Below, piece after piece: positions 1 to 64,000 of a DNA stretch of 64,000 nt. This DNA comes from Hyaloperonospora brassicae (lineage: Eukaryota; Oomycota; Peronosporomycetes; Peronosporales; Peronosporaceae), in NCBI GenBank assembly GCA_947650285.1, contig CANTFL010000714.1, positions 1 through 64,000 on the forward strand, in the 5' to 3' direction. Position 1 is the stretch's first letter. Each line of letters begins with the position of its first letter. The position numbers and the translations under genes were made by a program. Under the pieces are notes generated by a model. It made no database searches. It had not been told where the DNA came from and was given only the letters and a program-made list of their open reading frames with translations.

Positions 1-2253
1 CGCCGCGATCGATTCTCTTTACCTTCCCCCTGGACCTTTAACAGGCTGTCGTGGATCGATATTAGAGTATGGAGGCTGCTTTTGGAACAGCTGATGATCC
101 GGAATCGTCAGTTGAGCGAGGATCTTCAGGAGCTCCGCACCTCCGCGCCCCTTTTCGTCCAGTTCGCACAACCGAAGTACGACTGCTTGCGTGAGCGTTA
201 TGAAGACGAGGTTAAGCAGAGTGAAGCTTTTCGGGAGGCGTTGGCCGACCGGGTCGACCAGACCGCTTTGATCGAGCATCTCAAGTCTCAAATACTCCGG
301 ACCGTGCGAGCACGTCATGCCGCTCAGGAGAAAGCCGATCGTGAAGTCGCCGGGGTACGCAAGCAGATGGACGACGCTACCGAGCGGTGGGGGGCTGAAT
401 TCGACGAGTTGTCCAACAGCTTGAACAAGGCGAAGCGCAAGAAGTCGAAGTACAAAAAGACTGGCCTTCAACTCCGCGAGAAACTGTGTCGTGCACTGAA
501 GCAAGTCTCGAGGCTACAGGCCGAACTTGGCGAGGCGCAGGATTCCCTATCCGCCCGATCTGCCAAGTGCGAAAAATTGCGTCGCATCGTGTCGGATTGC
601 GACGTCACTTTGGGCCAGGTGCGGGTTCAGCTCGCGGACATGGCTTCCGAAGGCGATCACGCGATAGGAGATCACGCAACACTTCGGGAGCGCATGGCGT
701 CACTGGTGTCTGAGGATGCGTCAACCGCACCTACAACGGTGGGATCGTCTGCCCCCGCACCGGCTCTCACGATTCCTTCGCCAACGACGAACATTCCAAG
801 ATCAGATCGTAAGCGATCTAGCGATCCCTTATCATCGTCCGCCCTGCCACCTCCCAAGAAAATGACTCGATCTGCGGCTTCCACAGCTAAGTCGTCCCTA
901 GTTTGCAGTCCCAAGGTGGCACGATCCGTTTCTGCAAAACACAAGCCACCCACAGTTCCTGATCCCAAGCCTTCGATCGCTTCCCGAGACACCCGCGATC
1001 CTAAGGGTCGTCGCGGTCCCAAGACTTCGTCCGTTCCCCAAGACACCCGCGATCATAAGGGTCGCCGCGATCCCAAGAATCACCATGATCCGGCGAAGCC
1101 TGCAGCTTCCCTGAAACTGGGCAAGCAGAGGCGTCGCGATCCCAGCTTAATTTCGTCTGAGGAGGAGGATACATCTGCCGGTGAAGACGAGACTTTAGCG
1201 GCTTTATCCAGTTCGCGATCTACTAGTCGTCGTCGAGCGACCAATTCGGTGGCAAAACCTTCGGCTGGGCCTTCTCCAGATCCGATCGTCATAGATTCGC
1301 TGAGCCCTCCGCGCGATCTTCCACCTCCGGTTGATCCTGTCCCGCCTGCCAAGACCAAGAACTCTCGTGTGGACCTTTTCGGAGAGGCTTCCAGCGATTC
1401 GGAGGGTGCTATCAGCCTTTCTGACTCGCCTCGTGCTCCCGTCAACTCGATGTTGTCTCTGGCGGATTATGACAGCTTGCCTCCCACCAAGATTTCTCGC
1501 GACCAGTGGATCCCCGGATATCGCGATCGTGTACCGCGATCGTCCGTTCAGGTTACTCCCTGGTCGGCACGCAGGGTCAGCTGGACGAGCGTCGCGGAAA
1601 TGGATATTGACTTCCTGTACCACCATTTATCTCGCACCAGAGGCTATATTTTCCCGACGGTAACGGTGTCCAAGCGTCCTCCTCCAACATGTGAGTGGAC
1701 ACCCCGGCTGGTATGTTCGGCCCAGATCGCGGCCTTATACGCCCAAGCGCCTTGGGAGATGGCTACACGTCGGATTGCGCCGATCTCCTTCCCTCGTACC
1801 GGCTGGTACGACCGACTCGCCTCACTATACTTGGAGTTCGAGGATCGAAACCGGCAGGCTTTGTGGGAGTCGACGCACGCAATCTTCCTGTCCAGCGAAC
1901 AGCGAGTCAGCGATCCTGAGTTGGACCAGTTTTGGAAATAACGGAAGCAGCGTCGATCGCGAGCTGGACCTCGGTGGAAGGCGATCCTTCGATTCATCCT
2001 ACAAGGCATAATCGCAGATCATTGTGATCTGGACATCCTGTTGGATCCCTTCTTTCTGCACTTCCCGTCGTTCGAGGAGGTTTCTCCCTGGTATCCTGGC
2101 TTAGGATGTGACTCCAAGGGCATCCCCAATTTGATCTCCGCTCTCTCGTTGTTAGATGCCGCTGAACTTTGGCGTTCACAGTATCGTTCTTCTATTGCCG
2201 CCCATTCCGGATCGTCGATTGGACGATTGCCAGGTAAGTTCTTTCCTGCCTGA
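1..2253 (+). pseudogene. Antisense accessory ORF (aORF) of family 1, 5' end outside window, one in-frame stop
   Basis: The frame is open from base 1, so the start lies left of the window; the internal TTG at 82 need not be the start. It runs to a TAA at 1,939-1,941 and then stays open in the same frame to 2,253, so the original product was about 750 residues or more. The first ~200 residues are charged and heptad-like (coiled coil). The middle is disordered, rich in Ser, Pro, Lys and Arg, with imperfect repeats around RDTRDPKGRR and KGRRDPK. The last ~250 residues are folded-looking, rich in Trp, Tyr, Phe and Leu (for example near FLYHHL and PWEMATRR). A consensus splice donor CAG|GTAAGT sits at 2,231-2,239 just before the final stop, so a 3' intron is possible. 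I recognise no known domain. The coding sense is opposite to gag-pol and convergent with pol, 220 bp away. Confidence 0.6.
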
Positions 2254-2472
2254 TTGCTCGGATTTGATTCATATAATTCCATATTTCAATATAATCTCTG
2301 TTGATCCTTCATCTTGTTCTTCATCTTGAGATCAACTTCTTTTCTTTGCTTTCCAACCGCGACCGGATCCTTTCGATCCGCTATCACCACTCAAATTACA
2401 TATAACCCCAATCCATCATCTCACACCACCTCCCTTTAGCATACGCTAACCGCTCATCGCTTCGATCACCCG
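2254..2472. other. Spacer between antisense ORF and pol
   Basis: This short convergent gap holds no ORF. It contains pyrimidine-rich tracts and AG dinucleotides (for example around 2,300-2,330) that could serve as a branch/acceptor region if the GTAAGT donor at 2,234 is used on the plus strand. It could equally hold the 3' ends of both transcripts. I see no clear LTR end or polypurine tract in it. Confidence 0.4.
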
Positions 2473-5205
2473 TTAATTTTCGGTTTCCTCCTCATGTGAC
2501 TGCATAACTTCAAACCGGGTTTGACTCACACGATTGCGCTCGAAATCTTGCAACAACGCGCCACAGTTCAGGTCCCCTTCGTCTATCCAGGTCGGATCGT
2601 CGTGTTTCTGCCATTGAACCAGAAACTGTCGATGCACTCGGCCATAACGAGTTTTACGTCCTGATCGTACATCCAAGATTTTCTCCACTTCGTATCCGTC
2701 GGCAGCCAACTCGCCTTCCCAACTATCTTCCGGCAACAACGACTCGTCGAAATCCACACGATCTCCACAGTCAGTAACCAGCACACTGCTTGGGCGATCC
2801 GGGAACTGTAACACTGGCTTTAACTTGGAGACGTGCACTATCAGGAACAATCGGTATGGAGTTCCTGAGATCTCCACTCGATCCGCATGTTCTCCACATA
2901 ACTCCGCCACTCGAAATGGCCCATGCCACATATGTGCTAACTTTCGGGCATAGCCGTCTTTTACTCGATCCAAGTAGAGCCAAACTTGCGATCCGCACTT
3001 AATATCACACACTTCATCATTACCATTGTGTCGATCCGCTCGATCTTGGATCGCGATCCTGAGACGTTCGTTCACCACTTCTCTTGCCTTCTGATATTGA
3101 CGCTGGGTGTTATATCGCCACCTTGTAGGATCAGCATCGCGTGTTTTAGTGCTCCCCAACGGTAATGTTGCTTCCAGTGTCGATCTTGGATCCCAACCAT
3201 GGATCAAATAGAACGGAGAATCTCCGCGGATCCGATCGTGTGCCGTATTCATGGCTAATGTCAATTTTTCTGCGTATTCATCCCAGTCTTTCTGCTCTAC
3301 GTCCGTGACGTACATCTTAATCGACCGAGTCAACGTCTGCATCATACGCTCCGCCGTTCCGTTCGCTTGCGGTCGGGACGCCATGGTCGCACGTTGCTTC
3401 TGCCCTGCGATCCGATTAAATGCCCTAAAAAAGTCGGACATAAATCCAGGCTCCCTGTCGTGACGTATAGCTTCACTGGCTCCAAATCTTCGAAACACAC
3501 ATTTTTCGTATCCTTCATCGATCGCTTGCGCAGTCCTCGACGAACTTGATCTCGCGATCACATACCCTGAGAATAGATCTACCCACAGCAGCAATTCTGT
3601 GTTTCCTTTAAATGACCGCGGCAATGATGGGATATGATCCATCGCGATCACTTAAAATAGGTACGCAGCTTGTATGTTTCCCGGAGATCTGCCGCGGATC
3701 GCGGGTAGACCCTTCTCGGTTGTACAGTCCACGCACTTGCCAACATAACGTTGCACGCTCCGATACAATCCTCTCCAGAGAGAGATGGATCTGACCCGCT
3801 GATAAGTCCTCCCGATATCTTGGTGACCACCCTCTAAGCTCGTGTGGTAAAGGTGCATAAAGTTTTCCTGCAACAATTCCGGTACAACCAGACGGACCAT
3901 CTCCATACGATCGTCCGATTCTTTAGCGGATCGGGGGCTGAAGAAAAGCAATCCGTTTTCGTCCACTTCGTAGTCTGGAGCGATCCTAGCGCATAATTTT
4001 GCATCCTCTGCGTTTATATGTGTCAGATCGCCCACAATATATTCATTCAGGTTGGCGATCCAGCTTTCTTCTTCTTGCGCTTGTTTTATCCGCTCGATCC
4101 GCATCCGCTGTACTATTTCTTCTTGTAAAACTTCGGGTTGTTGACGTCTTCGCCGCGCGGATCGTGTAATCGCCATCATTTTCACCACGCAATCCGTCCT
4201 TTCTGGCAGAAGCAACTCGTGCAACCGGTTGAGTGCTATCAGCTCTTGCAATTCTTGATCCAAGTTCACAATGACATCTTTCTCTTGCTGCAAAGCTGCA
4301 CTAGCTAGTCGATCCGCGCTTTGGTTCCACTCCCTCTTCATATGTAGGAACTCGTGTTTTGGCCAAGATCGAAGTTTCTGCATTGCTTTATGACGCAGTA
4401 ACTGTAGTCCGGGCGCTTTGCAATCCATCTCTCCCCGCATTTGCCTGATCACTAGGTTCGAGTCACCACATATAATGACTCGTCCCCTAGTTTGGTTGTC
4501 CAGCAGATCGAGACCCAACAACAGGCCACGATTTTCTGCTGCATTCACTATCAGATCTGCCGCGTATTCCGCAGCGGCTAAGATGATGGTCCAATCGGGT
4601 AGCTTCCACACGATCGCACTATATGCCCCACTCTTACGTTTAGTCCGTGCCGATCCGTCGAAACTGACCACCAACAGGCATTCATCCGTACCTAACGTGG
4701 GAGGTAGCATAGTTACCAATTGTTTGGGTTTCTTCTGTGGAGCGATCGCAATCAACACATCATCGACCTCATCCCGCGGAGTTATGCTAGTTGCGAGAGC
4801 GCCTAGTATTTCATCTTCTCCTTTAGTACATCTCTTGACATCCAGTGTCCAGTTCGATAGCAACGCAGCCCATCTTCCCAGTCTCCCATTGAGGCCAGAC
4901 GATTGGACTAGCCAAGCTAATGTCGAATATCGAGTGAGTAATCTGATCTCTCGGGATACTAGCATGGTGTAGCATACTTCCAAGATTCGAAGTAGAGCCA
5001 AAATTTCTTTCTCCACCATACCATAGTTAACTTCGTTAGGTTTCAGTGTGCGACTCATGAATATCACTGGCCAGTATACGCCGTCATATTCTTGTAACAG
5101 AGATGCCGATACCTCCCACTTACTAGCATACACCACGATCACTGGCAGTCGATCTGAATCGAAATGTTTGAGGATCGGGGTTGTAGCGATCTTGGCCTTC
5201 AGCAA
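2473..5205 (-). pseudogene. Pol C-terminal part: tether/RNase H, second RNase H, integrase, chromodomain-like tail (family 1)
   Basis: Two open stretches (3,652-5,205 and 2,473-3,651) lie in one frame, split by a single TAA at 3,652-3,654. In order: a degenerate first RNase H/tether (VIVVYASKWEVSASLL, then EVNYGMVEKEILALL); a second complete-looking RNase H (SFDGSARTKRKSGAY, NAAENRGLLLGL, ICGDSNLVIRQ, NQSADRLASAAL); the integrase zinc region (H-x3-H...C-x2-C near HLYHTSLEGGHQ and GKCVDC); the integrase core with Asp in MDHIPSL, Asp in HDREPGF and Glu in GTAERMMQ; a GPY/F-like stretch (WHGPFRVAELC); and a chromodomain-like tail (YEVEKILDVRSG ... FLVQWQKHDDPTWI). Two RNase H domains in one pol are known from plant Tat elements and from some oomycete Ty3/gypsy elements. 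The nonsense codon would remove the integrase core. Confidence 0.85.
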
Positions 5206-5296
5206 AGCGAATGAAATGGCGGCCCTTTCCCACCGAGATCGCTCATTTTTATCATGCTCATCCCTTTGTAATGCGTTATCGCAACTTCCCGACGTC

Positions 5297-6439
5297 TCAC
5301 CACGATCTCCCCATACGGCTCATCTCGGAAAAATCCGCCTCTCGTAACTCGTACAACACCGATGCATATACTGCAAAACCTTCTATAAAGCGACTGTAAT
5401 AGTTCAAGCTAGCCAGGAACGATTGCATGGATCGCAAAGTTGTGGAAAAAGGAATATTCACCAGCGATCCTAGGTCTTTAGGATTGGCTTCCAGCCCAGC
5501 CAAAGATACCTGATGGCCTAAGTAATCCATCTTACGCCGTCCCCAAAAACTCTTGGTCAGACTGATCGACAAATTCCATCGATCGCATGCTGTCAATAAT
5601 CTTTCGACCTTGTCGTACAGAGATGTCCATGACGTAGCCGGGATCAATATATCGTCAATGTAATACCGTCTGCCCAGCACTGACGGCGCTTGATCCGTTT
5701 CCGACTCTCCTTCAGTAAACACATCCGTTAACTTAGGCTGATCTGTTACATTCACATCCTTATCCGCGCCGATCTTGAGATACCCATATAGAGCATTATC
5801 AATCAAACGCTGATAAATCTGTGGTGCGTTCTTCAGTCCAAAAGGCATCCCCAACCATTCAAACAGGCCCGACGGCGTGATGAAGGCAGAGATCGATCTT
5901 GCTCGTTCGGTCATCTCTACCACCCAAAATTCACTAGCCATGTCCAGCGAACAGTACCACATCGCTTTGTCCATATCTTGCAACAATTCACTGATAAGTG
6001 GCATAGGGTACACCATCAGCTGTGTTAGCTGATTAACTCGTCGATAATCGATACACAGTCGGATATCTTCTCCATTTTTCTTGATTATCACAACTATTGG
6101 CGATGCCCATGGCGATGTCGAAGGTCGGATAATCTTGGCTGACAACAAACCTTTTATCAGATCGGCCAACTTCTCACGAAAATTTGGCGCGACAGGTCGC
6201 ACACGCTGAGCGATCGGCTTCGCTTCTCCCACATCAATGTCACACACGGCGCCTCGTGCTGCAGGGGGTAATGCGTTTCCTTTTCCGATTAACAGGTGAC
6301 GACTCTTCCATATCAGTTGTCGCAAATACTCTTGATCTTCAGTCAAGGGCATTCCAGGATCGCCAACTTGGACATCGTCTATTGTTATCTCGGTTGTAGA
6401 TACGGTTATCTCCGGCATCACGGCCATGTGTTGTTCCAC
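5297..6439 (-). pseudogene. Reverse transcriptase of family 1, frameshifted at both ends
   Basis: This is the RT palm and fingers of a Ty3/gypsy pol, which copies element RNA into DNA. Visible landmarks: the N-terminal PVAPNFREKLADLIKGLL, the fingers KKNGEDIRLCIDYRRVNQ, motif A around WYCSLDMASEFW, the conserved LGMPFGLKNAPQIYQRL, the catalytic YYIDDIL, and LSLTKSFWG-like and YLGHQVS motifs. About 40 acidic, poorly conserved residues are inserted between the NAPQIYQRL helix and YIDD, longer than in most Ty3/gypsy RTs. The start is a non-ATG codon and the frame differs by one from the protease upstream; the junction with RNase H at about 5,206-5,297 also needs a frame change. The Asp pair of YIDD is intact, so the enzyme core is not visibly broken. 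Confidence 0.85.
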
Positions 6440-7935
6440 ATCTTCCGCGAACAGTTACCTCCCTCGTGATAGTATGTCGATTCATCTGGTACATCCCTCT
6501 CCATTACTTCGTCTCCGATCGTAACAACTTCCACGTCGTCGTCCAGTCGTGTAGCCTGGTTATGCACCTCCCGATCTTCTGCCTCGATCCCGTCTGGGTG
6601 ACAGTTGGACTGTCCGTGTAACGGATCAGTTGTATCCTGGTGGTCTTTCGCTATCATAGTCTCCTTTGCGACCATGTCCTCTTCACCCGACGGTTCTGGC
6701 GTCTTCCGCAATACGTTGGCTGCACATGATCTTATCATCGATCCATCATCCTTGTCTTCATCATTCCTTCCACTCGTATATTCGTCATGCAACTCCTCAT
6801 TAGAGTCACCATTAGCGTCAGATGGTGAGGTGATCTCTACCGAATCCTTGATGTCGTCTGATCTCCATTTTGAGCGCGACAAAATTCGGGTAGGTTTCTC
6901 ATACGTAGGATGATCCACTAACGGGCCCGTGTAAGCTTCGGCTTCTTCTTCTTCTCGATCTGTAGTGGCCTCAAAAGCCAATGTCTGCCATTCCATGTAT
7001 CGCCGCGATCCTACAGATACATATCCTTTAGATCGCGGGATCATGCCTTCTGTCATCCACAGCGCCAAAGGGGCTCCGCTGTTTAAGATCGGGTCGCGAT
7101 CGCTTACATTTGTAAGCTGCAGGAACTTAATCCTTCCGGGACCATTCGTCACGGTAGGAATCCACGCTACATCTCGTCGCACCCAAAGCTTCGATTTAGG
7201 AGGGTTGACACCGATCCTTACTTCCGCTGATCTGCCGGCCGCAATGGCTACATGTTGATCGTTAAGGTTGACCGCCGATATATTCGATCGGTACGGTGGT
7301 CTTCGTCCAGCCAGACAGATTTGGACTTCATCGGGCAGGCAAAGGGTCCCGTCGGTCAAATCCAAACGAAAACCTGCAGGAACCATGAAGTCCATGCCTA
7401 GTATAGCTTCTTGACCGACTTGATCCCCAACCCAGACATCAAAATTATACACTAGTGATCCGTTCAGTGTGATCTTGATCTTGGTCCGTCCTACCGTCAT
7501 GTAGGTACTCTCTCCGATCCCAATACATTCTTGTGTTTGGTTCTCGTCTATCACACACCCTACCTTACGAGCAAAGGTAGTGTCGATGATCGAGACTTCT
7601 GCACCAGAGTCAAACAGAAAAGTGGCCTTCTCATTGTTGATCTTGCCCACTACTTTCGCCTGTTTAAACCATTTTCCCGGAGTATGATACTTCCAGTATC
7701 CCCTCGACTCACCAGGGGTAAGATCGAGCTCCATCTCCACCGGGGATCGGGCATAATTGTCCACTCGCTTCACACTTGATATCGAAGAGGTTCGTTCTGA
7801 ACAATTACGTGTATTAAAGATCGGATCGCGCCGATCCTTAACTCCTTGGTCATCCGACTTCTTTTCAACAAATGCGTATATGCATAGCCCAGAACGCTCG
7901 GCTCGTGCCAGATTCCAACCTGGCGAGCGTCCTAG
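6418..7935 (-). pseudogene. Aspartic protease (retropepsin) and acidic linker of family 1
   Basis: The frame is open upstream of the GTG at 7,773 right back to 7,935, where it joins the gag frame by a -1 shift. The protease core has the active-site triplet as DSG in FLFDSGAEVSIIDTTF, the flap region ECIGIGESTY, and the second hallmark AILGMDFMVPAGF, all in the usual order and spacing for a Ty3/gypsy protease that matures Gag-Pol. After it comes about 200 residues of low-conservation linker, strongly acidic near the end (EEEEAEAY, NDEDKDDGS). The frame ends at 6,418 while the RT frame is already open (overlap 6,418-6,439), so a one-base shift near 6,440 separates protease from RT; I read this as mutation because the acidic linker and RT join smoothly across it. 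Confidence 0.8.
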
Positions 7936-8171
7936 TTTAACATTTTTTCGACCTTCGGAGGAAACATCCCCGCATGCTTAGTAGGCACATTCCACTGGCG
8001 GATCAAGTTAAAGAACTCTTCCATGGGGCATTTTCCATTCTCATGTACCTCTCCGCAGTCTGCACACACGTAGAAGCACTTGTCCGATGGATGTCCTTTG
8101 CGACCGCACTTCTGACACGTTAGTCTCTGCCAGCATCCACGATCATCATGTCGCGTCGATCCGCAGTGGGT
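7932..8171 (-). pseudogene. Gag nucleocapsid zinc-knuckle segment of family 1
   Basis: This 79-codon open segment is bounded upstream by a TGA at 8,172-8,174 and ends with TAG at 7,932. It contains a perfect retroviral-type CCHC knuckle, CQKCGRKGHPSDKC (C-x2-C-x4-H-x4-C), followed by a second Cys-rich stretch CADCGEVHENGKC. This is the RNA-binding end of Gag. It lies between the gag segment ending at 8,313 and the protease, and is out of frame with the former, so at least one indel has broken gag between 8,174 and 8,313. The last codons form the candidate frameshift site. Confidence 0.8.
7935..7941 (-). promoter_or_regulatory. Candidate -1 ribosomal frameshift heptamer G_TTA_AAC at the gag/pro junction
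   Basis: On the minus strand the gag zinc-knuckle frame reads ATG TTA AAC TAG, so the heptamer GTTAAAC (pattern G UUA AAC in the zero frame) sits directly before the gag stop at 7,932-7,934. A one-base backward slip there continues in the frame that is open for 54 codons and leads straight into the protease. GUUAAAC is an established -1 slippery heptamer in nidoviruses. I did not work out a downstream stem or pseudoknot. Confidence 0.6.
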
Positions 8172-8312
8172 TCATGCCTTCGTTTTTCCACCTCGATCAC
8201 GTCCATCTTCTTCACCAGCATTCTTCTGCCAGGTACGCCGATCTTGATCCAATCTCTCTTGACCAGATGTAGTGGTCACACAAACTCGGCGGTGATCCTT
8301 GTCTTCATCTGA

Positions 8313-8855
8313 TCAACTCAAAATTGATTCCGATCCGCTACTTTCGATCCGCTCACGGATCGTCCTCACCGCCCGAGCAGTCTTGGATGACGTAGGATTT
8401 GGATAGGCATTACCTCGCTGGTGGAACTTATTCGATCCTGTCGGCGTCTTCAACTGACGACTCTCCATCCTTTGGCATGCACGCAACGTCTCATCCAACT
8501 CGTTGACATCGGTCAATCGTAGTAGGGTCAGCTGCTTGGCCAGATCGCGATCGTCCAACGTGGCAATGAAATGTTCCACATGTTCACGACGAGTGTCCGC
8601 CGTGGCCATCCTCTCGTCTCGGATCGCGATCTTGGCATGCTTAGCCGCGACATTTAGGCGGTGTAGAAACTCCTGTGGATTTTCATCCGATCGTTTCCGT
8701 GCGAGATAGTATTGTCTGGCCAGAGACACCCCTTGTCCTCCATACTGTACCATAAACTCATCCAGCAGTCTCTTCCACTTCTTCCGAGTAGATCGACTCA
8801 GTTGGTTGTACCAGTTTCGAGCGGGTCCTGTAAGCAGATCTCCAAAACCAAACAC
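8313..8855 (-). pseudogene. Gag, C-terminal half of capsid-like domain (family 1)
   Basis: This continues the Gag domain begun in the next segment. It shows the usual retrotransposon gag core, with [48 protein letters not shown] and DVNELDETLRACQRME, the helices that build the capsid of Ty3/gypsy particles. It overlaps the N-terminal segment by 58 bases in another frame; the two join through a one-base shift near 8,850, in the middle of the domain, so I read this as an inactivating mutation and not as programmed frameshifting. The start is non-ATG. Confidence 0.8.
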
Positions 8856-10522
8856 TTCTCCTCATCTGGTGCTTGATCGCGCAAGAAGGCTGATTTAACC
8901 TTGCTGATCCAGCTTCTGGCCCGATCTTCATCTCGATCCTTGCCACTGAATTCTTTTAGCTCCGTCATCGCCGACACTCTGATACGTTGGGGTATGCTAT
9001 CACCATCTTGCAACGTCTCGGTTGTAGATACCATAGCGTGTCTACGATCTTCTTGTCCCGAATCATCGGGATCGATGTCATCAGGATCAGAAACCTCCGG
9101 ATGACGGGTGTACGACTGCACCGATTCCATATCCACGTCGGGTTTGTATCTTTCGAGAGATCTAGCAGGCTTGATCCTTTGGCTAGGGTAGATCGCTTGA
9201 TACGCCCGTTTCTGTTGATCTTGGCGAAAGCGTTCCATGGCCTCGTCGAGGTACGTCTGCAGGAGCCCTTGCGTAGTAATCGGCTTCTGCTCTTTAGCGC
9301 CTGTGGCCTTCGATCGCGAGTTCATCTTCACCGACTCGACTCGATCGCATAGCAGTGCTGCACCACTTGGGCCTAGAGACATTCGTTGGATGCCGACCGA
9401 ATCGTCCGACTCCATTTCTGACTCCGCCGAGGCATATTGAGACGATCCGGTATGATAACCTCTCGGGGCCTCGGCGATCGTCGCAACTGCTTGATCCGCG
9501 GATTCGCGCTTCCCCGTCAGAGGAATTGACGATCCGGTATAATGGCCTTTCGGGACATCGGCGATCGTCCCCACTGCTTGATCTGCGGATTCGCGCTTTC
9601 CCGTCAGGGGAATAAGCTTGTCATACAGCGATCGACACGCATGGATCACCTGATCCTGATCGCATTCCAGTAACTGGTTCGCATCGAATGCTCCAGCGAT
9701 GTACCTCGCATCTTGCAACAGTTGGATGATCGCGCTGATCCCTTCTACTGCGTTAGTCGCCACCTTCGCACAGGATATCGGGCCTTGTAACTCTCCGAGT
9801 AGCTTAGAATTCAGTATCCGTAGCACGGGATCATTCGATAGCAGATCCTCAAGCGCTTTCCAATGGAATCCCTGCTCCAGAGGATCCAACTGCCATCCTT
9901 CCGGCTTCATATCCAGATTTTCGTCTACGAACTTGATCGGTTTTATGATCGCTTTCACGACGCGATCGCGTCGATCCGATCTGGGATCTTCTTTCTTCAC
10001 TCGATCCGTCTTCGAAGTCGTCTTCTTTGACATTGCTTGAGTGGTCTTGTGTAGTTTTTGTTCAGTTTTCGCTGAAGGGTTTTCACCCAGCGGATCGTGT
10101 TTTGCAGCACGATCCGCGGTGGTCCCCAAAGGGACCATAGGAGGGGGTCGAGGATTATCTTCCAGATCGATTGATCGATCTTCCTCTTTAATTTTCTTGT
10201 CATCAGAGCCCCTCTCAAAACTCTGATAATCCGGGGATCCTTTAACATCACGCGTCGCAGGCGATCCCTTCTCCTCAAACGCTTCCATCCCAGGTTCAAT
10301 CTTAATTTTCACTTCTTGACTTGGGGACTCACGGTGAAATCCCGAGTCACCAGAATATCCGGGCACGCGCACCATTGTGGTGGAGTGGCGATCGCTCAAA
10401 TTATGAGTCGATCCCAACTCTTCACTGGCGCCCGGACGACCGACTAACGGAGGGGTTACTCCGATCCCGTGTTCTTTATAGCTTTCCTCACCTTGTGTAC
10501 CCGTCGGTAGGGCGAGTTGCAC
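8798..10522 (-). pseudogene. Gag, long N-terminal region (family 1)
   Basis: About 530 residues of mostly charged, disordered sequence precede the start of the gag core ([19 protein letters not shown]). The region has acidic/basic runs ([33 protein letters not shown]), a predicted helical patch around residues 210-290, and a two-copy internal repeat near residues 305-360. The length is unusual, since many Ty3/gypsy Gags start close to the core. The assigned start is not certain: ATG codons further in (for example MVRVPGYSG) are conserved in the inverted fragment at 19,770-19,780, where the sequence around ATGGTGCGCGTGCCCG is retained, so that ATG is a good candidate for the true start. GATC occurs at high density throughout. 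Confidence 0.7.
9444..9617 (-). repeat. 87-bp tandem duplication inside gag
   Basis: Two adjacent 87-bp copies (starts 9,444 and 9,531) keep the frame and encode two 29-residue copies that begin with [14 protein letters not shown] and end with TGSS. Copies differ by several bases, so the duplication is not recent. Each copy carries the GATC motif several times. Confidence 0.85.
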
Positions 10523-11082
10523 TCTTCCAGGTGGACTCGTCTCAAAAGAAAACTTGACCGTGTTGGGGATGGGGGTGTGATCGTGCGGAAATCTTCACGC
10601 GATCACGGGGTACTTGTGGGTACTGACTTGAGTAACCCTGATCTCAACGAAATCGCCTTGTCCACTGTATGGTTGCTTGATCCGCGAGCCTTCTGACCAC
10701 TTGATCCGTCTCGCGATCTTGCGCCTTGCCTTTACTTGTCTTGCTGCGTCCGATCGCAGTTGATGTTACTTGAGGGTTCTTGAACACACCTGGCCAAAAC
10801 AATCCAGATGTGACACTTGCGTAGACGTGTACCGTTACTCTTTGTTCAACGGGGGGCCAAAAAATCCAACCCGGAAGAGATAACGTGTGCCTTGTGAATT
10901 AATTTGAACTCTGTTTAATGTTATCCAATCAATCCTGAAACCCTACCCCTATGCCTATCCGTATGTCCTAACCAGATGCCACGCGTCGCCTTTCCAGGAA
11001 GATCGCCCCCTCACATTTGTGTGGTCCACACCCAGTATATCAACCGTTGTGTCTTTCTTGTGGCCCACCCAAGATGTCCCCA

Positions 11083-11240
11083 CGATCCTACGAGCGGATC
11101 GCGATCCTACTAGCGGATCGCGATCTTACTGGCGGTTCGCGATCCTAGCCGTGGATCGTGATCCCACTAACGGTTCGCGATCCTACTAGCGGATCGTAGC
11201 CGGAGATCAGATTTGCGATCCTAGGTTAGGATCGCGATCT
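11083..11240 (-). repeat. 19-bp tandem array, unit TCGCGATCCGCTAGTAGGA
   Basis: On the minus strand about eight diverged units of 19 bp are visible, most with a TCGCGATCC or TCGCGAACC head and a CTAGTAGGA-like tail. One unit is degenerate. The related fragment on the plus strand shows a comparable stretch (about 18,945-19,105) rich in GGATCCGATCC at the matching place, so an array of GATC-bearing units is a fixed trait of this leader or LTR although the exact unit changes. Confidence 0.8.
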
Positions 11241-11848
11241 TCCAGTGAAATCGAGAGTCTTGTCTTGCCCTGTCTCACGACGGATTGCGTAATCAAAACG
11301 GGTCTGACCACCCCATAACCTCGTCCCAGATTGGACGATCCTATCCAATTGGGTTTGGGGTACGTTATCGTCAGCCACCCGTCCCAGCTTGTATCATCCA
11401 ATCACAGTGATCTTGGTTCAACCGAAACGTGGGACCCGTGCGATCGCCCATCCTCGATCGCCACTCCACGTCCCAAAGAGATTTCTTTGAGACAGCTTTA
11501 CCACAATACTTACTGTACTAAACAGCCGTTTTAAGAACGATAGACTAGCTCGAGCATCAAGAAGGCGATCCGCAGCCACAAACATAGGTGAGTCCGGGAG
11601 TAAACTAATATCTGGAAAGGGTGGGACGGATCAAACACGTATATCATCGCTGGAAGAGCAGCCATCGAGATGAGAGTAGCCGCGAGACAAGGTCTAACTT
11701 GGAGATTCATCATGCGGAGAAGCGACCGAGCGGTTGTAATTTGAGCCCAACATCGGGCCTAATCTGGGGACTAAACCGTGATGTCCACACTCTGCTCTAT
11801 CACTGGCGTATGACGGGAATCACGTTCCACTGCCGGTGCTGGGGGGGG

Positions 11849-11853
11849 GTGAT
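11849..11853. repeat. Target-site duplication GTGAT (left)
   Basis: GTGAT directly precedes the LTR at 11,854 and the identical GTGAT follows it at 12,300-12,304. Confidence 0.85.
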
Positions 11854-12299
11854 TGTAACGGAGCACACCCCTTGCGTGAACTTAACGCAAGGGTGGCGTG
11901 TGCTCGACAAGCGTACACAGGGCAACCGAGGAAGCGGTAGGCAAAACAGAACCCGAAAGATCTGTCTTGGGGGAAAAGTAGAACTGCTTATTTAATATGG
12001 GCATTACGTTAATAAATCATCTTTTGACTTAATCTAACTATATTAAACTTCCTTCTCCTATGTGGGTCCCTTACTCACCACCCATTGCGCGCGTCCAGCA
12101 GCGATTGGTGGTTGAGTTGGTTGATGCACACCGTATATTAACCGAGAAGTGGACCCCTCCACGGATATTATCCATAGCGATAATAATCCGACAACATCAC
12201 TCATTTTGAGTGATGTTGATTGAATATAATCAAAATAGAAAATATTCAAAAATTGGCACTTTCATACCAATTTTTATGTAACAGGCTCACCCCGTTACA
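11854..12299 (-). mobile_element. Solo LTR (446 bp), same family as the LTR at 53,582-54,021
   Basis: On the minus strand it starts TGTAACGGGGTG and ends GCTCCGTTACA, so it has the TG...CA ends of an LTR with short inverted termini. The same 5-bp sequence GTGAT flanks both sides, which shows that this is one complete insertion with the internal part already lost by LTR-LTR recombination. It shares termini and an internal block (CACCAATCGCT ... GCGCAATGGGTGGTG) with the plus-strand LTR at 53,582. A perfect 12-bp inverted repeat (12,192-12,203 with 12,207-12,218) lies in its first third. It interrupts the family 1 leader region or its flank. Confidence 0.85.
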
Positions 12300-12304
12300 G
12301 TGAT
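12300..12304. repeat. Target-site duplication GTGAT (right)
   Basis: Matches 11,849-11,853 exactly. Confidence 0.85.
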
Positions 12305-12309
12305 AATTA

Positions 12310-14400
12310 ACTCTATGGGCACCCACAGCGAGGGAGGCAGTTCCAACACCACGGACGCAGGGGCGGAAGATACTAAAGCGGTTTCACGCGCTTCACTGGC
12401 CCCAGGAGATGAAGCACTCGAATGAAGAGTCTACAATGTGCGAGGACCAGCTTAAGACACAGTACAACATAGACCAGGTGAAGGGGCTTCCGGAGACGTT
12501 TGGCGGATGTGGACGCGGACGAACGACTCGACTTGCGCTTATACGACGGCCTCACTATATCCGCGGTAGTGTCGACCAAACCCGGCGGCGATGAGGTCGC
12601 GGGGACGGAAGACGACTCTGGAAGCGACGTTGGAAGCGATGGAGGAACTGAAACGACCACAATTTAAGAAAGAGGAACTGACTTCAGCGAAATTAACCAG
12701 GAAACTGACGCCGATCCAGAAACTTGAGGACAAACTCTTCGAGATGCAGCTGACACAGGTGGGCGACGAACACGACCTTGACCTCCAGAAGCGCGCGATC
12801 TCGCAACGACCGGTGGACATGGTGAAGGTACTACGCCCATACCTGCAGGAGCGGGACTAGTAATTGATGATCTTGAGGTGAGGACCAGTGAGACAGGAGT
12901 CGATGGCAAGGACGCGGACGCAGATATTTTCCCGATCTAGACACCGGTAATCCAACCTGTCGAGTTCTAGTTCACTAATTTAGAGTACTAACACCACTGC
13001 GACTTCGAGGAACACGCGACCGCACGACCGTCGAACTACTCCGAGAAACCGCTGAGAGAGACAAACGAGAGTTCCTGTTACTTCGCCGAGCTCGTAAGCC
13101 CGTCACAATCGTCAAACGTTGACAGGCGAAGGCAAGGACGAAGCATTTTCTCCGCTTACAAAATGCGCCGATGTATACCCGACGACAGTGAAGTGGGATG
13201 CAAAACTCCTGGCGTCGTCGACGACGGTTTTCCGGACGTTGATACCGGACTAGACGAGAGAGACGGCAACAATGGTCGGCCGGACGTAGATACCGGACTC
13301 GTCGAGTGATACGACTGGACTGATACTACTGTAGACGACAGCGCACTCGATGTGCCCTCGGTAGACATCTTGCCGCGCGAGGTGACGTAGGTGACGACAA
13401 CGACAGGCAAGTGATGCGTGAGCCTGCCGACGGCGACATGGATAGGAGTGTTAGAGGACTTTTGATTTAAACAGAGTCCATCAACGCATAACGAGCTTCG
13501 CCGGGCGAAACATATTCGACAACGAACCGATCGAGTCGATCCGAAGCGATAATTTCAGTAGAATATAAATTCGAGCCGATTGAGATGACGGCTTAATATT
13601 GCTGAGCGAGAAGACGTGACAAGCGAGAGTTTATAACACTCACGCGGATTCAAAACCGGAGCGTCGATGCCGGTGATAGCCGCAGTAGCGAGGCTTGGAT
13701 CGAGGGGCCACAGACCGCGATGATGCTGAAGCCTGTTCCGCTGACCGACGATCGCGCGGCGTTGGTCATCGACGAGTCCTCGGGCAGCACGCAAGACGTG
13801 ATCACCGCCATTTCACCTGGCCATGGTGCCTTATTGCAACTGGGGGCAATACGCCGTCGCGATTACGTAGATAGATGCTTGCTGGGCTCGAGTCTCGGCG
13901 AGTCGACCAGTAAGTCGAGCGATTTCGCGATCCCCCTCTTGGAATGCAACTTGCAAGATGGAGACAATTCGTTTCGCCGATTTAAGTCGGTCCGCGCAAT
14001 GGCGGAAAATCGAGCGCCTTTTGTCTCGATAGTGAAGATCGACTTCTATAGTGACTTGATGACCACAATAGTCTTCAACGCAGCCGCCTGCCAAATAGCA
14101 TTCTTCCGATGCCTAGTCTTCAATTGAACGAGCAAGTCGACGGAATCGGCGTTTGCGACTAACGGGTCTGTTTGAACGAGGGTCACATCGGTATTCTCAC
14201 TGGCGAGGGCGACCAAGTCAACGAATGAAGTGACCTGCCGATTAGTTGAAGCGTAGACGCATCGAACACCAGCCGTGAAGACCCCAATAGTGTCGATACG
14301 TCCCGCACCATATCGATCTCACGCTGCTGAGCCTGGTGGTCCATCCGCCTTAGCAATTGACGGAAGTCAGCAACATTGATCGAGCTCACAACTTCAACGT
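12310..14400 (-). pseudogene. Relic antisense ORF of a third LTR family
   Basis: Broken minus-strand frames show the same layout as the antisense ORF at 1-2,253. At 14,183-14,389 and 13,831-14,094 there are charged coiled-coil-like segments (RQLLRRMDHQAQQREIDMV; KSAKRIVSILQ ... DREIARLTGRLAETRAQQ). At 13,156-13,410 there is a Ser/Thr/Pro-rich stretch (SPVSTSGRPLLPSLSSSP), and at 12,370-12,910 further Ser/Pro-rich pieces. It is followed on the plus strand by an LTR-like repeat (14,900-15,850), so orientation and order match 'pol sense plus, antisense ORF, 3' LTR'. The gag-pol part is missing. Frames are short and the assignment is by composition and order, not by a recognised domain. Confidence 0.4.
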
Positions 14401-14899
14401 CTTAGACATCCCCAAGTCGACTTCGGGGAAACGAAAATGTTGGCGAAAAAGAGGCACAGGGCGGCGGCATCCTTTCGGACGATTTATTTGACAAATAATC
14501 TTGACGCCCGAATTGATAACCGCTGCAGACCTACCGCAGCTTCGAGTCCATTAGGCAAACTTGGCGAGGCAACATCATCGATCGAAAATTCGGCGGGGCT
14601 AGGAATCAAGTCGATAAGATGACTGGTAACTTTCGGATGGACAGCGTTTGGAGACAAATTGTTCCGATTAGGATAGAGCATGTACACGACGGATCACAAG
14701 GGGTTAAACTTGGCTACAGACGATAGAGAATTACGATCGCACTCACCATAACGCAAGCTGCGGAGTTGACTAAACTAGTCGACAATTTCATTGAATAAAA
14801 CTGAAAGTTACAGTACAACGTAGAAGGCAAGGACGTCAACATTGCTACAGATGAAAAAGTAAATAAGACTATTGACAGCGAACGATGGGTTGGCAACAG

Positions 14900-15850
14900 A
14901 ACGAGGAGCTGGCGCAAGTAGGACGAATTGTGGAGAGACAAAAAAAATACTGGTCGAGACAATTGCTCTCTAGGCTCGTATCGCGCACCGGATTGTAGGG
15001 GTATAGCGAATTTTCGAACGTGGTATACCGTACTTTCGAGTTGACAATAGGAGCGGTGAACCCGACGAGAGAAGCCGGAGCACAGCGAAGTAGGCGAGTC
15101 AAGACTCGACAAGACAAGACAGGACAAGACTCGACAGACAAGTATTGACGAGACAAGAATTGACGAGACAAGACTCGACGAGCTAAGGATCGACGAGAGC
15201 AAGATCATGACTAGACCACCCCACTAGGTATCAGTATAGGGCGACAAAGAGGGATGAAAGAGAACCACTCAAGGTACCTTTGCAATTTGGAAGAGAATGG
15301 AAGATATTAAATACAGAGCAGGATTTTTCAAGTCCAAGACACATGTACACTTGTGAGGTAAGTCGCTACGTTGTCTGGATTATGTCTGCTGTCGATCCTC
15401 GAGGAGCATAGCTTGTAGAGGCCTCGATTGGAAGCGCCCTGAGTTAAGTCGGCTCGGGGTGGGCATTGCCCGCTTCCTGATATAGATCAGTTTCTTCGCA
15501 CGGCGAGCCGGTGACCCAATCGATGGCACTGTCCGAAGGCTCGTCGGGCGACGAGGCGGTGGGTCTATAACTAAGGCCACTGTAAGTCTTCTAGTCGGCC
15601 GTATACTGCGTCCGGTGACCTGCAAAAGCGTGTAAACGCCGACGGCTACCCATTGGCACGAGTTCACAATATTATATAAACGGAAACTGCTGATCTCAGG
15701 CAGTCTTCTGGAAAGGTGTGTAAGTGGTTGGAGGTACTCAGCTAGTCGAGATCCACGACTGATCCCGAAGGGGCGAACTGAGAAGGGGATCGACCCGTCG
15801 TATAATCCTAACTGCGCGGACTATCTCGGCGTTGGTTGTGTTGTTATGTT
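14900..15850 (+). repeat. Relic LTR copy A (LTR family X)
   Basis: This block is recognisably the same as 42,260-43,160 (copy B) and 48,900-49,800 (copy C), in the same orientation. Shared landmarks include GAGGCATAGCTTGTAGAGG-like, GCCGGTGACCCAATAGATGG-like, CTTCTAGTCGGGCGTACTGCG-like and CTCAGGCAGACTCCTGGA-like strings, in the same order. A 15-bp array precedes these landmarks in all three copies. Ends are not visible, so the limits are approximate. Divergence is high, which marks an old family. Confidence 0.6.
15092..15205 (+). repeat. 15-bp array in LTR copy A, unit about GACTCGACGAGACAA
   Basis: About seven units of 14-16 bp follow each other, most with a TCGACGAGACAA core. The same period and a TCGrCGA core recur in copies B and C. 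Simple composition here also creates a spurious Ser/Leu/Val-rich minus-strand ORF. Confidence 0.65.
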
Positions 15851-18800
15851 GAGTCCGTATTGTCACAGATCTGCCTACCTACTATATCACAGTGCTCTTG
15901 CTCGTTATTAAGGTATTTGAATTCGACATATCTTTTGTGAGGGTTACAATCTCAGCGTCGGACATTAATCAACTATAACATTAAAATTAAGGTAGTTTTA
16001 TCAACCCAACCATGGAACAAATAGAAAAGTTTTCCCTTCCGTCGTTTTCCTCACGCAATGCGCATCGAAAACGTCGTACATTTCGCAAGATCTTCTTAAT
16101 CTTGCTGTCCTATGGCGAAGACGTTCATCTCGATTAAAACTCTTTAAGGACTAGAACATCATACCCACTATACTGTTCGCCCGAGATTGGTAGGCCATAT
16201 TCGCTTCTTGAAGTTGTGTTAAACATGCGACTAAACGCTGTATAAAATTACGACATAATTAATGGGTCTCGCTCACGTCAGATTGCGTCGTTGGCACCAA
16301 AGCGGCAAATACACATCCATAATATCTCTTTGCTACCGTCTAGTCTGTTTGTAAATCACTATTCTTGGCTATTACATATTTTCGTAAGTAAAATATACCC
16401 AAATTAGCATTTGCATAAAATCGTTTTAGCAATCAGGGAGATATGGAGTGTGGTCTTTGATGTCATCTTAAAATGACAGTTGCTTTGCTCTCCCATAAGT
16501 CTTACCTCGTAAGGTAGGTCTCCTTTGTTTATACTTACAAACCATGCAAGATCATACATATCCCATTACATATAGAAATTCAGAAATACAGATATCATTG
16601 GAAGTACTACCGTGTACCACGGTAAATTCCTACGATCACTTAATCATCGCCTTTCAAATTCGAATGATGGATGCTGCACAAAGTCGGCATGAAACTTCGC
16701 AGGAATCACCCATCTAGCCCGTACGTATATATATCATCTCTTTTGGTTATCTTTAAGAAAATCGTTAGCCCTTCTTCACATAACTGGTCGTCTTCAAGTA
16801 TTTTTCTGCAGGGTCAAGCAAACTTCACAGAGGCGTAGTCTCATTCTTTCTTTAAATATGGCTTCAAAGCAGCACCTAACCTTTTTCAGATCTTTTTGGA
16901 TTGTATTTTGTGGATCTGTATTTCCTCCTCTTGCATACCTCTATAAGTATTGTGGTACAGGAATGGTCCCGGGTAGCTCCGTATACGCCTGTATAGAGAA
17001 ATTACTGTTTTCGAAGAATTAGCAACTTTGGCAATCGGGTGATCTCGGTTAAACTGGTTGCGCTTTCCTTGGAATCTTCGCGATAATCTTTTTACTGGTG
17101 TACAGCGGTACAGCACAAATATTATTGTGCTCTGATCCGGTTGTATTTATCATATAAAACGCAATGAAAGGGCCTAATTAGAGCTGTTGAACGTCTTTCT
17201 TTCAATGAAAAATTTGAAATTCACGCTTGCTTTTTGCAGGCATCAATTGCACGACCAAGTCGAATTTAACACAGACACACAATTTTTGTCGCGCCAGACG
17301 CTTCCACAAACTATACACAAGTACATTCCCTTTATTTATCCTCATTTACGGTACTCGCACCCAAAAATTGAAGGCGGTCTTCACTAAATCCGTTTTAAAA
17401 AGTATTTGTAGAAATAGACCAGACGCCGCACCTCCTTGTTCCACACGAGCCAGTACGTTGATATTGCATAATGATATATTACATTTTCGTATAGTAATGT
17501 TTTGTAGTAATTTAAATCGATTTTTTTCTGCTTCTACGGAGAAATGGACGACAAAATTGAGAATACAATTTTTCGAATATTAATACTGGCCGATAGCGGC
17601 CTTAACATCTGGTCGTCCCCTACTTTATTTTCAATCTCTAAGGACATCTGACACAAGATGAAGACTTTAATTCCCAGGCGCCATACGACCCGTAGAACTC
17701 GGCTAGCTTATACCAGATTAGAATGTCTCGTTCGGTCTTCAAGAGGCCGGGCAACCAGCATTTAAATAGCAAGTATCTTGTATCCGCAACAAAGCTAGAA
17801 TTTTTTGTCTCGACATAGCTGAAATTTTCTTTATAAGCCATGAGGGCTCGAAATGTTCAATTTACCGGTTTCAGTAATCGCACATAATCTTTGTACAAGT
17901 GACGATGATATAGCCTATTCACTCGAGTATGCTATAATCACGGCCGCTTTGTATAAGTCGAGATGCCTCAAAACTGGGATCCGTAAAAAATTTCATTAGG
18001 TGTAGTCAAAGCTATTTGCACTCGAGGCGATATTTCCGTTTCTGTAACCGAAACAGTTGTAATGTCGTTGTTCCTCAATTCATTTCGCCATTACTAGACT
18101 CCACCTCTCTTAATTAGTAGACGATGGATGCAAATAGGGCGTTGTCTTGAACAGACCTTCTACAAGCTTTCAGGCTTTTTCAGATAATCTATACGAACAT
18201 CTTTGTCATCGACAAGAATATGTATACACGTGATATAAGGTTTCTCGGGTGGGGCCTCAATTCCTCCTTCATGGACTCGGTATCCGAGGCAGTGGACCTT
18301 CTGACACCTTAAAATGCTCTACTGCACTGGTCGGAAAATAATAGTGGTTGCACATATATAATAGCCGCTCTGCACTCGTGCATAATGCACTCACTAGTTA
18401 GAAGGAAATGGGAATATCATCGATACATGAGCTTCGACCCAGTGTCGAAAGATTCGACTGTGCATCTAGGAACCCTGTCCTGAACAACACTTTGGACTCT
18501 CATATTTGAGTTCCTAGAAGATAAATCTCAAACAAATATAGATGGTTGCTTCAATGTTGCTGAGGTATCGAATGCGCATGATTGAGCCCAAACGGCATCT
18601 GTATCTATTTCAATTACCACTCCGAGGTGATAAATGCTTGAATTTGTCTATCCATTGGTCCTTTCGACGGGTTTAAAACCAATCGCCACCTCAAGAAAAA
18701 TTGGTACACCACAATCCATCTAACCCCCCAAAAATTATATCGAAGAGCCATAGGGCAGACTATTTAATTGAGTCAAGTCATTTACCCACTAATAATTGTA

Positions 18801-18935
18801 GCAAACCTGATATCCACCCGTTGCTTCACCAACAAGTATTTAGAGAAGTGGATCAAAGAATGGTGGAAGAATGTGCTGAAGAAGGGCTATCTAGTACCCA
18901 GACAAGGAACGAAGTGTGGATGGTGGAACTCGATA
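15851..18935. other. AT-rich stretch without recognised genes
   Basis: Only short ORFs (under 120 codons, mostly without ATG) are present and none shows a family motif. A few local palindromic or low-complexity tracts occur. I see no LTR, RT or tRNA-like sequence. From about 18,700 the sequence may already be the decayed upstream part of the family 1 fragment that follows. Confidence 0.5.
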
Positions 18936-19830
18936 ATCGGAATTGATCCTCGTGGGTGTCCGATCCGGGAAGGAGTTCCGACATGAAAGTAAAATCTGAC
19001 CAGATAGTGGATCCGATCCAAGTGGGGACTGGATCCAAGAGGGATCCGAATAAAGAAGAGGTCCGGTCTGAGAGGAGATCCTATCCAAGAGGATCCGATC
19101 CGGTCCAGGGGTAGGGGATAGTTTAACGGGCCTATGTTGTACCAGAGACAGGATGATATATTGAACGATACGTGGCGAGTGTCGTTTGGCACATAGGCTA
19201 GGTCGTAGGTTTTGTGAGTTGGTTGGATAGCATTAAATGGAGCTCAATTTACTTCAAAAGACACGCGTCATCTTTTCCAGGGTGGATCTTTGGCTTTCCG
19301 ACGAAACAAAAGGATTCTTCGTTCGTCTATACAAGTGTCGAATCTGGATTGTCTGGCCATGTGCGTTCAGAATTCTCACAAACATCGAGACAACTACGAT
19401 AGGGCGCAGCAAGAAAGCAAGGTTGATCAAGATTGCGGAACGGCTCAAGTGGTCAGAAGGTCAAGCCGATGAAGATCTACGTATTCGACAAGGCAATATC
19501 GTTGATATCCTGGAATCTCATGTCGAGTACCCACAAATAGCCTGTGATCGCGTGAAGATTTCCACGCGATGACCCCCACCCCAAACACGATCGAGTTCAG
19601 CATCGACAAGAGTCCACCAAGAAATGTGCAGCCCTCCCTACTGACGGGTACACGAGGTGAAGAAAGAAGCGAAACAAACGAAAACGGAGCACCCCCCCTC
19701 CGATAGTCGGTCGTCTAGGCGCCAGTGATAGGCGGGATCACATCAGCAATTTTGTAAACTCCGGTTCACCACAATGGTGCGCGTGCCCGAATTTGAGGAG
19801 ATTCGGAGTTTATCCGTAAGTCCCTGAGTG
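18936..19830 (+). mobile_element. Detached inverted fragment of family 1 (leader array, leader and gag start)
   Basis: Plus-strand 19,100-19,830 is colinear with the minus strand from about 10,980 back to 10,330. Shared strings include GTGATCGCGTGAAGATTTCC, AAGTGGTCAGAAGG, CTACTGACGGGTACAC-like, TAGTCGGTCGT and CACCACAATGGTGCGCGTG. Upstream, 18,945-19,105 is rich in GGATCC/GATCCAAG units, matching the array position. The similarity stops near 19,830. The ORF at 19,237-19,572 falls inside the leader and is not a gene. No LTR or target duplication was found, so this is a truncated remnant. Confidence 0.85.
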
Positions 19831-20439
19831 AAGATGTGAATAGAAAGTAGTATTTCAGCGTCTTTATAGTTGGATTAAATTTGTTTGGAAATCTACGCAA
19901 CGTAATGTGTTTTACCTGACTACGAAATTCTGATTTAGCAGGTGTCTTAAAAATGATTCTTCGAGCATCCGGCTAGTTCAATATATTCACTAGTTACAAC
20001 ATTGGATATTAAAATACCCTGTCGTTTTTATGTAACAAGTTCATATTTGTTGAGTTTGTCGATCGCGGCATGTTGCTATAATCCTTTTTATGAATACTAA
20101 TACGTGGTCGCAAGTCCGCCGATGGTATAACTACATATGTTTGTCTTCGTTGCATTATAATCGATTGTATGTACAAAAGATGAAGGTATTATGTGTATGC
20201 TATCCTATCCATTATCTGCCATGAAGACATTGGACGAAAATTTTGTTGTCCTAGACGGACACCTAACTAGGACAATGTATAGCGGCCACCAAATACAGTT
20301 ACCGATACAGTACAGGATGGTCGTTCAGACCCCAAATAAATATTGGGTCCCTTTTAACCCCGACATGAACCCTACGTGCTGATAAAGAAAACAGATTAGC
20401 CAAGGTGTTTGGTACACATAAATGAACCCACAAAATGAA

Positions 20440-20505
20440 ATTCTTCCATTACCCCACCACCCATCGCGTGCCTCAAGCAGCGACTTCTGTTAAAGTGACA
20501 TATCT
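20440..20505 (-). repeat. Short LTR remnant of the solo-LTR family
   Basis: On the minus strand GTCGCTGCTTGAGGCACGCG followed by ATGGGTGGTG matches the internal block of the LTRs at 11,854-12,299 and 53,582-54,021 over about 35-40 bases. Flanking similarity is weak, so this is a fragment or a coincidence of a conserved block. Confidence 0.4.
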
Positions 20506-23500
20506 AAGACTTAAAAAAACAATGGAATGGATCGCATAGAATATTTTGTGTGTATTAACATTTATTTGGCAAACTATATGCTATCAATAATAGTAAAATG
20601 ATAAATTATGATCACATGCCTCATTCAGTTTTAATGTCATCTCTAAGTACATTGTTTTCTCGTATGCTTATTCTCCTATATACATAATAATCTGACCATA
20701 ATATTCGTGCCCTCTTGTGTGAACATGTTGCTTTACCTGACGAAGGATTGACAGGAATCAATTCTTGATATGAATGCCGGAGGCTACATATATTAATCAT
20801 ATAAGCTTTTCTTGTAACATGAAATTATACATAGTAACATTGATTTCAGAATAATGAGTTCGAGAATTAATTATTACTCATTGTAAAAAAAGATGCTTGA
20901 CAGATAATTATTATCCGTCGTAAAAGATAGCTTTGCTACAACTTTATAGCGATAATCCCTCGATGATATTTAAACGTTTACAAAGGACGACCGGATGCTT
21001 ATTCGCCGACCTCTCAAAACCCTTCTCGCCTTCAATGCACTTTCTATGAAAATACAACGTGAAAAGTTTAATAAATTATACTATGTATACATTCAGAAAT
21101 ATATATAGATAAAAAAGGTCAAATCTATTTATATGCTTATAAATACATACGTAGTGCAACGTTATATTTTATAGAAATTTGTTTGCATCGAATATGTGGG
21201 ACACACTTCATTAATGCATTAGATTCGTCTGTGAAGTATATGTAGTAAAAATTTTGCCTATAATTGTGTCGGTGCCAAACTTAATAGTAGCTTCATTAAA
21301 ATGCAAGTAGTTTATGTAATGACGCTTTATTTTTATTGCGACTTTGACCATCTCTACCCAAAAATTGACGGAGGTGCAATTACTTATAGTGTGTCGAGTT
21401 TAATATGCTGCATTAAATACAATCTTTGAAATTAAAATAAAGCTTGTCAAAAACCGATCACATCGGCGATATTGCTTGTGATTTCTGTATGTAGACAATA
21501 TTACGATAAAAAACCTGCAAAAATCGCGTTTATACCAGCGTGCGTTTGACCTCCAAATATATGAGTTTTCCACTGAAGTCGCATGGTAGACGGGCGGATT
21601 CAATATATCCGCATTTGAACTTTATGAGATTAACCTCATGATACATAGGCATATCCAACACCGATATATGGATATAAAGAGGCCAAATAGTTCTGCTGTG
21701 CAATGAATAAAACTTATTTGCCAAGGAACGGTAATTTTACATGTCTGTGATAGGATAAAGTTGAAGGCATTTCCAGCCTAAGCCTTTTTCGAGTAGAAAT
21801 GCACCATTTAAGTTCGTCATATTAATTACAATACCAGAAATAACCTGTACAACATTCAAGGAGGCAAGGAACCAATTGTTGGGTTTTGATACAAACGTTA
21901 AATCTTTAAAGAAAAAGATGGAAGCAGAATAAGCTTGTTGTTAATTGCCTAAACATAACGCACTGCATCTTACTTCGTATTATTAATTAGAACTGTATCT
22001 TATACTGTGAGCGCACATTTCTGCTTCTAGTGGGCCCTATTAAATTTGTAATATTTATTAACAGATCGAACCACTTTAATTTTAGTGTGGGGGTATATTA
22101 ATATTTCACGATAAAGAATGTTACGTCAAATATTTGCCATTACTGTGAGTGTTCCCGCCACGATAAATCACCAGAAGATTTCTGTCGCAAATTATAGATT
22201 TTTCATCAGGTAGTCTATTCTGATATCATGCGTCGATAGATGCAAAGAGTTTCAAAACAACTTTGTTTGACAGCCAAAATTTGCTGGTACGAATATTTTA
22301 CAGGCGTTCATTTCTAATTTACGTTTTACTATATTACAATAAAATAACACCTCGCCGGTCATACAAGCATCTTCGCCGCTTGCTTGCACTTATTGAACTG
22401 CTCATCTTGTATCTAGTAAACGGTTTGCATTTCAAGCTTCGTAGAAGCTCACAGTTCGGTATTGTCACATCTGAGCATCTGTCTAGCCGTGCGACACTTA
22501 TGACGTCTTGTACTCGCTCATATTCCAGCGTCAATTTGAACGAAATAAGCACGTACCTTCTCCATGAACACCCTTCTCCAAATTTTTGGAAGTTAGCGAT
22601 ACCAAGACCATTAAGAGAGGTTTTTAACCTAGACCTCCTTAGGTATCGCTATATGTATTCGACAATTGCTTTCGACTATCTTTCCATTCGCGTTCAAAAT
22701 ACTCTCTATTCCTTTTCATGCATTCATCAATAACGTGCTCCTGTTGTATACCAGTTCACGAGCCTGCATATAATTCATAACATACGTTGTTTTGACGTCA
22801 AGGCTCTAATTGTTTTAATTTTCTCAGGTCTGCATGGGATAAGGCAGAATGTCCCCCGCGAACAGATAATTTGATATGTCCAGGCTTTGAATGTTAAATC
22901 AATTCAAATCACAGTTACATTCAAATTAGAATCATTTGACGCGCAAAAGACTCATTCAAAGCATCAGCGTTAGCAAGTCAATACACGACTTATAACGTAT
23001 TTACTTCCAGCTCACCGGGACGTGTCAAAGTTGTAAGAGTGTAAATGATCTTCTTTATGTTACTGTGCCTTTTATCTTAAGCTGGAGGTCCGGCGTGAAT
23101 ATCACTGCAATTCGCACTCCTAAAATATTGTTAGTGCATTCCATCGATGATCCGTATTGCAACCTTGCACGGCCACTGATGTCATCTTTCAATTTCTACT
23201 GAAAATTTTTTGTGATTTGGCATTTCAATGTGTGCCTTTTTCAGTAGAAGAACGATCGCACATGAGCAATTTGGTCGGCCATCTTCGGGCGACTGAGCAT
23301 TTCATTTTTTCAACATAACCTAGTATTTGAAAATGAAAGGCCACCGCACAGCGAACATATGTCATAATTCTTCAAATCCAATCTATTACACAAGCCTATT
23401 GAGCTGTTGATCACCCCTCGCATCTGATCAAGTGGATACATATGATGATAAATCGAAACGACATATTTGTGAGAGCAGATGAAGAATTGCTTGTCGACTT

Positions 23501-24538
23501 GTAAATATCACTATTCAGTTGCCACTGTTCTCTCAAAGAGCGCGTAGCCACAAATGACTATCTACTTTCGCATTCTGAAGGTGTTCCATACAAGTGTTAT
23601 TATGTCTGAATTAACGTACGTACTTGCAATCAAAAATGACTGCAAGTGAAAATGATTGAAGATGACAGAATCGATGTAGACGATGTAGAATTATGCTTCT
23701 CATGTTTATGAGCGAAAATTCACCTCTTTTTTATAACTCGCTTTATTTTTATAAGACAAGACGTCATCGTACCATCCGTTTTTTGAACACACATTGAAGC
23801 ATCTTTTGCCACCAAAAGCTGTTTGTGGTACTACATCCATTCCAACATACCTATATGGGTACATATAGGTTCGCCCAGCACATATATTTATTTAACTACG
23901 TGATGTATTGACCCGATAACTTCGTCTCGGGCCCTTCGTGTGTTTACGGTCTAAAATGACCTAGCGTCTGAACAAACTTGGTGCACTCGACCAAATTAAT
24001 CGGTGTCTGATTTAGTTTGACGAATGATCTATCTGTTTTACATCGATATGCATTTCCCTCCTAATTTAACATGAGCAATGCTTCAATATGCATCCGAAAT
24101 GGGATGCCACAATAATTAACATTTAAAAGTCATTTGCCAACCACGTTTTACAACACGGTTCGACCGATTGAGCTCGTCATATACAAAACATTACCGATAG
24201 TGAACACGCTTGGTGAAAAACACGCCAGTCCATCCACAGCCTGTGTAATGGGTGTCTCTATGATATGTCGTTTACATTTAGAAGCGCCAATACATGAAGG
24301 TAGCTTTGCGCAGAATATTCCTATATAGAACATAATAAATTTGTACCCAATATTTTTGCTTTTTGGTTGATACAGGCCATCATAATAATCAACAATGCGC
24401 CGATCAATTATGGGCGCACGCAATGCGTATGTTGTAGATAGTTCTAAATGACTGTGCATTGAAATATAGTCAAGGCATCATTCAACAATTTATATACAAT
24501 GATGAAATATGTTGAGCCAGTTCTTCTTCTACGTTAGA

Positions 24539-24724
24539 CTACGTCTTTGTATTCTTGTTCGAAGATATTGTTTTCGACAGGCCTTCGAAGGCCCGAGGTT
24601 TATTTGCAAGACCTGTTGAAGGTTTGTTACGACCTCGCGTAATTAGATAATAAGTAACAGGTCCGACAGCTAGGACGAAGACGTGAAAGGTGACGGATGA
24701 GACGAGGAGAGAAGGTCGCCGCAT
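24539..24724 (-). CDS. Small hypothetical protein with one membrane segment (61 aa)
   Basis: An ATG at 24,724 opens a 61-codon frame whose first third is hydrophobic (LLVSSVTFHVFVLAVGPVTY) and whose remainder is basic and polar. The region from 24,560 to 24,860 is more GC-rich than its surroundings, which is the main reason to list it. I do not recognise it. It could be a small secreted or membrane protein, a last exon, or chance. The frame is open further upstream, but only from a GTG. Confidence 0.2.
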   Translation of the reverse strand: MRRPSLLVSSVTFHVFVLAVGPVTYYLITRGRNKPSTGLANKPRAFEGLSKTISSNKNTKT

Positions 24725-25937
24725 CAGACCATCAGTAGACGATGGGACGGTCTTAGACGAACGACACATGGGATCAGCACAAGCATTGAGTGCGCCGGAC
24801 GAACGCCGAGTACGACTTTGCCAGGTCAAGTTGCACTGTTGGTAAAGTACGTGATGTAGGGTTAAAAAACGAGAGTCGTCGTTACGGAGCACATTTTACA
24901 TTTGTTTTCCAGATCCTCTGCACATATGCAGACTACAAGGCCTTACGGCTTATAATCATAGCTTGCCTTCTCCGCACGTATGTGTATTTGAAGTATCGAG
25001 TCATTTGCCCACACCGTTGTAAGTGTAGGTCGCGTTATGCTGTCGCAGTATAAGAATGTGTGTCATGTTGCAACATGCATACATGTTTCAAATGCTCATC
25101 AACCAACCGTTATTCTTTTTGTGACCATGATTATGTATCCTACATAACAACAGTAACATTTTGCATCCTTTCGTACAGTAGTAGACCAAATGATGATGGA
25201 ACGAAGCCCAAAAAGGGTCCTCTTACCTTTTACGATATTTTATATTAGCTTGACGATGGACACGCGAGCTTGAAATAAGTATGGTTTGGCAACCTGAAAA
25301 ATTAAAAACATGTCTAAAAGTGAAAAAAAAATCTTTTCGAAAGTAGACCGATACGTGCCACTGCGGGAATCAACTTTTCGTACAGCGGGGAAAATAGTAT
25401 ATAAACGTGTCGGGATTCTGCTAATGATGGTCGATCGGTTGCACGTGCCATAATGCATGCGATGCTCCAACGAGGCAATACATCCTAGTCTCGAGTCTTG
25501 TAAAGCTTGCACCAATCCATTGAGCTCGACGGTTTTTGTGTGGTAAAGGTGACTTTTTCCGATCAGTAGGAAGAACAATAGAAGTGTAGACCAAGTACGT
25601 ACAAAGCAATGTTTTTTTGATGTCACCCTTGTTTATTTATTTTACATCAACGGTGGGTCCGTCTTCCTAAACATGCGGCATGAAAGTCATCCATGAACAT
25701 GACAAAGCAACGGTTTCTTTTATCCCAAACAGCATGAATGGTGAACGGCATCAAGCAACTAGCAAAAGATGTGAAAGAGTCGCAAACATTTCAAGCCCAA
25801 CGACTAATGCAACCTTCATGGCAACTGTATTGAGAATGGATGCAACGATGAAATGTAGACCGGCTTGTTCCAACGTGTGAGATGATCGACCTAAACGCTC
25901 GTTGTGGAAACGCGGATGCAAAGTAAAGCCGTCATAC

Positions 25938-26702
25938 TCAATCCTCTTCTACAGGAGGAGAAGGAGATCGTGCAACTGGAGCAAATGGCCAAGCATTTTC
26001 CAAGGCGAGCATGTAGCGCGTGTCACAGATAGGCGGGGGCTTTGCTAATCCCCAGTTGACAGATTCGAGCGAATAATGGACATCTTCTGACAGCTGGTCC
26101 CACATGATTAGTGGCTGGGACTCACCAGCCAACTCTGTCAGGCCGAGCTTGCGGGTATTACCAGATTTCCCCAATTCGAGTTTGACGCTTGTCCCGTCCA
26201 TAAACTTAGCATCAGGCGACCTTACTTTCGCGTATGTACGGTCTTTGTCTTCCCATACCGACACTGCCTTAATCGTCTGGTTTGCTACTGCAGGGTTATT
26301 GAGCCACACGACAACATGCTCCCAGTCAAAACGATCATCCTTATACCGGTAACTCGGGAAGTTCCAAGCGTAAATGATGACCCATATGCCCCGGTGCCAA
26401 GTTGGGCGCCCGTAGACTTGAGACTCGCTCTTAGACTCCTTGCATAAGCCATCAGAGATTCCCTTTATCTTCAGACCGGCAGTAGTAGCACCCGCTGCAT
26501 TCACTGCAGGGAACGACTGGCATCCTTCAGACACGAGGAGCTGAGGTTTGAACTTGACGGCCGCCTTCTCGGATATAGATCTAGGCTCCGGCTGTGGAAA
26601 TGGCTGCACTTGATCGAGGGCTACCGACTTTACATTCGGATCTTCGCCAATGTAGATGGATGAAGCGAGCATAGCGCTATACAAGATGGCATCAGTCTTC
26701 AT
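25938..26702 (-). CDS. Necrosis/ethylene-inducing-like protein (NLP), probably non-cytotoxic
   Basis: This 254-residue frame starts with ATG at 26,702 and is intact. The N-terminus (residues 1-19) is a weak hydrophobic signal-like segment, so secretion is likely but not certain. The NLP domain spans about residues 31-240: VQPFPQPEP near 32-40, the two cysteines at 61 and 87 expected of type 1 NLPs, the IIYAWNFP strand near 109-116, the DWEHVVVWLNNP block at 126-137, and the C-terminal NWGLAKPPPICD region. The seven-residue motif that carries metal-binding residues in cytotoxic members reads DDRFDWE here: its DWE is kept but both family histidines are replaced, and an upstream acidic position is also changed. 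Family knowledge says such changes go with loss of cytotoxicity, as in downy mildew NLPs. A 14-residue Pro/Ser/Glu tail follows the domain. No introns are seen. Confidence 0.9.
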   Translation of the reverse strand: MKTDAILYSAMLASSIYIGEDPNVKSVALDQVQPFPQPEPRSISEKAAVKFKPQLLVSEGCQSFPAVNAAGATTAGLKIKGISDGLCKESKSESQVYGRPTWHRGIWVIIYAWNFPSYRYKDDRFDWEHVVVWLNNPAVANQTIKAVSVWEDKDRTYAKVRSPDAKFMDGTSVKLELGKSGNTRKLGLTELAGESQPLIMWDQLSEDVHYSLESVNWGLAKPPPICDTRYMLALENAWPFAPVARSPSPPVEED

Positions 26703-26730
26703 GTCCGGTTGACGTTGTGTCTTGGAGTGG

Positions 26731-26748
26731 GCAAATTGCAGAATGAAT
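26731..26748 (-). promoter_or_regulatory. Oomycete core promoter (initiator + FPR) of the NLP gene
   Basis: On the minus strand ATTCATTCTGCAATTT matches the oomycete consensus GCTCATTyynCAwTTT at 14 of 16 positions, including the whole initiator core TCATTCT and the flanking CAATTT. It lies about 40 nt upstream of the ATG, the usual distance for this promoter type. It predicts a transcript start near 26,744 and supports both the chosen start codon and an oomycete origin. Confidence 0.75.
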
Positions 26749-28228
26749 GAAGGAGCAGCATAGCTGTGGGAATGTAGAAAAACGCAGGAGATCGGAAGCT
26801 AATCGCAAGTGATATGGTGATGCAGATGGAGCGCTAGCACACCAGAAGATTGAGCAGCATGTACGACGCAAGGGAAAGCCGATAAGAGCAACCGGACGAC
26901 ATCCTTGTTGTCAAAGAAGCGTTTTGGCCTCAAAGCAATTGTTGGTAACGGAAGTAATGTGCGATGTGACGATTGCTCATTCGCGACTAGACGATACGTA
27001 ATGCTAGGGCCAACAAAAAGTTGTCGAGTCGAAGAATCTAGTAGGCTTCAAGGTAGCAGAAGAGATTGCGGACAAAGGACCTATAAATAATCCCTTTGCG
27101 CTGCGCCAAACATGTGTTAAGCTGCTACTCTTATCTTCTGGCGCCAACTACAGCTCCACATACACATGTGTTTGTCTTTGCCCGTTGAACCGGCTGGAAT
27201 CCCATCATTGCCCGTGATGTGGGGTAGATCCTGTCCGTGCCGCAAGTGCAGCGGCTGCCTATCCGCCACGCTGGCATCACCGCCCGTAGCGGGGATAGGT
27301 GACGAGCACCGACCAAACATCAGGCATACGGTCTGCCCAGCGACGGCAGTGAATGCATGGAGCCGGTATGCTGCCAAAGACCCACGAACAGAGATTGGTC
27401 TGCGATATAACATAGCTGCCGACCACATGAAACGATACGGCTTTAGAATGGTTCGCAGCTGAACAGCGCGTGACCATACCTCGCAACAGTTGACGCTGTG
27501 CAAGTCGGTCGATACGTCGATGCGGCATCCTATGTTGCGGATAAAAACACTTTTTTCGTGTCTGAAGGAGGAAAGGTCACAGTGGTGTGCATGTAATTGG
27601 ATCCGAAAAGAGAAGCTGTGCCGACGATCTGTCTTCGTGGAAAACGAAGCTACAAATAGGATACCGTGATCAAATTCTGCCTTCCTCGGCACAACATCCA
27701 CGTGGCTTGGTGCAGTTTCTATTGATCTATCAACTAATGACTCGCGAAGTACAACAAATGCAATACATAGGTGCGTATCCCGCCAATGACCAAGCGTATG
27801 CCCAATAGTCGACAGTCCACTATGCATCCGACCAGATCCACGGCTATCGTTTACGTTAGAGAACACTTGCCTAAGTTAGTGACAAATACTTTCCAATTTA
27901 AGCTGTTCGAGCGCAACAAACTGAGACGGAGACCTTCTAAGAGCCAGTCATCTGTCCCCCTTACCTTAGACGGGAAATCCCCCATTGGTGAGGCAAGGTT
28001 CAAAGGGAAAAACTTTTTCTCCGCTGCACGTGCCACGGGAGGCAACGCAGCGTGCGACCTGAAAAGTAAGCAACCCCCCCGCGGTACGGGGAACATCGAC
28101 AGAGATTGACGTTCCCATGCCTACGTTAGTCCCTGCTCTTCGCAAAGTGCCTCCCCTCGCGCTGATTCGTTCGCTGCGCGCGACACCCACTCCCACGAAG
28201 TGAAATCTTCTAAAAACGTGACGACCTG

Positions 28229-28507
28229 TTGAGATCCAGTGTACCAATCATTTATGTAGAGTTAGCACCAGGTTACGATACTCTTCGTCTCGTGGTGCGC
28301 CTGGGCACGTCTGCACTAGATTGTGCAATGGGATCGCCCCCTTCAGCAGAGCAAGCCGATCAGCACGGAAGCAGCCATGGATTACGTCGAGATGGCAAGT
28401 CTGCACTAGATTGTGCAATGGGATCGTCCCCTTCAGCAGAGCAAGTCGATCAGCACGGAAGTAGCCACGGATTACGTCGAGATGGCACGTTAGGACTTCT
28501 TAAGTGA
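28229..28507 (+). CDS. Short ORF carrying a 30-residue tandem repeat
   Basis: A 92-codon frame contains two in-frame 30-residue copies beginning SALDCAMGS and ending HGLRRDG. The copies differ at a few positions, several of them third-base changes (for example GCC/GTC, AGC/AGT, CAT/CAC), and neither introduces a stop. The start is not ATG and I do not recognise the protein. It may be part of a decayed larger gene or transposon Gag. Coding status is uncertain. Confidence 0.25.
   Translation: MRSSVPIIYVELAPGYDTLRLVVRLGTSALDCAMGSPPSAEQADQHGSSHGLRRDGKSALDCAMGSSPSAEQVDQHGSSHGLRRDGTLGLLK
28309..28488 (+). repeat. 90-bp tandem duplication (two copies)
   Basis: Copy 1 is 28,309-28,398 and copy 2 is 28,399-28,488; both start GTCTGCACTAGATTGTGC. 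They differ at about seven positions, so the copy is fairly young compared with the surrounding relics. The period is a multiple of three. Confidence 0.95.
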
Positions 28508-28782
28508 AACAGGCCTCGTAGCATGCGTCCTCTGTCCCCTGAAGCAGATGGGAGCGCGACGCGCAGCCCAGCCCTACGATCAAGCATGCGCACACAGCTC
28601 GAATCCTATACTTGGTCAACAGTCATTAAAACGTAGTCTTTCGAGAGTGCCTCCCGTGACGTCTATGGTATCCAGCCATCAGAATGAGACACGTGGTAGG
28701 CGAAAGTTCGTGTCATGGTAAATGGCCGAGGTGGTTTCCACACAACAGACACCTTACAAGTGATAAATAGCTATAATAGACG

Positions 28783-28787
28783 ATCTG
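28783..28787. repeat. Target-site duplication ATCTG (left) of family 2 element
   Basis: ATCTG precedes the 5' LTR and recurs at 36,464-36,468 directly after the 3' LTR. Confidence 0.9.
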
Positions 28788-29006
28788 TGTAACGGGGTTA
28801 CACGTCGGCTGGTAGTCGACGATAGGTGTGGTGCACACAAGAGAGGGGGTACCCTATAAAGTAATTTTAGAACACATTGAGTGTATCAATTGTTGAAGAC
28901 TGACGTCTGTCATCAATTGATTGCGAGATCTTTTAAGAGGTTATTTAGGGCAGGTTAAATACGTTGTTCTAAGGTGTTCTTTTAGGTTAATTAAAGAAAT
29001 AAAAAT

Positions 29007-29020
29007 TCAGTTCCCATTTT
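29007..29020 (+). promoter_or_regulatory. Oomycete-type initiator/FPR promoter within the LTR
   Basis: TCAGTTCCCATTTT matches the oomycete core TCATTyynCAwTTT at 13 of 14 positions. If used, transcription of the element starts near 29,008, so the hairpin array is at the very 5' end of the RNA. The matching site in the 3' LTR (36,160-36,173 region) reads TCAGTTCCCCTTTT and is weaker. Confidence 0.5.
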
Positions 29021-29061
29021 GATCAACATAAGACACGTGCTTTGCGAGGCGTCTTGATCGG

Positions 29062-29308
29062 AAGAGCTAGCGACGCCTGTAAAGGTAGCTGCTCTTGAGC
29101 ACTCTGTGCTATGATTCTCTTGAATCGTTTGGTCCCCCTGGAACAGGGACCGTAAGCTCTCTGAGCTTGTTGACTCTCTGAGTCGGGTTCGTAGAACCAA
29201 AGTTGCTCGTAGAGCTGTTGACTCTTTGAGTCGGGTTCGTGGAACCAAAGTTGCTCGTAATAGCGTTGAGTCTTCATCTGACTTATGGAGCTGTGTAGCT
29301 CCGCTACA
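29062..29308 (+). other. Array of consecutive mini-hairpins in the LTR leader
   Basis: Successive perfect stems with small loops: AGCAC/GTGCT (29,098), GATTC/GAATC (29,113), GGTCCC/GGGACC (29,131), AAGCTC/GAGCTT (29,154), GACTC/GAGTC (29,172), GGTTC/GAACC (29,186), GCTC/GAGC (29,205), GACTC/GAGTC (29,220), GGTTC/GAACC (29,234), AGTC/GACT (near 29,270), GGAGCT/AGCTCC (29,287). Most loops are 3-4 nt and several are TCT. A longer 8-bp stem with a bulge lies before them (29,062-29,069 with 29,086-29,096). The same stems are found in the 3' LTR. Confidence 0.8.
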
Positions 29309-29310
29309 CT

Positions 29311-29328
29311 TGGTAGCACTTGTAGCCA
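29311..29328 (+). other. Candidate primer-binding site
   Basis: TGGTAGCACTTGTAGCCA begins two bases after the 5' LTR and starts with the TGG that pairs with a tRNA CCA end. I could not assign the tRNA. Confidence 0.5.
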
Positions 29329-29373
29329 ATCTACGCCTGATTCGGTAACGACTGACCCTCTGTAAGGATATAG

Positions 29374-30260
29374 CAATCCACACCCCTCTCTGAGGCCCAA
29401 AAGGCCGCGCTTGAGAAGCTCACCGCGGCCGTAGGCCCAGAGTATGTGACGTTTATAGCTGCACAAGGTCCCGATGTGCTCAATGCACGAGTCGAGACCT
29501 TCATGCAGTACGAAACGGCCCTTTTAATGCAGGTTCAATACCAGGTAGCGTCAGCTATGCCGACACGCTACGTGGCGATGCCAACAGAAGAGGTTAAGCC
29601 TCGTCCACTTCGGGTGGACGTTAAACATTACTCCGGGAAGGAGGGGGAAACTTGAACCTCCGGATCCGTGAGATTAAGATAGCCATGAGATCTAGCTTGA
29701 TATCAATCGAGCATCAGCGAGTCTCGCTGGCCATCTCAAAGCTTGATGGAAGAGCTAGAGAATTGGCTTTGACGTGCGTCACGTCGGTCGACTTGATGTT
29801 TCCCACTTGGGATTCACTCAAGCTAGACCTATTGCGAGTTTTCTCGCCGCCTAACCAGGCCTATCGCGTGGGTTCACGCTTCTTGTCTACCCGTCAGGGT
29901 AAGAACGAGTTAACGGACTATGTCCAGGAGTTGAGAATTCTGATGGCTGCCATTCAGTCCGACCCTCTCCCTGAGACCGTCTACGAGACAGTCTTCATGG
30001 AAGGTATTCGCACTGGCATTGCCAGGACCAAGGTCTTGCGAGTCCATCCCTCGACGTTTGAGGAGGCTGTGAGCATCGCTCAGAATGCTGAGCATAACTT
30101 TAAGTCAGCAAGACTTGGTTGGAATGGGTACAACCCAAGCTATGCGAGGGCAACCTCAGCAAGTAGCTCAGCTTACTGTAATCCCGAACCGGTGGATCTC
30201 AGCTATGCTAAAGATGAAGGTGAAGATGAGCTTCATGTTGCCGAGCAACGACGGGGGTGA
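29374..30260 (+). pseudogene. Gag of family 2, one frameshift, no start ATG
   Basis: Two frames join at about 29,650. The first is open from 29,374 (after a TAG at 29,371) and carries KLTAAVGPEYVTFIAAQGP and ends LRVDVKHYSGKEGE. The second continues NLRIREIKIAMRS and shows the gag capsid core: SKLDGRARELALTCV, FPTWDSLKLDLLRVFSPPN, LTDYVQELRILMAAI and VFMEGIRTGIARTKVLR. These are the usual helices of Ty3/gypsy Gag in oomycetes. A single base offset separates the frames. No ATG is found at the expected start, so the initiation codon has probably been lost. Confidence 0.8.
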
Positions 30261-30265
30261 GACGC

Positions 30266-30307
30266 TGTTACATGTGCGGAGGCACTAAAAATTTGCGTCC
30301 CACTTGT
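30266..30307 (+). pseudogene. Gag zinc knuckle of family 2 with lost histidine
   Basis: In the frame one base off the gag ORF the sequence encodes CYMCGGTKNLRPTC. This is C-x2-C-x4-N-x4-C, a CCHC knuckle in which the zinc-binding histidine is Asn (AAT). It lies just after the gag core, as expected. Confidence 0.7.
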
Positions 30308-30486
30308 CCTTTGCGTAAGCAACGACCGACTCCTACGGGTCGAAACCCCAGCCTCAACCAGAAACTTGGCATGAAACGGGGAAACATCGACACCCAGTAG
30401 GCGCGCGGCGCCCTACTGGGGTAGAACTGAGTTCTGTTGCTTCTCTCCGAGGTAGAGTAACACAGATCTTAGTCCCACAGAGCTCC

Positions 30487-30837
30487 GTGCCAGCAAGCAC
30501 AGAGCGTGGATACAAGCCTGGCTTGTTAGTCGCCGAGGCGATATTTAAAGGATTTGAGAAGCACTGGTCGATATTAATCGATTCTAGGGCGTCATGCAAC
30601 TATGCTAGACGCCGTTCCCTTAAGAGGAGTCAGCAATATGCTGAACCGCTCAAAGCGCACGACGGTTATTTCATCACTATTCGGTTAGCGACGGGTAGTC
30701 GCGTTTCTGTGCCTAAAGTTCCGTTGAACTTGGGCGTGAAGTTTTTGGACTTTGACAGTATCAAATGCTGTCTCGTCCTTGACTTGGATTCGAGATAAGA
30801 TCTCATCCTAGGCATGGCATGGCTTGAACGCCATTAA
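30487..30837 (+). pseudogene. Protease of family 2 with altered active site
   Basis: The retropepsin active-site segment reads LIDSRASCNYARR: the glycine of the D-S/T-G triplet is Arg, which should abolish activity. The second hallmark, LILGMAWLERH, follows in frame after a TAA at 30,796-30,798. This protein would mature Gag-Pol. It is doubly inactivated (Arg for Gly, and nonsense). Confidence 0.8.
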
Positions 30838-30972
30838 ATGTGGATCAATTGGAGGTCTAAGACCTTAGGCGCTACGCGCAATGTTCCTAGCGAAGCTTTG
30901 GAGAGTCATAAATCCACCTTTGCTAGGCACCATTAGCGCTATTGGCGCGAGTCATGGGCGGAAGATGTCAAT

Positions 30973-31452
30973 GTGCTGGATATTGGTATGTCGGAGCTAA
31001 CTAGCTCGAATGTCTATGACATGAATATGGAGCGGAGCTCTTCTAATGTGTTTGAAGAGAGTTGTACTCCGTTGAGTGATACTCGTTGTGATAATGGGTC
31101 GCTGCATGCGTCAAGCATGGTTGGCCTACGGGCGGGTTATACAGGAAGTAATTTCCATGATGTCAGTGCGGTGGCACGTGAAATTACACAGAGTGAGGGC
31201 GGCCGTGATGGCACCTCACTGAATGTCGGTAATCACATTGATGGCGAGAAGACAGAGTGTTCAGGGCTAGGCCCGAATGCTGTACGTGAAGTCGTCCGTG
31301 TAAATCAACTAGGTGAAGTGTTCGAATTACGTAACACTTCACCAGATGTCGTTCAAGACATGAGCTCTCGTCTAGAGCGTGCTAAGACAAATAGCAACAA
31401 CGAGGACCCGACTATCCCGGTCTTTAGGAGGCGTACGGTTTCTGTGAGGTAA
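30973..31452 (+). pseudogene. Protease-RT linker of family 2
   Basis: A 159-codon frame of low-complexity Ser/Asn/Asp/Glu-rich sequence between protease and RT, without a recognisable domain. Its position and composition fit the acidic linker that separates protease and RT in these elements (family 1 has a comparable one). A TAA ends it at 31,450-31,452 and the RT frame begins a few bases later. Confidence 0.55.
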
Positions 31453-31454
31453 CG

Positions 31455-32484
31455 ATTCCAGCTTAGGGTGGCAACTATTAAGAGCCCAACGTCTAAGAAG
31501 TCACGAAGTGATAATAGTAATAATATTTTATATACACATGTCAATGGGTTGACTGGCCAGATCGATGGCAATATTAGTCTTGAGACTCTTTCATCTGTGG
31601 ATACACTCTTTAAACTAGACGAAATGTCTGACGGCGAATTAAGCCAAGCCTTACAGGCAGGAGAATTATCCGAGTTAGTGGTCATTCGACCGGATAATAA
31701 GTTGAAGTCATCCTCGTTATTGGACGAGTCTGTCCTTGAGGACACAAAGGCGGCATTGGATGCCCGTAGTGGATCTTCGATGCTTGAGGATCCGCTTGAT
31801 CCATTCTATCCTTTGGTGAAGGAGTTTCAGGACGTGGTGTGTCACAACCCACCGTCCGTCTTACCTCCCGATAGAGGTGTACGTCATGAAATAGACTTGG
31901 TTCCTGGAACTAAATACTGCATAACTCGGCAGTGGCCTTTACCGAAGGAACAGTGTGACGTCATTGACGACTTCTTTCGTGCAAAGCACGCAGCGGGCAT
32001 GGTTCGTGAGAGCAAATCTCCTCATTCCACGCCCACATTTTGTGTTCGAAAGCCCAATGGAAAGTGGCGCATTGTTCATGCTCACGATAATCTTAATGAT
32101 GCCACGATCCCGGCTTAGACACCAATCCCTCGGAAAAATGTTCTTCGTACCAATATGGTGGGATGTACGATTTACATTGCACTCTATTAAGTCGATGGTT
32201 ATTACCAACTACTCATGCGTGATAAAGATATCCCGCTAACAGCGGTTATTGCCCTAAGCGGTACTCTCTGAGAGTGGCTAGTAATGCCACAGGGCTTGTC
32301 AAACGCGCCAGCTACGTTCAATCGTCTTGTGACGCAACTGTTTCGGCCTCACCGAGGTTATGCACAGACTTACTTTGATGACATTTTTGTACATAGTCGT
32401 GCTATGAACGGCCGGTCTGATGTGGACAATCACATCGACCATTCACGAGCAGTGCTCGAGTGCATGCGCACGAATAAGTTGTAG
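31455..32484 (+). pseudogene. Reverse transcriptase of family 2, several stops
   Basis: The N-terminal part is open to 32,118: VRHEIDLVPGTKYCITRQWP, then TFCVRKPNGKWRIVHAHDNL (fingers). A TAG at 32,116 interrupts it. Further stops lie between 32,119 and 32,283, in the motif A region (VDGYYQL-like remains). The frame resumes with MPQGLSNAPATFNRLVTQLF and the catalytic YFDDIFVHS and ends with TAG at 32,482. The aspartate pair of the catalytic motif is intact but the gene has at least three nonsense codons. Confidence 0.85.
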
Positions 32485-33215
32485 GCCAACGCGTCTAACT
32501 ACGTCTTTGGTGCAGAAGAGATTTCTTTTTTAAGGTGCTCTTTTGGAAGGCGAGGCTTTAGAGCGGATACCGCTAAGGTAAAAGCCATAGTTGGTTTGCC
32601 GGTTCCAAAGAGCCAAAAGGACTTACGTAAGTGGCTTGGCCTTGCCAATTTCTTACACAAGTACAGTGCGAATTACGCAGACATGACTCGGCCATTATCC
32701 AATCTACTTAACAAGGATGTGGAATGGTGCTGGACTAGCACCGAGCATGATGCTTTTATGCTGTTAATGAGAGTCTTCTTCATGCGCCATTCTTGGCTTT
32801 GCCCGATCCTGATCGGCCTTTCAGTGTCGTCTGTGACGCATCTGACTTTGCCATCGACATTGCTCTGTTACAAACAGATAATGATGGACGGTAACGCGTC
32901 ATTGCGTTTGAGTCCCGGCAGCTGAAAGCAGCTGAAAAGAACTATTCATTTCATGACAAAGAGCTACTTGCAATGGAGTATGCTTTAGTTAAATTCAGAG
33001 TTTATCTGCTTGGCTCTAAGCCTTTTGAGATCTTTACAGATCATGCGTCATTACGCACTGCGACCCAGTCGCCACATCTCTCTCAGCGAATGGCCCGTTG
33101 GCTCTCATTCTTTGCGGAATACAATTTCGAGGTGAAGTATAAGCCGGGCAAGCAGAATGCTTTGGCTGATGCGTTGTCACGCAGGCCTGACTATGAGCTT
33201 GCTCATGTTACGACT
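32485..33215 (+). pseudogene. Tether and RNase H of family 2
   Basis: Starts with a degraded thumb (VKAIVGLPVPKSQKDLRKWL, LANFLHKYSANYADMTRPL). It then shifts frame at about 32,800-32,970 into the RNase H end (ELLAMEYALVKFRVYLLGS, FEIFTDHASLR, YNFEVKYKPGKQNALADALS). This is the ordinary single RNase H of chromodomain Ty3/gypsy elements: TDHASL with an ALADALSR end. No second RNase H is seen, in contrast to family 1. Confidence 0.85.
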
Positions 33216-34626
33216 CTGTCATCATCGGTTACAGACTTCATTCGTTCGGCATATGCCAAAGATGAACACTGTGTAGCTTTGCTACGTGCTCTGGCGAGCG
33301 AGGATTTTAACGACTCAGACATTAAATTGTCGGCACGTTTGCGTGCGAGGCTACATCGATATTCCATCGATCAAGGCCTATTGTGCTATAGCACAGATAT
33401 GGAGGATACTCCCCGTATCGTTGTCCCTCATGATGAGGAATTGAAATATCGCATCCTCTATGAGGCGCATGATACTGCGGTGAGCGGTCATCTCGGTCGA
33501 GAGAAGACATATATCTCCGTGAGCCAATATTATTGGTGGCTCAAACTTCACAAATGGGTAAGCACATATGTGCGTACGTGTGAAACGTGTCAACGGGTGA
33601 AACCCTCAGCTCATGCGGCTGCGCCGCTGGATAGTTTGCCTATACCCTCTGGGTGCTGGGAGTCCATCAGTATGGATTTCATGTTCGGTCTGCCGAAAGA
33701 TGTGCAAGGCAATACGGGTATTGTGGTCTTTGTCGACCGTTTAACCAATGGCTCACTTGGCGGCTGTGCCAGATACCATTGAAGGTGAAGGTACAGCTAC
33801 GCTGTTTATCGATTTAGTGTTTCGACAACACGGCTTGCCTGTGGCAATTGCCTCTGACCGAGACCCTCGCTCCACTAGGAAGTTTTGGAAGTCCATCTTC
33901 AAGGTGCTCGGTACACGTTTGGACATGTCCACGGCGGATCATCCGCAGACCGATGGTCAAACCGAGCGAGTCAATCGCGTTATCGGTGACATATTACGCA
34001 GTGTTTGCGCTAATACACCAAAACGTTGGAGTTCGATACTTCCTGTTGTTGAGTTCGCGTTAAATAACGCTGTTCACGCCTCTACAGGCTTTACTCCGTT
34101 CTACGTGAGCGGTCTCACACACCCTCGCGTTCCGTTGAAGCTACCACTGCGTGGTTCAGGGCTTGGTGGGAGAGAGATGGCCGATCGGCTTGCAGATATC
34201 AGCCCTGCTACTGTTCAAAAACAGGTAAGCGAGTTTCTTACAACGCGCTTGAATGTGTTACGACACGTGCGTGATGCACTGGCTGATAGCCAAGATAGAC
34301 AAAAGGAGCAAGCTGATGTTAAAGGGAGAGGATGTATTGAACGTTATGAGGTCGGAGACTAAGTTCTACTCAATGCTAAAAACCTACCTACAAATGTAGT
34401 CTCTGCTGTCTTCAAGACAAAGTTGCGTCCGCGCTTCATTGGGCCATTCACGGTCATTGCTAAGAAGGGATTGGCGTATACGCTCAACCTTCGGCGCAAA
34501 CTGCGCACGCACCCAGTGTTCTACGTTGGCTTACTTAAGCCGTATCGGGATCCGTCCCATGTGAACTCGGAGGAGCTTGCGCCGGGTAATAGGGCCTTGC
34601 CGTCGGCTGTTGCATCCGAACCTTAG
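33216..34626 (+). pseudogene. Integrase of family 2
   Basis: HHCC zinc domain (H in YEAHDTAVSGHLGREKT, C-x2-C in CETCQRVK), then the catalytic core: Asp in SMDFMFGLP, Asp in IASDRDPR, Glu in TDGQTERVNRV. A one-base shift near 33,750 separates the first Asp from the rest. The C-terminal part has ALNNAVHASTGFTPFY and a GPY/F-like PRFIGPFTVIAKKGLAYTL followed by HPVFYVGLLKPY. A TAA at 34,360-34,362 and a TAG at 34,624 break it. Integrase inserts the cDNA; the perfect ATCTG duplications show that it acted once. Confidence 0.85.
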
Positions 34627-35834
34627 GTCAAGCTGACCATCCACACGGGCTAAGGCCAACTCCAATGCTTGAACACGGGCTTGCATCGCGCCGAGCGCAC
34701 TCTGGGTCTTACCCAATGTCTCTTGGAGACCAATCAGCTCACGGAGCACCTTCTCATGCTCCTTCTTCGGTACCCCGACCACCACCGACTCTGCTCGATG
34801 AGCAAGGGGACCACCAGTTCCATGTGGAGCGACTCCTCCAGCGACGTCGTCGTCGTGGCCAAAACCAGTATCTGGTGAAGTCGCGAGGGTACCCGGAGTC
34901 GGAGAACTCGTGGGAGTATGAGATACCCCTTCGGCAGGATTGCCTTTACGCAATGGATGTTTTTGAACATCGTGGACAGGGTCGCCTTGCGAGCGAGAAC
35001 GCTTCCCACCAATAGTGGTGGGAGGTGGCGTGTTGCTCCGCGTCTTAGGGTCGTGACCTGTGGCTACCATTGTAGCCGGAGCATAACGCGTACGTGTACG
35101 CAACTGGCCTCTGGCCTTGAGCTTGGCATACTCGAACCGGAGCTTCCGTTTCAAACGAACGTCAGCCACATCGGCGCTGGCCCGCAGCGTTGGAACACTG
35201 CTAAGATGCAGCTTGCGGTACAACCAACGGATGAACTCATTGTCCTCCTCCTCGGCAAGTTCGCCAGCGAACAACAAGATGGGCACGCCCTTTATCGGTC
35301 GATCCGAAACACCACGAGAAAGACTCTCAAGGTGTGCAAGGTAATGACCTTGCGTGGTAAAGGCTGGTTCGAGATACCTCTCAATTAGAGCCTTGCGAAA
35401 GGCGATATCTTCTGGCGACGTAGCCTCGGAGCCAAAGGCCCATGTTGAAAGGCTACGGCCTTCCGTTTGACGGAGGCGTTGCTCCACGTCTGGTGTTGAG
35501 AACACGTAACCACTCCGGTTCGAATAACCGCCTGGGTATGAGTGCGACGTAGATCACGCTTCTTACGCTGACGGATCAGCTCCTGTTGATAGTCGAGCGG
35601 GTTCGTAATGATGTTCTCATCTGCATCTGTTGTATGATGCTGCGCCACTCGCGCGTTGGTTACACCACGTTCAACGAATAGATTCGGTGCTGTTACAGGA
35701 CGAGCCTCAGGTACAGCGGAGTAAGATGATATCCCGTCATCTCCATGGACACTGGTATCACTACTATAGTCCACATCCTCGTCGAAGTCGAGGTAAGATA
35801 AAAGAGTCCGAGACTCGTTGGGCGGCAATGACAT
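34531..35834 (-). pseudogene. Antisense accessory ORF of family 2, one frameshift, overlaps the end of pol
   Basis: Minus-strand ATG at 35,834 opens an acidic N-terminus (MSLPPNESRTLLSYLDFDED) that runs to about 35,505, where a one-base shift leads into a 324-codon frame ending at 34,531. That frame has a helical central part (EDIAFRKALIERYLEPAF, LFAGELAEEEDNEFIRWLYR, LKRKLRFEYAKLKARGQLR), a disordered middle (TPTSSPTPGTLATSPDTG), and a coiled coil near the end (KVLRELIGLQETLGKTQSAL then MQARVQALELALARVDG). No known domain is recognised. It is convergent with gag-pol. Its disordered middle lies opposite the chromodomain and its coiled coil opposite the linker before it. Length after joining is about 430 residues. 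Confidence 0.55.
34812..34967 (+). pseudogene. Chromodomain at the end of pol (family 2)
   Basis: In a third plus frame (open 34,665-35,015) residues HQFHVERLLQRRRR, NQYLVKSRGYPES and ENSWEYE form a chromodomain, the chromatin-reading module that steers integration in chromoviruses. It follows a Pro/Ser-rich linker after GPY/F, as expected. The whole segment is also covered on the minus strand by the antisense ORF, so both strands were coding here. Confidence 0.7.
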
Positions 35835-35928
35835 GGAGTTTCGTGTTTAGCAACCCTGAGGTTAAGCACACACACACCGACCTCTTCGAGGAAAGAAGCC
35901 GAATGACGTTTTGTGGTAACGTCAGTTT

Positions 35929-35940
35929 GGTGGGAATGGG
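35929..35940 (+). other. Candidate polypurine tract of family 2
   Basis: GGTGGGAATGGG immediately precedes the 3' LTR, where plus-strand priming is expected. Confidence 0.55.
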
Positions 35941-36463
35941 TGTAATGGGGTTACACGTCGGCTGGTAGTCGACGATAGGTGTGGTGCACACAAGAGAGGG
36001 GGTACCCTATAAAGTAATTGTAGAACACATTGAGTGTATCAATTGTTGAAGACTGACGTCTGTCATCAATTGATTGCGAGATCTTTTAAGAGGTTATTTA
36101 GGGCAGGTTAAATACGTTGTTCTAAGGTGTTCTTTTAGGTTAATTAAAGAAATAAAAAATCAGTTCCCCTTTTGATCAGTAAGAGACACGTGCCTCACGA
36201 GGCGTATTTGATCGGTAGGAGCTAGCAATACCTGTGAAGGTAGCTACTCCTGAGCACTCTGTGCTGTGATTCTTTTGAATCGTTTGGTCCCTTAGGAACG
36301 GGGACCGTAAGCTCTCTGAGCTTGTTGACTCTCTGAGTCGGGTTCGTAGAACCAAAGTTGCTCGTAGAGCTGTTGACTCTTTGAGTCGGGTTCGTGGAAC
36401 CAAAGTTGCTCGTAAGAGCGTTAAGTCTTCCTCTGACTTAAGGAGCTGTGTAGCTCCGCTACA
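35941..36463 (+). repeat. 3' LTR of family 2
   Basis: Starts TGTAATGGGGTTACACG and ends GCTCCGCTACA. The first ~215 bp differ from the 5' LTR at only two positions, while the following ~300 bp (hairpin part) differ at about 29. The hairpins are kept: changes fall mostly in loops (for example the GGTCCC/GGGACC hairpin) or are paired changes. Confidence 0.95.
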
Positions 36464-36468
36464 ATCTG
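36464..36468. repeat. Target-site duplication ATCTG (right)
   Basis: Matches 28,783-28,787 exactly. Confidence 0.9.
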
Positions 36469-37963
36469 ACTTACAAAATAGTGACTATCCGCAATCATGA
36501 TGCTAGTTGACGAAGCTTTCTCTTGCTGATAGTCTTGATATGAATCGATTGTAGTTCCGAACGCAAGCTAGTTCAACAAGCTCATGATGTAGCCTAACGC
36601 TACCTGACGTCTTATGCGCTGAACAAGTTGCTACATGAGTCTATATGACCAGAGCGAGATGTTGAATTCGTGAGAATGTGATGAGGGAGCAGGATGCGGT
36701 GTCACAGAATGATGCGTAGGTTAGGGCGTCCCTAATTTAGAAGCCAAGGATGAGAGATCGATGGCAAAGTTTAACGTGTATAAAGCTAGGTCCTTATTTC
36801 GCGATCCAAATTGCTATCTTAATGCCTCCTGCTACTACTGGATTTGACTACCACTCATACCTTTTCAAGAGTTACAAATCATCTAATAGTACTAATTTCT
36901 TCTGGAATCACGACCCATTCCTACCTCTTCTATCGTCATTAAACATCGGATGAAACGTTTTAACAACTTTGCTCAAGATGATGTGCAATGAAATGATCAA
37001 CGGAACCTTAATGTACTGTTGGTTCCGTTGCATTCCGTGTACGTTACAATAATAACAACGGTAAAAAGGACGACAGTGATTAGAAAAACATTGAAGCAAA
37101 CGATGTTGTTCGGGAACTATCGTCCATTTGCCCCGTACAAGTATTTCTGCCTTCCATGAAATGATTGTAGATAGTGCTGCTGGAATCCCAAAAAGTCATG
37201 TACAACCTGGAATCACAAGACCCCAGGAAAATTGTCAACTTACGTACCCTACCTGTATCTGGATCGTCAGTCGACTAGAATTCCAATTACGAGCATCATT
37301 TATATAATGACGCCAACCCCTCACTAATATGTTCCAGTCGTCATCCAAGTTATAGCACATAGACATGCTGGACAACTACTTGGCGCAAAGCACAGCTCCA
37401 ATAATCATATCAATAATTAGATTTCTCCTCGGGATTTCTTCAGAATCGCCATTTAAGAAAGAGGCAATTGTTTTCTTTTTTTGTAAGTTGATATACATTC
37501 ATCATGACATACCGCAAACGCTGATGCATAGGCGTCAGAAGGTGTGCCAGACAGAATATCGTAGAATAGGAAAATCGGTAAAGTGACGTGACCAAAAGAT
37601 AGCGGGGCGTCCCAAGTGTTGAATATTAAGCGAAGAATCTCCGTAATAATTACCGGTGGTGTCCCGAAGACGAAGAAATAAATTTTTAAATAAATTAAGG
37701 GGCCGCTATACACCACTCACCCTTCATCTTCAAAATTGTAACTGGCTGAATAAAATAGTTAAGATGAACTAACTAATACTAAGCTCGCTCGCGTTGAAAC
37801 AAGCTCTCTTTATTATCACACAAACCCCGACAGGTGAAACAATACTTACTCCAGCGTGGACAGATTGCGTCAATGGTGGATGTTGCAGCCTTCGTGACAA
37901 GAGAGAATGCGTGTAACACCCACATCTATTGAAGAGAGATTGAGCGCATAAGAGGAATTTTGA

Positions 37964-38255
37964 ATGGATAGCTTTGTACGTACAGGAGTTTTTCTTTGAC
38001 TATCTAGATTTGTTGTCGGCAGCGGAAGCCCAAATCTATATGTCTAGCGTGGCTGAGGGCGTGGTGGAAGCGCTATTAGGCATTGTCGCTGGCACTCCGA
38101 TCGCAGAGTTTTGTTCAGCGGCGTCCATCGTAATAAAAGTGGTAATGAATTATCTGCGTCCTGTACGTCGAAGCGGTGGAATTAGGATACAACAGAAAAA
38201 GATGACGGCTACTCCGTCCACCTCCTGCAGAGACCTCATAAGTAAATATGAATGA
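37964..38255 (+). pseudogene. Small hypothetical protein, frameshifted near its start
   Basis: An ATG at 37,964 gives MDSFVRTGVFL and a stop. A one-base offset leads into an 80-codon frame with an amphipathic/hydrophobic stretch (SSVAEGVVEALLGIVAGTPI, then AASIVIKVVMNYLRPVRR). The composition is more protein-like than its AT-rich surroundings. I do not recognise the family; a membrane or secreted protein remnant is possible. Confidence 0.25.
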
Positions 38256-40590
38256 TCTTGGTGCTGAGATCGAATGAAATCACTTTGGAGAATTACTTGA
38301 AGTAAATTAGCAGTACCGGGACATGGTAGCGCTTGCGGAGACTCTACCGTTATACAACGAAAAGCAAAAAGCGTTGAAAACATGTCTACTGTTTATCTTT
38401 ATTTTAAAGTTTGATTATAGTTTGCGTTTCAGGAATATTCGATATACAAATCTACATTTAGCCAATTATAGCACGAGAGAAGCATGTCGTTTTTTTTAAT
38501 GGAGGTTGAGTGTTGATAGCAAAAAGTAATTATTAAATATCGGCGTTCTATATATATATAGATATATGATCAGATACGGCTAAGCCACGATTTTGAATCG
38601 AAGAATAATTTGTACAATGCATCACATTGTCTCGAAACCCGATATGCTCACAAAAGGTGAGAGTGTGTATTGCACCAAATCAGCAAAAAAAAGATTGACA
38701 CAATATCAAACATTTTAAAAAAACATGACAATCGAATATGTACAAATGCTTGAAGTGCGGATGCATTTCATATGTCGAAAGCGCATACCTATGATCTTGA
38801 AAACTTTTAACGAATCTCCTTGTCTATAAATTGCTTTTCGTGATTAATTAGGCAGCTCCTATCATGTTTCGATCCAGCTACATAAGTAAAAATGTAGGAT
38901 AATTCGGCCTCTCATAAATCTGATTATAATGCATATCTTGCGATAAGCACCGCGCGTTGAGTCTATCTTGTACCCAGATAATTTTGCAATAATTTGGTCT
39001 CGTTTTGGCTATTCTTAGTTGTAAATGGTTTTGATGGTGGCGTCACAATGGTGCGTAATATATTATTCAACAATGTTTTACATCAAATCGAAGCAGCTGT
39101 CGAGTGTCCACGTCCGATATTAAAGCCAGCACCGCAGACAAATCCCTCAGATGTAAAAAAATATCTCTGGTGCCGATAAATTGACTCATTTAATATTTGC
39201 ATGAACTCAAAGTCAAAACAATTGCTACACTGGACAGTGTGGTGTAGAGGTGTGTGTCTAGCTTTTCTACTTCTATGTTTAAAACTTGACGAATGGGTAG
39301 TATTTGAGCTTTGGGTTGACGTCTACCTTACTCGATCAGGGTAACGGCTACAGTTGATTGATAATAAATGCTTCAAGTCGTCTCGTGTGGAAAAATATAA
39401 AAACGACACTATTTAGATTCTACCCAGCCTCACGATCAATCGACTTTCTTCCAACGACATATCATATTTAGCCTACTACGTATGTTTGCACATGTTTATA
39501 TTTTGAAAACATTTGTCGATTCTGCATAAAGAATAGGTGTGAATCATTCTAAGAGGTGCGATCACCAAAACCAGATAAAATTTTGCATATACGTAAATTA
39601 CAATACAAATAGGGGATGAGATCATACAAAATTGATTAAGTTGTTCTGTAGCTTAGCTCGTACGAATTACAAATGGGTGGATAAGAAATGCTTTTTATAG
39701 CGTATAATTTTATGGGTTAATTTAGTTTTGGATGGACGTAATGATGTATCTATTTATATTTGTTGGATGCATTTAGATGCATTGAAAAACAAAATCAAAC
39801 ATCTATCGCGAAGTATGTGGTTGTACTCCAATGTCTCTATACAATGTCCTTTACCATTAAATGTCGGATCAAATGTGTATTTTTATCTCCGATCCGCTAG
39901 AATATTAAACACGTTATTCGTGTATGCTCGATCGACTCCCCGAAAGACGCCATGTTAACATCTAATTACAAGGATTGACCACCAATGTGACATCACACGC
40001 CCGCTATGACTCTGCTTTTATTCAATGTTGCTCTATCCAGGATTATGGGTCTACACTGCAAAAATGGAAAATATATCTAGTTATTAAATCAAGTGCTACC
40101 TGACATATGAAAGGAAGACGTCTGTCGTATATTTCGCCAGCTGTATGATCTCTTGCGTTCCGACGTTGTTTGTATAATAAGAAAGGCATTGTAATCGACC
40201 TAATATCTAATCGTTGAACATTTAGATTGTTATAATGCAGCTCGCTTCAACTCTTTTCTTCCGTACTGTACGTTATACAAATTATGTGTGCTACCTGCAT
40301 TTTTGCGCCTCCGGCCGAAGTCGCTATCGACAATTTTTGGGTGACGAGTGAATATATTATCGTCCTATGACGAAATAAACCTGCGCAGACAATTTAATAG
40401 GAATTTACATATATAATTGTGAGAAATAAATCGTTACCGCGTCCCACACAGTGATGTATGGCATTAACGTACAAGTATATGGACCGACACAGCAATGAGA
40501 GATACTAATCACATTTGAATGCGTAAGGAAATGAACTGACTGAATCAAGGCGTTTGGCTTGGCAATAACAGCATATCTCATTGAATCACC

Positions 40591-40730
40591 TTGAGTTATG
40601 TTATAGCAGTAATTTGAACCAATGATGCAAAATGACTTCGCTTATATATTTTATCGTTGGTTGAGTTATGTGATAGTAGTAATTTGCACCGATGATACGG
40701 AATCCCTTCGCTTACATATTTTGTATCGGT
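40591..40730 (+). repeat. 70-bp tandem duplication
   Basis: Two copies starting TTGAGTTATG (40,591 and 40,661) align over their length with about a dozen differences. Noncoding. Confidence 0.8.
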
Positions 40731-41330
40731 ATTCAAGAATTTTATTACAATTAATCTGTATGCCACGTGACGCATATAATTAAATTATTTAGTCATATTG
40801 CAGACGGCGGTAATATGTAGATTTTTACATTCGCCAGAAGAATTTATATTGGGGACGATGAAGTAGATAACACATATATAATGCGCATTTTATACGATGT
40901 CCTGTTTATTTCTTTGATGTTTGACACCATTGGGATTAATAAACCACAAATTTGTAAACGCTCAGTTTACACCTATTTTTACGGATGACGTAAAAAGGGC
41001 AGAACCATGCTAATTGTCCAATCGGTATCGCCAAGTTAAATAGTCAGGTAACGGAGGCGATCCCAAAAGCTGCGTAAAAGAGTTCGGAATTGGACAACAG
41101 GTCATATGAATTGTATATACTGATAAATGCTATATCGCGAACAGTTTTTTGCAATGAAGTAAAACATTTATTAGGATGTAGACCTTATTGAGGCTCGACT
41201 TTTGCCGTGAGAAACCGTTTCTGTGGAAGACGAAAAGCACGAATGATTATAGTTTATATCATTGCAGGTTCAGTAGAGCTATCCAAACGGTCTATGGTAG
41301 CTAGAGTGCATTCCACTCTCATCCTAACGC

Positions 41331-41577
41331 ATGTTTGTGATGTTTGGCACACAATAATGTGATACATAATAATTTCTATGTTACAGACATAACTCTATGT
41401 ATTATGTTGGCATCGAGCGGGCTCGACGAGACGAAACCGACTCAACCCAACGCGGAAAGATTATTGTGTCTACTTAACCAGACCAGTCGGGTGGCGCGAT
41501 TCAGGCTCGCCGAGGAAAAGAAGCCTAAACATCGGCGATTGATGCGTAAGCTTAATGTGATACCCCCATTCCTTTAA
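41331..41577 (+). pseudogene. Degenerate RXLR-type effector remnant
   Basis: An ATG at 41,331 is followed by a stop in its own frame. The neighbouring frame, open from 41,341, has a short hydrophobic run (DITLCIMLASSGL) followed by DETKPTQPNAERLLCLLNQT and AEEKKPKHRRLMRKL. The order hydrophobic segment, short spacer, R-x-L-C where oomycete RXLR effectors have R-x-L-R, then an acidic EE-containing stretch, and about 75 residues in total, resembles the N-terminus of an RXLR effector. The signal peptide is not intact and the arginine after leucine is Cys, so at most this is a broken copy. Chance cannot be excluded. Confidence 0.3.
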
Positions 41578-42259
41578 CTTCGAGTTGGACAGGACGAGTG
41601 GGGCGAGATCCTTACTTATCTATATTATATATCTGTACAGGGTAGCGATAAATAAAGAGAAACAAGGAGTCACCTACGCTGTCTCTTATTAAAAAGGGTG
41701 ATGAATTTCAATATAAGGCCTTTTAATTAACGTCCAAATAAATCGTACAATTTGAGTGTGTGACTGCAGGCAATGGATTGTGCCTGCTTTTGAACGTCAA
41801 AAAGCATAGATTGTATAATCTTTATCGAGTAAAGCCGGGGGAGTAATTTTACTGGATTTAGAAATCGTGAATAGCAAATAGTAAGGCTTGTAGAGCCGAG
41901 AGAGTAAGTTGGATTGGGTGAAAATTCGCCACCAGCAAAATCTTAGACTTATAGAGCGAAATCGGGTGACCCACAAGACGGGACCGTGTAAGGCTTGTTC
42001 ATCGACCGCTTGGTTGGTTATAGGCAAGGGCATCGCAATTGGGGAGTCAAGCGTATAATACAATCTTTGACCTGCAGCTGTTCTTTAAAAGTGGGCTTTT
42101 ACCCTATGATGTGGAGCTAGAGGAAGAGAGGTCAATAAGCTACTAAGCTATGGTAGGCCTCTGATAATGTATGATCGCGAATTATCTGTGCGGCAAAAGC
42201 CGCATCTGGACCCGAGCGGGCACAACAGGATTTTTTATTTATTTTGTGGTGTAGAGAAT

Positions 42260-43160
42260 CTATCCTCGTGATGTTAGTGAGGGGGTTAGCGAACCGAGAT
42301 CCGGCGACTTAAGAGCTATTGACCAAAGGGTCGGCGACATAGAGTCGACTAATTCAATGTGAGCGACTCGAGTGACAACGATAAGGGTCGGCAACTTATG
42401 TTTCGGCGACTTAAGTGTCGGCGAATCGGGTATCTGCAGCTCAAGGGTATAGTAGAATTCGGGAAGATCGAGCAACAGATTCATCACTTTATTTAAATTA
42501 GAACTAGGGAAGGACAGAGAGCCATTCAAATTGGATCTGCAATATAGCAAAAGAGATAAAACAATACAGCGCAGAAATTTCGAAGTCCAAGACACGCGTT
42601 GACTCAATGGAAGTCCCTGTGCCGGCTAGATTCTGCCTGTCGTCGCACCTCGAGAGGCATAGCTTGTAGAGGTATCGACTGTTAGCGCCGATAGTTAGGA
42701 AGTCCTGGGTAGGGCAGCGCTCGCTACTAGCGAAAGAAGAAATATCTTCATCGACGAGCCGGTACACCTAGGGAAAGGGCCGATGTGAGTCCTGTCAAGG
42801 GACAAGCCGGTGACGCAATAGATGGCACCGCTAAAAACTTGTCGAGTGACATGCCGGTGGGACTCAGCCGAAGACACCGTGATTCTTCTAGTCGGGCGTA
42901 CACTGCGCCCAGTGACCTGTAAATACGCGTGACCGCCGGCTTCCAAACTTTGGTGTAAAACCACAGGGAGTGAAAGGGTTAAAAGCTGCTGAGCTCAGGC
43001 AGACTCCTGGAGGAATTAGTTGTAATTGATCAGTTAGGCGAGAGCCACAGTGAACATTGAAGGGGAAAAGTGCGGGGGAACTATCTCACGTACCAGCCCG
43101 TGCGCCGACAGATCTTGGCGATTAATGTGTTTGTGCGATGAGGCTGCATTATTAAAGATT
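42260..43160 (+). repeat. Relic LTR copy B (LTR family X)
   Basis: Colinear with copies A and C. It carries a 15-bp array at about 42,285-42,450 with units like GGGTCGGCGACTTAA, then the conserved block (GCATAGCTTGTAGAGG, GGTGACGCAATAGATGGCAC, CTTCTAGTCGGGCGTACACT, GCTCAGGCAGACTCCTGGA). Limits are approximate. Confidence 0.6.
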
Positions 43161-45409
43161 TAAGTAACTACTATACCTCAATTTTTAAGGCAAAATCCCA
43201 ACTCGCTGTCTAAACCCAGCAACTTAGTCGGGTTATCTTGTTAAAGGCATTTTATCACAATTTTACTAGCAACTTCCCCACAACTGTGCCGCCGATCGGG
43301 TTTTTTAGGTGTGCGATTTTTTGGCAATTACTACGCCATTAATTATGAGATATACAACTATCAGATGGAAATAGGCGTATGGCTGGGTATCACCGATATG
43401 TAAAAGGTCTTTATGCATCAAGTCCAGACAAAGATATGAATGACATTTAGGCTTTAACAGATGACGATATACTTCCAAATTACGATGAATTTATAGATTA
43501 TTAAGGCATATTGTATAATGAATAATGAGGAGACGGATAACCTGGACGAGAAGTACTTTACAAGATGAATTCGGACATGTGGCACAAAAAGGGCGTGCGA
43601 TAAACGCACAAGATGTTAATAAATGAACTAAGAGCCTAAACAGAATAAAGTGGAAGATGAAGTGTTGATGTAAGACCAATTACCCTTGACTGTACGTGAG
43701 GCGCGAAGCAATTTACCTTAGATGTATCAATTATATACTTTCTTCGAATTGCGGGAGTAATGAAGAAGAGTGCGTGGATTGGATTATACGACATCAAAAA
43801 TCAACCTGCACGAAATGAGCTTATATTAGCACCAAATGATATCTAAATACACCAACATAAACATTTTATAGCTATCCATCCACAGGATGGTTCTGGTTTG
43901 AGGGATGGAGTACGAGTGTAAGGTAACATACTACTCAAAGTTTTTATGAAGACCTTTTCTCTTACGATGGCAGGGGGTCAATGGATACATACTACCAAGT
44001 TAAAGCACGTGTTAAGCGTAGATTGAACTCTAGGCTTTCGAAGTCCAAGTTATTGCATGTTTATAGATAAAGAAAGAACATTTCATTACCACCTTTTCTA
44101 TAGTAACACGTTTTTCCGTCTTATTTGTAACTTCGAATGTGAACAAAAATTCGCTTTGTAAGAGGATTTACAGGATGCTCTCTAAATTTGATAAATTGCC
44201 ATTTTAGTCACTCGCATATGGTGACACATAAATAAATCATCATTGATCAGAGGACGACAAACGCTAATGAGAGATAAACGTGACATTTTGTTTTATGGCA
44301 AAGACGACAGGATGAAGAAATGCAATATGATCCATTTGATAAACATATACACCTGTTGATTGAGCACCCGCCCTCATTTACTCCCCGCACCGTCAATTAA
44401 GTAGCAACAGGATGAGCATTTCTCGAACACCTCTTTTGACAAGATTGCTAGTTTTAAAGGTGGAAGACACCGTTCGGATGTTACCCTAAATGAATCAGGC
44501 AATTTACATACGAGATGATAGGGATGTGCAAAGCACAACATTAGTGGTACGGCCATTCTCCTTAAGTCTTTTAATTGAATCTAATAGTGCGTATCTATGA
44601 TCATCGAAGAAGCTTTACCGGATATTATAAGCTATTTATAATGAATTAGTGACAATCTAGTATTTTAGAGTATGATTTGAAAGGAGCTGTCCCTAATGAC
44701 CATGTCGAACACAGATTTCTCATCCGTAGAAATGATAATCTGAGTGATTGCGTTGAACCTCTACTCACTCGCTGATGTACAGAAAAATAATTTAGGCAGC
44801 TTATCAGTAATTAATATCTCGGAAAAAGTTGAAAGAAATAACGGAATCGAGCTAGCAACAACCGGTCGTGAGAGCCAGGCCGGAACAATTTTTTCAGATC
44901 GTCGAATGTATAAATGCAATGATGACTGGCGTCTATTAGGAGTCTGATGTGATAATAGGGTTGACAAACGAAGGCGCGACCAGCGCAATTCGATAACGGA
45001 TCCAATTACCATCTTTATAGAGAGCATATTAAGTCGGGCGGCATGGCGCATGAATGCCCATATCGAATTGGACGCAGCATTATTCTAGCCACCGCCACTG
45101 CAAAGGAATTTAGGGTGCAGACGAGAACGAAGATGAAATGAAAAGGTAACCCGTATGATATTACGAGCGACAGGGTCTTTATCGATTACTAAAGCAACTA
45201 TAATACCAAAGGTCTTAAATGCACCGTAGCAGGCAAGGAAATAGCAACTGGCATACGTTCCGCACTCGAGCAAAAATGGCGCATTAATTTTTGATCGGAA
45301 GCTTCGGCGTGATTATTCGGGCCACTATGAACGTCAAGACAGCTCGAGAGATTAGAAAGTACTTAACATGTGATGCATTCGAATAGCTGGACATGCACCT
45401 TATTTTGGC

Positions 45410-45514
45410 CGACACCATCGTGCCTTCTGCAAGTATGGACATGGAGTAAGCCGGTTTGAATCATGTGAGCGCTGAAAGTATCTCACTAAGTTCTTCGAAT
45501 CATCAGTCGACAGA
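45410..45514 (+). pseudogene. Relic gag zinc-knuckle segment
   Basis: Translation gives FCKYGHGVSRFESCER, a stop, then KYLTKFFESSVD. It resembles the family 1 sequence after the first CCHC cysteines (C..GH...C..C..). One cysteine and one residue of spacing are missing. It is supported mainly by its position 370 bp before the protease relic. Confidence 0.45.
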
Positions 45515-45885
45515 TCAGCCGTTCTAGTGTAGCACCATGATATTTATTGTCATATTCACCTAGACGAGCAGCCCCGTCAGCTCATAATAGGAGGTCTGAA
45601 CACTACCGGGGTGAGGCATTCGGTTGTACAAGCGGCAGGCGCAAACTCTGTGTTTTCTTACGTCGATAAATTGAACGGCATAGTTCTCTTGAGCTCAGAG
45701 GAGATTAAAGCAAAAATTAAAGGCAAAGAATCATAACAGGAAAAGCGAAATGAAGACAACATATTGTCAACAGATAATATGGACACCTCCATAATCACTG
45801 ATGACGCTAGCCGTGATATTGAAACAATAAATTATCTTGCTAGGTGAAAGAATGGATGGTCGTCTAGCTGAAGACTAATCGCAGG

Positions 45886-46238
45886 GGTAAATTGAGAGCT
45901 CTATTATTAGGAGCCTTGAGAGATACAAGCACCAAGATATTGCTATGTACTGGAGCGAACTTTTGAGCACTCACCAAGATATTTCGCACAGGCTGCGAGC
46001 CAAATGTCTACGAACAATGCATATCGTGTAGGTGTATGCACATAAAAAGATCTCGAACATTGCTTGGAAATTACTAAGCTTACCTCGGGGTGGGACTTCG
46101 TTCAAAAGTGTAATGTTTAGGTTATATTGCAGTCCGCAGACGGACGCCGATATTATGCTCGGCACCGAATTTCTGATACCAGCTGATGTCATAGTGGACA
46201 TCTTTAATGCTACCGCAAAAGTATCTAACGACGTATAG
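45886..46238 (+). pseudogene. Relic retropepsin
   Basis: The first half reads KILLCTGANF, a stop, then ALTKIF, where an active protease has a D-T/S-G triplet (the Asp is Cys here). The second half reads ADIMLGTEFLIPADVIVDIF, the standard second hallmark, equivalent to AILGMDFMVPAGFRLDL in family 1. A frame change lies between the halves. The similarity places this relic in the same broad group as family 1. Confidence 0.7.
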
Positions 46239-48899
46239 ATTTAACTGCTCAAGGCTTCTAAAGCGAATGAAGCAACTGCTAGCGGGAACGAATCAATTAA
46301 AAAACCAAGTGATATATTACAAATGAAAGGGCCACAGTATAATGAGGTCATGCTTTAGCGCTAAAAGTCCAGTAAATACACTCATTATTTGTGGGATCGA
46401 CGACTACCGACACTTTTCCAACGATGATAGAATGCAGCAAATATTGACAGAACAAAGCGCGGCTGAAGAACGAATCGTAAAATGTTGCAGTGTCTGCCAG
46501 TCCATTGTCTAATTATCGACGGATTATTCATGGAACTTACCGCAAGACACACGGTAAATTTGAGTAAATGCTGCAAATTGCCACGACTGGAAAGTAAAGG
46601 ATTACAAAGACCCACAGGACGGCCAAATATATAATAAAGAGAGGAAATAAATGTTCAAAGAATTTCTTTCTCTACAACCATCTGCATTCGAATTAGTAGT
46701 CGTGCTCACAAACTAGGAGAATTTCCAGTCAAGTGTGACCGTGGACGCTAATCTAACCGAGTTAACCAGTGCTAATGGGTAGAGTCTGATAAACGCGACC
46801 TTAAATTTAAACAGACAGCCAACCTTTGATCATGACGGCGAGATAATGGACACTTCTATCAGTCTTAAATATTCGACAGGATACAACATACGAGTCATTA
46901 GGCTGTAACGCATCCATATGAAAATCACAAATTCGACGTTTTACGACCGTGCGGTCTCAACGTCGAAATGATGAGCAGACTCGGCGAAAAATAGCCATTC
47001 GACACCCATTTCCACCTGAGGGTGACAAAAGATACAGGTGTGTTAAAATAAGAATTTCTGGCCACAGGCAGTCAAATGAACGATGACAAGAAAAATATGA
47101 CGTCCCGCCACTTAACATAGGCCAATTTACGGAATCAAACAAAAGTTGTCGTTATGATCACGAAAAAGGACCGGAACGACGACTTAAGTCGGACAAAAAA
47201 TTCGACATATTTAAAGTGGGAAACTTTAATTGACGTTTAATACCGACAAGCGTTCTGTAAATGTGACATATGTGATAGGTTATGACAACTAAGGTACCGA
47301 CCACCGTGTCTCGCCAACTGAATATTACCACGTCGCATAGGAATATAATTTGATCATTTGATCCAAGTGTATTGATCTCGGGACAACCTCAGACGGGTGT
47401 CCGCGAAAATGTTGTATTATCATACCGCAGATGTCTTATTGCTCGAACATAATGCGTCCCTGCAGGTCATGCGCTTGATACGACGAAACTGCTAGCAGTA
47501 TCTGTGACCACACGAAGTTAATGATGTAAAGTTATGTTCGCTTACCAAGTACTCATCAAAATAAAGAATTTTGCGCGCGAAATGTCAGATAAAAGAGACT
47601 TCATTCAGTAGGTTTTACAACATAGTAAAGATGCACGATAAAGTGAGCGTATAAGAAGGGGTTACGAGCCAATGGTAGAATCGACAGTATATCGAGCAAC
47701 TGAAGAAAGTAGATGGACATAGGACCTCGCCAATAACATTTAATATAAGCCTATTTACCATTCAAGTCAAGCGACGCGAGACAATGGTTGGTGACAAGTG
47801 AGAGGAACAAGAACAGAATAGGTCGCAAAGCGTATAGTAAATATAGAAGGCGTTGAACGACCTAATGATGGGACGAATGTGAAGTATAGGTAAGAATTTA
47901 TCAATAACAGATATCATGCATATATTTTAAGAAGATATATGTTCTAAAGCGGTAAGACAAATTAGCGCAACGATAATATTAGCAATTCGAGTGGTGAGGA
48001 AGATCGAACGATCTACATTTGAGGTGGAATTGTCCGGCAGAAGTGAAGTTCGATTTTGTCCGGTCATCCATCTACGTACAACAATGGAACTTACTTAGAA
48101 AGGGCACGCACGACGACCAATGCAGCAGATGGACGAACCGTTACTAATAACTTCGAATATTGTAGCTAGATCCTGCTATACGATTATTGAAGTCCAGATG
48201 AATAGTGTCAAAATTTACAAGTTGAGTAATCCTTGAAGACGACTTACCACTTCATACAAGCACTGACTAGAGTCAATTGAGGCACCTGGTGGAACAGATC
48301 CTGCATAGCAAGCAGACATTAAAGATGCAGAACATCTATTTACTTATTTGTATATACTTCTAAATTATATTAAATTAAAAAGTCAAGTGTTATGCAAGCG
48401 GTGCATTCTGCAGACCAGTGATATAGGAGGTTTGCACCAGACATGATCCTACTATGTGAAAACTAGCAGGAATCTTGTAAATTAAAATACTGCGTCAAAA
48501 CTAATTGGATGTTCATAATGCAACATCGAGATACAGGATCTTTATATAAACGAAAATTTTACCAGTGGGTTCGGACGCTGGCTCGATACCTAAGACAAAC
48601 CTAAACCAAGCCATATACAAGTATTGAGGCGACCGAATGGATGTCTGTAGAAATATAGAAGCAGGAACCAAAAGGATAAAGGAAGCAGAGTGGTATATAT
48701 AAAAATTGTGAGGAAGGCTTTCGCTTCGAACTTTGGCCATACAGCGGGAAAGTATCGCACTTCCAATCAAGGAAGAATGAAAACTAATGAGTAGTAATAA
48801 AAGAGAGAAAAAGAGATGAATGCGTACAGGAGCGGTGAAAAGTAACATATGTGGTCGAGACAATTGCCAGTTTACTTCGTATCACGAATGGACAATTGT

Positions 48900-49800
48900 G
48901 GTGTAGGCATTTCCTCAAAAATTGTATAAAAATGACTGTCCGCAAATCTCCCGTTTCTGTGGTCCAAGATATAGCGATTAAATGTCGGCGAGCTAGATGT
49001 CGTCGAGCCGGTGTCATCGTTACGGCTGCGTCGAACAGGGTGTCCGCAAACCTAGTTTTAAGAGGCTAGTGTCAGCTAGTTAGGTGTCGACGAACCAAGT
49101 GTTGGTAAACCCGGGTTTGCAAAGTAAGATTCGGCAAAATGCACGTTGGTGAAAGCGGTGTCGTCGAACTGGGTGTCGGCATAATCCGTGTCCGCGAAAT
49201 GGGACTTAATGAAGCAATTATTGGCAAAAACGCGGTTATAGTGCAACGTTCTGGTAAATTAACTGTCCATATCATCTTATCATATGGATACCAAAGCAGG
49301 AGAAGAAATAGATCTACATGCATGTCTAGGTACTACCGCAAAAGACACATATTTTTACAGCGAAGAATTAATGAGAACAAGGCACGCGCTCACATAAGGT
49401 AAGTACCTTTTTAAGATAGATTATGCCTGCCATCGACGGTCAGAAAGTCGCGCCAAGAGATATAGAGAGCTCGGGCTTGGCAACGCTTGCTAACAGCGGG
49501 AAACGGGTCACGTCGACGACGAGATGCTGAGCCTCGGGCGCCCATTTTGTGCCTTTATTGGTGAAATGCCGGGGGGTATAGTTAAGGGCACTGTACTTCT
49601 TCTAGTCGAGCGAATGCTGCGCATAGATACCGTGAGAACGCGTAGAGTGTCGATGTTTACCTCTAGGTGTCAAGTAACAGAAAATGAAAAGTTTAGAAGT
49701 TGCTAAGATAAGGCACCCTTTAAAGGATTCCGTAGTACGATATCGATTCGGCAAAATCCACGAACGGACCCGAAAAGGCAAAGCGCAACGGGATATTGTT
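48900..49800 (+). repeat. Relic LTR copy C (LTR family X)
   Basis: Colinear with A and B, with the same conserved block at 49,400-49,720 (GCCATCGACGGTC..., CTTCTAGTCGAGCGAATGCTG). The array in front of it is the best preserved of the three. Limits are approximate. Confidence 0.6.
48982..49216 (+). repeat. 15-bp tandem array, unit about GTGTCGGCGAACTGG
   Basis: Around sixteen consecutive 15-bp units with the core GTGTCGGCGAA can be laid out, each diverged (for example GTGTCGTCGAACTGG, GTGTCGGCATAATCC, GTGTCCGCGAAATGG). The strict 15-bp period is kept despite base changes. Confidence 0.8.
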
Positions 49801-50509
49801 TTTTTACATTGAACTAGCCTAACATAATGACTATAATCGGCGACCATTGTTGTATTGGTAAGGATGGGCCGTATAATTCCAATTTTGACGTAAGACAAAA
49901 CCACCGTGGTTATCACCTTTGCTCAATCGTTCCAGCTCGACAACTATCTTTTTGGGTTGTGATTAAATTCGACAACAGTGTAAGAAACGGCGGTCTTGAT
50001 TTAGCAGCTCGACAAAATTACTTTTCAAGCAATATAAAATGGAAAATCTTATGACCACTGCGATCTAAACGTTTGACTGACGCTTTCTTCCTACTTTTTT
50101 CACGCCACTACAAACAACGTGTCTGATAACCTGGGAAAGACGCTTTGTTTCTCTAACAGATTTGTTTGAGGAACTAGAAATTGCGAAACGTGAATCCGTG
50201 TAACATGAGATGTTCCGCAACGATGCTTGAACACATAAAATTGCAGATTCATCGTCCATAAACCAGTTCAGTACCGCAACTTCGCATTAGGTCCATCCCC
50301 CGTAACAGACTCGCCACGGAGGTCCGAATTTTAATCATTCAATCATTTTTTCGTTCTGCTGTACATCAATGTTGTGATAAAAAATAGAGTTTGATTCCCG
50401 TCAATTATCTCATAATTCACTCCAATCTATCGACACATGTAATCATCCTTATCGTCCCGCATCGGCTACCGCTAGACCACCGTACAACCCATCGTCCGGC
50501 ATTTGCTAC
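49801..50509. other. Unassigned spacer between two relic elements
   Basis: Sequence between relic LTR C and the end of the minus-strand pol relic. No ORF with a recognisable motif. By position it could contain the remains of the 3' side of the minus-strand relic (antisense ORF or LTR), but I see no similarity that would show it. Confidence 0.4.
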
Positions 50510-53030
50510 CTCTCAGCACTTCCTTTACACCCTATTTCAGAGCTACTCCGATCAACTTTTTTGCGTATAAATTTTCTCGAAAAAGGCTTTAACGCACTCT
50601 GTCTATTCAAAATCCTGCAGGTGAGTCCTTCAGCCGATATCGGCTTCATCCACCATACTCGAATCGAAACTACGCTCTCATTACTCCAAAACATAAACGG
50701 CGAACCTGAATATAGATATCTTCCCGGCCAGCTCGCAAAATCGATTCTCATATCTACTACAAATTTTTCGTCCTTGAGATCTTCTTCCTAGTTGTCTTCA
50801 GTCAGCAAAGCTTTTTCCGAATTAAAACGAGATTCTTCACATGATGTTTGTAGAAAATCGAATAAATTGACGTGTGGTGCCAAATTTTTTTGATCGTACT
50901 TCGTACGTATGTGTGGTGTCGAAGTTCTTTGATCGGACTTAGTAGTAGCACCCACCAATCTACATGAGAAAAGGTCAATGCCACATATATGCCAACTACC
51001 TCGCATATCGTTCTTTGACCAGACGTTAACACAGCCACACTTGTAAGATGACTTCAATATCATATTGCTTTCGATTATCCGTCTGTCGATCTGATCGTTT
51101 TTATTCGTTGCTCTTACTTGTTTATATACTGCAGATCGAATTTTCTGGTATTGTCTATGAGTATGATTTTGCCACCTTCTTGGATCGTAAACTCGCGCTT
51201 TCGTAATTCACACTGATATAGTTGCTTACAAAGTCGATCGAGGATAACATCTACAAATCATATGGAAAGTTTAATATTTACGAATCCGATCTTAGGCAGA
51301 TTTAATCGCGAAGATGATACGCTTCTCATATTCGTCATACTCATGTTAGGTGCAATTACCAAGATGCGCCTTCAGTAAACATAGGAAAAATTGTACCAAA
51401 CATTCTGCCTTCCCATCAGCTTTTGGTCGGTATGCCGTCGTAGCTAGCAGTCTCTTTCCCACAATTTGATATAAGAAAATAAGTCGAGCTTAAATTTTGG
51501 CTCTTGTAAGGATCATATAGCTTCGTTTGCACAGAGATGGCGGAGCGCCTACATTTTTCGCAATTTTATGTCTTTGTTTCGCTGCTAGGGACGAGCTAGG
51601 CTTCGTCAAAACATGCTATGATAAAATATAGACTCTGAATTATAGCCCTTTTTTCACTTACAATGACTTAGGGAACGACGAAAAATGATTTATACAAATA
51701 CCTGTAAAAGGTATGTTGATTGTAAATTGCCCGGCAATTTCCATTACATCGTGGGAGCATATTTCCATTCTCACGATCTGTTTATTCACTCACATCGAGC
51801 TGGCTGATTCGCCGAAGCTCTCTCTTCTAAAACCGAAATTTAATCTCCTGGTGACCGCTATCGATCTTTAGGTGACCCTCTTCCAGACAAACGTGATTAT
51901 GGTGCTAGAAGCCTTGTTGATATGATTTGTATTTACTTCACTTGCCAACCCCATAGTGATTTTCGTTTTTTTGCGTTGCGAATGGAAGAAAAACAGCGCG
52001 TCGCTCCCATTTTTCTCTCAGTATGACGCGATCGAGTTGCACATTTTCGCTTCCTTTATAACTCATATTTTATAAGTACCATGTCAGGTGTTATTTTAAT
52101 CAACGATTCAACGTTCTTCATCATGATGATGTAAATGACGTTTGCTTATGATTCGCTGCATCGATTCTTTTGTACATTTATCCGGTTGATGCCGCCTTGT
52201 CTGCATCGATCTCGTTACAGAAGTATATCTTGTGACTGAATCGGCTTGTCTCGTTTTCATCATCAACATATCCAGACAACTGTTAGTAATCAGACTTAGC
52301 GACCCCATTCCGTAGCGATGGCAGACTATTTTTCGCTTGCATCGCTGCACTGGCTGGCCAATCTGCACTTTGGTTTCAACATATCTTTGTATGCAGGAAT
52401 TCATGACCGCCTATGATATTGATTCCATATCGCATCCTGTTTGATAGTTTGAAGTCCCAGTGTTTTGCAATCTATCCCCCAGGCATCTGCGGATCACTGA
52501 ATTGTAATTGCTACATATAATGGTTTGTACCAGGTCCAGATCGACGAGTAGATCAAAATATGATAGCAAGCCATTATGTACAGCTTTTTGGACCATTATA
52601 TCGGTGGCTTGTCAAAAATAAGCTGACCAGATTGTCCATGCCGGAAGTATCGACAATACTGCGTATTACTGCGTTGTACAAACTTTTTTCTGTTCAATTC
52701 GCTTCGTCAAAACTAGCTACTAGCAGCTTCTCGCTCCTTTCATCTGCTTGGAGGTATCGATATTTAATGTCTACGGTTCTTCTGTGCCGCAATCGCAATC
52801 AACATATTGATTATATTCCTGCGTGGGTTGATCGTTTTTCTGCCAGTGCGACTATGTTCTCTTCTTTTACCTTTACACATTTCATCGCCTCCGTAATCCC
52901 GTTTGACAATAGAGAGGCTCATCGTCCCAATCTTCCATTGAGACCTTCACATTGCGTCAACCAATTTTTCGCTAGCACGGTGATTGAATTGATACCAACA
53001 TAGAACAATATATGTTTAAAATGCGAAGTA
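50510..53030 (-). pseudogene. Decayed minus-strand dual-RNase H pol (family 1 relative)
   Basis: Broken minus-strand frames are colinear with family 1 pol. At 52,650-53,000 is the tether (LNGRLGR, then ASLLSNGITEAMKCVK). At 52,411-52,596 is the second RNase H (NGLLSYFDLLVDLDLVQTII, NSVIRRCLGDRLQ). At 52,108-52,404 is the basic linker (SVTRSMQTRRHQPDKCTKE). At about 50,850-51,480 is the integrase end (LLATTAYRPKADGKAECLVQ, then VYDPRRWQNHTHRQYQKIR). At 50,510-50,750 is a chromodomain-like end. Stops are dense, so it is an old copy. Its right side is lost, and 53,030-53,581 cannot be read. Confidence 0.75.
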
Positions 53031-53581
53031 AAGCTGATCCCACTTTTTTCATCGACTCAACGGTAAGATCATCCATTTTTCGACATGCGACCTGTAGAGG
53101 GCAAGCTTTTGCCGATCTTTAGATTTTCGTACAGTGGTTTATCGACGAGAATCATGATGTTCGGGGAGCAATTTTACGGTCCGAAAAAATTCGAATCTTT
53201 TTAAAGCCCGAACGGTGTATCAGATGCCTCGATATGCTTCGCCGGTTCGATCAACTAACGACACAAGACTTACTCGCCATACCCAGCAAAAAGTATAAGT
53301 GGAATTGCAATAGAAATTATCATCAGGTCGCTAAACGATGACATCGGACAAGCCACGAGGTGTGTCACCTGGCTCGCTCACTCTTTGAAAGCCAACGCAC
53401 AGTCAAATATAAACCCCATTCTTATTAATAATGGTCACTGCGAAAAACGCTTGCGGAGACGTAGACGACTAGATAATTTTTTCGCAGTCAATACAAGTAG
53501 TCCATTATAAGATGGGACAACTTACATCGATATTAGGTTCGTACTTGTGGCGCTATCATTGAGTATCACCAACATTAAATG

Positions 53582-54021
53582 TGTAACGGGTAGCCTGTTT
53601 CATGAAATTGTCATTAAAACAATCTGACAATAAAGAATATTACGTCGAATATTCTTTTAACTACATCACAGACATGGTGATATTGTTGGGATGACCGAAG
53701 GGTCTACTCATTTGTTGATATCGTGATGATATCAACCCACCAATCGCTTCTAGACGCACGCAATGGGTGGTGAGTAGACTTCATCATACATATAGTTATA
53801 TTAGTATAATTAAGTCAGGACAACAGAGATTCAAGGAGTTATAGGACTTGATTATATTAATACAGTTTTACTTTTACCAAGAGACTATTCTGACAACTTA
53901 GTCTCCTTTCCTTCCTCTGTGTTTCCTTTATACACCTAGCGGGGCAGTGGTCTTCGATGTTGTCAGTGATAGTTCACTCCGTACTGGTAGAACATTACGT
54001 AATTGTTGGTACCCCGTTACA
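53582..54021 (+). repeat. 5' LTR of the truncated element (440 bp)
   Basis: Starts TGTAACGGGTAGCC and ends ACCCCGTTACA. It shares termini and the block CACCAATCGCTTCTAGACGC / GCAATGGGTGGTGAGTA with the solo LTR at 11,854-12,299. A short palindrome (53,714-53,722 with 53,728-53,736) precedes that block. The partner LTR is lost, so no target duplication can be tested. Confidence 0.85.
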
Positions 54022-54203
54022 CCTGAAAGCATTTTGTAGTCCGTCCAAGAACCACAACCCCATCGCCCAACATGAACATGTTGGACGATGTAGACGGCGA
54101 TAGCTTTCACGGAACCCGTGAAAGCTACTCCCATTTGAGCGATGTCAAACGGAGTACGATTGAACGAATAAGTTCGATTGTTGGCGAAGAGGCTATCTGA
54201 GCC

Positions 54204-54690
54204 ATGCTATCCACAAGTGATATAGACCAGAAGCATGCCGTTGTTAGCAAGTTCTTGCAACGAGAACTTGATGAGTCGCGAGCTCAGGTGACCTTTTTGC
54301 AACAACAAGATCACCAGCGGACTGGAGAACTGAAACAGCAACAGTCTCAGTCCGCACAGTCGACGCGTGATCGTCGAAAGGAGTCTCTTAAGCTAGAAAC
54401 CTCTGAGTATCACGGAGTCGAGAACAATTTCTTGTTAATATTGTTCTTCGAAGTCGACGGTGCCATCGAGGCCCGTCGCATCGACGATGATCGAATACAA
54501 GTCTCATTTGCTTAGTTGTAATTGGCAGGAGTCGCCACAAATTGGCCCTGAATATTAAGTTAAACGACTCGGACGTGTTCGAGTCGTTAAACGTCTTCAA
54601 GACCCTGCTCATTGAGACATTAAAGCCACTAATGGCAGAGTTCATATCTATATCTGAACTCCTCTAGATCAAGCAGGGAAATCGTAAGGT
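54204..54690 (+). pseudogene. Gag remnant of the truncated element
   Basis: An N-terminal helical stretch (VVSKFLQRELDESRAQVTFL, QQQ-rich) is followed by the typical oomycete gag entry LKLETSEYHGVENNFLL and VDGAIEARRIDDDRIQVSFA. After a TAG at 54,513-54,515 it continues in another frame as KLNDSDVFESLNVFKTLLIE and MAEFISISELL, all recognisable gag-core segments. It is broken by a stop and at least one frameshift. Confidence 0.7.
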
Positions 54691-54695
54691 TTACG

Positions 54696-55209
54696 TTGAG
54701 GTCAGTAGGGGCGGATCACCCTACTGATCCAGCAACATCTAGAGAATTTGCTAATTTCTTGAATAAGATTGCTCCCTACACACAATCTCTACATGTCTCT
54801 ACAACTGTTAGTGAGGTGTATATCATCACCTTGATATTGAAAGCGACAAAAGGCTTGTCACTTCGCGCCCTAGTTGACTGCGGGGCTTCGAAAATTTTTG
54901 TTCGTCGCCAGTCACTAGAGGCTAGAAGAATCAACTTCGTGGAACGGCAGATCCGTCCAACGTGTATGACATTGCTTCTAGCGACAGGCGCATAGATCTT
55001 TGTGAAAAACGTGTGTAGTCGGAATGCACTTTATATTAGAATACGAACAGAATGATGACGATTTCATCGTACTGGATCTGGATGAAAATTTTGATTTCTA
55101 CCTAGGACTATCGTGGCTCAGGGGATACAAGCCAAGGGTGAGCTGGCAACATCGCTCAGTAACGATGCCTGCCACTTGTTCTTTATATGGCCTACTAAGA
55201 ATGTATTAA
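54696..55209 (+). pseudogene. Protease remnant of the truncated element
   Basis: The active-site region reads LRALVDCGASKIFVRRQSL, so the central residue of the D-x-G triplet is Cys instead of Thr or Ser. A TAG interrupts it. The second hallmark follows in another frame as FDFYLGLSWLRGYKPRVSW. The acidic and Ser-rich stretch at 55,317-55,568 behind it is the linker to RT. Confidence 0.7.
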
Positions 55210-55574
55210 AACGCTTACATTCACGAGGGTGTACTGCAAGTGAGTGCGATGGTCTCATTTGAGGTACGGTCGTTAGCTCGAATGTACAAGAACACAGTGT
55301 AGATGATCATTAGATTGTGGGAAAAGCTCACCCAGATCCTGTGGAAGCGATTTCCCAGGAAGTAATCGAGACACTGAATGTCTTGGTCAATGACGGATCG
55401 AGCGTAGGCGCTTACACGGTTGATCTGGTTGTGCCTCCGAAAATCAATTCGGAAATAACTCAATTGCCGAAACTAGAACATAAACGGTTCTTGCGTGATC
55501 TGCGTAGTGGCAAGGTCAAGCAGATCTGTGTACTCGTCGCGGAGTACGAGTACGTTACCGATATTTGATCGTCA

Positions 55575-56300
55575 ATGGTTGTTACTGAGACCGAACGGAT
55601 TCTCAGCAGTTCATCAATGAACGAAAGTGTCATCGATGAGAATAAAATGATTGAAAGATACACGCCTCAATCCTATGAGTCACTTCAGGAAAATCCTTCG
55701 TATATGAATTTGATCAAATTCAGGGATATATCTCCTGATTCCATGCCTTGCGAGTTGCTTAAAGACAAAGGCACTCAAGACAAGGTCGAGCTCAAACTGG
55801 GCTCGAAGCAGTGGATACTGCCTCGTGATCAAGTAATATCGATCGTCAAGATATTAATCGATCACTTAGCGGCAGGCCATGTGAGGTAATCGACATCCCC
55901 TCACAGCTCTCCGACCTTCTGTGTGCGAAAGGCCACAGGAGGATGGCGGATAGTGCACCCATTTAACAAGTTGAATGCTGCAACGGTACCGGCTTAGACG
56001 CCGATACCGAGGAAGGACGTCATCATAGATGGTATGTCTAAGAGTACCATCTTTTCGTCCATGGATCTGATAAATGGATTCTATAAGATCCTCATCTGTG
56101 AACGGGACGTTCCGTACACAGCAGTAGGCACCCCAACGGTACGCTGTGGGAGTCGCTAGTGATGCCACAGGGACTGAGTAATGCCCCTGCAACATTCAAC
56201 AGATGTGTAACAGATCTGATGAGACAGGTGCGGGATTTTGCACCAAGTTATTTCGACGATATGTTCGTTCATAGCTGGGTACGAATAAAATGACGGAGGA
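55575..56300 (+). pseudogene. Partial reverse transcriptase of the truncated element
   Basis: Readable pieces in order: SPDSMPCELLKDKGTQDKVE and GSKQWILPRDQVISIVKILI, a TAA at 55,887, SPTFCVRKATGGWRIVHPFN, a TAG, SMDLINGFYKILICERDVP (motif A), QGLSNAPATFNR-like remains, and the catalytic SYFDDMFVHSW near 56,250-56,280. The gene then ends. Nonsense codons and frame changes make it inactive. Confidence 0.75.
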
Positions 56301-56450
56301 GGGGTTTCATGATCGTCTATCTACATGTTAACATGAGCAAGATGTCTGAAAGGTCCTGATCCAGGATAATATTGCCGGTGAAGATAACTCTTCGTGGTGT
56401 AATTCTAGTGCGGACGAGTACCGTCAATTATTATGCCCAAGTAATTCGGT

Positions 56451-57709
56451 CTACGCGTGTAAACACGCCCCTTCGACCACTTTTTCCGATGCCCTGTGTT
56501 CAAGTAAATCGTTTGCTCTCAGCTGCCGTATACCATAGTCCCAAAAGGTAAACGCACTCCGCAAAGGCGATGTAGACTCTGCCCAGAATGCCGCTGCATC
56601 CTGCTCCGTCCAGAGCTGGACTTGGCAAACAGCATATAGAATAAACCTAATGCGTCGAAAAGTACCCTCCGCCTCTTTCCAACCATCTTGAAACCGATGC
56701 TGCAAGCGCTGGCGAAGCTGTTGTGACACCGGTGGCGCCTGACGCTCGGCGCAATGCCGAAACAGATATGGCAGCCCTAATCTTCTCACTCCCGCCCCAG
56801 TCCAGCGGTAGATTAGTTGTTGCTAACAAGCTTGCGTTGTCGGACATCCCCATAAAATATGGGCCACTGTTTCTTTCATACCCATGCACCGCTCGATTTT
56901 TCTACAACTGTTTTCGGCGGAGCGCTGATCATGGTAAATATTCAGCTGATTAATCGCGACACAGTAAAAAGTCCACACCTGATAATCATTCAGGCCGTGG
57001 GCATGTTGCCAGAGCCGGAATGGCCGTTGGTGCGCAGCAGCAGCAAGCCACTTATCCGAGCGCGTTTGCTCCTCAAAACGATTGGGCCAGGTTTTTAACG
57101 CCGGACATAGCTGCCGTTTATGTACCTGAAATTCCTGCCGGAGAAGACTGCGCCAAACCTGACGATTGTCCATAGTCTCCGGCATACTCCAAGGTAGGCG
57201 ATGAAGATCAGGATGAGAGAGAAAAACAAGTCCGTGCGAGATCCATTGCCACCAGATAGACGCCTCGCTCGGTGAAGAGTATTGGAAATTGGGACAAGCG
57301 TCCTGGAAAAACCAACGGAGGCCGCCGTCTCCGAGATGGGGCCGTAGCGGGGGAGCTGCCGAGTGGATGTGATCCGGGCTTGTTCCGATCAGTAAAGTGG
57401 CATGGGCGCGTGACCATGTGTAATCTCGGAGGTGTGGCGAAGGTTGCCGTAATTTCAGCGGCATCGCTGTCAGTGTGGAAACAACATCGAGGCTTCGGTA
57501 AGCAAGCAATATGCAGGTCGCCCACCGCCGCAATTTGGGATGAAGGTGGATTGGTAATCCATCGCTATCCCATCATGGTAAAGACGAACTGCTTCGGTCC
57601 GGTGCTGTGGATGAAAAAAACGCGCAGCGGATAGGGCGGTATACGGGAAACCTTGGACCCTTGAAGAAGCTTGCCTAAAATATAAAGAATCCACGGGTTG
57701 TCGTGTCAA
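56451..57709 (-). pseudogene. LINE ORF2 C-terminal region with zinc-binding motif
   Basis: The main frame (56,823-57,533) carries Trp/His-rich sequence typical of the region after RT (HGLVFLSHPDLHRLPWSMPE; LRQEFQVHKRQLCPALKTW) and ends with a Cys/His motif, CMGMKETVAHILWGCPTTQAC, a zf-RVT-like pattern (Cys, ET, His, Cys). Further pieces continue in other frames down to 56,451 (LPLDWGG; WTEQDAAAFWAEST). This domain is expected to bind RNA or DNA in L1-type elements. Confidence 0.7.
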
Positions 57710-57809
57710 TGGAGGCGGTCCCAGAATCGCCGGATGGGCAGCTCATTCGGGACTATGGAGGATACGGCATGTGAATAGTTCTTGTGATACCGGATGACCA
57801 ACGCCCGCA

Positions 57810-59900
57810 CTAAACAACAGCTACTCGCCGCCCTGACAAGACCTGCGTAATGTACTTCCATGCGAGAACGTAAAGTTGATAGCTGATCTGAAGTTGGTGC
57901 GAGTAATTGTCACGATTATACATCACGTGGCTCCGAGGAGGGCGCTGACCCAGCTGTCGGCCTATCCCGATGTCCTGATGTAACGCTGGAAGTAATGCCG
58001 CAACGGAGCGAGCAGCTTGTATGGTACTGCATCTCCAAGCCGCGAAGTATTTTTCTAGAACATGGATGAGCCATTTTAGCGCGTGTTTCGTTCGTTTCGT
58101 TTTAATAGCCACCTCATAAGAAGCTAGGCCCACCCCCTATTCATAATTCGGGGAAACGAGGAGACCAGAATTAATTATATGGCGTCGAACTTCCAGATCA
58201 GAGGCATGTTGCCACAGACTTTGATTGTACAGCTGGACCATCTCTTTCTTTGCCCAGGCCGGTATATCGACGACAGCCGCCGCAAAGAGGCCTGCCTCGA
58301 GGACTATAATATTAAGAATCACCACTCGGTGTTGCACACTGGTCGGCACCGTCTTATCCGTGAGAGGACGACGCCGGGAGCGACGAATGCGTTGTGCCCA
58401 ATTACGGTCGACCATGTCACATTTTCCTAATTCGTACTCAGGTATCGGTTTGTTTCCGCTGGATTCAGCACCAAAATCCCACAGTACTGCTCAAGACGCA
58501 CCGCTGTGTGTAATAAAAACTTACTTTTCGTCGGTTGGACGTGGAGACCGCAGAGCTCACCAAATTGATGGACCAACTGCAGCGCTAACTCCACTTGATC
58601 CGCCCGTTCTAGAAACAGAGTAAAATCATCAACAAAAGCCGAAAAAATGTGACTGACCCCAGAAGCTCCAGGGACTGAAAGAACTCTGAGCCTAGGAGCT
58701 TGATGAAACACCAGACCCAACAATTCCACCACCAAAGAAAAAACAAAGGCGCCAACAGACATCCTTGGCAAATGCTGGAGCGGACGGCAACAGGGACCGA
58801 CTGTTTCCCATTAAAGAGGAATCGAGTGGTTGTAACCGTGTGCATGCGTTGAATAAGCTAAATTGAGCGTCAAAATAAAAATTTCGTAATGTTGCATAGA
58901 GCAACTTCCTGTCCACAGTGTCGTAAGCCTTGCAAAAATCGAGCAACATGATGACCCGACTAACGCTGGTAGATCGATCCGTTACATCCTGAGCTGAAGA
59001 TAGCTGGCGAAGCATCATGGAGACTTATTGATGCATTTGCCTGTTCCGCACGAAATCTTGTTGCGAATTGCCCACCAATGCCGGTATAACGCTCTGCAAA
59101 CGCGTAGCCAAAACCTTCGCGAAGATTTATGACTAGTTTGCAGCAAAGAGATTGGGCGATAGTCGATAAATTCCGCCAAATCCCCCTTTTTACGTAATGA
59201 AATCACCAAAGCCTCCAGAAAGGTTTCTGGCAAATTCGCGCCCTGTATAATCTCATTTCTCACCGCCAGGAGAGTGGGATCCATTAGCGCCGAAGTGACT
59301 TTAAAGAAGTCGTTGTTGAGACCATCTGGTCCAGCTGTATTATGTCTGCCAAGCTCTGCAATGACGTGCGGTCCTCCTCTGACAAAGGCGCCAATCAGAA
59401 TTTATTGGCCGCAGAGGATAGCCGACGCCCGGCCGGAATAGACACAAACGCCCGGATTGCAGCGTAGAGAGCTGGTATAGGCTCTGTTGGAGGACTTGGC
59501 CTAGCAGCGGGTACCACTCGACGGAGAATTTAGTGGCGATCGACATAGGTCTCGTGAATACAGAGCCGTGGAGATTTTAGATCTTTGACACGGTCTGATC
59601 GCGTTCTCAATCCGAGACGCGCTTGTAAGACCACCGAAGACTCGCTGCGGTCCGTGCCGGACGCTGTCTCAGTCGGGCCAAGTGCTCCAAACGGATGTCT
59701 TCCATGTTTGAGGTGATAACCTGTTGTTTCGTGAGGCAATGGCGCCTGTCATGCTGGAACATTTTCGATATGTAACGATACCGCCGCCGCAGCCCGGCCC
59801 ATTTGCGAACTCGTGCGATGTACCCCTTACACGCTTCAACCATTGTGTCCCAGTGCCGAGCGAAATGCTTCCGGCCGACCCCCAGATCAGTTAATCCACC
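57810..59900 (-). pseudogene. LINE reverse transcriptase
   Basis: Recognisable RT segments in several frames: a helical N-terminal part (59,340-59,843); LPETFLEALVISLRKKGDLA and FIDYRPISLLQTSHK (fingers, 59,015-59,284); IMLLDFCKAYDTVDRKLLYA (motif A, near 58,930); FSAFVDDFTLFLERADQVE (motif C with FVDD, near 58,640) and FGELCGLHVQPTKSKFLLH (thumb side). The catalytic aspartates are present. The thumb/linker continues to 57,810 in broken frames. The RT would copy element RNA at the nicked target. Confidence 0.8.
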
Positions 59901-59999
59901 GATAAGTTCCTGTAAGACTTAAGCCGGCTGGGAAGCCTCGATAGGTTATTTAACTTGTCTTCCACTATTAGAAAAAGAGGTCTTACGCCGTCCACGTAA

Positions 60000-60810
60000 G
60001 TGGAGCTCGACTTCTTAAAGATCCGACACACAAGAGGGGACACGCACAGCCACCCACAGAACTAAAGCTAACCAGATTTGGGGAACGTAAAATCTATCGA
60101 TGCGGCTCGCGCTGGCACCCTCCCAGTGTATATAATGGTCGACAGTGGAGTCGGTCTCATCATCTGCATGATCGCGGATCACCATGGCATCCGCCCACTC
60201 GTTGTGATCGGGGAACGCTTCGAGTGCCGGACTTTCAGGACGGCAAGATCGCCGATGGCCGAGACGGTCCAGCAACAGGCCTTAAACGCAATTAAAATTT
60301 TCCAGGACTACGGCTTGGGCACGCGGTAGATTCCACCTCGACAATCTAGAGAAAACAATTCTCGGTCGGATTGCAGGGTCGGGGCGTACACATTTAACAG
60401 AACCATTCCGTCAATAGATATTGCTATATCCCGTGTACTCCAGAGATCCTGTTTGTATGCCGAGGCAGATAAAGCAGACGGGGTGTCAGCAAAATAGCTA
60501 CTCCACCGGCTTGCGACGACCCCGTACTCCAGTAGGATAACGGCGGGAGGCTATAATACATTCGCTGCCCCCAAAATGTCGCCCACTGTAGACTTCGTGC
60601 CCTTGCTTGTTCCGCGTCCACAACGTGGGTCTCCTGAATACACCACGCGATGGGCCGCTCCCGAGGTGGTCGACCCTGCCAAGACGACATATAATGTGGC
60701 CGTGCCTGTTTCGTAAACCCCCGAACGTTATGCGTGATAATTTTGACGCTCAAAAGACCTGCCGCGAAAAAAGATGGATCCAACGTCGCATCCCGAGACC
60801 AGTCCGCTTA
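60000..60810 (-). pseudogene. LINE apurinic-type endonuclease
   Basis: The frame at 60,424-60,783 has the N-terminal motifs IITHNVRGFTK (Asn) and WCIQETHVVDAEQA (catalytic Glu) and the GGVAILL strand of the endonuclease/exonuclease/phosphatase fold. After a break, 60,015-60,275 carries the C-terminal ASRIDRFYVPQIW, where the family has its D-x-x-Y/F motif. This enzyme nicks the target DNA. It is interrupted by stops near 60,410 and a frame change. Confidence 0.75.
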
Positions 60811-61495
60811 CAAAGCCGCGCGACCGTATTCGTCCACCCCAGTCAGATCTTGCTCACGCAAACGCGACGTCATATTGAACGTTGAGCTGCCCTTGGTATA
60901 ACATGGGCTCCAGCTCCTCCGCTGGCGTGATAGCTATAGAGAAGAAGCGTTCAATGGAGTTTTAATCGATCTGGTAACCCCCGCTTGGAAAATAAATCGT
61001 TTTGTAAACATGGTTGTTCCGTAGAAGCTGCAAATGCCTTCAAATTTTGCCAGAGGGTGAGGATTCCTCACTATGGGCATCGATTAGAGCCGCAGTTTCT
61101 TGCTCGAAGATACTGGCGCTGAGGAGATGCCTGCTAAACCTCGCCTTGTTGCGCGTATCGCACAGGATTAAGAATATCAAAGCCAGCATCTTTAAGATCC
61201 CGCATGTGACGCCAATCATCCCCATGGTCGATGAGAGAATATAATGTAGTCAAAGATGCCCGGTGCGCGGCACTTGTGACCCACTGGTCGAGCCATCCTT
61301 GTTTAGTCGGTGAATATACCTTGCAGCGTTATGAAAGCAAACCAGCCGTTAGACACTCCTGTCGCCACGTTGCTGCCCAATGGACCAGGACAGGATCGGC
61401 CAGACTGTTAAGTAATTCCCCCGGGAAGGCGAATTGCCGGACAAAATACAGGGGAATATGAGGATCCCTTTGGGCTGCCATTATCCAGCTTTGTG

Positions 61496-63990
61496 TTAAC
61501 CCTTGAGCAATCGGAAACGGAGTCGTTGTTGCGGATGACCAGTCGGATCGCATGGATTGCCAATCCGACGGCTATTTATACCTTTCGATCCGTTCCTACG
61601 GCACCTGTCGCAACACCAACGCCCCGGCGGCATTATCGTTCTCCTCGGCCGCTTGGACGGAAATTTACGCTTGGAAAATGTGTCAGCTGTCTCTACCGGT
61701 TCCCACAGAGAGTACTTTAGGCCACGCTCTCTAGGCTGAGAGCCACCGAATGCGGATACTGCGCCCTGCGGTGATGTATACAAAATTAATTGGTTGGAGG
61801 CTCCCCCTTCTTCGATGATGATTTACTTTCCCGTAGGAAGCCCACTGCCGTTTGTCCGGTATCCAACGATAAATAAAATATAGCTACCGACAATGGACCT
61901 CCTTGTTCAACGTTTCCCTCTGTAGATGAATCCAACCGAATCTTGGGAGGACAGCATATAAGAGCTCCTACGGCCATGGATGCTGAATCCGGAAGCTCCT
62001 CGCCCACTACTGCGTGAGGCAATGCTGAGTGTGTTTACATAAAAATGGAGCACTAGCGTAAGACCCTTCGATGGAGCGACTTTAGCTGCTTGTAGTCCAT
62101 CGATACAAGCATTCAGCTTCAATGGAAATTTTTGAACAGTCTCCACCGCCATATTGTACTTGGTCGTTACTGTATGACAGTATTTTCTACAGCTAAAGGG
62201 TTCCAATTCCTTATCACCAACGTATAGGACTTAGATGCCCCTTTGGATGAAGAGAGCTGCCATCCCGAGAGTATTGATACCGCCACACACCGTCTCGTCG
62301 ATTTTTGAGGTCCTGTCCGATGTAGAGGAGGCATAATTGTGGAGGAACAACCGAACTGATTAGCCGATTCCTTAGGCTGCATCGATGCTCAACCTTTCCC
62401 AACGTTCTGGAGATCCTGGACCCGCACGTCGTGGGCATTATATTCTCTGGGTGTAGCAGACCGGCAAATTTGATACCGCGTTTGATACTGGCCGTGAGTC
62501 GTTCCAGCGCATCGCTGTCTGCATGCATGTCAGCGTCGACGTATGCTTGTGCCACTGCCATCTCCATTCAATTTTTTGTCGCTGGGGAGACCACCTCGCG
62601 TAATCACAAAAGTCCGACAAGACAGCGCATATCGCTCGGTGCTCCTTGAAGACGTTGTTCCAGGCGGAGCGCACGCTTAGGGTTGAACGCCAGCCCACAC
62701 ATTATTCGGACGCTCACGACTCGTTTTTTGAATCTTCATCGTCAGTAAAATTGGGCCAGACATATCCGGCGCTTTGACATGAGCCAGCGCCGGCCGCTTT
62801 GCGGATTTTGGAGCTGGAGCTCGCCTGGGTGGCCCTGAGTGGGGAACGAACCCCCGAGGGTCCGTCTTGTTCTCGAGATCTGTCCCACCGTCCGAAGGAT
62901 CTCTATCCTCGGATGTAGCATCGTCTGGCCCTAACACCGATTATCTGCCAAGTAAAACTGTCGGCCGCGCCTTCTCCGGCGCCGCGTGAGACTTGAAGAT
63001 TTTTTACCCACGCAACGGTTTGGCAATCCAAGGTTGCTCAGCTACCGGTGTAAGAACTGGCCCTGAACCGAAGGCAGCTCTCCACTCCGTAGTATAAGTT
63101 GGGCGGGACCATTCTATGTTCCGGCTAGTCAATTCAGCCGATGCCGAGGACATCGATGAGGTCACCACCAGCGGCATTGCGGCCGTGCTGGACGCTGCTT
63201 ATACGGCTTGCTAAACCGTAATCCGGTCTGCTGCCATACGGCGAATCTCACCGAGCTACCAAACGGTTTCGCCAGGTCCGCCAGGGAGCAGAGGTCTCTC
63301 TCAAGTACCTCGTTCCCCCCTGGTCCTCGAAGTTGAAGATCATTGTAGCCACATCTTGCCGCCGTATGGCCGAGCTCCCCACTCTGTCGACACCGAAGGC
63401 GGCGTCCAACGTCTGGGTGTTGAATGATGATGGGCGTACCAAATCATAGAATTGTCACGATCCCTTTCAAGAATGTTGGACAGTCACAGAGGTAAAAGGT
63501 GACTTTCCATAATGTTGACGTTTGTGACTGGGGGCAATACGTATCGAGATCCTCCACTTCAAAATCCGTTGGGATCTTGGACTTCAGGTATGTTATGACC
63601 GTCCCAATCTCCTTGAATGCCGTAAGATCATAAAGAACTATAGAGTAACCGGCCCTTTGCTGCCAATTTCATCTGGTCGGACACTGCTGGCGTCCCTAAA
63701 CGGATCCTCATTCCAGGGGATGCGCGTTTGACTGGTAAATCACCCGTCTACGAAAAGAAATGCGCACTTTTTAAAGTCTTTGCTGTCTCTCGTGAAAGAA
63801 AGAAGAAGTGCAACGACTTTGTTGCCCGGTCGTAATTGATGGTCTTGGTTAAACTGAAAAATTTGTGGAGCTCCGGCAGATTGTCCTGGGCCAGCTCCGC
63901 CGATTCTAGAAACACCGCGACTATTGACCTCGTCGCCTGGCCGCCAATCAGTACTTAACGATCCGGACCTAAATCCAACACAAGATGGCG
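61496..63990 (-). pseudogene. LINE ORF1-like region, much broken
   Basis: Readable minus-strand pieces: RRGVSRIGGAGPGQ-like and GNKVVALLLSFTRDS near 63,800; FNTQTLDAAFGVDRVGS and MIFNFEDQGGTRYL near 63,400; a Pro/Lys/Ala-rich stretch near 62,800 (SGPPRRAPAPKSAKRPALAH); and a Cys-rich tail near 61,600 (RWCCDRCRRNG ... NPCDPTGH). The order fits an ORF1 RNA-binding protein ahead of ORF2. The 700 bp between it and the endonuclease (60,811-61,495) contain no clear domain. Assignment rests mainly on position. Confidence 0.5.
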
Positions 63991-64000
63991 TTTGATTTGA

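Follow-up and report, generated by a model that had tools for sequence, protein, structure and literature searches.

A Chronos-like Ty3/Gypsy retrotransposon of Hyaloperonospora brassicae densely packed with the palindrome GATC, and evidence that selection maintains the word

Why a single four-base word should crowd an entire retrotransposon, through coding and noncoding DNA alike, is the question raised by the beginning of a 64,000-nucleotide stretch of the Hyaloperonospora brassicae genome (contig CANTFL010000714.1; C439:1-64000), referred to here as the window. The word is GATC, a palindrome and the tetramer recognised by DpnI, DpnII and Dam. A sequence-only reading of the window had claimed extreme GATC enrichment over positions 1-11460 regardless of frame, and the claim was followed up by shuffling, by comparison of genomic copies and by domain searches of the element and the 100.6-Mb, 898-contig genome.

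Positions 1-11460 hold 233 GATC against 90.3 ± 8.3 in 200 dinucleotide-preserving shuffles (maximum 115), the kind of background that the sequence-only reading had proposed, and against about 43 predicted from base composition alone (observed/expected 5.36), while the other 52,540 bases of the window hold 252 against 236.8 ± 14.8 in dinucleotide shuffles. Counts per 500 bp range from 4 to 19 over 1-11,500 and from 0 to 6 in the following 15 steps; the abrupt fall that had been placed near 11,460 coincides with the end of the long terminal repeat (LTR) at 11505, and the roughly 40 GATC estimated for the first 2 kb came to 37 on direct count. It had further been held that the enrichment reappears only in a detached copy at 18945-19830. 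The excess there is real (15 against 7.1 ± 2.2, maximum 14 in 200 shuffles), but confinement to this one family did not hold, given 12 GATC in 55001-56000 and a second GATC-rich repeat elsewhere in the genome. Likewise, of the two contexts named as usual, only CGATC proved common, the base before the word on the plus strand being C in 109, T in 52, G in 42 and A in 30 of the 233 cases.

The excess is a property of the exact word. Once every GATC is removed, the dinucleotides that compose it are near normal (rho 0.96 for AT, 0.98 for TC and 1.13 for GA), and its 12 one-mismatch words occur at 0.57-1.55 of the composition expectation. Spacing is approximately random (squared coefficient of variation 0.89); a periodic placement was considered and set aside, the top periodogram power of 7.5 at 57.5 bp being unconvincing. 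As a statistical finding, the GATC enrichment is solid.

By its domains the element is a Ty3/Gypsy retrotransposon with the domain set of Chronos (Table 1). Its 3' side is cut by the start of the contig, and the other LTR lies off the contig. The chromodomain, at residues 320-372 of the integrase frame, scores above its curated cut-off (27.5 bits against 25.1), with the integrase core and the SH3-like stretch below theirs. One frame holds both RNase H domains, PF17917 at residues 22-118 and PF13456 at 182-304, and its residues 178-306 match solved bacterial and archaeal RNases H. Read by eye, TDAS and TDHIS of the aligned Ty3 chain are replaced in the first by VYAS and TRYS, and the second shows SFDGSA, AAENRG, CGDSN and SADRLA. 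At the positions which we take to be catalytic in the two domains, the Gypsy RNase H thus appears, by eye, to have lost its catalytic residues and the added RNase H to have retained them. The zinc-knuckle-like motifs stand in the frame of 8313-8855, past its stop.

Table 1. Features of the window, with coordinates, strand and basis of assignment.
Feature	Position	Strand	Basis
GATC-rich Ty3/Gypsy (Chronos-like) retrotransposon	1..11505	-	Pfam domains, LTR end
Antisense accessory ORF (aORF), 619 aa, between pol and 3' LTR	82..1941	+	ORF list
Integrase core, SH3-like stretch, chromodomain	2473..3651	-	PF00665, PF24626, PF00385
Degenerate Gypsy RNase H, second RNase H (RVT_3), integrase zinc-binding	3652..5205	-	PF17917, PF13456, PF17921
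Reverse transcriptase	5297..6439	-	PF00078, E 2.1e-22
Aspartyl protease	6418..7773	-	PF13650, PF13975
Two zinc-knuckle-like motifs	8028..8117	-	Motif scan; coordinates by hand
gag, two overlapping frames	8313..10522	-	8313-8855 with Retrotrans_gag; 8798-10522 without Pfam match
87-bp tandem pair containing GATC	9441..9613		Repeat search
Primer-binding-site-like 17-mer TGGTGCGCGTGCCCGGA (minus strand), just inside LTR	10358..10374	-	Position by hand
5' LTR, TG...CA, 1130 bp	10376..11505	-	Alignment with both LTRs of five other copies
About six 19-bp units CGATCCTACTAGCGGATCG, array in LTR	11083..11196		Repeat search
Inverted, diverged LTR/leader fragment (the detached copy)	19193..19840	+	72.7% identical to 10308-10958

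Chronos has been described from Peronosporales and Pythiales (PMC5348765), and the account of it agrees with the present element in its two RNases H, the Gypsy one degenerate and the additional one of archaeal type, and in a chromodomain that follows the integrase at the end of pol; the named reverse transcriptase relatives of our element, among the best 120 of 1263, are likewise in Phytophthora, Peronospora and Pythium. Pattern searches for relatives gave 12 and 73 stretches in viral contigs and 14 in prokaryote contigs, none of them confirmed. The two elements differ in that neither GATC enrichment nor an antisense accessory frame enters the account in PMC5348765, in whose main text "GATC" occurs 0 times. 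A literature search over titles and abstract openings, with subscription papers mostly outside its reach, returned no report of a GATC-enriched retrotransposon.

The claim that the enrichment is independent of frame, and no codon effect of one protein, fits well with the coding part of the element. The listed frames contain 182 of the 233 GATC (small frame overlaps counting twice) against 99.1 ± 6.1 (maximum 119) in 500 synonymous-codon shuffles that keep protein and codon usage, so that synonymous choice favours the word, and all three reading phases are in excess, with 78, 45 and 59 against 51.9, 16.3 and 31.0 expected from the same shuffling. Outside the frames the density is 22.3 GATC per kb between the accessory frame and pol (1939-2475) and 27.7 per kb in the LTR part 10523-11460; the class counted as noncoding is simply whatever lies outside the listed frames and includes 7774-8315, with its zinc knuckles, which is probably old gag.

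These counts bear on one alternative, namely that mutation or composition (host bias, codon usage or tandem duplication) makes GATC without any selection. Protein and codon usage do account for 99 of the 182, and two of twelve other retroelement pieces are mildly GATC-rich (2.06 and 2.23). The exact-word signature speaks against it, as do the tandem arrays, of which the element has three, too few for the signal. Twelve 3-kb pieces of other Gypsy/Copia elements in the genome give an observed/expected ratio of 0.95-2.23, against 5.36 in the element, and the packing is therefore not general.

Comparison of copies bears on the matter too. A conserved 28-mer of the element occurs at 70 places in the genome with at most 3 mismatches, 43 of them with at most 2. 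The LTRs are about 1.1 kb long with TG...CA ends, and the two LTRs within a copy differ at 0/1187, 2/1129, 8/1090, 19/1147 and 31/1263 sites in five copies; divergence being this low, at least some insertions are recent. The copies fall into subfamily A, with a mean pairwise identity of 0.977, and subfamily B, whose copies lie further apart (0.906) and most of whose pieces carry in-frame stops, some due to frame shifts. An alignment of the two covers six pieces of window 1017-8990, with 13 to 16 rows each, and uses only those BLAST matches that span at least 97% of a piece; copy C350 and window 1-1016, 2434-2472 and 8991-11505 lie outside this alignment, and C1, C95, C764a, C332, C191, C320 and two B copies are absent from some pieces. 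In the six pieces every aligned row is rich in the word, at 11.6-23.0 GATC per kb, as the sequence-only reading had proposed to check.

Changes private to one copy mostly postdate insertion and changes shared by two or more copies mostly predate some transpositions, so that the former can be read as decay and the latter as upkeep, although segmental duplication of copies could move some post-insertion changes into the shared class. Expected values were computed by base class and CpG class within this one change set, with gapped columns and sites of less than 75% agreement in the other subfamily skipped. Private changes destroyed GATC 45 times against 44.7 expected in A (n=580) and 99 times against 101.7 in B (n=1405), and created it 7 times against 7.8 and 32 times against 20.7; a count by somewhat altered rules gave much the same picture. 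Among shared changes the losses fell to 3 against 10.2 in A (n=131) and 10 against 20.7 in B (n=282), jointly 13 against 30.9 (p 2.4e-4), with gains of 1 against 1.8 and 5 against 4.2; gains are thus not clearly favoured among shared changes and are raised only in private B. The counts support the conclusion that the replicating lineage keeps GATC, with neutral loss setting in after insertion.

Differences fixed between the subfamilies tell the same story. Of 240 such differences in 5598 columns, one falls in A-fixed GATC (331 columns) and four in B-fixed GATC; set against the 46 of 697 private A changes that lie in GATC, the fraction 1/240 is low (p 1.9e-5) and remains so when B-fixed GATC is added (5/240, p 0.0075). 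Third codon positions inside GATC carry 0 fixed differences in 94 A-fixed sites (7.4 expected) and 1 in 76 B-fixed sites (6.0 expected), the two sets overlapping. Between A and B no other of the 136 strand-merged tetramers is as well conserved as GATC, in either direction (0.796 and 0.852, mean 0.626), in a comparison of row pairs that are not independent. Among words invariant in a whole subfamily it ranks 5 of 136 and 11 of 124, and is still lost less than other words, at 3/100 (p 3.9e-4) and 3/68 (p 0.020). Seven of eight third-base and codon comparisons favour upkeep between the subfamilies: the GAT, xGA and xxG tests support selection in both directions, and the ATC test does so from A to B (0.964 in GATC against 0.723 elsewhere) but is reversed from B to A (0.954 against 0.979). 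Selection on the replicating element is hence the best reading and a well supported one, with some tests weaker than others. Some other palindromes, GCGC for example, are also under-lost among shared changes, in small numbers.

The same changes weigh on the mutational alternative. Private B gains above expectation could be quoted in its favour; in private A, losses exceed gains about six-fold, as expected without bias, and with private losses at the neutral rate and gains rare, host mutation is not the cause. The copy and shuffle tests together largely refute the view that mutation bias, codon usage or tandem arrays suffice on their own, and we regard this explanation as very improbable.

If the word is selected, something in the cell probably reads it, perhaps via DNA methylation. 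Whether it would be read as DNA or as RNA is addressed in part by its surroundings. The sense-strand flanks of all 233 sites are asymmetric (T before the word 0.49, A after it 0.82), perhaps partly because TGA is a stop. At the 49 sites that the main frames do not cover, the flanks come close to reverse-complement symmetry, with C before at 1.35 and G after at 1.56, and A before at 0.57 and T after at 0.48. Symmetry at the 49 but not at the 233 makes this a hint only of a reader of double-stranded DNA. The strand asymmetry over all sites would suit the word acting in RNA as GAUC, for example by offering Gag many weak contacts for packaging or dimerisation, and such a role would be in keeping with an enrichment that spans the internal region and the LTR like a whole-transcript signal, with the zinc-knuckle-like motifs in the gag region, and with the strong selection that packaging competition between copies might exert. 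Predicted folding points the other way: sense GATC is unpaired at 0.282 against 0.291 ± 0.009 in 12 shuffles of the sequence between GATC, and antisense GATC at 0.269 against 0.300 ± 0.011 in 12 shuffles, that is, if anything more paired. An RNA motif, moreover, needs no palindrome, and we consider action in RNA improbable. The palindrome, its presence in coding and antisense-coding DNA and the lack of RNA-loop placement would fit a reader of the DNA duplex.

One candidate reader would be a protein of the element itself, such as the aORF product, binding GATC clusters and shielding the element from silencing in the manner of VANC proteins. The frame changes most at third codon positions, with A/B mismatch rates of 0.12/0.17/0.26 by codon position in the aligned part 1017-1938, and so behaves as a coding frame, and it has 14 homologs, the named ones in the Peronosporaceae Peronospora matthiolae and Phytophthora fragariaefolia. 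According to the account in PMC5735166, VANC21 of Arabidopsis VANDAL transposons binds a 9-base motif, and it matters how densely the protein's own transposon carries that motif; VANC6 acts in addition on an unrelated element in which the VANC6 motif occurs. The likeness lies in one transposon family crowded with a short motif that takes effect in many copies. The antisense frames of plant Retand elements are described as encoding a predicted DNA-binding domain and lie, as here, in a long region between pol and the 3' LTR (PMC11963269). Retand is there described as a non-chromovirus, however; the present element has a chromodomain, and the TRP28 domain (PF04195) gave no match in the Pfam search of the aORF or its homologs. 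That search, of the aORF and the 14 homologs, returned weak coiled-coil-type matches only and no DNA-binding domain, and a structural model of a homolog (P0001) is poor (mean pLDDT 48.4), showing at low confidence a long coiled coil at the N terminus, disorder in the middle part and some helices towards the C terminus. VANDAL elements, furthermore, are DNA transposons whose 9-base motifs are reported mainly from noncoding tandem repeats (PMC5735166), in contrast with a 4-base palindrome that runs through coding and noncoding parts of a retrotransposon and has 182 of its 233 occurrences in frames. By analogy with VANC, an element-encoded binder may be entertained as an unlikely, though not far-fetched, explanation.

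The reading that we prefer takes GATC to be a cis-acting palindromic word kept dense by selection, its likeliest reader being the host's N6-methyladenine (6mA) machinery, with a GATC-binding protein as a close alternative; taken as a whole, we give it an even chance of being right. The word would be recognised in double-stranded DNA by a GATC-specific factor, its density would set the level of 6mA and through it chromatin state or element expression, and the copies still transposing would be the GATC-dense ones, those with fewer GATC leaving fewer descendants. Methylase candidates in the genome are two DAMT-type stretches (PF10237), which share a contig, and one MT-A70 frame that contains DPPW, and the genome profile search gave no match to Dam-type PF02086. 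Proteins of the PF10237 and MT-A70 kinds may have other substrates. As reported in PMC6211444, Phytophthora DAMT1 and DAMT3 make DNA cuttable by DpnI, which requires methylated GATC, and 6mA peaks lie in LTR elements to 37% in P. infestans and 15% in P. sojae. The systems are alike in this action on GATC and in the presence of PF10237 here; they differ in that the account in PMC6211444 contains no GATC-enriched element, "Gypsy" occurring 0 times in its main text. The same source has 6mA accompany low expression in Phytophthora. Such an association is the opposite of an obvious benefit to the element.

If the selected concentration of GATC is true, the disputed role of 6mA in the control of eukaryotic transposons becomes directly testable. 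It would also mean that another transposon has built a short address word, as VANDAL has, in this case within a retrotransposon and across its coding DNA, and that there is a sequence-only means of spotting such systems.

The word is not confined to the one family. Directly beside the C95 copy lie 172 bp with 10 GATC, which in blastn resemble neither the window nor any of the other loci compared and are part of another repeat (scoring 40 of 225 candidates gave 56 matches). Such adjacency could be taken to mean that GATC density marks the element as its own integration target, new copies nesting in old; the counts in six other flanks, 171-741 bp long, are 0-2 GATC apiece, and the 4-bp target duplications, readable by eye in four of five copies as CTAT, CATC, GTTC and CTAC, are none of them GATC, which leaves the notion hardly credible.

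The core of the second repeat occurs at 1,810 places with at most 2 mismatches. Among the 61 exact core matches listed are eight same-strand pairs 9.9-13.1 kb apart (22 of the 61 places computed, the rest by eye), a spacing as expected for the LTR pairs of a 10-13 kb element, and the repeat is accordingly LTR-like. A second GATC-packed repeat suggests a host-wide reader and not a private quirk of one element. The wider reading, in which a dense GATC code arose convergently in two or more retrotransposon families, selected base by base, as an address for host adenine methylation or for an anti-silencing protein, and would amount to a eukaryotic word of epigenetic recognition carried by mobile DNA, is put forward tentatively, as possible but on the weaker side. 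Genome-wide, runs of three GATC with gaps of at most 10 bases number 37,200 against 155 for CTAG in the same pattern, with about 1,500 and 140, respectively, expected by chance from backgrounds of 5.00 and 2.26 per kb. At the 21 such triplets of the window copy, some 70 pol-bearing places would give about 1,500, an estimate for pol-bearing copies only; an LTR-bearing query returned 2,136 first-look candidates, 40 of them scored.

Directly beside another copy of the element, on contig C95 of the host assembly (G000), lies a second GATC-packed repeat with 10 GATC within 172 bp, the core of which was matched 1,810 times genome-wide at two or fewer mismatches. Among the 61 exact matches listed, eight same-strand pairs were spaced 9.9–13.1 kb apart, and this spacing together with the abundance suggests that the repeat is the LTR of another retrotransposon family.

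Private changes, i.e. those seen in a single copy, in the more diverged subfamily B (stretches L035–L040) comprised 32 GATC gains vs 20.7 expected, GATC thus being made more often than expected; some of them may date from when the lineage was still active. An MT-A70 frame and two PF10237 stretches are candidate adenine methyltransferases of the host.

Coordinates of the features discussed
Feature	Location	Remark
Second repeat	L017:1-172 = G000 C95:126500-126671	
Second repeat	G000 C2:3874-4291	
MT-A70 frame	G000 C150:281603-282121	with DPPW
Two PF10237 stretches	G000 C867:82359-83869	neighbouring each other
Antisense accessory ORF (aORF)	window 82-1941	
Tandem array	window 15095-15204	outside element
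GATC-rich stretch	window 55001-56000	outside element

Pfam searches of the aORF and its homologs, which occur in other Peronosporaceae, returned no recognised domain, only weak coiled-coil-type matches; a long coiled coil is predicted from a low-confidence model of a homolog. Outside the element, the tandem array holds 7.7 copies of a 15-bp unit, and the GATC-rich stretch carries 12 GATC in 1 kb, 3.2 times composition.
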